From Bacteroidota bacterium (GTDB lineage: Bacteria > Bacteroidota > Bacteroidia > Bacteroidales > FEN-979): 39,589 nucleotides of DNA. The stretch is from the NCBI GenBank assembly GCA_007280875.1, contig QYQJ01000147.1, forward strand, positions 1-39,589, read 5' to 3'. The notes beneath the pieces were generated by a model. It was not told the origin of the DNA and made no database searches. It was given only the letters and a program-made list of their open reading frames with translations. The translations under genes were made by a program, and so were the position numbers. Below, piece by piece: positions 1 through 39,589 of the stretch. The stretch's first letter is position 1. Each line of letters starts with the position of its first letter.

Positions 1-4
1 ATAT

Positions 5-35
5 ATGGCAATAAATGAGCAATTTATGAGCAATC
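5..35. repeat. AT-rich stutter array at the 5' end of the aldo/keto reductase gene
   Basis: The word GAGCAAT with a TTAT/AAAT linker is repeated in 'gcaataaatgagcaattta' and the bases after it. A close relative of the same word lies at 26150-26196 in the other orientation (TTTATTGCAC repeats). The array makes an upstream ATG at base 5 that is probably not the real start. Confidence 0.55.
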
Positions 36-1000
36 ATTCCCTTCGTACCCTCGGCCGTTCCGGCCTTCAGGTCACCCCCATCGGCTTGGGCTGCTGGCAG
101 TTCAGCAAGCGCAACAACATGGCCGGAAAATTCTGGCCCAGCCTCGACGATAAAGTCATTGATCAAATCGTACGTGTGAGTCTTGACCTGGGGATCAACT
201 GGTTCGATACAGCCGAAGTCTACGGTAACGGTGCCTCCGAAAAAGCGCTCTCCAAGGCTTTGCAAAAAGCCGGTAAAAACCCCGGTTCAGTGATCATAGC
301 CACCAAATGGTGGCCCATGTTTCGTTTCGCCTCCAATATCCCCCGAAGCATCGGTGCACGGTTGCGGGCAATGGATCCATATCCGATCGATCTTTACCAG
401 GTTCATCAACCATTTGGGTTCTCTTCGGCCACTGAGGAGATGAAGCAGATGGCTGAGCTGGTGAAGAAGAAACAGATCAAACACATCGGCGTGAGCAATT
501 TTTCGGAGCAGAAGATGCGGGAGGCGGCAGAAGAGCTGGACAGGCATGGGTTGAAACTGATCTCCAACCAGGTAAGATACAGCCTGCTCGACAGGAAAAT
601 AGAACATAATGGCGTGATGAAAGCGGCCAAGGAGCTGGGCATCACCATCATCGCTTACTCGCCGCTGGCTCAGGGAATCCTCACCGGGAAGTTCCATGAC
701 AACCCGGAACTGTTGGAGCATGTGGGGTGGAGGAAAAGTTCAGGACCGTTCAAAGCCGAAAACATGAAAAGAAGTAAGCCGCTGATCGACCTGCTGAAGG
801 AGATGGGCTCAAAATACGAGGTCTCCCCGGCTCAGATCGCTCTCAACTGGCTCCTCCATGCCAACGGTGATACCGTGGTGGCGATCCCCGGCGCCACAAA
901 GCTTTCGCATGCCGAAGATAATGCCGGAGCAATGCGGTTTCAGTTAACGGAGGAGGAGATTGAAAAATTATCCGGGATCCGGGATCCGGGATCCGGGTAG
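26..1000 (+). CDS. Aldo/keto reductase
   Basis: This is an NAD(P)H-dependent oxidoreductase of the aldo/keto reductase superfamily, a cytoplasmic (beta/alpha)8 barrel that reduces aldehydes or ketones; the substrate cannot be told from sequence. The catalytic tetrad is visible: Asp and Tyr in FDTAEVYGNG, Lys in IIATKWWP and His in YQVHQP. The NADP-binding end is recognisable as AIPGATKLSHAEDN. I start at base 26 (MSNHSLRTLGRSGLQVTPIG) because family members begin just before RTLGRSG; the ORF can be extended to base 5, but those codons lie in a repeat. The C-terminal residues (IRDPGSG) are encoded by a GGGATCC tandem repeat, so both ends of the gene touch repeat DNA. The stop codon is part of a palindrome shared with the convergent neighbour. 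The family is certain, the specific role is not. Confidence 0.93.
   Translation: MSNHSLRTLGRSGLQVTPIGLGCWQFSKRNNMAGKFWPSLDDKVIDQIVRVSLDLGINWFDTAEVYGNGASEKALSKALQKAGKNPGSVIIATKWWPMFRFASNIPRSIGARLRAMDPYPIDLYQVHQPFGFSSATEEMKQMAELVKKKQIKHIGVSNFSEQKMREAAEELDRHGLKLISNQVRYSLLDRKIEHNGVMKAAKELGITIIAYSPLAQGILTGKFHDNPELLEHVGWRKSSGPFKAENMKRSKPLIDLLKEMGSKYEVSPAQIALNWLLHANGDTVVAIPGATKLSHAEDNAGAMRFQLTEEEIEKLSGIRDPGSG
971..997. repeat. GGGATCC tandem repeat inside the end of the reductase gene
   Basis: About four copies of the 7-base unit GGGATCC occur in tandem and are translated as the last residues of the reductase. The unit resembles the drifted GGATACC words at 13983-14020. Confidence 0.8.
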
Positions 1001-1023
1001 AGCCGCAATTAATTGCGGCTCTA
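998..1023. terminator. Perfect 26-bp palindrome with a TAG stop codon at each end
   Basis: The arms TAGAGCCGCAATT and AATTGCGGCTCTA are exact reverse complements with no spacer. The first three bases are the TAG stop of the plus-strand reductase and the last three, read on the minus strand, are the TAG stop of the TPR gene. It would form a strong hairpin in either transcript and probably acts as a bidirectional terminator. There is no long U tract, so the termination role is inferred. Confidence 0.7.
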
Positions 1024-2970
1024 TTCATAACAAAACCTCTTCATCACCCGGTACGCATCGGCAATGCCGAGCTCACCGGCCTGGCTGAGGTAGCGGCAAC
1101 CCGAATAGTTCTCTTTCAGTAACAGATAGATCAGGCCCAGGTTATAATAGCCTTCGGCGAGGTTCTTTTTCAATTCTACTGATTTCCGGAAGTCGGAAAG
1201 CGCTTCCCGGTAGTTGCCCAGAGCAGAAAGAATCACCCCCCTGTTGTAATAAGAAAAGGGAAAATCGGGATCAAGCAGGATCACCTTTTTGTAATCGAGC
1301 AACATGGCTTCCAGGATTACTGCGTTCTCCAGCTTCCTGGCCGAATCCGGTTCAGTCTCCACAGGATTCCCGATCCCGGGCAGCCGTTGGGCTTGTACCT
1401 CCTCCTGCCGTTGCTGGTAAAGTCCGTAACGTGCATTCGCACGGGCAAAGTAGAGCAACACGAAATCGGGATCAAGCCGAAGGGCTGAATCGCAGTCGCT
1501 GATAGCCCGGTCATATTGTTTCAGGCCTGTGTAGGAGACGGCCCGGATCAGGTAGGATTCAGGATTCCGGGAAACAGAATCAAGCAGGATGGTCTGTCGG
1601 CCCACCACCTCCCGGCGGGCCGAATCGGACATCAGGTAGGGGCGGTTGGCCAGGGAGATGATGCTGGTGTAGTAGTGCTTCCTGGGATAGGAGTCGTATA
1701 ATTCGATTTTATCGTACGGGGCCTGTCCGAAGAAGAGGTTAAAGACCGGAGAAAGCTGAATGTCGACATACTGGTTCTGAAACTTGCTGTTCAGGGTGTT
1801 CATCTCTTCGAAACTACCGGTCAGTTTGATCAGGTTCTTGAGGTAATTCTTTTCGTCGAAATCCAGGGTATCGGGCCGGTTTTGGTTCCGTGCGGCTGCC
1901 TCCATGGCCAGCTGATGGTCCGTAGCAGCTCCTTTACGGTCCTTGAGCTTCTCCTTCACCCCCGATCGCGCCATGTATCCATCAGCATAGTCGGGGTAGA
2001 GTTCGACGGTTCTGGTGAAATCCTCCAGGGCTCCCTGCAGGTCGCCGGTTTCCGTCCGGAGCAAACCTCTGTAGTAGTAACTGATAAGGTTCTCAGGATT
2101 GAGCCGGATTACTGTGGTGAGGTCCCGGATAGCGGCCTTTTTCTCTTTCAGCTCACTCAGGATGACGGCCCGGTTGAAGTAGGCGTAGGAGTTATAGGGG
2201 GAAAGGATGATGACCCGGTTGAGGTCGTCCAGGGCTCCCTGCTTCTCCTGCTTTTGAGCGCGGGCAAGAGCCCTGTTGAACAGAGCAAAAATGTTCGAGG
2301 AATCCAGTCTGAGGGCCCGGTCGTAATAAAAAATCGCGGAATCGGGCTGCTCCAGCTCCATCCAGGCAGCTCCCATCTGCACAGGACCGAATGGATTACC
2401 GGGATTCTTTTCCAGTACCTTTTGAAATGAAGCGATCGCGGTATACTGGTTCCCCAGCCCCATTTCGGCACTCCCTTTCAGCAGGTAGACCAGCTCGTCG
2501 GAATCATCCAGCCGGATAACCTGGTAGCAGTCGTTGATGCATTCATCAAACCGCTTGGTGTAGAGACTGATCCGGGCCCGGTTGAGGTAGATGGTCGCAT
2601 TGGTACTGTCGAACTCCAGGGCCCGGCTGAAATCCCCGAAGGCTTCGTCAAATTTTTCCTGCTGACTGCGGACGATGGCCCGGTTCACCAGTACATCCGG
2701 CTGGTAAGGGAATAGCTCCAGTGATCGTGTATAGTCGGTTTCGGCCCCGATGAAGTCGTCCAGCCCGTATTTCGCATAGCCGCGGAAAAAATAGAGATCC
2801 GAGGCTCCGGGTTCGTAGCGGATAGCATCGTTGAGGGTGTTGAGAGCCTCCAGGTACATGCCATTCTGCAGCTGCGTCACACTGAGTTGGCGCAGGTTGG
2901 TCCGGTGCTGGGGAAACAACTGTAGTGAGAAACAGGCAACAAACATCAGCGAAAGGAGAAATCCGCGCAT
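1021..2970 (-). CDS. Secreted or periplasmic TPR-repeat protein
   Basis: This 649-residue protein has an N-terminal signal peptide (MRGFLLSLMFVACFS, then a mature start near LFPQHR) and is otherwise almost all tetratricopeptide repeats. A first block of about nine repeats spans residues 35-350, followed by a linker of about 110 residues (containing FNLFFGQAPYDKIELYDSYP), and a second block of about five repeats spans 460-640. Typical motifs are AYFNRAVILSEL and SYYYRGLLRTETGDLQGALEDFTRTVELYP. TPR arrays are protein-binding scaffolds; no catalytic domain is seen. The export signal suggests a periplasmic or surface role, and such proteins are common in this phylum. The gene is convergent with the reductase and shares a palindromic terminator with it. 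The binding partner is unknown. Confidence 0.88.
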   Translation of the reverse strand: MRGFLLSLMFVACFSLQLFPQHRTNLRQLSVTQLQNGMYLEALNTLNDAIRYEPGASDLYFFRGYAKYGLDDFIGAETDYTRSLELFPYQPDVLVNRAIVRSQQEKFDEAFGDFSRALEFDSTNATIYLNRARISLYTKRFDECINDCYQVIRLDDSDELVYLLKGSAEMGLGNQYTAIASFQKVLEKNPGNPFGPVQMGAAWMELEQPDSAIFYYDRALRLDSSNIFALFNRALARAQKQEKQGALDDLNRVIILSPYNSYAYFNRAVILSELKEKKAAIRDLTTVIRLNPENLISYYYRGLLRTETGDLQGALEDFTRTVELYPDYADGYMARSGVKEKLKDRKGAATDHQLAMEAAARNQNRPDTLDFDEKNYLKNLIKLTGSFEEMNTLNSKFQNQYVDIQLSPVFNLFFGQAPYDKIELYDSYPRKHYYTSIISLANRPYLMSDSARREVVGRQTILLDSVSRNPESYLIRAVSYTGLKQYDRAISDCDSALRLDPDFVLLYFARANARYGLYQQRQEEVQAQRLPGIGNPVETEPDSARKLENAVILEAMLLDYKKVILLDPDFPFSYYNRGVILSALGNYREALSDFRKSVELKKNLAEGYYNLGLIYLLLKENYSGCRYLSQAGELGIADAYRVMKRFCYE

Positions 2971-3041
2971 GGTTCAGATCTTATGATACACTAACGACGC
3001 CCGCATTCTGATAGTATTCAGATACCGGGAATTCCATGGGC

Positions 3042-4451
3042 CTAGTGCCGAGCAAGCCGGTATACCTGTACATTGCCTTGCTGGTAAACAAGACTGTATG
3101 GAAGGGTGTCCTGAAAACTGCTTCTGATGATAAAAAGGTATTTGCAACCTGCCTGCTGCATCTGATCGACCGCACCGGGCTGACGCAGATCCTCATCCGA
3201 AACGCTCCATCCTTTCCGGTGCAGAAAATAGATCAGCTGTGGGTCCAATCCCCCGTTGACAGCTACCAGATCCTCCCGCTCACTAACCTGATCGGCAATC
3301 GATTCCAGGTTTACCTTATACTGATCGCTCTCTTTTATCAGGAAATCATGGTACTGGTTGAGGATCGCTTCCACTGCTATTCCAGCCAATAAGAGAAATG
3401 AGAAGCCTGGTCTGGGCAAGGAAGCGAGCCCATAGCCGGCCAGCAGGGCCATCACCGGGACAAAGGGAATGATGTAGTAGGTGTGGTTGGAAAAGACGTT
3501 TCCGGCCTTGACCATGTAGATGAAGAACATCCCTCCGGTAAGAACAAGGATCACCAGGATCAGTTTGTTACGATTCCTGATGGCGTAATAGAATCCCAGG
3601 ATGAAAGAGGCCAGACCAACGTAGGACTGAAGAGCTACAAAGGTGAATTTATCAACAGTCCAGAAGCCCATGTCGATCAGCTCCTGAAAGCCCTGGAAAA
3701 CGGAGCGCGGAAAATAGAGCTGGTTGTGGTAAGTCCGAAGGAGGTAAGGCTCCCACCAGAAGTACCAGGCCGAAATCACGGCCACCGATAAAAACAGAGC
3801 CGTGCCGGTCAGTACACGTTGTCCTATCCGGATGCGGCTCACGAACAGGGGGATCAGAGCGGTTGCCAGGATGACCGTAGCAGGGATCTTACTCAATCCT
3901 CCCAGAGTGCCGGTCAGAAAAAAGAACAGCAGGTACTCCGGACGGTTACGATCCAGGTAACGGGTCAGGAACCACAGGCCGATAAGCACCATGGAAATAC
4001 TGAATGTATCGGGCATGATCTTTCGGGAGAAGGTAAACCATACGGAAAAAAGCAGGATCACACCGGCGAAAAAGGCGGTTCGCTCCCCGTAATACCTTCT
4101 GACCATCAAGTAAAAACAATAGATCCCCAGGGAGGATATCAGCAGGTTGATCAGGCGCCCGTACCAGTGGCTATACCCGAATGCCCTGGCAACCAGAAAT
4201 ATAATGAAGTTGAAGGCAGGAAATTCCGAGGCCACGATATCCGGATTATATCCAGGCATATCTGTGCGTGGATACATGGGGTTGGCACTGATCTCCACCA
4301 TATTCCTGGATACCATGCAGGTAAACGCCTGCCGCCAGCTATGGGTGGTTTCTATGGGAGGATCGGTAATTCCGAACAACCTGACGGCAAAGAACAGGAG
4401 GATCCAGAACCGGATATCGGACAGGACCGGGACCAACCATTTTGGATTCAT
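3042..4451 (-). CDS. GT39/PMT-type polytopic glycosyltransferase
   Basis: This 469-residue integral membrane protein resembles the dolichyl-phosphate-mannose mannosyltransferase (PMT_2, GT39-like) superfamily. It has about 11-12 hydrophobic segments, an early loop with ETTHSWRQA (the conserved acidic/HSWRQ region of Bacteroidota members) and a C-terminal soluble tail of about 90 residues (ESIADQVSEREDLVAVNGG onward). Members move a sugar from a polyprenyl-phosphate donor to lipid, glycan or protein on the periplasmic side of the inner membrane. Donor and acceptor cannot be inferred here. It stands between a TPR gene and a T9SS cargo gene on the same strand, with about 70 and 86 bases between them, so co-transcription is possible but not shown. 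Confidence 0.82.
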   Translation of the reverse strand: MNPKWLVPVLSDIRFWILLFFAVRLFGITDPPIETTHSWRQAFTCMVSRNMVEISANPMYPRTDMPGYNPDIVASEFPAFNFIIFLVARAFGYSHWYGRLINLLISSLGIYCFYLMVRRYYGERTAFFAGVILLFSVWFTFSRKIMPDTFSISMVLIGLWFLTRYLDRNRPEYLLFFFLTGTLGGLSKIPATVILATALIPLFVSRIRIGQRVLTGTALFLSVAVISAWYFWWEPYLLRTYHNQLYFPRSVFQGFQELIDMGFWTVDKFTFVALQSYVGLASFILGFYYAIRNRNKLILVILVLTGGMFFIYMVKAGNVFSNHTYYIIPFVPVMALLAGYGLASLPRPGFSFLLLAGIAVEAILNQYHDFLIKESDQYKVNLESIADQVSEREDLVAVNGGLDPQLIYFLHRKGWSVSDEDLRQPGAVDQMQQAGCKYLFIIRSSFQDTLPYSLVYQQGNVQVYRLARH

Positions 4452-4537
4452 ACGAAAATTTTACAATCTGGTTATTTGTTGTGAAAGTAATCGAATTTGA
4501 GTATAAACTTGAGAAAAAATCAGCTATGAAGTGGTTT

Positions 4538-5440
4538 TTAATTCCCTGCCTGCAGGGTGTAGAAGTACACGCCTTCGTCCAGGGACTCAAGGTGCAACGT
4601 CAGACGATGCGGACCGTTATCAAGCATTCCGAAATTACACTCCCCGACTGCCTGTCCCAGGGTGTTGTATACCACCACGTTCACGGCACAGGCCTGAAGC
4701 AGGTTGATGTTGATATAGGTGTAATCCCGGAAGGGGTTCGGGAAATTCCGGATATCGGTGACAACAGGTCCGGATTCCTGATCATCCATGCCCATAACCA
4801 CATAGGACTGTTCAAAGTCGGGGATATACCAGAACTGTACAGGGGCAGCCACGTCTTCGTCGGTCAGTTGCTCGTAGACAAACGGAATGGTGCAGTCATA
4901 ATTGCCGCCGCCGGTTACCTCCGCAAAGACATAATGCGACATACCTCCCAGCTGAACCTCGATGGGGTCACTCCAGGTCTGGCCACCATCCGTGGTTTTA
5001 AGGAGAATCGGATGATATGAAGTATACGGAAGGGCAGGGAGACGATCGGACATCACACAGATCCATCCGGTCATCCCATCGGGAGCAAACGCCACCTTTA
5101 CGTCGTTGATCCCGTCGCCGGGAGTAGCCAGCATCCGGTGAATAAAGGTGACAGAGTTGACGTCATTGACCGCCCAGAGGAAGGTGGTACGCATGTATGC
5201 AAATCCCCAGGCGTTTCCGGCCTGGCCTATGGCAATGGGATGCACAATAGAACGTCCTGCAGGTCCGTCATGCGAAAAGCTGACGGTTTCCGGAACGGAC
5301 CAGTCGGAAGAAGATGGCAGCATACGGTCTTCGGTCTGGGAAGGAAATTTTACCGGAGACCGGAACCTGCTTTTGTCTGCGTTTTGTGCAACCAGCATAG
5401 TTGCGCTAATCAGGAGAACCAGAGTAAAGATTTTTTTCAT
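4538..5440 (-). CDS. T9SS cargo protein with Asp-box motif and a shortened C-terminal sorting domain
   Basis: I start at the ATG at 5440 (MKKIFTLVLLISATMLVAQ), a clean signal peptide; the track's start at 5548 adds 36 residues that would bury it. Mature length is about 280 residues. A BNR/Asp-box motif (TTDGGQTWSDP) near the middle suggests a beta-propeller fragment. The C-terminus is a type A T9SS sorting domain (NFPNPFRDYTYININ, VVVYNTLGQAV, GVYFYTLQAGN), which directs export through the outer membrane and cell-surface attachment. Sorting domains normally continue about ten residues past the final GN as a basic beta strand; here a TAA stop follows at once, and no continuation is recognisable in other frames. 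The protein may be poorly sorted or slightly truncated. Its ligand is unknown. Confidence 0.83.
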   Translation of the reverse strand: MKKIFTLVLLISATMLVAQNADKSRFRSPVKFPSQTEDRMLPSSSDWSVPETVSFSHDGPAGRSIVHPIAIGQAGNAWGFAYMRTTFLWAVNDVNSVTFIHRMLATPGDGINDVKVAFAPDGMTGWICVMSDRLPALPYTSYHPILLKTTDGGQTWSDPIEVQLGGMSHYVFAEVTGGGNYDCTIPFVYEQLTDEDVAAPVQFWYIPDFEQSYVVMGMDDQESGPVVTDIRNFPNPFRDYTYININLLQACAVNVVVYNTLGQAVGECNFGMLDNGPHRLTLHLESLDEGVYFYTLQAGN

Positions 5441-5475
5441 GGCACAATGGTATTGGTTAAAACATATATCACTGA

Positions 5476-5507
5476 CCAAGATAAAAAAGGGAAAAGAGGG
5501 CGACAAA
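5476..5507 (-). promoter_or_regulatory. Bacteroidota-type promoter for the T9SS cargo gene
   Basis: Read on the minus strand, TTTG is followed after 20 bases by TATCTTGG. This is close to the phylum consensus of a -33 TTTG and a -7 TAnnTTTG (one mismatch). It lies about 36 bases upstream of the chosen ATG, which supports that start. The rest of the gap to 5666 shows no gene. Confidence 0.5.
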
Positions 5508-5666
5508 TTTTTTCTTTTAACCGCCTGAATATGCAGATGACCGTTCAAAGTGCATCGTCATGTTACCATGCGGATAGACGAAACCCCTGAAATGACAGAC
5601 GAAAGACAAAGGAGGAAGGAAAAGTCAGTTGGAAATTAGGGGAATGAATCGGAAATTCCCTTGACC

Positions 5667-7928
5667 CTAATCCTTCGACTTCATGTAGTTCAGTGCGCTG
5701 CCCGCCTTGAACCACTCGATCTGCAGGGCGCTGTAACTGTGATTCACCGTGATCTTCTCAGAGGTTCCGCCGGCATGGTGGATCACCAGGGTGAGCGGTA
5801 CGCCGGGCTTGAAGGTATCCAGACCCAGGATATCGAAGGTGTCATTTTCGTGGATGCGGTTGTAATCCTCTAGATTGTTGAAGGTGAGGGCCAGGATCCC
5901 CTGCTTTTTCAGGTTGGTCTCGTGGATCCGGGCAAAGGATTTCACCAGTACCGCCAGTACATTGAGATGACGTGGTTCCATGGCAGCGTGTTCGCGCGAG
6001 GAGCCTTCGCCGTAATTTTCATCACCCACGATCAGGGAGCAGAGGCCCCGCTTTTTATAATCCCGGGCCACCTTCGATACCTCCTGGTAGTCATCAGACT
6101 CCTGGTTCTTTACCGAGTTGGTCTGGTCACTGAAAGCATTCACCGCACCCATAAGCAGGTTATTGGAGATGTTATCCAGGTGGCCGCGGTACTTCAGCCA
6201 GGGTCCGGCCATCGAGATGTGGTCGGTGGTGCATTTCCCTTTGGCTTTGATCAGTAACCGGAGCCCGGTAAGGTCTTTACCGCTCCATGCCGGGAAGGGT
6301 TCGAGCAGTTGTAACCGCTCCGAACCGGGATCTACCACTACGGAGATCTGATCCGGGTTATCCGGGGGAGCCAGGTATCCGATCTCCTTGACCTCGAAGC
6401 CATCCGGGGGAAGTTCAAACCCGGCAGGCTCGTCCAGCATTACCTCCTGGCCCTCTTCATTGACCAGTTTATCCTTCATCGGATTGAACGCCAGGCTTCC
6501 TGCCAGTGACATCGCCGTGACGATCTCCGGAGAGGCGACAAAAGCGTGTGTGCTGGCGTTGCCGTCGTTACGCTTGGCGAAGTTCCGGTTGAAGGAGGTG
6601 ATGATGGAGTTTTTCCGGCTCGGATCGTCCATGTGCCGTTCCCACTGGCCGATGCAGGGGCCGCAGGCATTGGCCATCACCACCCCGCCGATCTCGTCGA
6701 ATGCCTGAAGGATTCCGTCCCGCTCGGCAGTGTACCGGATCTGTTCCGATCCGGGTGTGATGAGGTATTCCGACTGCACTTTCACCTTCTTTTCGCCGGC
6801 CTGTCTGGCTATGGAAGCGGCCCGGGTGAGGTCCTCGTAGGAGGAGTTGGTGCAGGATCCGATCAAGCCGACCTCCAGTTTATGCGGGTAATCATTTTTC
6901 CGGAGGAAGGCAGCCAGTTCCGATACCGGGTGTGCGGCATCCGGTGTAAACGGACCGTTGACATAGGGTTCCAGTTTCGACAGGTCGATGCGGATGTATT
7001 GATCATAGTATGATTCCGGTTTTTTAACTACCTCATCATCCGGATTCAACGTGTGGGTATATTCATCGGCCAGGGCGGCCACGGCGGAACGGCCGGTAGC
7101 CTCAAGGTAGCTCTTCATTTTTCCGTCGAAAGCAAACAGGGAACAGGTGGCACCGATCTCCGCACCCATGTTGCAGATGGTTCCTTTTCCGGTGCATGAC
7201 AGATTCCGGGCGCCTTCACCGAAATATTCCACGATGTAACCGGTCCCCCCTTTCACGGTAAGAATCCCTGCCAGTTTCAGGATCACATCTTTCGGACTGG
7301 CCCAGCCGTTCAGTTTGCCGATAAGCTCCACGCCCAATACCTTTGGCATCTTAAGTTCCAGCGGCATTCCCGACATCACATCCACGGCATCGGCTCCGCC
7401 CACACCAATGGCTACCATCCCCAGGCCGCCTGCATTGGGCGTATGTGAATCGGTCCCGATCATCATCCCGCCCGGGAATGCGTAATTTTCAAAGATCACC
7501 TGGTGGATGATCCCGGCTCCGGGTTTCCAGAACCCGATCCCGTATTTTGCCGCCACCGACTGGAGGAAATCGTATACCTCCCTGTTGACATCAAGGGCCT
7601 GGATCAGGTCGTCGCGGACCCCCTCTTTGGCCTGGATCAGATGATCGCAGTGAACGGTTGCCGGAACGGCAGAAGATGACCGGCCGGCTGTAATGAATTG
7701 CAGCAGCGCCATCTGGGCCGTGGCATCCTGCATGGCCACCCGGTCGGGCTGAAAGTTGACATAATCTCCTCCCCTTACAAATGGTTTGACCGGGAAGGGA
7801 TCAAAAAGGTGTCCGTACAATATCTTTTCGGTAAGGGTGAGGGGCTTATGCCATTTAGTCCGTGCATGTTCCACCCCTTTCGCAAGCTTCTGGTAGCTCT
7901 CGCGAATCATTTTGACATCTATCATCAT
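5667..7928 (-). CDS. acn: Aconitate hydratase, mitochondrial type
   Basis: This enzyme interconverts citrate and isocitrate in the TCA cycle using a [4Fe-4S] cluster. The 753-residue length and motif content match the mitochondrial-type (ACO2-like) clade. The cluster cysteines are visible in [11 protein letters not shown] (near residue 360) and [10 protein letters not shown] (near 425). Substrate-binding motifs include [13 protein letters not shown] and the swivelling C-terminal domain with [19 protein letters not shown] and [15 protein letters not shown]. There are two adjacent possible starts ([15 protein letters not shown]). It is divergent from isocitrate dehydrogenase, the next enzyme in the cycle, with 98 bases between the starts that hold a -7 box for each direction, so the two are probably co-regulated. 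Nothing appears damaged. Confidence 0.97.
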
Positions 7929-7956
7929 GGTTTTCTAAAAAAAAATGATTTCAGAG

Positions 7957-7964
7957 CAAAATTA
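7957..7964 (-). promoter_or_regulatory. -7 box (TAATTTTG) for aconitase
   Basis: The minus strand reads TAATTTTG, matching TAnnTTTG, about 29 bases upstream of the aconitase start. No clear -33 TTTG is seen at the expected spacing. Confidence 0.45.
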
Positions 7965-7978
7965 CCAATTCAAAAGAA

Positions 7979-7986
7979 TAAATTTG
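7979..7986 (+). promoter_or_regulatory. -7 box (TAAATTTG) for isocitrate dehydrogenase
   Basis: TAAATTTG matches TAnnTTTG and lies 40 bases upstream of the ATG at 8027. With the minus-strand box at 7957 it makes a compact divergent promoter region. The -33 element is not obvious. Confidence 0.45.
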
Positions 7987-8026
7987 CTTTCAGAAAGAAG
8001 AAATCCAATCTATAACATGAAAAACT

Positions 8027-9292
8027 ATGACAGGAGAGAAAATTACAATTAAAAATGGTACATTAAATGTACCTGATTATCCGGTAATTCCTTTTATCGA
8101 AGGTGACGGGACCGGTCCTGATATCTGGAATTCCAGCGTACGCGTGTTTGATGCGGCTGTGGAAAAGGCTTATGGAGGAAAACGAAAGATCATCTGGAAA
8201 GAGGTGCTTGCCGGGCAGAAGGCGTTTGACCGGACCGGAGAGTGGCTGCCACAGGAGACGCTGGATACCATCCGGGAGTACCTGGTGGCCATCAAAGGAC
8301 CTTTAACCACACCGGTGGGTGGGGGGATCCGCTCGCTGAATGTGGCGCTTCGCCAGATCCTCGACCTCTATACCTGCCTCCGCCCGGTACGCTATTTCAA
8401 GGGGGTTCCGTCCCCGGTGAAGCGACCGGAGCTGACCGACATGGTAATCTTCCGGGAGAATTCAGAAGATATCTACGCCGGCATCGAATGGATGGCCGGC
8501 ACTCCGGAGGTTAAAAAGGTCATTGATTTCCTGATAAAGGAGATGGAAGTGAAGAAGATCCGCTTTCCGGAAAGCTCCTCCATCGGCATCAAGCCTGTAT
8601 CGAAACAGGGTACCGAGCGGTTGATGCGGGCGGCGATCGAATATGCACTGAAGCACGGGAGAGCCTCTGTGACACTTGTTCACAAAGGGAATATCATGAA
8701 GTTTACTGAGGGGCAGTTCAAGCAGTGGGGTTATGATCTCGCCGAACGGGAGTTTGGGGACAAGGTCTTCACCTGGCAGCAGTACGACAAAATCAAAGCT
8801 GAAAAAGGGGAAGAGGCTGCCAATGCAACTCAGGATGAAGCCCTCGCCGCCGGCAAACTTCTTATCAAAGATGTGATCGCCGACGCCTTCCTGCAGCAGA
8901 TCCTGACCCGTCCGGCCGAGTACTCGGTGATCTCCACCCTCAACCTCAACGGCGATTACATCTCCGATGCGTTGGCAGCTATCGTTGGCGGGATAGGGAT
9001 CGCTCCCGGAGCCAATATCAACTACGTAACCGGTCATGCCGTCTTTGAAGCGACACACGGCACCGCTCCGAAATATGCCGGAAAGGACCAGGTCAATCCC
9101 GGCTCGGTCATCTTATCCGGTGTGCTGATGCTCGAATACATGGGCTGGCAGGAGGCTGCCGATCTGATCGTCAAAGGGCTCGAAGGCGCCATCAACAAAA
9201 AACGCGTCACCTACGATTTCCACCGCCTGATGGAGGGTGCCACCAAACTGAAGTGCTCGGAGTTTGGGGAGGAGATTGTTGCGAATATGTAA
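8027..9292 (+). CDS. icd: NADP-dependent isocitrate dehydrogenase
   Basis: This enzyme oxidatively decarboxylates isocitrate to 2-oxoglutarate. The 421-residue sequence is strongly like the E. coli Icd type throughout, for example [57 protein letters not shown] and the end [13 protein letters not shown]. The NADP determinants are kept: Lys and Tyr in APKYAG, and Tyr and Arg in VTYDFHRLM. Ser103 in [10 protein letters not shown] corresponds to the serine phosphorylated by AceK in enterobacteria, but no kinase gene is in this window, so that control cannot be assumed here. It is transcribed divergently from aconitase, and a GC-rich hairpin follows eight bases after the stop. Confidence 0.97.
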
Positions 9293-9299
9293 CACCGTC

Positions 9300-9332
9300 C
9301 AGTAGGGGCGGGTTCTGAACCCGCCCCTACTG
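9300..9332. repeat. 33-base GC-rich palindrome after icd
   Basis: Sixteen-base perfect arms (CAGTAGGGGCGGGTTC and its reverse complement) flank a single T. It begins eight bases after the icd stop and could act as a terminator, though no U tract follows. Similar AGGGGCGGGTTC...GAACCCGCCCCT palindromes are, to my recollection, scattered in many environmental genomes, so it may be a dispersed element. The remaining bases to 9423 show no gene. Confidence 0.7.
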
Positions 9333-9423
9333 CGACACTACGGTACCCCTACTACGTGATGATTAAACAACAGGACATTCGGATAACTATCCTATCGTTA
9401 CTACCTTATTGGTCTGGGTCAAC

Positions 9424-9657
9424 ATGATCCGTACGGTCATCATCGACGACGAAGATCACATCCGTGATTCACTTGAAAAGTTGCTGGCAAGGCATTGTCC
9501 GCAGGTTATGATTTGCGGAACCGCCTGCAGTGTAGCCAGTGGCATCAGGATCATTCAGGAGATGCACCCTGATCTGGTTTTACTGGATATCGAGATGAAA
9601 GAAAGTTGGAAATTGGCAGTTGGAAACCATCTAAAGCAATTGGCTTTCCCTATATAA
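9424..9657 (+). pseudogene. Truncated response regulator receiver fragment
   Basis: The first 58 residues from ATG 9424 (MIRTVIIDDEDHIRDSLEKLL) are a good receiver domain of the LytTR-type regulators of this phylum, with the acidic pair at residues 8-9 and the phosphoacceptor Asp55 in LVLLDIEM. After residue 59 the homology stops abruptly and the frame enters an AGTTGGAAATTGGCAGTTGG stutter, ending in unrelated residues (KLAVGNHLKQLAFPI). The second half of the receiver, including the conserved Lys, and any DNA-binding domain are missing. No histidine kinase is nearby. It is a gene remnant, not a functional regulator. The track's start at 9409 adds five unlikely residues. Confidence 0.82.
9601..9628. 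repeat. GTTGGAAATTGGCA stutter at the truncation point of the response regulator
   Basis: The words AGTTGGAA, ATTGGCAG and TTGGAAAC are drifted copies of one unit. The array begins one codon after the last conserved receiver residues. A related word (CAGTTGGCAG) recurs at 37025-37050. Confidence 0.6.
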
Positions 9658-9867
9658 AAATTCAGGGTCTAAATCTGCTTCATTATTCCACTCAATTGTA
9701 TCGAAACTAATGTGAACGGTATTAAATAACGAAATGTCTTTTAATTCTTGAAATATCCCAATATTTAAATATGGTTTCATATCAAATTGGCGGACCTCTC
9801 CATTCTCAAATTTTAAATGAAGGAGATAATCAGGATTAGGTTTTACTTCTTTTATCGATAAATACAT
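9631..9867 (-). CDS. DUF2442 domain protein
   Basis: This 78-residue protein has the pattern of the DUF2442 family: a start like SIKEVKPNPDYLLHLKFENGE, then RQFDMKPYL and a C-terminal IEWNNEADLDPEFLY. These small proteins often sit beside DUF4160 or toxin-antitoxin-like genes and have no established biochemical role. No DUF4160 partner is present here. Its 3' end overlaps the response regulator remnant by 27 bases on the opposite strand, inside degraded DNA. It may form part of a small accessory patch with the nucleotidyltransferase pair upstream. Confidence 0.75.
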   Translation of the reverse strand: MYLSIKEVKPNPDYLLHLKFENGEVRQFDMKPYLNIGIFQELKDISLFNTVHISFDTIEWNNEADLDPEFLYRESQLL

Positions 9868-9892
9868 TCTTTCTACTTTAAAGGTTCAATTG

Positions 9893-9913
9893 AAAATGGT
9901 TTTTCACCATTTT
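9893..9913 (-). terminator. Possible hairpin downstream of the nucleotidyltransferase pair
   Basis: Seven-base arms AAAATGG and CCATTTT flank a seven-base loop. It lies between the stop of the 88-residue gene and the start of the DUF2442 gene on the minus strand. The stem is AT-rich, so termination is only a possibility. Confidence 0.3.
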
Positions 9914-9947
9914 GACATAATTTCCAATTTGCCATTTTACATTTGAA

Positions 9948-10214
9948 TCAACTGCTCAGGTACTCCTTCATGGATATAATAATCCGGACTAGCTCTTCAG
10001 GGGTAAAATAGGTCGAATAGCACCGTTTAAAGACCTCTATCTTAAGATCAGTTTCAGATATCCCGGGGTGACCCTGACGGATAGAACTTTCAACCACATT
10101 CCTGCCAAATTTATTGAGTTCATCACCAATCTGAAATCGTTCGGTTTCTGATTTCGACAGGAAAATTTCAAGTTGTTTCTTCGCTATTTCAGCAGGGGTA
10201 TCTGTCATGGCCAT
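9948..10214 (-). CDS. Small conserved protein paired with a nucleotidyltransferase
   Basis: I do not know a named family for this 88-residue protein. It is polar, probably all-helical, with the segments AEIAKKQLEIFLSKSETERF, IGDELNKFGRNVVESSI and KRCYSTYFTPEELVRIIISM. There is no signal peptide or membrane segment. Its ATG overlaps the stop codon of the upstream nucleotidyltransferase by one base (TAATG), so the two are translationally coupled. A second ATG two codons later (MTDTP) could also be used. The tight pairing of a nucleotidyltransferase-fold protein with a small helical partner resembles toxin-antitoxin modules such as MNT/HEPN, but the RxxxxxH motif of HEPN toxins is not seen, so function remains open. 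Confidence 0.7.
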   Translation of the reverse strand: MAMTDTPAEIAKKQLEIFLSKSETERFQIGDELNKFGRNVVESSIRQGHPGISETDLKIEVFKRCYSTYFTPEELVRIIISMKEYLSS

Positions 10215-10741
10215 TAAAGGATATCGAAGGTTTTAAGGTTCAATTTTTTACACCAATGCCTGATGTAATCAACGTCAAGTCCGGCTAAAGCCATTAGCAT
10301 GCGGATATCCTGTATCTGCCTTTCGCTTTTTAACTGCTGGATCCATTCCAGTTTTGAAATCACCAGGTCCTCCGGGGAGACCATCCATACCTGAACATTC
10401 TCAATAATTTTCAGGGTTTTTCGTGAAAACTCGAGTCGCCGGTATTCCGTATCTTTTCTGATAATAAAATCAACTTTTAATCCTGACCGGTGATCGATGA
10501 CATTGAACATCCCCTTTCTTCTGATCTCCTCCCGAACGGTTTCTTCACTCAGGTAATATCCCGACTTAAATAACTCCAGAAAATCATCCAGATTAGACTG
10601 ATTGAGTTCCGCCACGATATCGACATCCATGGTCATTCTTGGAATGCAATAAACATTCAGGGCAAGGCTGCCGGAGATCATATAGTCAATCCCCTTTCGT
10701 TCCAGTGAACCGGTGATCCTTTTTACTAACTCATGAAACAT
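10214..10741 (-). CDS. Nucleotidyltransferase-fold protein (AbiEii/DUF6036-like)
   Basis: The 175-residue protein has the polymerase-beta superfamily signature: Gly24-Ser25 in MISGSLALNVY, then Asp39 and Asp41 in MTMDVDIVAEL, and a third acidic residue in GLKVDFIIRK. The later motif VWMVSPEDLVISKLEW is typical of the DUF6036/AbiEii-like branch found in stand-alone and toxin-antitoxin nucleotidyltransferases. These enzymes transfer a nucleotide to RNA or protein targets; the target here is unknown. It is the first gene of a two-gene unit with the 88-residue protein (one-base overlap). The remaining bases to 10820 hold no gene. Confidence 0.82.
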   Translation of the reverse strand: MFHELVKRITGSLERKGIDYMISGSLALNVYCIPRMTMDVDIVAELNQSNLDDFLELFKSGYYLSEETVREEIRRKGMFNVIDHRSGLKVDFIIRKDTEYRRLEFSRKTLKIIENVQVWMVSPEDLVISKLEWIQQLKSERQIQDIRMLMALAGLDVDYIRHWCKKLNLKTFDIL

Positions 10742-10820
10742 AAACCAAAGATAATGAATCTAATCATCACATTGAAGGCAACATTGAAATGGGGAAACTG
10801 GAAAATGTAAAATTGGGACA

Positions 10821-11966
10821 TCAATCCCACACCCCGATGTACCGCGCAATCACCAGCCGCTGGATCTCGCTGGTCCCTTCGCCGATCTGAAGGAGGCGCT
10901 GGTCGCGGTAAAACCGTTCGATGGGGTAGTCTTTCATCAGGCCATAACCGCCGTGGATCTGAACCCCTTCGTCGGCCACCTCCTTGGCGATCTCGGAACA
11001 GTACAGTTTGGCCATGGCTGCCTCTTTGGCGTATGGTTTATGAGTGTCTTTCAGCCATGCCCCCTTATAGAGCAGGTTTCGGGCCAGTTCGATCTTGGTG
11101 GCCATGTCGGCCAGTTTGAAGGCGTTGACCTGGAAATGTCCGATCGGCTGACCGAATTGCTTCCGCTCTTTCGCATATTGCATGGACACCTCGTAAGACC
11201 CCTGGGCACATCCGAGCCCCATCGCCCCGATGGCCAGCCTGCCGCTGTCGAGAGTATTCAGCATGATGTGTGATCCTTCGCCCCGTTTTCCCAGGATGTT
11301 GGAGTAGGGGACCCGGCAATCGTCAAAGTAGAGCTCAGCTGTATCGGAAGCCCGCCACATCATCTTGCCGTGCATCGGAACCCGTTTGAATCCGGGGGTA
11401 TCCGCATCCACCAGGATGGTAGTGAACTCTTTCTTCCCGTTCTGTTCCCCGGATACAACCTGGACCGTAGCTCCCTTGTTGATCGAGGAGGCCCCGTTGG
11501 TGATGAAGATCTTGGATCCGTTGATCACCCATTGATCATCTTCCACGCGGGCGGTGGTCTTGGTCCCCCGGGAGTCGCTGCCGGCATCGGGTTCGGTCAG
11601 ACCAAACGCCCAGAGGGCATCACCAATGGTGAGCATAGGGAGATACTTTTGCTTTTGCTCCTCTGTGCCGTAATTCATAATAGGCCCCATTCCCAGGGAG
11701 ATATGTGCCGCCAGGGTAGCTGCGTGGGACCCATCAATGCGGGCCAGCTCCTCCACGGCGATCACATAAGCCAGCATGTCCATGCCCGAACCTCCGTATT
11801 TGGTCTCTGTGATAAGGCCGAACAGCCCCAGTTCTCCCATTCGTTTGGTCAGCGGAAGGGAGAACTCTCCTTTTTCATCCAGTTCCTGTGCGACCGGACG
11901 GATCTCCCGCTCGGCAAAGTCCCGGACCGTTTTCCGGATCATTTCGTGTTCTTCGGTGATATACAT
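10821..11966 (-). CDS. Acyl-CoA dehydrogenase of the leucine/isovalerate gene set
   Basis: This FAD enzyme introduces the alpha-beta double bond in an acyl-CoA and passes electrons to ETF. I start at ATG 11966 (MYITEEHEMIRKTVRDF); the track's longer start at 11975 uses a TTG and adds three residues beside a repeat. Flavin-binding motifs are ITNGASSI and GLTEPDAGSDS; the C-terminal motif is LLQIGEGTSEIQRLVIARY. Position in a leucine operon suggests isovaleryl-CoA oxidation. However, isovaleryl-CoA dehydrogenases place the catalytic Glu in a mid-protein LERL segment and lack it in the C-terminal loop, whereas this protein has LDSGRL in the middle and Glu in GEGT, as in short/branched-chain and medium-chain enzymes. 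It may therefore handle 2-methyl branched or short straight substrates as well. It is the last gene of the operon. Confidence 0.9.
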   Translation of the reverse strand: MYITEEHEMIRKTVRDFAEREIRPVAQELDEKGEFSLPLTKRMGELGLFGLITETKYGGSGMDMLAYVIAVEELARIDGSHAATLAAHISLGMGPIMNYGTEEQKQKYLPMLTIGDALWAFGLTEPDAGSDSRGTKTTARVEDDQWVINGSKIFITNGASSINKGATVQVVSGEQNGKKEFTTILVDADTPGFKRVPMHGKMMWRASDTAELYFDDCRVPYSNILGKRGEGSHIMLNTLDSGRLAIGAMGLGCAQGSYEVSMQYAKERKQFGQPIGHFQVNAFKLADMATKIELARNLLYKGAWLKDTHKPYAKEAAMAKLYCSEIAKEVADEGVQIHGGYGLMKDYPIERFYRDQRLLQIGEGTSEIQRLVIARYIGVWD

Positions 11967-11969
11967 AAA

Positions 11970-12066
11970 GTTCAAGGTTCAAGGGTCAAGGTTCAAGGGT
12001 CAAGGAATCAGGATCCAGTTATCCAGTTATCCAGTCATCTGGTATCTGGTATCCGGTATCCGGAAT
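11970..12066. repeat. Stutter array between acyl-CoA dehydrogenase and HMG-CoA-lyase-like gene
   Basis: A block of four to five drifted TTCAAGG(G) words is followed by about seven drifted ATCCAGTT / ATCTGGT / ATCCGGT words of nine bases. The array fills most of the 122-base gap and ends just before the stop of the neighbouring lyase gene. No promoter or ORF is apparent in it. Confidence 0.8.
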
Positions 12067-12088
12067 CCAGCATCAAATATACTATTTC

Positions 12089-12937
12089 CTACTGATATAT
12101 TTCATTTGCTATCATGATTGAATCTTTCAGCAGTTCCGGTTCCAGGGGGTTCGGAATCTGTTTTTCATGAAGAAACCTCACCAGGTCCTGCGTCGCCAGG
12201 TTGCCCATCAGCTCGTGGCCCGACTTCGGGCAACCGCCAAACCCATTGATCACTGTGTCAAAGCGACGGCAGCCGGTACGGTACGCTGCATCCACTTTGG
12301 AAGACCAGTCACCCTCCCCGTGATGGAGGTGGAGCCCGAATTCGAGATCCGGGTATTCGCTGATGATAGACGTGAAGACCGTTTCAATCATCGCGGCATC
12401 AATTTCTACTGATACGTTGGAAAGTGGAATGACCTGAGCACCAATATCCCGGAGTTTCCCGATCCAGTCCAGCAACAGGTCCAGGCTCCAGGGATCGCCA
12501 TAAGGGTTTCCGTAAGCGTAGGAGATGTAAATCACGGCTTTTTTTTCATATTTCCCACATAGGTCAACCACTTCAGCGGTTGTTCCAAAGACTTCGTAAA
12601 CCGTCGACCTGACGTTTTTCTCCAGAAACGATGGGGTAAACGAAAAGGGGCAGGAAAGGGCTGTCACCTCCTCCATGGGAGCCACCTGTTCGGCGCCCCG
12701 GCGGCTCATGACAAGCACCATCCGTTCCGAATCGGAGTTGAAAAAATTAAGTTCCCGGATGAGATCCAGCGTGTCGGCCATCTGGGGGACAACCTTGGGA
12801 TTGACGATGCTTCCGATCTCAACTGTGTCAAAACCAACTTTCAGCAGGTTATTAATAAACCGGACTTTGGAAGAGGTGGGGATGAGACTCTCCACCCCCT
12901 GCATCCCCTCCCTTGGTGATTCGATGATCTTGATCAT
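12089..12937 (-). CDS. HMG-CoA lyase-like protein, copy 1 (retains the Cys loop)
   Basis: This 282-residue TIM-barrel protein belongs to the HMGL-like (DRE-TIM) family; HMG-CoA lyase cleaves HMG-CoA to acetyl-CoA and acetoacetate in the last step of leucine breakdown. It keeps the SIVNPKVVPQM segment with the conserved Glu before it, the HLHHGEGD metal-binding His pair, and the catalytic loop GFGGCPKS with the active-site Cys followed by GNLATQDLV. By eye, the usual RDG metal-binding Asp is Glu (SPREGMQG) and the usual GDT Asp is Asn (PLSNVSVE). It overlaps copy 2 by four bases (ATGA). It may be a true but diverged lyase, or one subunit of a pair; see findings. Confidence 0.85.
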   Translation of the reverse strand: MIKIIESPREGMQGVESLIPTSSKVRFINNLLKVGFDTVEIGSIVNPKVVPQMADTLDLIRELNFFNSDSERMVLVMSRRGAEQVAPMEEVTALSCPFSFTPSFLEKNVRSTVYEVFGTTAEVVDLCGKYEKKAVIYISYAYGNPYGDPWSLDLLLDWIGKLRDIGAQVIPLSNVSVEIDAAMIETVFTSIISEYPDLEFGLHLHHGEGDWSSKVDAAYRTGCRRFDTVINGFGGCPKSGHELMGNLATQDLVRFLHEKQIPNPLEPELLKDSIMIANEIYQ

Positions 12938-13944
12938 TTCCGGCCCGAGAGGGATTTCGGGATCCGGCCGTTACGGATCGCTTCGGAGCGAAGGCGGCGG
13001 CCGACGATGCGTTCCACCATGGCGCCGATCTCCAGCACTTTATCCACATCCAGCTGGGTATCGATCCCCATTTCGTCCATCATTACGACCATGTCCTCGG
13101 TGGAGACCAGTCCCACGATGTTGGGATCCTTGTAATAATATTTTCCGGTACCGGCAACGGGTACGCCATCCACAAAGTTTGCCGGTTGCCCCCCGATGCC
13201 ACCCATGGTGGATTCGAAATTGACCATCCCGGTCTGCAGGGCGGCCAGCACATTGGCCAGCCCCCATCCGCGGGTGGTATGGAAATGGACGATCTGCTTC
13301 TCCACCCTGACGCCCGAATCGAGCAGCATCGAGTAATAGTTGTACACCCGGTCGGGAGAGGCAGAACCGTCGTGATCGGCATGCTCCACATCGTTGGCTC
13401 CGATGTCCAGCCAGCGTTTTGTGAACTCGATGGCCTTGTTCATGTCGGTCGGACCTTCAATCGGGCAGCCCCAGATGGTGCTGACCGTCCCGTTCACCTT
13501 CAGTCCGGCATCGTGTGCCAGCGGAATGTACTGTTCCACCATCTTCCAGTAGTCGGCCAGGCTGAGTCCCGAATTGGTCCTGTGGTGGGATTCGCTGGTG
13601 GATACCATGAAGAGGATGCGGTCGGGGCCCCAGCCCTCTTTACGGGCTTCAATGGCGCGCTCCACCGCCTTCTCCCGGATGGTGATGGTGGTGAGGGATA
13701 CCTTGTCAAGCAAATGAGCAATTTTTTTACTCGATCTGATCCCTTTCAGCACCTCATCGGCATCCCTGAACTGGGGCATTCCCTTGGGATTACCCAGGTT
13801 GGTCACTTCAATATGCCTGAAGCCGGCCAGGATCAGTTCCTCCGCCAGCCAGATCTTCGCGTCGGTGGGAATGAACTTCTCTTCGTGCTGGAATCCATCC
13901 CGGACCGTGATGTCGCCTATGGTTACTCTCTTTGGATAATTCAT
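12934..13944 (-). CDS. HMG-CoA lyase-like protein, copy 2 (lacks the Cys loop)
   Basis: This 336-residue HMGL-like TIM barrel keeps the TVRDGFQ motif with Arg and metal-binding Asp, the Glu in HIEVTNLGNPKGMPQF, the second acidic site in HADHDG and the His pair VHFHTTRGWG. In place of the Cys-containing GGCP loop it has GIGGQPANF, and the following GNLATED is GLVSTED, so the catalytic Cys and nearby Asn of HMG-CoA lyase are absent by eye. A C-terminal extension of about 40 residues ends in GRIPKSLSGRK. It directly precedes copy 1 with an ATGA overlap, so equal expression is likely. It could act on another substrate by retro-aldol or Claisen chemistry, or work with copy 1. Confidence 0.83.
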   Translation of the reverse strand: MNYPKRVTIGDITVRDGFQHEEKFIPTDAKIWLAEELILAGFRHIEVTNLGNPKGMPQFRDADEVLKGIRSSKKIAHLLDKVSLTTITIREKAVERAIEARKEGWGPDRILFMVSTSESHHRTNSGLSLADYWKMVEQYIPLAHDAGLKVNGTVSTIWGCPIEGPTDMNKAIEFTKRWLDIGANDVEHADHDGSASPDRVYNYYSMLLDSGVRVEKQIVHFHTTRGWGLANVLAALQTGMVNFESTMGGIGGQPANFVDGVPVAGTGKYYYKDPNIVGLVSTEDMVVMMDEMGIDTQLDVDKVLEIGAMVERIVGRRLRSEAIRNGRIPKSLSGRK

Positions 13945-13956
13945 GATGCGTTGTAA

Positions 13957-14060
13957 TTTGTTGTTCGCTGTTCGCTGTTCGCGGATACCGGATACCGGAT
14001 ACTGGATGCTGGATGCCGGATTCTTGATACCTCGATCCTCGACCCTCGACCCTCGACCCT
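13957..14060. repeat. Triple stutter array between HMGL copy 2 and CoA-transferase B
   Basis: Three different words follow one another: TGTTCGC repeated three times, then GGATACC/GGATGCT repeated about five times, then CTCGACC repeated four times. The array ends exactly at the stop codon of the CoA-transferase B gene and fills the 115-base gap. Confidence 0.85.
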
Positions 14061-14716
14061 CATACCTGCATCTCCGGCACTTCTCCTTCCACGATCAGCT
14101 TCCCTGCCGTCGCCTTTTTAATCTCTTCCACTGTTACTCCCGGAGCCCGTTCGATCAGCTTGAAGCCTCCTTCCACCACATCAATCACAGCCAGGTCGGT
14201 CACGATCCGTTTCACGCAGTTCACTCCTGTCAGAGGCAGGGTGCACTCTTTCAGCAGCTTGGAATTCCCCTCCTTGTCGGTGTGCTGCATCGCCACGATG
14301 ATGTTCTTGGCAGCTGCCACCAGATCCATGGCGCCACCCATCCCCTTGATCAGCTTGCCGGGCACCTTCCAGCTGGCAATGTCGCCTTTTTCAGATACTT
14401 CGAAAGCTCCGAGCACGGTCAGGTCGATATGACCTCCCCGGATCATCCCGAAGCTGCTGGCCGAATCAAAGAAGGCCGCCCCGGGGATGGCGGTGACTGT
14501 TTGTTTCCCGGCATTGATGAGATCCGGATCCATCTCATCCGGGCTGGGAAAAGGACCTATGCCAAGCAGGCCGTTCTCCGATTGTAAAATGACCTCCATC
14601 CCCTCCGGAATGAAATTGGCTACCAGGGTTGGGATTCCGATGCCCAGGTTAACATAGTAGCCATCCCGCAACTCCTGGGCGATCCGTTTTGCTATGCCGT
14701 TTTTATCTAATGACAT
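14060..14716 (-). CDS. scoB: 3-oxoacid CoA-transferase subunit B
   Basis: With subunit A this 218-residue protein forms a class I CoA-transferase that moves CoA from succinyl-CoA (or another donor) to acetoacetate. The catalytic Glu is in the conserved QSENGLLGIGP motif near residue 47, and the opening GIAKRIAQELRDGYYVNLGIGIPTL is typical of the B subunit. In this operon it would activate the acetoacetate released by HMG-CoA lyase to acetoacetyl-CoA for thiolysis. The start is 19 bases after the stop of subunit A. An acetyl- or butyryl-type donor (AtoA-like) cannot be excluded from sequence. Confidence 0.93.
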   Translation of the reverse strand: MSLDKNGIAKRIAQELRDGYYVNLGIGIPTLVANFIPEGMEVILQSENGLLGIGPFPSPDEMDPDLINAGKQTVTAIPGAAFFDSASSFGMIRGGHIDLTVLGAFEVSEKGDIASWKVPGKLIKGMGGAMDLVAAAKNIIVAMQHTDKEGNSKLLKECTLPLTGVNCVKRIVTDLAVIDVVEGGFKLIERAPGVTVEEIKKATAGKLIVEGEVPEMQV

Positions 14717-14735
14717 GGTTGTTCGTGTTTACAGG

Positions 14736-15428
14736 TTAACTTCGTGTGGTTGCAAATTCGATCCGTTTTTCATACTCCTTCCCCTGAAAGATCCGCTGCA
14801 CATATACACCGGGCGTATGGATGTGGTTTGGTTCCAGTTCACCATAGGGAACCAGCTCCTCCACCTCGGCAATGGTGATCCTGCCGGCGGTGGCTATCGG
14901 TTGATTGAAGTTATTTGCCGTTTTGTTATAGATCAGATTGCCCATCGTATCGCCGTATTTGGCCTTGACGATGGCAAAATCAGCGGTCAGCCCCAGCTCC
15001 ATAATATGCGGTTTGCCATTAAAGATACGGACCTCTTTCTCCCCCTGGACTTCGGTCCCATAACCAGCCGGGACGAAAAAGGCCGGGATGCCGGCGCCTC
15101 CGGCCCGGATCCGCTCAGCCAGGGTCCCCTGGGGGATCAGCTCTACCTCCAGTTCGCCGGTGAGGAACTGGCGTTCAAACTCCTTGTTCTCCCCCACGTA
15201 GGAGGCGATCATCTTGTTCATCTGGTGCTTGCGCAGCAATACTCCCAATCCGAAATTGTCAATCCCGGCGTTATTGGAGATGCAGATCAGGTTGGTGATG
15301 CTCGACTCAGCCAGCGCTTTCAGGCAATTCTCCGGGATCCCGCACAACCCGAATCCCCCGAACATCACGGTCATCCCGCTCTCAATTCCCCGGATCGCTT
15401 CATAGGCGTCTTTTACTACTTTGTTCAT
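14736..15428 (-). CDS. scoA: 3-oxoacid CoA-transferase subunit A
   Basis: This 230-residue subunit has the class I CoA-transferase A signature GMTVMFGGFGLCGIPENC near the N-terminus, the ISNNAGIDNFGLG segment, and the CoA-binding region FVPAGYGTEVQGEKEVR. It pairs with the downstream B subunit in the usual A-B order. The product should feed acetoacetate from leucine breakdown back to acetyl-CoA. The preceding gap on the minus strand carries a GTGGTGCT-type stutter array. Confidence 0.93.
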   Translation of the reverse strand: MNKVVKDAYEAIRGIESGMTVMFGGFGLCGIPENCLKALAESSITNLICISNNAGIDNFGLGVLLRKHQMNKMIASYVGENKEFERQFLTGELEVELIPQGTLAERIRAGGAGIPAFFVPAGYGTEVQGEKEVRIFNGKPHIMELGLTADFAIVKAKYGDTMGNLIYNKTANNFNQPIATAGRITIAEVEELVPYGELEPNHIHTPGVYVQRIFQGKEYEKRIEFATTRS

Positions 15429-15466
15429 ATAAGGTCAATTTTACATTATCAAATTATTTTGCTTTT

Positions 15467-15545
15467 TGTGGTGCTGTGGTGCTGTGGTGACGTGGTGCCG
15501 TGGTGAAAATTTCGCTACCTCGCTACCTCACTTCTCGCTACCTTC
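15467..15545. repeat. Stutter array between biotin carboxylase and CoA-transferase A
   Basis: TGTGGTGC is repeated with drift four to five times, followed by TTCGCTACC / TCGCTACC repeats. The second part runs into the biotin carboxylase gene and encodes its last residues (GSEK) and stop codon. The word CGCTACCTCGCTA recurs at 18354-18370 and a relative at 26719-26746. Confidence 0.8.
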
Positions 15546-17549
15546 TTCCTCAAACACCACCAGTGGCGAATGAACCTCCACCAGCTGGTTCAGTTCCACA
15601 TTCACTTCACTGATCTTCGCATCCTTTGATGCAATAATGTTGTTTTCCATCTTCATCGCTTCGATGATAAGCAGGATAGCTCCCTTCTTCACCTCCTCTC
15701 CTGGCTTCACATTGATCTTGATCACCTTCCCGGGCATCGGGGCGGTGACATGCGACTGGTCGCTCCCCAGCGACTCGGCCGAGGCAGCGATCAGCTCGTT
15801 GGGTAAAAAGTCAAACCGCTTCATCAGAAAGATATGCCCTCCCACACTGATATACTCCCGGTGATTACGGTCTTCTGAATAGAGGATATGGTAAGGCTCT
15901 CCATCTACAGAGAAGTGCAGGGATGAGGGTTGTCTGCCACAAATTTTCGTCCGGTAGCTGGTTCCTCCGATCTCCACTTCCACAGCATCTTCCGATGATC
16001 CGGGAAGGGTGACCGGAAACTCCTCTTCTTCGCAGGATACCGTAAGGCGAGCGAGATGCCTCCAGAACCCGACAGCGCTCCACAGATCCCCGGCTTTCCG
16101 GCAGAGAAACCCTTTGGCTGACGGATGCTGCAGACTCAGCAGCAGATATCCGATCAGCAGGATGTGCCGGGGGACATCGGCCTTCTCCTGCCGGATCTCG
16201 GATACGATCTCTTCGGTATGTTCGTCGCAGAACTTGGTCGAGATGCTGTTGGTGAGAAAAGGCTTTCCAATGATCAGTTTCTTCAGGTAGCTGATGTTGG
16301 TACGGATGCCGTGAATGCCGTAAAAGGCCAGTGCTTCGTTCATCCTGTGGGCGGCCTTTTTGCGGGTTTCAGCCCACACCACCAGCTTGCTGATCATGGG
16401 GTCGAAGGCGCTTTTAATCTCGGTCCCCGGGGTTACCCCGGTATCGATACGGATATGATCACCCTGGGGTTCGCAGTAGAGTGTCATGAAGCCAGGAGAG
16501 GGGAGGAAGTTGTTCTCCGGGTCTTCGGCGTAAATCCGGCACTCGATGGCATGGCCTTGCTGGCGAATATCCTCCTGCTTCAGCCGCAACGGCTCCCCTT
16601 CGGCGATTTTGATCTGCTCCTCCACGATGTCGATACCGGTAACCAGCTCGGTGACCGGATGTTCCACCTGGATGCGGGTGTTCATTTCCAGGAAATAGAA
16701 GTTGAGCTTTTTGTCCACCAGGAACTCTACTGTCCCGGCACTGGTATAGCCGATCTCCTTTCCGATCCGTACGGCGGCTTCCCCCATCTGTGCCCGGATC
16801 TCCGGCGTGAGAGTGGCTGAGGGCGACTCTTCGATGATCTTCTGGTACCGGCGCTGGATCGAACATTCGCGTTCGAACAGGTGGATCACGTTGCCATGCA
16901 GGTCGGCCAGGATCTGGATCTCGATGTGGCGTGGTTCGTCGAGGTACTTTTCGATGTACACCGTAGCGTCGCCGAAATAGGCCCTGGCCTGCCGGGCAGT
17001 CGCCTCCAGAGCTTCTTCCAGCTCTTTTTCGTCGCGGACGATCTGCATCCCTTTGCCCCCTCCTCCGGCTGCAGCCTTCAGCAGTACAGGGAAGCCCACA
17101 CGGTCCTTCGCTTTCAGCAGCACCTCTTTGGTGCCGGTGAGTCCTTCGGTGATGGGAACCCCGCTTTTCTTTGCCCAGGCCCGGGCTTCGATCTTGTTGC
17201 CCATCACCTGCATGGCATGGGTATTGGGACCGATAAAGATCAGGCCGGCTTCGTCGCAGGCTTGGACAAAGGCAGCATTTTCGGCCAGGAAGCCATATCC
17301 TGGATGAACGGCATCACAGGAAGTGTTCAGGGCTACCTCGATGATCTTGGGGATGTTGAGGTAGGTTTCACTCAGTTCACTCTCCCCGATGCAGATCGCT
17401 TTATCGGCCATGGATATGTGCAGCGAGTCGGAATCGATGCGGGAGTAGATCCCTACTGTACGGATTCCCATCCTGCCGGCGGTCCGCATGATCCGTACCG
17501 CAATCTCTCCCCGGTTGGCAATCAGGATTCTGGTTATTCTTTTACCCAT
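15528..17549 (-). CDS. liuD: Methylcrotonyl-CoA carboxylase alpha subunit (biotin carboxylase plus biotin carrier)
   Basis: This 673-residue subunit carboxylates its own biotin with ATP and bicarbonate for the partner carboxyltransferase. Order of domains: biotin carboxylase (1-445) with LIANRGEIAVRI, the ATP grasp loop AAAGGGGKGM, EKYLDEPRHIEIQI and MNTRIQVEHPVTE; a BT-type linker domain (about 450-590); and a biotinyl domain (about 600-668) with the biotinylation motif EAMKMEN. Propionyl- and acetyl-CoA carboxylase alphas look similar, but the linked MCC-type beta subunit and hydratase identify the substrate as 3-methylcrotonyl-CoA. The start overlaps the hydratase gene by 16 bases. Its last four residues are encoded in repeat DNA. 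Confidence 0.93.
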   Translation of the reverse strand: MGKRITRILIANRGEIAVRIMRTAGRMGIRTVGIYSRIDSDSLHISMADKAICIGESELSETYLNIPKIIEVALNTSCDAVHPGYGFLAENAAFVQACDEAGLIFIGPNTHAMQVMGNKIEARAWAKKSGVPITEGLTGTKEVLLKAKDRVGFPVLLKAAAGGGGKGMQIVRDEKELEEALEATARQARAYFGDATVYIEKYLDEPRHIEIQILADLHGNVIHLFERECSIQRRYQKIIEESPSATLTPEIRAQMGEAAVRIGKEIGYTSAGTVEFLVDKKLNFYFLEMNTRIQVEHPVTELVTGIDIVEEQIKIAEGEPLRLKQEDIRQQGHAIECRIYAEDPENNFLPSPGFMTLYCEPQGDHIRIDTGVTPGTEIKSAFDPMISKLVVWAETRKKAAHRMNEALAFYGIHGIRTNISYLKKLIIGKPFLTNSISTKFCDEHTEEIVSEIRQEKADVPRHILLIGYLLLSLQHPSAKGFLCRKAGDLWSAVGFWRHLARLTVSCEEEEFPVTLPGSSEDAVEVEIGGTSYRTKICGRQPSSLHFSVDGEPYHILYSEDRNHREYISVGGHIFLMKRFDFLPNELIAASAESLGSDQSHVTAPMPGKVIKINVKPGEEVKKGAILLIIEAMKMENNIIASKDAKISEVNVELNQLVEVHSPLVVFEEEGSEK

Positions 17550-18316
17550 TTTGGTTTTCGTTTTTCAAGGAATGCGTTGATCCCCTCCTGTCCCTCTTCG
17601 GATGCCCGGATGTCGGCGATCATCCGTGCGGTGAAATCGTACGCTTCCTTCAGAGAGAGGTTGTTAGTGACTTCGTAGATCAGTTTTTTACCATGGTTCA
17701 TAGCGGCGGGTCCGCTGGTACGCAGGTGTTTGATGGTTTCCTGGGCGGTGGCCTCCAGTTGTTCGGCCGGAACCGATTTATTGACCAGGTGAAAGGCTTC
17801 AGCCTCCTTGCCGTTGATCCGGCGTCCGGTGAGCATCAGTTCCCGGGTTCCGTATTCGCCTACGCGTTTGACCACATAGGGGGAGATGCAGGCTGGAACA
17901 ATCCCGATCTTCACTTCACTCAGGGAGAAGGTAGCATCATCGGTGCAATAGGCGAGATCGCAGGAGGCCAGTAATCCATTCGCCCCTCCCAGGGAAGCAC
18001 CATGTACCAGGGCAATGGTTGGTTTGGTACAGGTGTAGATGGAATAGAAACACTTGGACAGCAGCAGGCTCTCCTGGTAATTGATTTCATAGCTGTTAGT
18101 CGCCACATCTTTCATCCAGGTAAGATCTGCCCCGGCGCAGAAAGATTTGCCTCTGCCGCGTAGGATCACACAGATGGCATCTGTCGACTGCAGGTCAAGG
18201 AAACATTCGGCCAGCTCTTCCAGCATAGTGGTGTTGAAAGCGTTGTGCACCTCCGGGCGGTTCAGCCAGACCGTGAAAATGCCTTTCTCCAGGGTTGTCT
18301 CTATTGTAGTAAACAT
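17534..18316 (-). CDS. liuC: Methylglutaconyl-CoA hydratase (enoyl-CoA hydratase family)
   Basis: This 260-residue crotonase-fold enzyme should hydrate 3-methylglutaconyl-CoA to HMG-CoA. The oxyanion-hole segments are CAGADLTWMKD and HGASLGGANGL, and SEVKIGIVPACISPYV matches the LiuC branch better than generic enoyl-CoA hydratases. A generic hydratase role is possible, but its position between the alpha and beta subunits of methylcrotonyl-CoA carboxylase argues for the leucine pathway. The 3' end overlaps the carboxylase alpha gene by 16 bases, indicating translational coupling. Confidence 0.9.
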   Translation of the reverse strand: MFTTIETTLEKGIFTVWLNRPEVHNAFNTTMLEELAECFLDLQSTDAICVILRGRGKSFCAGADLTWMKDVATNSYEINYQESLLLSKCFYSIYTCTKPTIALVHGASLGGANGLLASCDLAYCTDDATFSLSEVKIGIVPACISPYVVKRVGEYGTRELMLTGRRINGKEAEAFHLVNKSVPAEQLEATAQETIKHLRTSGPAAMNHGKKLIYEVTNNLSLKEAYDFTARMIADIRASEEGQEGINAFLEKRKPKWVKE

Positions 18317-18321
18317 GATAC

Positions 18322-18404
18322 TGTTTCGGGTTTTGAGTTTCGGGTTTCGGACTTCGCTACCTCGCTATTTCACCATTTCGCAATCTCACCATTTCACCAT
18401 TTTC
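18322..18404. repeat. Stutter array between carboxyltransferase and hydratase genes
   Basis: TTTCGGG words, then CTTCGCTACCTCGCTA, then four TTTCACCA / TCTCACCA words of about nine bases follow one another. The array occupies nearly all of the 88-base gap and ends at the stop codon of the carboxyltransferase gene. Confidence 0.85.
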
Positions 18405-20012
18405 CTACATTCTGAACACCCCATACTTCGTCTCTTTGTATGCCTTATTCTGCGAGATGGCGATCGACAGGCCGATGATCTTCCGTGTGTCGACCGGATC
18501 GATGATGCCATCGTCCCAGAGGCGGGCCGTGCTGAAGTAAGCCGAGCCCTCCTCTTCGTACTTCTGTAGAATGGTCTGTTGCAGCTTGTCCCGGTCTTCC
18601 GGAGAGAGCTCCTGGCCCCTTGCTTTCAGCTGTTCCTCCTTTACCTGGATCAGCACCTGAGATGCCTGTTCTCCCCCCATTACGGAGATCTTGGAGCTGG
18701 GGTACATAAAAAGGAAACGGGGTTCATATGCCCGTCCGGCCATGGCGTAATTGCCGGCACCAAATGATCCGCCAAAGATCACTGTAAATTTGGGGACATT
18801 GGCATTGGCGGTTGCATGCACGAACTTGGCACCGTCGCGGGCGATCCCTCCGTGCTCGTATTGTTTCCCTACAATGAATCCTGTGATGTTTTGCAGGAAG
18901 AGGATCGGGATATTGCGGGCAGTGCAGAGCTCGATAAAATGGGCGCCTTTAAGCGCACTTTCCGAGAAAAGCACTCCATTGTTGGCCAGGATACCCACCT
19001 CATACCCCATGATCCGGGCAAAACCTGTCACCAGAGTGAGACCATATCTCTCCTTGAACTCATGGAAGAGACTTCCGTCAACCATCCGGGCGATGAGTTC
19101 CCGTGAATCGACCGGTTTCCGAACGTCGATAGGCAGAATCCCATAGAGTTCTTCAGTATCATAAAAGGGTTCTTCAATCGGTGCGGTTGGCAATGGCTGG
19201 TATTCACGACGTTCAATCGACTCGAAGATATTGCGGCAGATCTGGATGGCATGCACGTCGTTTTCGGCCAGGTGGTCGGCGACGCCGGAGATCATGGTGT
19301 GCATCTCTCCGCCGCCCAGCTCTTCAGCGGTTACCGTTTCGCCGGTAGCGGCTTTCACCAGCGGGGGTCCGCCGATAAAGATAGTCCCCTGGTTGCGGAC
19401 GATGATGGTTTCGTCGCTCATTGCCGGCACATAGGCTCCCCCTGCGGTGCAGGAGCCCATCACGACAGCTATCTGCGGGATTTTTTCGGCCGAAAGACGG
19501 GCCTGGTTGAAGAAGAAGCGGCCAAAATGGTACTTATCAGGGAAGACGTTGGACTGCTCAGGTAAAAAAACCCCTCCCGAGTCGACCAGGTAGACACAGG
19601 GGAGCCTGTTTTCCATGGCGATCTCCTGGGCACGGACATGCTTCTTGATCGTCTCTTTGGTGTAGGATCCGCCTTTTACCGTGGCATCGTTCGCGATAAT
19701 CATCACCTCTTTTGCATGGATCACGCCGATACCGGTCACCACCCCGGCTGAGGGGAACTCATTGTTGTACAAGTTATAAGCGGCCATTGGGGAGAGCTCC
19801 AGAAAAGGAGTGTTCTTGTCGACCAGCAGGTCGATCCGCTCCCTGGCAAGCAGCTTTCCACGATCCTTGTGCCGTTTGACGGCAATTTCCGGACCTCCAC
19901 GCGTTGTTGAGGCTAGCCGTTCTTTGTAAATGGCAAGGATCTTGAGGTACTCCTCTTTCTGCTTCCGGAATTCAGGGCTGGAGGTGTCGAGTTTACTTTG
20001 GATACGAAACAT
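18405..20012 (-). CDS. liuB: Methylcrotonyl-CoA carboxylase beta subunit (carboxyltransferase)
   Basis: The 535-residue carboxyltransferase accepts carboxybiotin from the alpha subunit and forms 3-methylglutaconyl-CoA. Both crotonase-like halves are present: the N-terminal CoA site (VYLVDSGGVFLPEQ, GSCTAGGAYVPAMSDE, GTIFIGGPPLVKAATGE) and the C-terminal biotin site (FLQNITGFIVGKQYEHGGIARDGAK, FGGSFGAGNYAMAGRAYEPRF). Length and motifs are those of MCC beta (MCCC2-like) rather than propionyl-CoA carboxylase. It is the first gene of the leucine operon. The 52-base gap upstream from the efflux operon on the same strand has no clear promoter match, so read-through from that operon is possible. Confidence 0.95.
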   Translation of the reverse strand: MFRIQSKLDTSSPEFRKQKEEYLKILAIYKERLASTTRGGPEIAVKRHKDRGKLLARERIDLLVDKNTPFLELSPMAAYNLYNNEFPSAGVVTGIGVIHAKEVMIIANDATVKGGSYTKETIKKHVRAQEIAMENRLPCVYLVDSGGVFLPEQSNVFPDKYHFGRFFFNQARLSAEKIPQIAVVMGSCTAGGAYVPAMSDETIIVRNQGTIFIGGPPLVKAATGETVTAEELGGGEMHTMISGVADHLAENDVHAIQICRNIFESIERREYQPLPTAPIEEPFYDTEELYGILPIDVRKPVDSRELIARMVDGSLFHEFKERYGLTLVTGFARIMGYEVGILANNGVLFSESALKGAHFIELCTARNIPILFLQNITGFIVGKQYEHGGIARDGAKFVHATANANVPKFTVIFGGSFGAGNYAMAGRAYEPRFLFMYPSSKISVMGGEQASQVLIQVKEEQLKARGQELSPEDRDKLQQTILQKYEEEGSAYFSTARLWDDGIIDPVDTRKIIGLSIAISQNKAYKETKYGVFRM

Positions 20013-20064
20013 GCAGGGTGTGGGATAAATTCGAAAGAGTAAAAATACAAAAATTTCACTACTT

Positions 20065-21402
20065 CTATTCGATCTTATTTCCCAGCGAGATATTCAATCG
20101 GACGAGGTTGATGGCATGGTCGATCTGTGCCCGCAGCAGGTTGATCCGGCTCTCTTCCAGTGCTGTTTCAGCGTCCAGCAGGTCGAGGTTGGTAATACCA
20201 CCGCTTTGAAAGCTGACCGCAGCCAGGTGAAGCGCCTCTTCAGCCTGCTTAACCTGCAGCTGGCCCTGGTCGATCCTGGTTTCAGAGGCATCCAGGCTGG
20301 TTTCGTTCTGGAATACTTCCGTAGCGATATCCCGTGATACATTATCCATTTCAAAACGACTCTCCTCAATGGATGAATTGGCAAGCCGGATATTGTACTT
20401 ATGCCTGGTGGCATCAAAAACCGTCATGGTGATACTCAGACCGGCAGCATAATTCGGTGTGATTTTGTTGAGATCCGGGATATAGCCGTTTTTCCAGCCT
20501 CCGGCGAGAAAGGCATTCAGGGAGGGGTTGTTTTGCACCTTGACCGAACGAAGCTTCAACATGGCATGTTCCTGTCTTAGCCGGGCAAGAAGCATTTCAT
20601 TTCGGTGCTCCAGGGCAAAAGGGATAAGAGAATCCGAACTGACGTCAGGCTGGGATGAAATGTACCTGCTCGTCATGATTAAAGGGGTTCGTATGGGTAA
20701 TCCAATCAGCGAGTTCAGGATGGCCACCTGTGTCTGACGGGAGGTTTCAAGGGATACCCGCTGGTTTTGAGCGTTTGATAACCTGACCTGGGTGGAGAGG
20801 ATCTCATATTCGGTAGCGGATCCGGTCTGCTCTTTCCGGGTCACAAAATCGAGGTGCTTCTGCAGGTTCGCGATCTGTTCATCCTTGATGCGGATGGCCT
20901 CCTGAAGATAGACCAGGGTGTAATAGCTTACCGCGGTGATCAGGGTCAGCTGCTGGCGAACCAGGTCTACATTTGCTTCTGCCATATCCCGGGTTGATTC
21001 CTCCAGTTTGATCCGGCGGGAGGTCTTGGAAAAATCATATACGGTTTGACCTATGCTGACACCGGCATCGAAGTTATTCTCCGGCATGATCTTGAAGGAT
21101 CCCATGTTTGGGATTGAAAGTTCAGGGACCGGGCCAAGTCGTGTATAACCGGCGTCGGCCTGGATATTCGGATAGTACCCTGATCTGGCCAGACCGATTC
21201 CGGCTTCAGCCGCCTTGATCGCCTCCATGGCTTTGCTGACGGCAGGATAACTGGTCAGCACATGCGTGAGGATCTCCGGGAGAGAAAGGGAATCGGCGAT
21301 AGTTAAGTCCGGACCGGATGGTTGGTTTTGTCCACGGCTTTCCCGGGTATTTCCCAGCATGCCCAGGGTGATAATGATGGCAATGATATACGTTCGTTTC
21401 AT
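20065..21402 (-). CDS. TolC-family outer membrane efflux protein
   Basis: This 445-residue protein has a signal peptide (MKRTYIIAIIITLGMLG) and two tandem OEP domains of the TolC family, with long coiled-coil segments such as EAIRIKDEQIANLQKHLDFVTRKEQTG and a second-half repeat ending NLLRAQIDHAINLVRLNISLG. It forms the trimeric outer membrane and periplasmic channel for drug export. The start codon overlaps the stop of the DHA2 transporter gene by four bases, so it is the dedicated exit duct of this operon. Exported compounds are unknown. Confidence 0.93.
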   Translation of the reverse strand: MKRTYIIAIIITLGMLGNTRESRGQNQPSGPDLTIADSLSLPEILTHVLTSYPAVSKAMEAIKAAEAGIGLARSGYYPNIQADAGYTRLGPVPELSIPNMGSFKIMPENNFDAGVSIGQTVYDFSKTSRRIKLEESTRDMAEANVDLVRQQLTLITAVSYYTLVYLQEAIRIKDEQIANLQKHLDFVTRKEQTGSATEYEILSTQVRLSNAQNQRVSLETSRQTQVAILNSLIGLPIRTPLIMTSRYISSQPDVSSDSLIPFALEHRNEMLLARLRQEHAMLKLRSVKVQNNPSLNAFLAGGWKNGYIPDLNKITPNYAAGLSITMTVFDATRHKYNIRLANSSIEESRFEMDNVSRDIATEVFQNETSLDASETRIDQGQLQVKQAEEALHLAAVSFQSGGITNLDLLDAETALEESRINLLRAQIDHAINLVRLNISLGNKIE

Positions 21403-22994
21403 AGTTGAAGATGCTTCTTTCTGACTTTTAAAAAGAAAACCGGGATTGCGCTGACCAGGGTGATGATGGCGGCAATCCGGAAATCGTCGCAGATTGCCTG
21501 GACAAACGCCTGCTGGTTGATGTTGGACATCAGGAGATAGGAACCCTGTTTGGCAGCAACGGCTGCCGGACTGCCGGCCTGATGAACGAGGAAATTCCCC
21601 AGATGGTGGACGACTCCCTGGTAAGACGGAGAATTTGCCTGCAATGCTTCTCCGAAGATTTGTCCGTGAAATCTGGACCGGGAGATCAGGATCGTTGTCA
21701 GTAATGCTACACCGAAACTGCCTCCAATCTGACGCAGGACGTTGATCAGTCCCGAAGCCTGCCCCATCTTTTCTTTCGGGACATCGATGGTCGCCATGGC
21801 GGTAAGCGGACTAAACATCATTCCCATAGCCAATCCCCGCAGGTACAGGGTCAGCATGATATAACTGTGTTCGGTCAGCCACGACATCCGGCTGTTCATA
21901 TAAAAACTCAGAGCAAGTAAAAAGGCTCCGAGGATGATGGGAACCTTAGGGTTGGCTCTGTCCGAAAATATCCCGGCGATGGGGGCCGTAATTCCCTGGA
22001 TGATGCCGATCGGAAGAAACACGGCACCGGCCTGGAGTGCCGTATAACCCAGTGAACTTTGCAGGTATATGGGAAGAAGGAATGTACTTCCGAACATGCC
22101 TATTCCGAAAATGAAGATCACCAGGTTGCTCACTGCGAAATTGTATCCTTTGAACAGACTCAACTCGATCAGAGGCTCCTTGATCGTCAGTTCAGTTACC
22201 AGAAAAACGGCCAGGGAGATGACGGCGATTCCGAAACAGATCAGGACGATCGGAGCATTCCAGCCGGCCGAATTGGTGGCAGCATTGCCTTCAGTAAGGG
22301 CATAAAGCAATACGGGAAGAAAGATGCTGATCGAGATGAACCCGACCGGATCGAAAGCCCGCCTCCTGGGACTTTTAAACTCTTTCTGGATGATAGCCGT
22401 GGCTAGTAAGCCGGCAATTCCGATTGGGACATTGACATCAAAGATCCATGGCCAGCTGAATGTATCGATCAGGTAACCGCCAATCAACGGGCCAAATGAT
22501 ACGGAAGCGGCAGCGGCTATCGACCAGAACCCAAGCGCAATGCTTCGCTGGTGAGGAGGGAATTCACGGGTTACGATGGCCATCCCGACAGGCATGATCG
22601 CTCCGGCTCCCAATCCCTGAATAACCCGGGAAAGAATCAGCATGTCTTCTGTGGCCGAATAACCGCAGAGAAAGGAGCCGAGCGTAAAGAGGGACAACCC
22701 GAGGAAATAAATGCGTTTATACCCGAATCGGTCGGCCATCCATCCCGAAGTGGGCAACATGACAGCCAGCGCGAGCATGTAGGCAGTCAGAACCCATTCA
22801 ATCTTGTCGATCCCGACTCCAAATGAGGCCATGATCTTCGGAAGGCCCACATTGACGATGGTTGCGTCAAGCACCGCCATAAAGGTTCCGATCATGACAT
22901 TGGCAAGCAGCCACCATTTGTAGGAGGGGCTCTCCGGATCAAACGTGGCGCTCTGGGCCCGGATGAACGAGGTAATGTGTTTGAATGGCATCAT
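21399..22994 (-). CDS. DHA2-family (EmrB/QacA-type) MFS drug exporter
   Basis: This 531-residue inner membrane antiporter has 14 predicted membrane spans, as expected for the DHA2 group. Motif A is seen in GWMADRFGYKRIY, the antiporter-type motif C region in GPLIGGYLIDTFSWPWIFDVNVPIG, and TIVNVGLPKI is the usual first-helix segment. With the adjacent HlyD and TolC proteins it would pump substrates through both membranes using the proton gradient. It lies seven bases after the HlyD gene and overlaps the TolC gene by four. The substrate range cannot be predicted. Confidence 0.94.
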   Translation of the reverse strand: MMPFKHITSFIRAQSATFDPESPSYKWWLLANVMIGTFMAVLDATIVNVGLPKIMASFGVGIDKIEWVLTAYMLALAVMLPTSGWMADRFGYKRIYFLGLSLFTLGSFLCGYSATEDMLILSRVIQGLGAGAIMPVGMAIVTREFPPHQRSIALGFWSIAAAASVSFGPLIGGYLIDTFSWPWIFDVNVPIGIAGLLATAIIQKEFKSPRRRAFDPVGFISISIFLPVLLYALTEGNAATNSAGWNAPIVLICFGIAVISLAVFLVTELTIKEPLIELSLFKGYNFAVSNLVIFIFGIGMFGSTFLLPIYLQSSLGYTALQAGAVFLPIGIIQGITAPIAGIFSDRANPKVPIILGAFLLALSFYMNSRMSWLTEHSYIMLTLYLRGLAMGMMFSPLTAMATIDVPKEKMGQASGLINVLRQIGGSFGVALLTTILISRSRFHGQIFGEALQANSPSYQGVVHHLGNFLVHQAGSPAAVAAKQGSYLLMSNINQQAFVQAICDDFRIAAIITLVSAIPVFFLKVRKKHLQL

Positions 22995-23001
22995 GGTGAG
23001 A

Positions 23002-24024
23002 TCACCTCTTCAACAATTTCACTTCGACTGACATGCCGGAGATGAGCCTCTTCCGGAGATTGGCGTCAGGACTGTCGGTTGAATCGATGGAAATCTTAAC
23101 CGGGATGCGTTGGGTTACCTTAGTGAAGTTTCCGGCAGCGTTATTTGGAGGGATCAGGGAGAATTGTGCAGCCGTATTTGTCCCGATCTGATAGACGGCG
23201 CCCGAAAAATGGACTCCCGGGAAAGCATCCACCGTAAAGTTGGCGGGCTGCTGATCATAGATGTAACCGATCTTGGTCTCCTCAAAGAAGGCGGCGATCC
23301 AGTATAGAGAGTCCTTGGTGATGGTAAGAACCGATTGCCCCGGCTGGGCAATGTCGCCCGGGAGCAGCCAGCGTTTGGCAATCCGCCCTTCGCCGGGAGC
23401 ACAGATGCGGGTATTCTGCAAGTTGGTCTCCAGGGTGTGGATCTGGGATTCGGCGGCCTGGATACTCATTTCAGCGACCGCAATCTGCGACCTGACCACC
23501 TGAAGCTGGGACCTTGAGGCATCCAGCTGGGCCTGTGCCACTTCATAGGCCTTGCTGGTATGATCGAACTGTTCTTTGGGAATAACCTTTCCTTCGTACT
23601 GGATGGTAGCCCGGTCGAGGTCCTCTTTGGCCCGTTCCACACCGATCTCCTGGATCCGGATGTTTTTTTCAGCATAATCAAGGTTTGCCTGTGCCTGATT
23701 CACGGCTGCAATGGCCTGAGCCCGTGAGACCTGTGCCTGTTGTTTCTGGGCAACCAGGTCGGTACTATCCAGGACGACAAGCAATTGACCTGTCCTGACT
23801 GTATCCCCTTCATCCACGAAAATGTATCGTATCCGGCCCAGCATCTTGGAACTGACAGAGACCCGGTCAGAATCAATGTATGCGTCGTCGGTTGACACAT
23901 ACTTATCATACTGGTGGTAAAAGTACCAACCGGTAATCAATACTGCAATTATTACTACTGCCAGGGCAATGTATGCCCTGATCTTCTTTTTCCGGGAAGG
24001 TCCCTGGGGTTTGGTTTCGTCCAT
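23002..24024 (-). CDS. HlyD/EmrA-family periplasmic adaptor
   Basis: The 340-residue membrane-fusion protein has an N-terminal inner membrane anchor (residues 16-34), the EmrA hallmark STDDAYIDSDRVSVSSKMLGRI, a lipoyl-like half (VDEGDTVRTGQLLVVLD), a long alpha-hairpin of about 110 residues rich in Gln and Ala (QAQVSRAQAIAAVNQAQANL), and a beta-barrel C-terminal part (APGEGRIAKRWLLPGDIAQPGQ). It bridges the MFS pump to the TolC channel. The start lies three bases after the TetR stop. Confidence 0.93.
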   Translation of the reverse strand: MDETKPQGPSRKKKIRAYIALAVVIIAVLITGWYFYHQYDKYVSTDDAYIDSDRVSVSSKMLGRIRYIFVDEGDTVRTGQLLVVLDSTDLVAQKQQAQVSRAQAIAAVNQAQANLDYAEKNIRIQEIGVERAKEDLDRATIQYEGKVIPKEQFDHTSKAYEVAQAQLDASRSQLQVVRSQIAVAEMSIQAAESQIHTLETNLQNTRICAPGEGRIAKRWLLPGDIAQPGQSVLTITKDSLYWIAAFFEETKIGYIYDQQPANFTVDAFPGVHFSGAVYQIGTNTAAQFSLIPPNNAAGNFTKVTQRIPVKISIDSTDSPDANLRKRLISGMSVEVKLLKR

Positions 24025-24027
24025 GGT

Positions 24028-24666
24028 TTAATGACTGGTTGATGAAATGGTTTCAATGCTTCGGATAAACAATCGGGTAAAATCAATGGTCTTGATCATC
24101 ATCTGTTCAAAATCTTCCTCCCTTAATTCAATAAAGGGTTTTCGCTGGATGATGACGAGCCTCAATCCGTGAAGGATCTCCAGGAAGAGGGTCGCAAGGC
24201 TTTGCGGATCCCCTATCCGGAACACTCCCTGCTGGATCCCTTTCTCAAGAAGGGAAGTCACCAGCTGGTGATCCTTCTTCCGGAGTTCCTGGATCATTCC
24301 TTCGAAGTGCGGTTTGATCTGCCGGAAATCAGTAAACCGGAGTTTATTCAGGTTTATGAAGGTCATGAAATAGGTCTGCCTGAGCCTGACCAATTCCCTG
24401 ATCGCTTCTTTCGGATCGCTGATCTCGTCCATCCGATGTTGCACAACAAGAAAGTATTCCTGCTGTTCTTTCCTGATCACTTCAAGGAAAAGACTCTCCT
24501 TGTCGGGAAAGTAATAGTAGAGGGAAGCCTTTGACATCTGAAGATCATTGGCGATCTCCTGCATGGTGGTCTTCTTAAATCCATACAGGCCCATCCGTTT
24601 CTGAGCTGCATCAAGGATCTCGTCGATGCGTTCCTTGCTGTCACCAGTGTAGGATACTTTTCCCAT
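24028..24666 (-). CDS. TetR/AcrR-family repressor of the efflux operon
   Basis: This 212-residue regulator has the TetR helix-turn-helix near residues 15-60 (IDEILDAAQKRMGLYGFKKTTMQEIANDLQMSKASLYYYFPDKESLF), followed by a helical ligand-binding domain. It heads the four-gene unit and lies 18 bases downstream of an imperfect palindrome that overlaps a likely -7 box, fitting an autorepressor released by a substrate of the pump. The inducer is unknown. Confidence 0.93.
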   Translation of the reverse strand: MGKVSYTGDSKERIDEILDAAQKRMGLYGFKKTTMQEIANDLQMSKASLYYYFPDKESLFLEVIRKEQQEYFLVVQHRMDEISDPKEAIRELVRLRQTYFMTFINLNKLRFTDFRQIKPHFEGMIQELRKKDHQLVTSLLEKGIQQGVFRIGDPQSLATLFLEILHGLRLVIIQRKPFIELREEDFEQMMIKTIDFTRLFIRSIETISSTSH

Positions 24667-24684
24667 GCAATTCAGATTTAATAA

Positions 24685-24717
24685 TTAACCGTTTGACTAA
24701 TTAATTTGAACGGTCAA
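24685..24717 (-). promoter_or_regulatory. Palindromic TetR operator candidate
   Basis: The half-sites ACCGTT and AACGGT are inverted around a 15-base AT-rich centre, with further partial symmetry (TTAACC at one end, GGTCAA at the other). It sits just upstream of the TetR gene and overlaps the promoter's -7 box by three bases, where a bound repressor would block initiation. Confidence 0.6.
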
Positions 24718-24722
24718 AATTA
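24715..24722 (-). promoter_or_regulatory. -7 box (TAATTTTG) of the efflux operon
   Basis: The minus strand reads TAATTTTG, matching TAnnTTTG, about 48 bases before the TetR start and abutting the operator palindrome. No good -33 element is visible. Confidence 0.45.
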
Positions 24723-24808
24723 TAAATATATTTGTTTGCATTTGTAATCTTCGGAAACTTTTTAATTTCAAGGGATTGCTGATAATAGAACACAGATCAC
24801 ACAGGTGC

Positions 24809-24857
24809 CTTCGTCCTTCCAACTTCGCACTTCCAGTTCGTAATTCGTACTTCTGAC
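24809..24857. repeat. CTTCGTNCTTCC stutter array ending at the MFS stop codon
   Basis: Drifted words CCTTCGTCCTTCC, AACTTCGCACTTCC, AGTTCGTAATTCGTACTTC occur in series and end at the stop codon of the MFS gene. The array begins with ACACAGAT, as does the related array at 26215-26260. Confidence 0.7.
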
Positions 24858-26117
24858 TTACTCTTCCAGCTTCTTCCCCCTGGTCTCCGGAAACGTCCAG
24901 ATCCACAATCCCGTGAGAATTGCAAAGAGAGCCGCCAGCGAGATCCCTCCGGCGAGGCCGTAATGAACGGCGATGATGGAGATGATCACCGGGGTGACGA
25001 ACTGCACTCCACGGGCGAGGTTGAAGGCAGTTCCCATGGCGGTACTGCGGATGGATGTGGGGAAGAGTTCGGAGAACAAGGCGCCATACCCCCCGAACAT
25101 CCCGGTGCCGAACCCCACCAGGAACATAAATGCAAGGATCACGGCTGGATAGGCCACAACGGTGCTCCAGAAAAGGGTGATCATGAGCAGGCCGGCGGCC
25201 ATGATGAAAGAATAAAGGGTATAGGCCGGCCGGCGGCCCCACCGGTCGGAGACAAACCCGAACAGGGCATAACCCAGGAAGCCTCCGGATTGGGTCACCA
25301 GCATCCACAACGCCGATTTGGTCATCGAGAACTCCCGTTCGGTATGCAGGTAACTGGGCATCCAGGAGTAGGTGAACCAATAAGCGGTCATGTCGAAAAT
25401 GGCAAGGATCAGGGCCAGGATGAAAAACTTGCGGTGGGCCTTGGAGAAGAGTTGAAGTAGCTTGTTTTCCTCTCCCAGGAGGATCTCTTTGATTTTTCTG
25501 ACTTTTACCGTTCCCTTCTGTTTTTGCGCAAGCCACAGATCCGACTCGGGCAGCTTCTTCCTGATGTAGATGATCAGCAGGGCAGGAAGGATAGAGATGA
25601 AGAAACTGGCCCTCCACCCAATGTGTGGAGCCACCAGGCCTCCCACAATAGCTGCCAGGGCAACCCCCAATGGGGCGCCGGTTTGCATGAAGGCGCAGTA
25701 CCGCCCCCGGACTTTCGCCGGGAAAGTCTCTCCCACATAGGTTTGGCCCGTAGCCCATTCGCCGCCCACACCTAGTCCGGTGACCACCCGGAAGATCATC
25801 AGGAACCAGAAGCTGCTGGAGAATCCACAGAAGAAGGTACCGATAGAATAGGTGAGGATGGTCCATTGCAGCACAGGCCTGCGTCCGTACCGGTCGGCCA
25901 GCACACCGAAGATGATACCCCCAATGGCGGTAGCAGCCAGCGATGCCCCCAGGATATAGGAGATCTCCATGTTGGTCAGATGAAAATCCTGGCGGATCAT
26001 GATCAGCAGGAAGGTAAAGAGGATCAGGTCGTAAAAGTCAAACACCCATCCGGCCCAGCTCAGGCCCAGGATGCGGTAATGCTGACGGGTAATGGTAGGG
26101 GATTCGTTAAGGAGCAT
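24858..26117 (-). CDS. MFS transporter, sugar/organic-acid symporter type
   Basis: This 419-residue inner membrane protein has 12 predicted spans and both copies of MFS motif A (LADRYGRRPVLQ and VSDRWGRRPAYT). The first helix region WAGWVFDFYDLILFTFLL and the GLGVGGEWATGQTYVGETFPAKVRGR segment resemble the metabolite:H+ symporter and sialate/lactate (SHS) groups, so import of a carboxylate or sugar acid is plausible, but no substrate can be named. It stands alone between repeat arrays on both sides. The 389-residue antisense-frame ORF listed over it (24697-25866) is a shadow. Confidence 0.87.
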   Translation of the reverse strand: MLLNESPTITRQHYRILGLSWAGWVFDFYDLILFTFLLIMIRQDFHLTNMEISYILGASLAATAIGGIIFGVLADRYGRRPVLQWTILTYSIGTFFCGFSSSFWFLMIFRVVTGLGVGGEWATGQTYVGETFPAKVRGRYCAFMQTGAPLGVALAAIVGGLVAPHIGWRASFFISILPALLIIYIRKKLPESDLWLAQKQKGTVKVRKIKEILLGEENKLLQLFSKAHRKFFILALILAIFDMTAYWFTYSWMPSYLHTEREFSMTKSALWMLVTQSGGFLGYALFGFVSDRWGRRPAYTLYSFIMAAGLLMITLFWSTVVAYPAVILAFMFLVGFGTGMFGGYGALFSELFPTSIRSTAMGTAFNLARGVQFVTPVIISIIAVHYGLAGGISLAALFAILTGLWIWTFPETRGKKLEE

Positions 26118-26149
26118 AGACGTAAGATTGACGAAACGTGATGGCTAAT

Positions 26150-26196
26150 TTATATAATTGCTCATTTATTGCACATTTATTGCACATAAATTGCCA
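26150..26196. repeat. TTTATTGCACA tandem repeat upstream of the MFS gene
   Basis: The 11-base unit ATTTATTGCAC occurs twice, flanked by related words (AATTGCTC, ATAAATTGCC). Its reverse complement matches the GCAATAAATGAGCAATT word at the very start of the window. Confidence 0.65.
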
Positions 26197-26240
26197 TTTT
26201 ACATCTGGTAACAGAACACAGATTTCTTCTACGTTCTAAC

Positions 26241-26293
26241 TTCGTCCTTCCAGTTCTATTGCTTCTCCCGAGTACTCGGGATGATGAAGCAAT
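26241..26293. repeat. Dispersed hairpin repeat, copy 1
   Basis: The first 42 bases are repeated at 30920-30961 with one mismatch. They include a perfect 16-base palindrome TCCCGAGTACTCGGGA (26266-26281), which here is enclosed by a second stem ATTGCTTC / GAAGCAAT (26258-26293). The arrangement looks like a small non-coding palindromic element. Confidence 0.75.
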
Positions 26294-26319
26294 CCGCTCG
26301 AATAATTGGAAAGGTCTGT

Positions 26320-26583
26320 CTAACTCTTCCACCTCTCCAGCTTCGGAATATTCAAGGTGAAGAACCATGCCAGAATCGGCGAATATCCCATTTCGGACAT
26401 TTTCTCCTTCACCCTCTCCTTCATGCCTTTTGCCGTGATATCAGGGAGAGTAAAATGGCCGTTCTCATAACAGTGAGAACAAAATTTAACGCTTTTAGAC
26501 CCATCGGCTTTGGTACCACCACCCTTCTCATCCTTGCTGAGAGGCATCCCGCAGCTCTGACAGAATTTGTAATTCTTTTCCAT
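26320..26583 (-). CDS. Small zinc-ribbon protein
   Basis: This 87-residue protein begins with a Cys4 zinc ribbon: Cys8 and Cys11 in KFCQSCGMPL, and Cys35 and Cys38 in KFCSHCYENG. It matches the 'putative zinc ribbon' family (PF12674 pattern) common in Bacteroidota and Firmicutes. The C-terminal half is basic and helical (AKGMKERVKEKMSEMGYSPI) and ends in a short hydrophobic stretch (LAWFFTLNIPKLERW). Its role is unknown. The gene is isolated, with repeat arrays on both sides. Bases 26584-26663 hold no gene. Confidence 0.8.
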   Translation of the reverse strand: MEKNYKFCQSCGMPLSKDEKGGGTKADGSKSVKFCSHCYENGHFTLPDITAKGMKERVKEKMSEMGYSPILAWFFTLNIPKLERWKS

Positions 26584-26663
26584 GGTAGTTTTGATTAGAA
26601 ACAGATCAATTTACGAGGGACAAGTTACGATTTTCGATTGAATTTTCAATTGACGCATTGTGA

Positions 26664-26702
26664 CTTCCTTCGCGCCTTTGTGTCTATGCAGTGAAGCCTT
26701 TG
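26664..26702. repeat. TTCGCGNCTTNG-type dispersed repeat
   Basis: The segment TTCGCGCCTTTGTGTCT followed by GTGAAGCCTT matches the one at 30824-30856 (TTCGCGTCTTGGCGTCT then GTGAAGTCTT) with scattered substitutions. Both are intergenic and non-coding. Confidence 0.65.
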
Positions 26703-26718
26703 TAAGGGAGACTTTATC

Positions 26719-26746
26719 CGCTTCGCTATTTCGCTTCGCTATCTCC
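26719..26746. repeat. CGCTTCGCTAT stutter at the end of the GH2 pseudogene
   Basis: CGCTTCGCTATTT and CGCTTCGCTATCT are tandem copies that overlap the stop codon of the GH2 remnant and encode its last residues. The word is related to TTCGCTACC at 15510-15542. Confidence 0.65.
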
Positions 26747-28301
26747 AAGTATTTCACAGATCTCCCGGTTCACCTTACGGATCCTTTCCGCATCCGGCTT
26801 CACCACCTTCCGGTCGTAGGTCATGATGCCGTTCACCTCGATCTCTACATCTGTGGTTTGGGTATATATGGCGGCTGAAAATCCGGGCTTGATCAGTTTT
26901 TTGAGTTTTTCCGCCAGCTCATTGTAGGCGTCAGTGACCTCATCAGAGGTTTTATATTGTACATAGCCCCAGTTGCGGCCTGTCTCCCAAAGGTGACCCT
27001 CTACCGCCAAGCCCAGGCCGCCGTACTCTCCCAATACGCATACCCGGCTACCTTCATAGAGCGTGAGTTGCGGATCGGGGTAGTTGTGGACGTCGAGGAT
27101 ATCGCCCACAGCATAAAAATTTCCCCCGCTAGCCGGGTTGACCAGCCGGGAGGGGTCATAGGCTTTTGTCCATTGGGCGATCCCGACGGTATTGAACTGT
27201 CCCCACGATTCGTTGAAGGGAATCCAGACCACCACACAGGGGTTGGAGATCAGTTTGTCAATAATGGCCCGCCATTCGTTCATGTAGTTTTCGGCCGACT
27301 CGGGGGAGCGTACTTTCTCCTGGCCGGTAAAATATTGCCCGGGTTGCCACTGAGGCCCCCGGTCGCCGCTGGGCATATCCTGCCATACCAGCATAACTCT
27401 TAACCCGGTCGAGCGCTTTTCCGTTTCGCGTCAGGGTGATCCCGAGGTCGTAAAGGAATGGATTTTCGGGACTCCAGAGTTTCGGTTCGGGAACCGCCAG
27501 GAGAACTTCCGTCCCTGCCGCCGCTCTGCCTGATTCTACCACTGTCCCCTGGTCAAACAGTGTCACCTCAATGAGATCGCCTGATGAGGAGCCGGAGGCA
27601 ACGGCAGTAACGGAGAGGGTTTGCCCGTCAATATCGGGGATGCTTTTTACCGATATGATGTGGTTCTCCCCAACCGGCTCAAGCCAAACGGTTTGCCAGA
27701 TGCCGGTGACCGCTGTGTACCAGATGCCTCTGGGGTCATTCACCTGTTTGCCCCTGGGCTGATAGCCAGCGTTGGTCGGATCCCATACACGGACCATCAG
27801 GGTCTGTTGCGTCTCTTTGGATAGGTATGCTGTGATGTCGAACGTAAAGGGAATGTATCCTCCCTGATGAGATCCGATACGGATACTGTTGATCCAGATG
27901 TCGCATTTCCAGTCAATGGCGCCGAAGTTCAGCAGGATGTGCTTCCCTTTCCAGGAAGCCGGGATAGAAAAGGACCGGGCATACCAGAGCTCGTTTTCAG
28001 CGCCTACCGGTTTCTGAACTCCCGAGAGGCTTGATTCGACTGCAAAAGGGACGAGAATCTTCCCGTTAAAGGCATCCGGGAGGCTATGACCTTTCGGAAG
28101 GATGGCATAGTCCCACAATCCGTTCAGGTTTTGCCATTCGTCACGTTCCAGGATTGGTCGCGGGTATTCAGGTAAAGGATTTGCCGGATCTACCTGTTCA
28201 GTCCATTGCGTTTTCAATCTATCCCCCGCCGGATGCCATTGCTGAGCGTTGCCGGATATGCAGGCAAGAACTGTTATAAAAGAGAGTACAAGATGCCTCA
28301 T
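26726..28301 (-). pseudogene. Glycoside hydrolase family 2 gene broken by an internal deletion
   Basis: Two ORFs in different frames form one secreted GH2 beta-galactosidase or beta-glucuronidase-like enzyme. The first (28301 to about 27394) has a signal peptide (MRHLVLSFITVLACISGNAQ), the sugar-binding jelly roll (EWQNLNGLWDYAI, LLNFGAIDWKCDIWIN) and the Ig-like domain ending NGKALDRVKSY. The second (27394 to 26726) starts within the TIM barrel at LVWQDMPSGD and includes the acid/base region PFNESWGQFN and the nucleophile region LGEYGGLG. At 27390-27402 the sequence jumps directly from one to the other with a frame change, removing roughly 60-80 residues that normally hold the first barrel strands. 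Catalytic residues remain, but the barrel cannot be complete. Decay by deletion is the simplest reading; assembly error is possible. Confidence 0.85.
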
Positions 28302-28417
28302 GGTTTTATAAATGGCTATATCGAAATTACAATAATTCGGAAAATCAGCTTTTGTCGGGGAGATTTTCTGTCATGAATATTTAATGCAAATTTAATCTAT
28401 ATGAAGCAACTCTGAAG

Positions 28418-28425
28418 TAATTTTG
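28418..28425 (+). promoter_or_regulatory. -7 box (TAATTTTG) for the LruC-domain lipoprotein gene
   Basis: TAATTTTG matches TAnnTTTG and lies 46 bases upstream of the ATG at 28472. No good -33 element is visible. Confidence 0.45.
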
Positions 28426-28471
28426 CCATATCATGCAGGGTTGAGTTCCTCATCTTATTAACTGACATAAA

Positions 28472-30790
28472 ATGAATCCTATGAAAACGCTCAAAATCAT
28501 CATGGTTCTCGTTATCGGGATTTTTTATTTATTCGCTCCCACAGGTTGCAGGAAGATTAGCGGTGATACTTCTACCAAAACGGGGATGGACGCGCTCCTG
28601 ATCCCTCAGAACTTCTCATGGGAGACCTCCCGGGTAGTCAGAATAACTATTTCCAGCAACGTGACCGGGAGCGCAATCGGTTCTCTGCAAAAGATCTCAA
28701 TTTTTGATGGAAACCCGTTGCAAGGTGGTGCGCTGCTGATCACCGGCTCAACCGGCTACCAATTGTCATTCGAGTCTACTTTGCGTGTCCCCACGGCTCT
28801 GAAAGTCCTTTTTGCCGAGATCCAATCGGAGTCGGGATTTTCCCAGATCGTCTCCCTGGAGGTATCAGACGATATTGCTTATACTTTTAATGAACCGGGA
28901 ATTATAAAGAATTCCGATGAGATCGAAGAACCAACCTGCACCAGCGGCTGCGATGTTACATCTACCAGCGGTACGGCTCGAACCATCAGCGACGGCATGG
29001 TTTGGTGCATGACCGGCAACATCAATACGGGAGCTGCCACATTTAAAATCACCAATGGAACAGCCCGGATTTGCGGCTCCTTCATTGGAAAGATCAACCT
29101 GGATCCCATTGCCGGAGGTACTGCAAACATGATTTTTACCAATGGAGCGCCCGGATCGATTAACACCCTTACCATGAAAGGGAATAGTACGCTGACCATC
29201 TACAGTACATGCAACGTGACCGTGAGCGCTACGCCCTCTATTACGCAGAATGCCAGGGTTATCAATTACGGCACTCTCTCCATCACAGGAACTCCTTTTG
29301 CCCCTAATGATTTGATTCAGAATATGGGAACTCTAACGATTAATGGAGAATACCTGATGAACGGCACCTCCGGATCACTAGTGAATTCAGGGACCCTGGC
29401 TGTCACGGGAAATTGGAATGTAGCTAATCCGGTCACCAACACCGGGATCATCGTTGTTTCGGGGGCCATTAACTTCAACGGAAGCACTGTTGAAAATGAT
29501 TGCCGGATCGTTGGCCAGCAGCAGGTCGTTTTTAATACGGTAACTTACTCTTCCATAGCCGGATACCTGAAAGGCACGAATCAAATCACCGTGAATGCAG
29601 GAGCGACCCTCACACTGATCAGCCAGTCGATGATGGTATCCCCTACGATCAATATCATGGAAACTATCAATGGCCAGGGCTCATTCAGCGTTCTGAAAGC
29701 AACGCAGCAAGCCGCCATCACCGGAACGAAAAAGTTGAACGGACCGCTGGAATTGTTGACTCCTTCCGGCACACTGACCACCGGCAGTTTTCCGGCAAAT
29801 TTCTCCAATGGGGCCGTCCTCTATGCCATAGCCAATGCAACAGCCTATATTCCGATAACCACCTGTAACCCCGATGGGAGCGGGCAACCCCCTCCTCCCG
29901 ATAGCGATGGCGACGGAGTAGCCGATAACCTGGATGACTACCCGGCTGATCCTGCCCGCGCTTATGATAACTGGTATCCCGGGAAGAACAATTGGGGGTC
30001 GTTGGCATTTGAGGATCTATGGCCATCCAAAGGGGATTATGACATGAACGATATGATCGTAGATTATCAGTTCAGGGTGGTATCCAATGCCCAGAATAAA
30101 ATAGTTGATATCCTGCCTCTATTTTATATCAGAGCGGTAGGCGCCAGCTTGCACAACGGATTCGGATGGCAATTCGACAACATCCTGCCGGGAGCAGTAT
30201 CTTCTGTGACCAGAACCTATGCCAACCTCCCGCCTGAGCCATGGACGTATATTTCGCTCGATGCCAACGGAACGGAAAACGGCCAGGAAAAAGCAGTCAT
30301 CATCGTATTTGAGAATACGGAAAATGTGATCAACCGGGTAGGAGGGACATTCTATAATACAGAAAAAAACGGATTCTACGGGTTGTCTGATACAATCAGG
30401 GTTGCGGTACACTTCCAGATCCCACAGCTTCAGGCTGATCTCGGGACCCCTCCCTATAATCCCTTCATCATCAAAAATCTGGACAGGGGAGTCGAAATCC
30501 ATCTTCCCAACTATGTGCCAACATCTCTGGCCGACCTGACCTATCTGGGTACCACAGATGATGCGTCCAACCCTGCTTTGGGGATCTATTACAGGACAGC
30601 CACCAATCTGCCCTGGGCTATCAATCTCCCGGTACGGTTTGATTATACCTGGGAATATGTCCAGATCCTATACGGACACCTGAAGTTTGGGTCCTGGGCT
30701 GAATCCGGAGGGGCAACCTTCCCCGATTGGTACAATAACCTGGCAGGTTACCGGGACACAACGAAAATCTATGCAACTCCTGCAAAATGA
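28472..30790 (+). CDS. LruC-domain surface lipoprotein with beta-helix-like repeats
   Basis: This 772-residue protein has a lipoprotein signal peptide with the lipobox APTGC (Cys26); MKTL four codons later is an alternative start. Residues of about 150-460 are rich in short repeats of the form N-x-G-T-L-x-I-x-G (NYGTLSITG, NMGTLTINGEY, NSGTLAVTGNW, NTGIIVVSGAI), suggesting a right-handed beta-helix or adhesin-like stalk. A calcium-binding thrombospondin-3-like motif (PDSDGDGVADNLDDYPADP) precedes the LruC domain (FEDLWPSKGDYDMNDMIVDYQF to the C-terminus). LruC proteins are exported and outer-membrane-associated in Bacteroidota and Leptospira; their ligand is not established. The gene is monocistronic, divergent from the GH2 remnant. 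Confidence 0.87.
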   Translation: MNPMKTLKIIMVLVIGIFYLFAPTGCRKISGDTSTKTGMDALLIPQNFSWETSRVVRITISSNVTGSAIGSLQKISIFDGNPLQGGALLITGSTGYQLSFESTLRVPTALKVLFAEIQSESGFSQIVSLEVSDDIAYTFNEPGIIKNSDEIEEPTCTSGCDVTSTSGTARTISDGMVWCMTGNINTGAATFKITNGTARICGSFIGKINLDPIAGGTANMIFTNGAPGSINTLTMKGNSTLTIYSTCNVTVSATPSITQNARVINYGTLSITGTPFAPNDLIQNMGTLTINGEYLMNGTSGSLVNSGTLAVTGNWNVANPVTNTGIIVVSGAINFNGSTVENDCRIVGQQQVVFNTVTYSSIAGYLKGTNQITVNAGATLTLISQSMMVSPTINIMETINGQGSFSVLKATQQAAITGTKKLNGPLELLTPSGTLTTGSFPANFSNGAVLYAIANATAYIPITTCNPDGSGQPPPPDSDGDGVADNLDDYPADPARAYDNWYPGKNNWGSLAFEDLWPSKGDYDMNDMIVDYQFRVVSNAQNKIVDILPLFYIRAVGASLHNGFGWQFDNILPGAVSSVTRTYANLPPEPWTYISLDANGTENGQEKAVIIVFENTENVINRVGGTFYNTEKNGFYGLSDTIRVAVHFQIPQLQADLGTPPYNPFIIKNLDRGVEIHLPNYVPTSLADLTYLGTTDDASNPALGIYYRTATNLPWAINLPVRFDYTWEYVQILYGHLKFGSWAESGGATFPDWYNNLAGYRDTTKIYATPAK

Positions 30791-30823
30791 CAGGTTGGTG
30801 CTTACGGATTTTCACGGATTTTC

Positions 30824-30904
30824 TTCGCGTCTTGGCGTCTTCGCGGTGAAGTCTTAGCTGGCGAGACTATTACCCCTAAATCGCAAAGCCGCCAAGAACG
30901 CAAA
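30824..30904. repeat. Inverted pair of TTCGCGTCTTGGCG units
   Basis: TTCGCGTCTTGGCGTCTTCGCG (30824-30845) faces an imperfect reverse complement, CGCAAAGCCGCCAAGAACGC (30882-30901), across a 36-base spacer, so a long imperfect hairpin could form. The left arm is preceded by two copies of ACGGATTTT. A single relative lies at 26664-26702. No gene is seen here. Confidence 0.65.
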
Positions 30905-30919
30905 CTTCTAAGTTCTACC

Positions 30920-30967
30920 TTCGTACTTCCAGTTCTATTGCTTCTCCCGAGTACTCGGGATCGCAAT
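30920..30967. repeat. Dispersed hairpin repeat, copy 2
   Basis: Bases 30920-30961 match 26241-26282 except at one position. The palindrome TCCCGAGTACTCGGGA is at 30945-30960, enclosed by a short outer stem ATTGC / GCAAT (30937-30967). Confidence 0.75.
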
Positions 30968-30972
30968 GACAT

Positions 30973-31001
30973 TACTTCTGACATCTGACTTCTGACTTTC
31001 C
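30973..31001. repeat. CTTCTGACATCTGA stutter upstream of the ABC transporter operon
   Basis: CTTCTGACA, TCTGACTTCTGACTTTC are drifted copies of a seven-base TCTGACT word. The array ends four bases before the -7 box of the ABC transporter genes. Confidence 0.6.
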
Positions 31002-31004
31002 TTT

Positions 31005-31012
31005 TATCTTTG
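31005..31012 (+). promoter_or_regulatory. -7 box (TATCTTTG) only four bases before the ABC ATPase ATG
   Basis: TATCTTTG fits TAnnTTTG exactly. A start site the usual 5-7 bases downstream would fall on or next to the ATG at 31017, so the mRNA may be leaderless or have almost no leader. No -33 element stands out in the repeat DNA upstream. Confidence 0.45.
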
Positions 31013-31016
31013 CACC

Positions 31017-31754
31017 ATGTCCCCCTCTCCCGTCATCGAAGTCCGCAACGTCTTCAAGTCCTTCAAAACGGTTCAGGCTGTTTGCGGAGTGGACCTGACA
31101 ATCCTCCCGGGCCAGTTCGTGGCATTGCTTGGCCCCAACGGGGCAGGTAAAACAACCCTGGTGGAGATGATCGAAGGGATCCAGAAGCCCGACCGGGGCG
31201 AGATCCGCATCCTCGGGAAGCTCTGGAAGGGGTATGAGAAGGAGCTGCGGAAAATCATCGGGCTCTCGCTGCAGGAGACACGGTACATTGAAAAGCTGAC
31301 AGCCTGGGAGACATTGCGGCTGTTTGCCAGCTTTTTCAATCTTGGCCCCGAACGCGTAGAAGAAGCGCTTCAGCTGGTCGGACTGGAAGAAAAACGCAAA
31401 GCCTATACGGTGAATCTTTCCGGGGGGCAACGCCAACGATTGGCCCTGGGCATCGCCCTGATCAACCATCCCCGGATCCTGCTCCTCGACGAACCCACTA
31501 CCGGCCTTGATCCCAATGCCCGCAGGGAGATCTGGGAGATCCTGCGCAACCTCAGAAGGACATCAGATACCTCGATGATCCTAACGACACATTACATGGA
31601 GGAGGCGGAACAACTCTGCGAGCAGATCGTGATCATCCACGAGGGAAAGATCCTGAAAGAGGGGACCATGAAGGAACTTTTAAACGAAGATCCTTCGTTG
31701 AAGAACCTGGATGACCTGTTTACTGCATTAACGGGGAGGAGGCTGCATGATTGA
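31017..31754 (+). CDS. ABC transporter ATP-binding protein (DrrA/ABC-2 type)
   Basis: This 245-residue ATPase energises the downstream membrane subunit. Walker A is GPNGAGKTT, the signature is LSGGQRQRLALG, Walker B is RILLLDEPTTGLDP and the switch His is in ILTTHYMEE. The sequence type (GVDLTILPGQFVALLGPNGAGK) is that of exporters for drugs, lipids or other small molecules. It overlaps the permease gene by eight bases. Substrate unknown. Confidence 0.95.
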   Translation: MSPSPVIEVRNVFKSFKTVQAVCGVDLTILPGQFVALLGPNGAGKTTLVEMIEGIQKPDRGEIRILGKLWKGYEKELRKIIGLSLQETRYIEKLTAWETLRLFASFFNLGPERVEEALQLVGLEEKRKAYTVNLSGGQRQRLALGIALINHPRILLLDEPTTGLDPNARREIWEILRNLRRTSDTSMILTTHYMEEAEQLCEQIVIIHEGKILKEGTMKELLNEDPSLKNLDDLFTALTGRRLHD

Positions 31755-32838
31755 CCGGATCAGGAATAACCAGCTCTGGCAACTGACCCTGGCCAACATC
31801 CTGGAGAAAGTCCGCGAACCAGGTGTGCTTTTCTGGGGGATAGGCTTTCCGATCCTGATGTCGATCGGGTTGGGTCTGGCGTTCACCCGGAAGCCGGAAA
31901 GTGTCAGGCACGTCGCGCTGATCTCACCCGACACCGGAACCTGTACCATTATCCTGAAGGACGACAAACTGGGAAACACTACCTTCCGCCTGGAGAAAAT
32001 GTCCTGGGAAGAGGCCATGGTACAGCTCAAACGGGGGCACGTGAATGTAGCGGTCACCGCAGGAGATAGTGGATACAGGTACCATTTTGACCCTATGAAT
32101 CCCGATGCCCAGCTTACCTATGTAAGACTCTCCCCCATACTGAACAGGATCCCTGCAGCGGATCTGATCCGGGATCCGGTTTACGAAGAGGACCTGAGTG
32201 CAGCAACCGGATCGGAGGTGGATGCCCTGACCGTCACCGGTACACGGTATATCGATTTCCTGATCCCCGGGATGATCGCCATGGGGGTGATGTTCTCCTG
32301 CCTCTGGGGATTGGGATACGGCATCATCGATACACGCTCCAAGAAACTCCTCCGAAGAATGATCGCCACCCCGATGAAACGGTCGAACTACCTGGTGGCA
32401 ATGATCACGGTGCGGCTGGTGATGAACGTGATTGAAGCAGGACTGCTGATGCTCTTTGCCTGGTTAGCCTTCGGGATCACCATCCAGGGGAATATCCCGG
32501 CCCTGCTCATCCTCTTCCTGGCAGGAAATATCGCCTTCTCCGGGATCGGGATCTTCCTGGCCTGCCATACATCCAAAACAGAGATCGGCAATGCCTTCAT
32601 CAACGTGATCAGTATGCCGATGATGGTCCTTTCAGGGATCTTTTTCAGCTACCACAACTTCCCCGACTGGGCCATCCCCATCATCAAACCTCTTCCCCTT
32701 ACCATGCTGGCCGATGGCATCCGCAGCATTTTCATTGAAGGTGCCGGATTCGCACAAACAACAATCCCCTCACTGATCCTGACAGCCACAGGGATCCTCT
32801 TTTTTACCGTGGGGTTGAAGCTGTTTAAATGGCATTGA
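31747..32838 (+). CDS. ABC-2 type transporter permease
   Basis: This 363-residue protein has one N-terminal membrane span (about residues 30-45), an extracytoplasmic domain of about 160 residues (VRHVALISPDTGTC to GTRYIDF) and five or six spans in the C-terminal half, including the ABC-2 motif region FLIPGMIAMGVMFSCLWGLG and SMPMMVLSGIFFSYHNFPDW. This is the layout of YhiH/NodJ-like export permeases. Together with the ATPase it forms an exporter, and no regulator is adjacent. Confidence 0.92.
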   Translation: MIDRIRNNQLWQLTLANILEKVREPGVLFWGIGFPILMSIGLGLAFTRKPESVRHVALISPDTGTCTIILKDDKLGNTTFRLEKMSWEEAMVQLKRGHVNVAVTAGDSGYRYHFDPMNPDAQLTYVRLSPILNRIPAADLIRDPVYEEDLSAATGSEVDALTVTGTRYIDFLIPGMIAMGVMFSCLWGLGYGIIDTRSKKLLRRMIATPMKRSNYLVAMITVRLVMNVIEAGLLMLFAWLAFGITIQGNIPALLILFLAGNIAFSGIGIFLACHTSKTEIGNAFINVISMPMMVLSGIFFSYHNFPDWAIPIIKPLPLTMLADGIRSIFIEGAGFAQTTIPSLILTATGILFFTVGLKLFKWH

Positions 32839-32854
32839 TTCTTTTTTTATATAT

Positions 32855-32867
32855 TTACGAATCGTAA
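32855..32867. promoter_or_regulatory. TTACGA-A-TCGTAA dyad beside a near-consensus -7 box
   Basis: Six-base arms TTACGA / TCGTAA flank one base and overlap TATATTTA (32850-32857), which differs from TAnnTTTG at the last base. It lies 25 bases before the permease ATG and could be an operator for the acid-resistance cluster. This rests on symmetry and position alone. Confidence 0.3.
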
Positions 32868-32891
32868 CCAATAGAAACCAATTCCAGCTTC

Positions 32892-34184
32892 ATGAGTGAC
32901 AAGAAAAAACTCGGCATGATCGGTGCGGTGGCGCTGATCGTGTCAAGCCTTGCGGGCAGTGGTGTCATTGCCTTGCCCCAGCAACTGGCATTTACGGGAT
33001 CCATTACCCTCATTTCATTTATCCTGGTGACCATCGGGGCATTGTTCCTTACGCTTGTTTATGTGCGTGCGGGATCCCGGTTTGATGACCCCAGTCCGAC
33101 CGCCCTTGCCACCTATGTAAATCCCATCCTGGGCGCCAAAAGCGGATTCTTCTATGTATACGGGAATCTCATCTCCAATATCTCCATTTTGATCGCCGGT
33201 CTGGGGTACCTGGAAATCTTTTTGCCCCAGCTAAAACACCCTGTCATCCTGGGCATCACCGTAATCGTTTTGATCTGGGTTTTTATTGCTCTTTCGTTGC
33301 GCGGAGCAGGAATCATCACCAAGATAGTCTCCATTACCGTGACCTTATTACTGCTTTCGGTAATTATAACGGCTATTGCCGGGTGGTTGGATTTTGATCC
33401 GACGCAATTTAATAACAACTGGAATGTCAGCGGAAAGAAAGAAGGAATGGCTATCATGTCGGGGTTTGCTGTGCTGATCTTCGCGTTTGTGGGGGTGGAA
33501 AGTGTGGCCACGAACAACGTGTATATCCGGAATCCGAAAAAAATCGTACCTGTTGCCACAATAACAGGATTCATCATTGTAGCCATCATTTACATCACCT
33601 CTACCACCGTGATCGAAGGGATGTTCCCGGCCAAGGAGATCCAGACTGCATCAGCCTCCTTTGCCTTATCTATGCAAACGATCACTGGTTCAGTAGTCAT
33701 GGGGGATGTCGTATCCATTGTGATGGCCATAGCCTGTTTGGCCAGTTTTCTGGTATGGAATCTTTCGTCGGCCAGCGCTGCCAAAACCAGTGCCGACAAT
33801 GGGTTCCTTCCCAAAGCCTACGCCTATACCAATGCGCACGGCATCAACAGCAAAGGGCTGGTGATCAATGGGATCATCATGACCATCCTGCAGGTGATCC
33901 TGATGATGCTCGGCAGCAATGTGGCTGCGGCGTTTAATATCACTGTCACCCTCTCGGTACTCCTCCTGCTGTTCCCCTATTTCTGGTCGGGCATTGCCCT
34001 GCTTAAAAAGGAACGGGTTGATGGGACCGGAAAAATCAGCACGAAGATCATCGTAGCCATCTCCTCCATCTTCATCATCTCGGCCTTTGTTTCGGCCACC
34101 CTCAGTGAACTCTGGCTGGTCATTGCCTTAGTCCTGATCATCATGGCGGTATACAGTATGCTGTTGACCCCCAGAAAAAAATGA
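32892..34184 (+). CDS. adiC: Arginine/agmatine-type APC antiporter
   Basis: This 430-residue APC-superfamily transporter has 12 predicted spans and resembles AdiC, the antiporter that imports arginine and exports agmatine. The substrate-backbone motif is SLAGSGVIALP in span 1; the residues equivalent to Tyr93, Asn101 and Trp293 of AdiC appear kept (SGFFYVYGNLISNIS and LVWNLSSASAAK), whereas Trp202 is replaced by Phe (LIFAFVGVESVAT). PotE- or CadB-like exchange of other amino acids cannot be excluded. The gene is 27 bases upstream of an arginine decarboxylase, which supports the assignment. The exchange would consume a cytoplasmic proton per cycle in acid stress. Confidence 0.85.
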   Translation: MSDKKKLGMIGAVALIVSSLAGSGVIALPQQLAFTGSITLISFILVTIGALFLTLVYVRAGSRFDDPSPTALATYVNPILGAKSGFFYVYGNLISNISILIAGLGYLEIFLPQLKHPVILGITVIVLIWVFIALSLRGAGIITKIVSITVTLLLLSVIITAIAGWLDFDPTQFNNNWNVSGKKEGMAIMSGFAVLIFAFVGVESVATNNVYIRNPKKIVPVATITGFIIVAIIYITSTTVIEGMFPAKEIQTASASFALSMQTITGSVVMGDVVSIVMAIACLASFLVWNLSSASAAKTSADNGFLPKAYAYTNAHGINSKGLVINGIIMTILQVILMMLGSNVAAAFNITVTLSVLLLLFPYFWSGIALLKKERVDGTGKISTKIIVAISSIFIISAFVSATLSELWLVIALVLIIMAVYSMLLTPRKK

Positions 34185-34211
34185 CCTTTTAGTAACTTAA
34201 AACCAGATACA

Positions 34212-36521
34212 ATGAAAATTACAAGACATCATTGGCCTGTTCTGATTGTTTCGGGCGAATTCAATGCACCTACGGATGAGGGCTTCCGGCTTACGGAACT
34301 GGTAGAGGAACTGGAAGATGTTCAGGAGTGCAGTGTAATCCCATCATTGACCTATGAAGATTCCATGGAGATCATCCATTCCCGGGCCGACATTGGGGCT
34401 GTTGTCGTAGACTGGAATCTTCCGGAAGAAGATCCCGGTGAAAAATCTACGGCCATCGATTTAATCCGGGCGATCAAAGACCGGTATGCAAAATTGCCCA
34501 TTCTATTGCTTGCCGACCGGCTGGAAACGGAAGATATCCCCGTGGAAGCCCTTCAGATGATCGATGGCTACCTGTGGAAAACAGCCGATACCATTGAGTT
34601 TCTTGCGGGACGAATCGTGATGCACCTGGTGAAATATACGAACACCATCTACCCCGATTTCTTCGGGATGCTGGTGAAATATGCCCAGGAATACAAATAT
34701 GCCTGGCATACTCCCGGCCATATGGGAGGGGAAGGATTTCTGAGAAGTCCTGCCGGTGTGGTTTTCCATAAGTTCTTTGGAGAGAATACCCTCCGTTCCG
34801 ACCTTTCCATTTCAGTGCCGGAACTGGGTTCCCTGCTGGATCATAGCGGGGTGACCGGTGACGCCGAAAAGAATTCAGCCCGCGTCTTTGGAGCCGACTA
34901 CACCTATTATGTTCTGAACGGGACCTCCAATGTCAACCAGATCATCTGGCGCAGCCAGCTGGTAAGGGATGATATCGCTTTTGTGGACAGGAACTGCCAT
35001 AAATCGCTTAACTATGCCATGGTGATTACCGAGGCTATCCCGGTATATATGATTCCCCGGCGAAACATGCGGGGGATCATCGGGCCGGTGAGGCTTTCCG
35101 AGTTTTCGCCTGAATCGATCAAGAGTAAAATCAAGGCATCTGCGCTCATAAGCTCCGACAGGAAAGACGAGACCCCCAAAATGTCGGCACTGACCAACTC
35201 AACCTACGATGGTGTTTGCTACAATGTGATCCAGATTAAAAAGCAATTGACACGGAGTGTCGAGAACTTACATTTCGATGAAGCGTGGTATGCCTATGCC
35301 CGGTTCCACCCTATCTACAAAAACCATTTTGGTATGGCTGATGATGACCTGAACCAGGAGCATCCGCCGATCTTCGTCTCCCAATCGACCCACAAGCTGC
35401 TGACAGCTTTTTCGCAGGCATCCATGCTGCATATCCGGAATGGCAGCCATGAAAAAGTCGACCCTGATATGTTCAACGAATCGTATATGATGCATGGATC
35501 CACATCGCCCCAGTACAGTATGGTCGCTTCCCTTGATGTAGCCACCAAGATGATGGACGACAACGGGGAGATCATGCTGAACGACACGATCATTGAAGCC
35601 ATTCATCTCCGGAAGAAAATGGTGACCATCCTTCGCGATTTGCAGAAGAAAAATGCTGACGATTGGTTTTTCGGGATGTGGCAACCCAAGCGGGTGGAGA
35701 TCGACGACGAATGGGTTAACATTGAAGATGTTCCTGCAGAGGTGCTTGCCGGAACCCAGTCGGCCTGGGTCATGAGCAAAGAGAATCCCTGGCATGGTTT
35801 CAAGGATATCGAGGATGACTACGCCATGCTCGATCCCATCAAGCTGACTTTCACCACCCCGGGCATCAACGATGAAGGAGAGATGACAGAGGAGGGTATC
35901 CCCGCCTCACTGGTTACCAATTACCTGATTGACAAAGGGATCGTTTGTGAAAAGACGGATTACTACTCCTTCCTTCTTCTGAATTCACTGGGGACTACAC
36001 GTGGAAAACAGGGAACACTGTTTGCCGAACTGTTGAAATTCAAGGAGGCTTATGACCGGAATGCGCCGCTGGCAGAGATCTTTCCAGAAATGGTCGCCGC
36101 CTGGCCTGACCATTATACCAACGTTGGCTTAAAGCAACATGCCAATGATGTTCACAGGTATACCCGGGAACACCGGATGCTGGACCGGATGCAGGAAGCG
36201 TTTCAGGTGATCCCCGACCAGGCCATGAAGCCGGCGGATGCCTACCATGCCGTGGTGAAGAAGAATGTGGAATTTGTGGAACTGGATCAGATGATGGGAC
36301 GAATTCCGGCTGTTATGATTGTCCCTTATCCTCCGGGAATACCCATCATGATGGGCGGGGAGAAAATAAACGAAAAAGCCAAGCCGATCTTCGATTACCT
36401 GAAACTAAGGCAGGATTTTGAAAATGCATTTCCGGGTTATGAGAGCGATATCCATGGAGTGGAACGCGTCGAATGGAACGGGAAGAAGTATTTCCGGACC
36501 CTGTGCATCAAAACAATATAA
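34212..36521 (+). CDS. adiA: Biodegradative arginine decarboxylase (AdiA type)
   Basis: This fold-type I PLP enzyme of 769 residues converts arginine to agmatine and CO2. The layout is that of inducible Orn/Lys/Arg decarboxylases: an N-terminal receiver-like wing domain (residues 1-140, with AVVVDWNLPEED), the PLP core with the Schiff-base Lys395 in SQSTHKLLTAFSQASMLH and Asp in HFDEAWYAYARFHP, and a C-terminal domain. The length and STSPQYSMVASLDVA are closer to AdiA than to CadA or SpeC. Coupled with the antiporter upstream it makes a decarboxylase/antiporter acid-resistance pair. Lysine or ornithine as substrate is less likely but not excluded. Confidence 0.92.
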   Translation: MKITRHHWPVLIVSGEFNAPTDEGFRLTELVEELEDVQECSVIPSLTYEDSMEIIHSRADIGAVVVDWNLPEEDPGEKSTAIDLIRAIKDRYAKLPILLLADRLETEDIPVEALQMIDGYLWKTADTIEFLAGRIVMHLVKYTNTIYPDFFGMLVKYAQEYKYAWHTPGHMGGEGFLRSPAGVVFHKFFGENTLRSDLSISVPELGSLLDHSGVTGDAEKNSARVFGADYTYYVLNGTSNVNQIIWRSQLVRDDIAFVDRNCHKSLNYAMVITEAIPVYMIPRRNMRGIIGPVRLSEFSPESIKSKIKASALISSDRKDETPKMSALTNSTYDGVCYNVIQIKKQLTRSVENLHFDEAWYAYARFHPIYKNHFGMADDDLNQEHPPIFVSQSTHKLLTAFSQASMLHIRNGSHEKVDPDMFNESYMMHGSTSPQYSMVASLDVATKMMDDNGEIMLNDTIIEAIHLRKKMVTILRDLQKKNADDWFFGMWQPKRVEIDDEWVNIEDVPAEVLAGTQSAWVMSKENPWHGFKDIEDDYAMLDPIKLTFTTPGINDEGEMTEEGIPASLVTNYLIDKGIVCEKTDYYSFLLLNSLGTTRGKQGTLFAELLKFKEAYDRNAPLAEIFPEMVAAWPDHYTNVGLKQHANDVHRYTREHRMLDRMQEAFQVIPDQAMKPADAYHAVVKKNVEFVELDQMMGRIPAVMIVPYPPGIPIMMGGEKINEKAKPIFDYLKLRQDFENAFPGYESDIHGVERVEWNGKKYFRTLCIKTI

Positions 36522-36522
36522 A

Positions 36523-36531
36523 AAAGGAGGT
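36523..36531 (+). promoter_or_regulatory. Strong Shine-Dalgarno site for the third acid-cluster gene
   Basis: AAAGGAGGT lies four bases before the ATG at 36536. It is a near-perfect anti-16S match, unusual for Bacteroidota, where such sites are generally weak, and it decides the start over the in-frame ATG at 36473. Confidence 0.7.
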
Positions 36532-36535
36532 CATT

Positions 36536-37021
36536 ATGACGACAGAACATCAGGATCCGTCAATCTGCTGCCCGGAGTTTGACCCGGCTCCCTGGCAGGA
36601 TAAACTGGTTACCTGGGAAAACAAGAAATTCATCCGGGACAATGTCTTTACCCTGTTCTACATGCCCATAGGTTTTGGGAAAGTGATGAAACGTTTGGAT
36701 GAAAAAGTCAGAAATGCGGAAGCGACCATGCCGGATTTCCTGTGCCTTTCTGACCACACATCACAATGGAACATGGATGTTTACCTGGCAGTTGATAAGG
36801 AGATCCCAGGAGCGGAAAACACAATGATCAGCGGGAAATTTTTCAGCAAGGTCTATGAAGGCCCTTACAGGAACACCGGGAAATGGATGAAAGACTTCGA
36901 CGCAGTTGTTAAGACCGACGGAATAACCTGTAAAAAGGTCTATATGTGGTACACCACCTGTCCGAAATGTGCGAAAAAATACGGAAAAAACTACGTTGCC
37001 ATCCTGGCCGAGGTCGAATGA
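36536..37021 (+). CDS. Conserved cysteine-motif protein linked to arginine decarboxylase
   Basis: This cytosolic protein of 161 residues starts at the Shine-Dalgarno-preceded ATG; the track's longer form overlaps adiA and is less likely. It has an N-terminal CCPEFDPAPWQDK motif (Cys11, Cys12) and a C-terminal YTTCPKCAKKYGKNYVAI motif (Cys142 and Cys145), with FYMPIGFGKVM, FLCLSDHTSQWNMDVYLAV and FFSKVYEGPYRNTGKWM between them. I recall homologues in Bacteroidota and clostridia annotated only as 'hydrolase' or hypothetical, and the beta-alpha-beta pattern hints at a GyrI-like/SOUL fold, but I cannot confirm either. It lies 14 bases after adiA, so it is probably part of the acid-resistance operon. 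Confidence 0.8.
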   Translation: MTTEHQDPSICCPEFDPAPWQDKLVTWENKKFIRDNVFTLFYMPIGFGKVMKRLDEKVRNAEATMPDFLCLSDHTSQWNMDVYLAVDKEIPGAENTMISGKFFSKVYEGPYRNTGKWMKDFDAVVKTDGITCKKVYMWYTTCPKCAKKYGKNYVAILAEVE

Positions 37022-37022
37022 T

Positions 37023-37070
37023 TGACAGTTGGCAGTCAGCAGTTGGCAGAATCAACCTCGACCCTCGACT
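37023..37070. repeat. Stutter array between two convergent genes
   Basis: CAGTTGGCAGTCAGCAGTTGGCAG is followed by CCTCGACCCTCGAC. The words match those at 9601-9628 and 14030-14059. The array occupies most of the 62-base gap between two convergent stop codons. Confidence 0.8.
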
Positions 37071-37083
37071 TTGGTCTCATGTT

Positions 37084-37797
37084 TCACGTCCCCCGCCTGA
37101 ACCTTACCCGTTCCTCTTTCGCCATTTTTTCGGTAGCATACTGAAAAATTAATCGGGCCGCATCGTTTTTCCACTTCAGGAGGAATGCTTCCACCGGTTG
37201 TGGATGGACTTTCCAAGCCTCCCGCAGGAACCAGCCCAGTCCCTGGTGAACCACGCGTTCGGCATCCATCATCAGGGGATCCAGGAAATCCAGGTAAGGT
37301 TGCACATCAGGACTCTTTTTCACAAATTTGATCAACGCAACCGGAACGGCCCGGCGCTGGAAGGGGAATTTCGACTTCCGCCAGGCTGCGAAATCCTTCA
37401 TGGAGATGATCCCGTTCTGAAGCATCGGGGTGAGGAGTTCGCTGCAGAGCCCGTCGGTATGGGCCCAGTTGCGGATCCCGATAGGGAACCATTGTTCGAT
37501 CACCTGAAATGTTTCCCTGGAAAACTGTTTGGAGAACCCCTTTAGCAGCTGCATGGCAAAACTGGGCTCTTCGTATTTTTCGCTTTGGATCAGCTCCCGG
37601 CTGGCTTCGATCACCGTATCCATGGTAAGTGATTTGGAGGCCAGCAACTCCTTCACTTTGGCCATAAAGACCCCGCTGGGCAACCCATACGCATTGTAGC
37701 CTTCCTTGAAGTAACGGGAATATTTCTGTATGATCGCCGGATCTGCATGCGTTTTACAATAGCTCCGGATATCCCGGATCAACTCCTGTGCATTCAT
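37084..37797 (-). CDS. alkD: AlkD-like DNA alkylation repair glycosylase
   Basis: This 237-residue HEAT-like repeat protein should remove N3- or N7-alkylated purines from DNA without base flipping. The residues that contact the lesion in AlkD are present by motif: Trp and Asp in IRNWAHTDGLC, Arg in FPFQRRAVPVALIKF and Trp in HQGLGWFLREAWK. Length and the N-terminal KYSRYFKEGYNAYGLPSG fit the family. The upstream minus strand has TATCTTGG (37833-37840), one base off a -7 box and identical to that of the T9SS gene. It stands alone. Confidence 0.92.
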   Translation of the reverse strand: MNAQELIRDIRSYCKTHADPAIIQKYSRYFKEGYNAYGLPSGVFMAKVKELLASKSLTMDTVIEASRELIQSEKYEEPSFAMQLLKGFSKQFSRETFQVIEQWFPIGIRNWAHTDGLCSELLTPMLQNGIISMKDFAAWRKSKFPFQRRAVPVALIKFVKKSPDVQPYLDFLDPLMMDAERVVHQGLGWFLREAWKVHPQPVEAFLLKWKNDAARLIFQYATEKMAKEERVRFRRGT

Positions 37798-37887
37798 CTT
37801 GGTTTGATTATTTTTTCATCACATAACGTCCACCAAGATACAAATTTTCCGGGATTCTTATGCATCTTTGTCTGAAATATTGACCGT

Positions 37888-39058
37888 ATGAAGCGAATAA
37901 AGAGAAATTTGAAATTCGAAAATCGAAATTCGAAAATCACTTCGACCCTCGACCTTCGACCCTTGACCCTACTGGTTCTCCTGACATTCCTCATTCTTCA
38001 TTCCTCATTCCTCCTTGCTCAACTCACCTCAATCCCGCCCTGGAAGGATCCATCGAAGTCAGGGCCAAATTCAATGCGGCTCTCAGGATCGGCAACATCA
38101 CCCAGTACGGGGGACTTAGCTTCTGGTCACCCAACATCAATATCTTTCGTGATCCCCGGTGGGGCAGGGGGATGGAGACCTGGGGAGAGGATCCGTTCCT
38201 GACCGGGAAACTGGGGGTTGCCTTCAGGGAGTTACTGCCTGCCATCGAACAGGGGTTGATCACTGAAGCCGATATCGACCTGAACCTGGCTTACCTGCTG
38301 AAGACCCGGTTCAAGCTGGGGCTGTTCGATCCACCCGGAAGGAATCCCTGGGAACTTATTCCGGTAAGCGTGATCAATTGCGACAAGCATAAGGAGATTG
38401 CCAGGGAGGCAGCCGTGAAATCGATTGTCCTCCTGAAGAACAACGGGGTATTATCGTTGAAAAAGGACCTTCACCGCTACATCATTACCGGCCCGCTGGC
38501 GGCTGATGTCACGGTGCTGCTTGGAAACTACAATGGTGTTCCGGCCGGTTACCGGTCATCTTTCCGAAATCAGTGGATCAGCTCCCACCCTTTGATGATT
38601 ATTCGATGGTTGGACGTACCTATAAGTACATGAAGGAGGAACCGATGTTTCCTTTTGGATTCGGACTGAGCTATACTACTTTCCGGTACGATGCACTGGC
38701 AACCGGTATCAGGGAAACAGCTGAAGGAAAAGGATTAAGGATTTCTTGCACCATCAAAAATACTGGAGAGTTTCCCTCGGATGAGGTAGTCCAGTTATAC
38801 CTCTCCCGGGAGGATGTGCCATTTCGTATACCCCTGTACGATCTGCGAGGCTTCCGGCGCATCCACATGGAACCGGGTGAAACGGATTCCGTGGTATTCA
38901 ATCTCTCTCCCGAAGACCTCCTGTTGATAAACGAAAAGGGGGAGTCGGTCTACCTGCCTGGAAAACTGAAGCTCTATGTCGGAGGTTCGTTACCCGATGC
39001 CAGAAGCAAGGCGCTGGGGGCAGGGAAAGGGCTGGAAGCGGAGGTCGTTTTGCTGTGA
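37888..39058 (+). pseudogene. Glycoside hydrolase family 3 (beta-xylosidase/glucosidase) remnant with three deletion joints
   Basis: Segments in two frames belong to one secreted GH3 enzyme that would normally be over 700 residues. A signal-peptide-like start ([20 protein letters not shown]) lies in repeat DNA. After a frame change near 38025, the barrel segment [46 protein letters not shown] appears; near 38220 it jumps in frame to [19 protein letters not shown], omitting the strand with the catalytic Asp nucleophile; near 38545, after GNYNGVPAG, it jumps with a frame change to [21 protein letters not shown] and then the C-terminal fibronectin-III-like domain to the stop at 39058. Large parts including the nucleophile are absent, so it is inactive. 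Confidence 0.85.
37905..38022. repeat. Stutter array that forms the 5' end of the GH3 remnant
   Basis: AAATTCGAAAATCG is repeated with drift, then CTCGACC / TTCGACC / TTGACCC words, then CATTCCTCATTCTTCATTCC words. The last block happens to encode part of the hydrophobic core of a signal-peptide-like segment. Confidence 0.75.
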
Positions 39059-39086
39059 TGAGGTGATGGAGTGATGAAAGTCATGA
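39054..39086. repeat. GTGATGA stutter after the GH3 remnant
   Basis: TGTGATGA, GGTGATGG, AGTGATGA are tandem drifted copies starting at the stop codon of the GH3 remnant. Confidence 0.65.
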
Positions 39087-39111
39087 ATGCTCTTAGCCCT
39101 GCATTTTTTCT

Positions 39112-39119
39112 TATTTTTG
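39112..39119 (+). promoter_or_regulatory. -7 box (TATTTTTG) for the cysteate synthase gene
   Basis: TATTTTTG matches TAnnTTTG and lies 20 bases before the ATG at 39140. The -33 position shows no clear TTTG. Confidence 0.45.
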
Positions 39120-39139
39120 CCGAACAACAACCACTCCTT

Positions 39140-39589
39140 ATGAATGACGTTTCACTTCCGACGAAGTATCATCTGAAGTCCCTGGTTACAGGAAAGACTT
39201 TCGATGATGCAGGGTGGATTCTTGATGCGCCGGGAGAACCAACTCCTTCCCTTCTTGCAAGTGTCTATGAAAAGAAACAACTGGAGATCAAGGATGACCG
39301 GTTCGGGATCTACAAGTTTGCCGAATGGCTTCCACTGCACCGCATCCTGGAGGGCTCTTCGGCCCCGGTGACGTACAAGAGTGAGAATATAGCACGGCAT
39401 CTGGGTTTGGAAAATCTTTACATTACTTTCAGCGGATACTGGCCGGAACGGGGTGCATTGATGCGTACCTGTTCCTTCAAGGAGACCGAAGCCTATTCGG
39501 TTTGTGCACGGATGCGTCCGGAGGAGCACCAGACCCTTGTGGTGGCATCGGCCGGCAATACGGCACGGGCCTTTGCCCGGGTGTGTTCC
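39140..39589 (+). CDS. Cysteate synthase, N-terminal part (runs off the window)
   Basis: This open frame continues beyond the window end and is missing from the ORF track as a plus-strand entry. The 150 visible residues (MNDVSLPTKYHLKSLVTGKTF) include the PLP Lys region RTCSFKETEAYSV and the phosphate-binding loop VVASAGNTARAFA. The Lys context and the YITFSGYWPERGALM segment match my recollection of the Bacteroidota cysteate synthases, threonine-synthase relatives that make L-cysteate from O-phosphoserine and sulfite. In this phylum cysteate is the head-group precursor of capnine sulfonolipids of the outer membrane. A threonine-synthase-like enzyme of another function cannot be fully excluded from half the protein. 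A TATTTTTG -7 box lies just upstream. Confidence 0.78.
   Translation, partial: MNDVSLPTKYHLKSLVTGKTFDDAGWILDAPGEPTPSLLASVYEKKQLEIKDDRFGIYKFAEWLPLHRILEGSSAPVTYKSENIARHLGLENLYITFSGYWPERGALMRTCSFKETEAYSVCARMRPEEHQTLVVASAGNTARAFARVCS

Follow-up and report, generated by a model that had tools for sequence, protein, structure and literature searches.

HMG-CoA lyase is a textbook enzyme; its active-site cysteine and metal-binding asparagine are regarded as critical, and its loss causes human disease. In a leucine-type gene cluster of an uncultured Bacteroidales bacterium, two neighboring genes encode lyase-like proteins that depart from this scheme in complementary ways, one of them having exchanged two aspartates and the other lacking both the cysteine and the asparagine. 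Do the two proteins build a single active site between them, or does each work on its own? We pursued this question in the 39,589-nt stretch of DNA that carries the pair (here called the window; contig QYQJ01000147.1 of assembly GCA_007280875.1) and across related genomes. A first-pass annotation of the window had offered two readings, namely, an obligate heteromeric lyase or a lyase accompanied by a partner of new specificity.

Results

Both genes are encoded on the minus strand. Copy 1 (12089-12937) specifies a TIM barrel of the HMG-CoA lyase type with 282 amino acids, a Glu/Asn variant of the Bacteroidota subfamily, while copy 2 (12934-13944) specifies a Cys-less HMG-CoA-lyase-like TIM barrel of 336 amino acids from a distinct subfamily. 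The four-base overlap noted in the first-pass annotation is an ATGA (12934-12937) in which the stop codon of copy 2 meets the start codon of copy 1. The pair sits between the gene of an acyl-CoA dehydrogenase (isovaleryl-CoA dehydrogenase by context; 10821-11975), next to copy 1, and those of 3-oxoacid CoA-transferase subunits B and A (acetoacetate activation; 14060-15428), next to copy 2. There follow a biotin carboxylase with biotin carrier (methylcrotonyl-CoA carboxylase alpha by context; 15528-17549), a member of the enoyl-CoA hydratase family (methylglutaconyl-CoA hydratase by context; 17534-18316) and a carboxyltransferase (methylcrotonyl-CoA carboxylase beta by context; 18405-20012), all on the minus strand. 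We refer to such clusters as leucine operons, a label assigned by gene content. Copy 1 and copy 2 are probably cotranscribed without being obligately joined.

In the host assembly (G000, 88% complete), the proteins matching PF00682 are this pair only, and a search for a canonical lyase elsewhere found none. Nor was a 2-isopropylmalate synthase found in this 88% complete assembly, so leucine synthesis may be lacking. Elsewhere in the window (26726-28301), the domains of a glycoside hydrolase of family 2 are divided over two overlapping minus-strand frames, with the N-terminal domains at 27258-28301 and the TIM barrel at 26726-27394, reflecting either a frameshifted gene or an assembly error.

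The human enzyme uses Arg41, Glu72, Tyr167 and Cys266 for catalysis and Asp42, His233, His235 and Asn275 as metal ligands, Cys266 and Asn275 being among its critical residues (PMC6941031). Searches with either copy returned HMG-CoA lyase models besides the HMGL-like family, as well as solved lyase structures. We mapped the residues of both copies to human positions 42, 204, 233, 235, 266 and 275 by alignment with the human, B. subtilis and A. baumannii lyases. All motifs quoted in the first-pass annotation were found (SPREGMQ, PLSNVSV, GFGGCPKS and GNLATQD in copy 1; TVRDGFQ, HADHDG and GIGGQPANF in copy 2), and its residue assignments were confirmed: copy 1 keeps the Cys, the Asn and the His-x-His motif and has Glu and Asn for two Asp; copy 2 keeps both Asp and the His-x-His motif, has Gln for Cys and lacks the Asn.

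Specifically, copy 1 has Glu10 (12908-12910) at the metal-ligand position of human Asp42 and Asn174 (12416-12418) at that of Asp204, whereas Cys236 (12230-12232) and Asn246 (12200-12202) correspond to catalytic Cys266 and metal ligand Asn275, respectively. Glu40 (12818-12820) marks a third conserved difference from Bacteroidota lyases, most of which carry Asp at position 72, and corresponds to the human state. At positions 41, 42, 72, 167, 204, 233, 235, 266 and 275, copy 1 thus reads R E E Y N H H C N, a pattern fixed in all 54 sequences of its clade (52 complete and 2 without the N-terminus). When the clade was compared with 103 ordinary Bacteroidota lyases (cut-offs of 93% and 85%), exactly three columns were fixed to different letters, and all three (42, 72 and 204) are active-site positions. 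What had been described as losses are a carboxylate-to-carboxylate exchange (D42E) and an acid-to-amide exchange (D204N). All four catalytic residues (Arg41, Glu72, Tyr167 and Cys266) and three of the four metal ligands are intact; R41, Y167, H233, H235, C266 and N275 are kept in the clade. Measured against the published residue list (PMC6941031), copy 1 differs only at Asp42, which is Glu clade-wide.

Copy 1 resembles the Bacteroidota-type lyase (~280 aa, motif ESPRDAMQ; e.g., L092-L120 and L312) in its length, in Cys, Tyr, His-x-His and Asn, and at 36 to 45% identity; it differs by the three exchanges, Asp42 and Asp72 to Glu and Asp204 to Asn, that are fixed in one clade. Its PF00682 (HMGL-like) score is 57.2 bits, with a cut-off of 29. 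Against NCBIfam NF004283, it scores 136 bits, below the curated cut-off of 246 bits, yet this model fails to discriminate because ordinary Bacteroidota lyases also stay below the cut-off (182 to 184 bits). Another likeness is to homocitrate synthases of the LysS/Lys20 type, which have Glu for Asp at the first metal-ligand position as well (LREGEQ versus PREGMQ). Glu is present at position 42 in the solved structures 3ivs, 3a9i, 2ztj and 6ktq, where we take it to bind the metal. In contrast to copy 1, which has the lyase Cys and Asn, homocitrate synthases catalyze a condensation and have no lyase Cys loop.

Copy 2 deviates in other places. It keeps human Asp42 as Asp16 (13897-13899), while Gln253 (13186-13188) replaces catalytic Cys266 and Leu279 (13108-13110) replaces the metal ligand Asn275. 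Human Asp204 is retained as Asp190 within the invariant stretch His188-Ala-Asp190-His191 (13372-13383), both His being new. In addition, the Cys loop carries an insertion, ANF..GVPV.GTG.YYYKDP (13117-13182), that is nearly invariant in 134 sequences and is modeled with low pLDDT at residues 255 to 264. Beyond what the first-pass annotation had listed, Tyr167 is also missing, being Thr in copy 2. At the nine positions given above for copy 1, the pattern is R D E T D H H Q L in 134/134 relatives, among which His188, His191, Asn49, Glu21/22 and most of the insert are invariant, too. Catalytic Arg and Glu and three metal ligands (Asp and the two His) are therefore kept, so that copy 2 departs from the published list (PMC6941031) at three residues, Tyr167, Cys266 and Asn275. 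We considered whether the metal Asn might come from Asn275 (copy 2 numbering) of the insert itself and rejected this idea, as Asn stands there in only 86 of the 134 sequences. In its fold, the Arg-Asp-Glu-Asp-HxH set, a TED motif after the Cys loop and its side of the tree, copy 2 resembles the human, B. subtilis and A. baumannii lyases (2cw6, 1ydo and 6nds; PF00682), from which it differs by the three replacements, the two His around Asp204 and the conserved insertion. Its PF00682 score of 113.3 bits lies above the gathering score. In a plasmid search with copy 2, only relatives at ~34 to 36% appeared among the matches listed; a separate scan of genomes for copy 2 covered the best 80 matches.

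Both genes look functional, and their active-site changes are not noise or decay. Pairwise dN/dS (w; Nei-Gojobori, with dS partly saturated) is ~0.06 to 0.09 for copy 1 and ~0.02 to 0.03 for copy 2, indicating stronger constraint on the latter. Identity within the host family is 44 to 84% for copy 1 (roughly 45 to 55% overall across the 54-sequence clade) and 82 to 95% for copy 2 (70 to 95% across the order). Decay of either copy was rejected on the basis of w and the invariant sites.

In a tree with reference lyases (SH-aLRT, quick search), a fully supported branch separates the two copies. Copy 1 nests among Bacteroidota-type lyases, and copy 2 groups with the human/Bacillus-type lyases, its stem being long and its crown short; since they fall in different old subfamilies, we rejected a tandem duplication. 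The Glu/Asn clade has a single, late origin with full support and was found in the host family and two others (f124 and f149). Each protein was predicted to form a complete TIM barrel, with a mean pLDDT of 94 for copy 1 and 88.5 for copy 2, whose loop 255-264 is uncertain. The closest solved relatives of both predicted monomers are all HMG-CoA lyases (TM 0.83 to 0.92 to solved lyases for copy 1; Foldseek, 0.92 to 0.95 by target for copy 2). With each barrel predicted to be whole, it is not obvious that one could supply a residue that the other has lost. Fold and alignment of the monomer models suggest instead that each barrel holds its own active site.

Do the two genes always occur together, as the complementary pattern might lead one to expect? 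They do not, although their association is strong. Most of the genomes are fragmented MAGs, in which a missing gene tells us less than one that is found; the following counts are uncorrected for phylogeny. Of 37 genomes in the host family, the host among them, 31 carry both genes, side by side wherever the contigs permit it, and 4 carry none. Copy 2 occurs in G006 (98% complete) with copy 1 missing, and G001 (69% complete) has a copy-2 fragment. In a sample of 247 genomes of the order, copy 2 was detected in 63, a lyase in 63 and both in 56. The pair is thus together in 56 of the 70 genomes with either gene, far above expectation (Fisher p ~1e-39, uncorrected for descent). In 22 genomes of this sample, a lyase gene lies at most ~3 kb from copy 2 on the same strand, arrangements in the order including copy 2 and then the lyase, 36 to 422 nt apart, and the order lyase-CtA-CtB-copy 2. 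Outside the Glu/Asn clade, the lyase that co-occurs with copy 2 is ordinary and complete in nearly all genomes. Copy 2 therefore lives mainly with complete canonical lyases and has no need for a Cys-keeping, Asp-lacking partner. Ordinary lyases with Glu at position 72 mostly adjoin copy 2 (L285, L286, L142, L150, L152 and L221), hinting at coadaptation with the neighbor (uncorrected for descent).

Leucine operons with the same neighbors exist in four states: with copy 2 only (G006/L305, G626/L308 and G545/L320), with a lyase only (G479/L310 and G586/L311), with both (L312 and the window) or with neither. One example is L305, with the order CT-ECH-BC-CtA-CtB-copy2-ACAD, in a genome that is 98% complete and has no other lyase. 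Two further congeneric genomes, G500 and G601, have copy 2 without a lyase and the carboxylase elsewhere; in G500, a CoA-transferase accompanies copy 2 (L306) and the carboxylase lies on another contig. Congeners of G626 (G529) and G545 (G642) do have the lyase. Counting all 74 genomes of the order with the beta subunit of methylcrotonyl-CoA carboxylase (carboxyltransferase match of ≥69% identity), 49 have both genes, 6 copy 2 only, 5 a lyase only and 14 neither.

Copy-2-only loci keep genes for acetoacetate activation, namely, a CoA-transferase in L305, L306 and L308 and, in L320, an ORF that by eye resembles acetoacetate-CoA ligase; in G601, no such activator was seen within the stretch read. 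The activator genes in these four loci fit acetoacetate as the product of copy 2. While copy 2 is found in leucine operons beside acetoacetate activation, this location is not universal, many copies lying elsewhere. At L213 (3855-6978), a confirmed acetoacetate-CoA ligase gene is directly upstream of copy 2. As a separate observation, an OadA/PycB-like carboxyltransferase with a fused biotin carrier (7292-9469, Pfam-checked) takes the place of the biotin carboxylase in L320, and L172, L195 and L207 show the same replacement by 31 to 33% matches only, suggesting a transcarboxylase form of methylcrotonyl-CoA carboxylation.

Six genomes (G484, G514, G533, G589, G630 and G651) have no carboxylase, yet carry both copy 2 and an ordinary lyase, the two lying in separate and unrelated places (L323-L335). 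A looser, nonobligate partnership is therefore conceivable. HMG-CoA synthase, considered as a source of substrate in such genomes, was rejected, as it was not found in the 17 genomes examined; none of these six has it.

How is the last step accomplished where both genes are missing? A protein of the AtuA family (PF07287) is present in 9 of the 14 carboxylase-positive genomes without lyase and copy 2 and, at this level, in no other of the 247 (hypergeometric p ~2e-13, uncorrected for descent). In five inspected cases, the gene is part of the operon, lying between BC and ACAD, and encodes PF07287 plus PF23544 (L313, 6870-8684; L316, 6311-8176; L317, 5336-7150; L318, 13377-15176; L319, 4954-6759). 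The AtuA operons are without HMG-CoA lyase, copy 2 and CoA-transferase. In these nine genomes, AtuA seems to replace the lyase, yielding acetoacetyl-CoA and acetate; an acetate lyase would give acetoacetyl-CoA directly, which fits the absent CoA-transferase.

Discussion

The activities, substrates and metal binding that we infer here build on sequences, conservation, phylogeny, operons and the substitution of these proteins across genomes, which were read directly. The account we favor, and to which we give slightly less than an even chance, is that both are HMG-CoA lyases and not obligately joined, copy 2 being Cys-less and sufficient by itself, and copy 1 having had its metal site retuned. 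Copy 2 would cleave HMG-CoA to acetyl-CoA and acetoacetate, the latter for the neighboring CoA-transferase. Asp16, His220 and His222 would bind its metal, with Arg15 and Glu46 acting as in other lyases, and the acid/base role of the missing Cys and Tyr may have been taken over by His188/His191, both new and invariant, or by the segment inserted in the Cys loop. Copy 1, a descendant of an ordinary Bacteroidota HMG-CoA lyase, has probably remained an acyl-CoA lyase that depends on metal and Cys and would use Glu10 where others use Asp42, like homocitrate synthases. The retuning of its other acids (Asp72 to Glu, Asp204 to Asn) might most simply alter rate, substrate or direction. Since Cys266 and Asn275 are listed as critical in the human enzyme, a Cys-less lyase is a strong claim, and its sufficiency is challenged by the 56 of 63 copy-2 genomes that also keep a lyase and by the six that keep both genes and have neither the carboxylase nor HMG-CoA synthase, a combination that all the readings weighed here leave unexplained. 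One may take the idea further, to a Cys-independent, His-based HMG-CoA lyase of Bacteroidales that works alone or beside the classical enzyme and in one clade allowed the partner's metal site to be rebuilt (Arg-Glu-Glu-Asn) for a new substrate, a new direction or a mixed complex; we consider this wider scenario possible, while leaning against it.

Copy 2 might instead act as a lyase or aldolase on a 3-hydroxyacyl-CoA other than HMG-CoA and accompany leucine catabolism, copy 1 being the HMG-CoA lyase. Such a role would suit the rebuilt active site (Tyr to Thr, Cys to Gln, Asn to Leu and two new His), the long stem branch, the pair's retention in genomes without carboxylase and the complete ordinary lyase in most copy-2 genomes. 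However, copy-2-only leucine operons would then miss their last step, copy 2 is closely linked to acetoacetate-activating genes, and in the Glu/Asn clade it is the putative HMG-CoA lyase that has the changed acids. On balance, we think this substrate switch unlikely, if well worth keeping in view. That copy 2 and the lyase form a nonobligate complex, in which copy 2 stabilizes, regulates or channels for a lyase and each works alone, appears to us rather improbable: the co-occurrence in 56 of 70 genomes, the same-strand lyases within ~3 kb in 22, the co-retention without carboxylase, the ATGA overlap and the adjacency of the Glu/Asn gene where contigs allow are all in line with it, but co-occurrence and adjacency are also expected from a shared pathway and descent, the invariant active site of copy 2 is unlike that of a mere scaffold, and each gene is found without the other.

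An obligate heteromer with one shared site, to which copy 1 would give Cys and Asn and copy 2 the Asp, would explain why the complementary pattern is exact and conserved in the clade. We nevertheless deem this first proposal of the first-pass annotation very improbable, as intact leucine operons occur with either partner alone, copy 2 shows the same "losses" beside complete lyases or with none, the complementary state arose once and late, and the predicted models give every chain a complete lyase-type barrel. Equally hard to credit is that, in the Glu/Asn clade, copy 1 has become a paralog that is inactive or regulatory, heading for loss and tolerated because copy 2 does the work. Copy 1 indeed evolves much faster than copy 2, is absent from the otherwise intact operon of G006 and has changed a residue that is a metal ligand in the human enzyme; against this stand its low w and the invariance of Cys, Tyr, His-x-His and Asn over 54 sequences at roughly 45 to 55% overall identity.

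The second proposal, a lyase with a partner of new specificity, fared better and may apply, given that copy 2 is a new conserved type, that copy 1 underwent a coordinated three-residue change and that the genes co-occur so strongly (56/70). The novelty is the Cys-less subfamily, not complementation. A second, nonclassical HMG-CoA lyase in leucine catabolism has a precedent in Rv2498c, the (R)-HMG-CoA lyase of M. tuberculosis (PMC6689899), which differs from copy 2 in being CitE-like and without sequence relation to it. AtuA (PMC4847356) likewise seems to take over this step in those leucine operons of Bacteroidales that have neither copy 1 nor copy 2, but belongs to an unrelated family (PF07287/PF23544) whose operons also do without a CoA-transferase. 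In the literature searched, we found no report on D42E or D204N human alleles or on heteromeric lyases.

A conserved family that apparently does its job without the Cys and Asn would, if true, separate what the chemistry needs from what history happened to supply, and the natural Glu/Asn variant offers a ready-made experiment on the metal site. For the Bacteroidales themselves, our data suggest at least three alternative proteins for the final step of leucine breakdown, proteins that present annotation would overlook or lump together under a single name.
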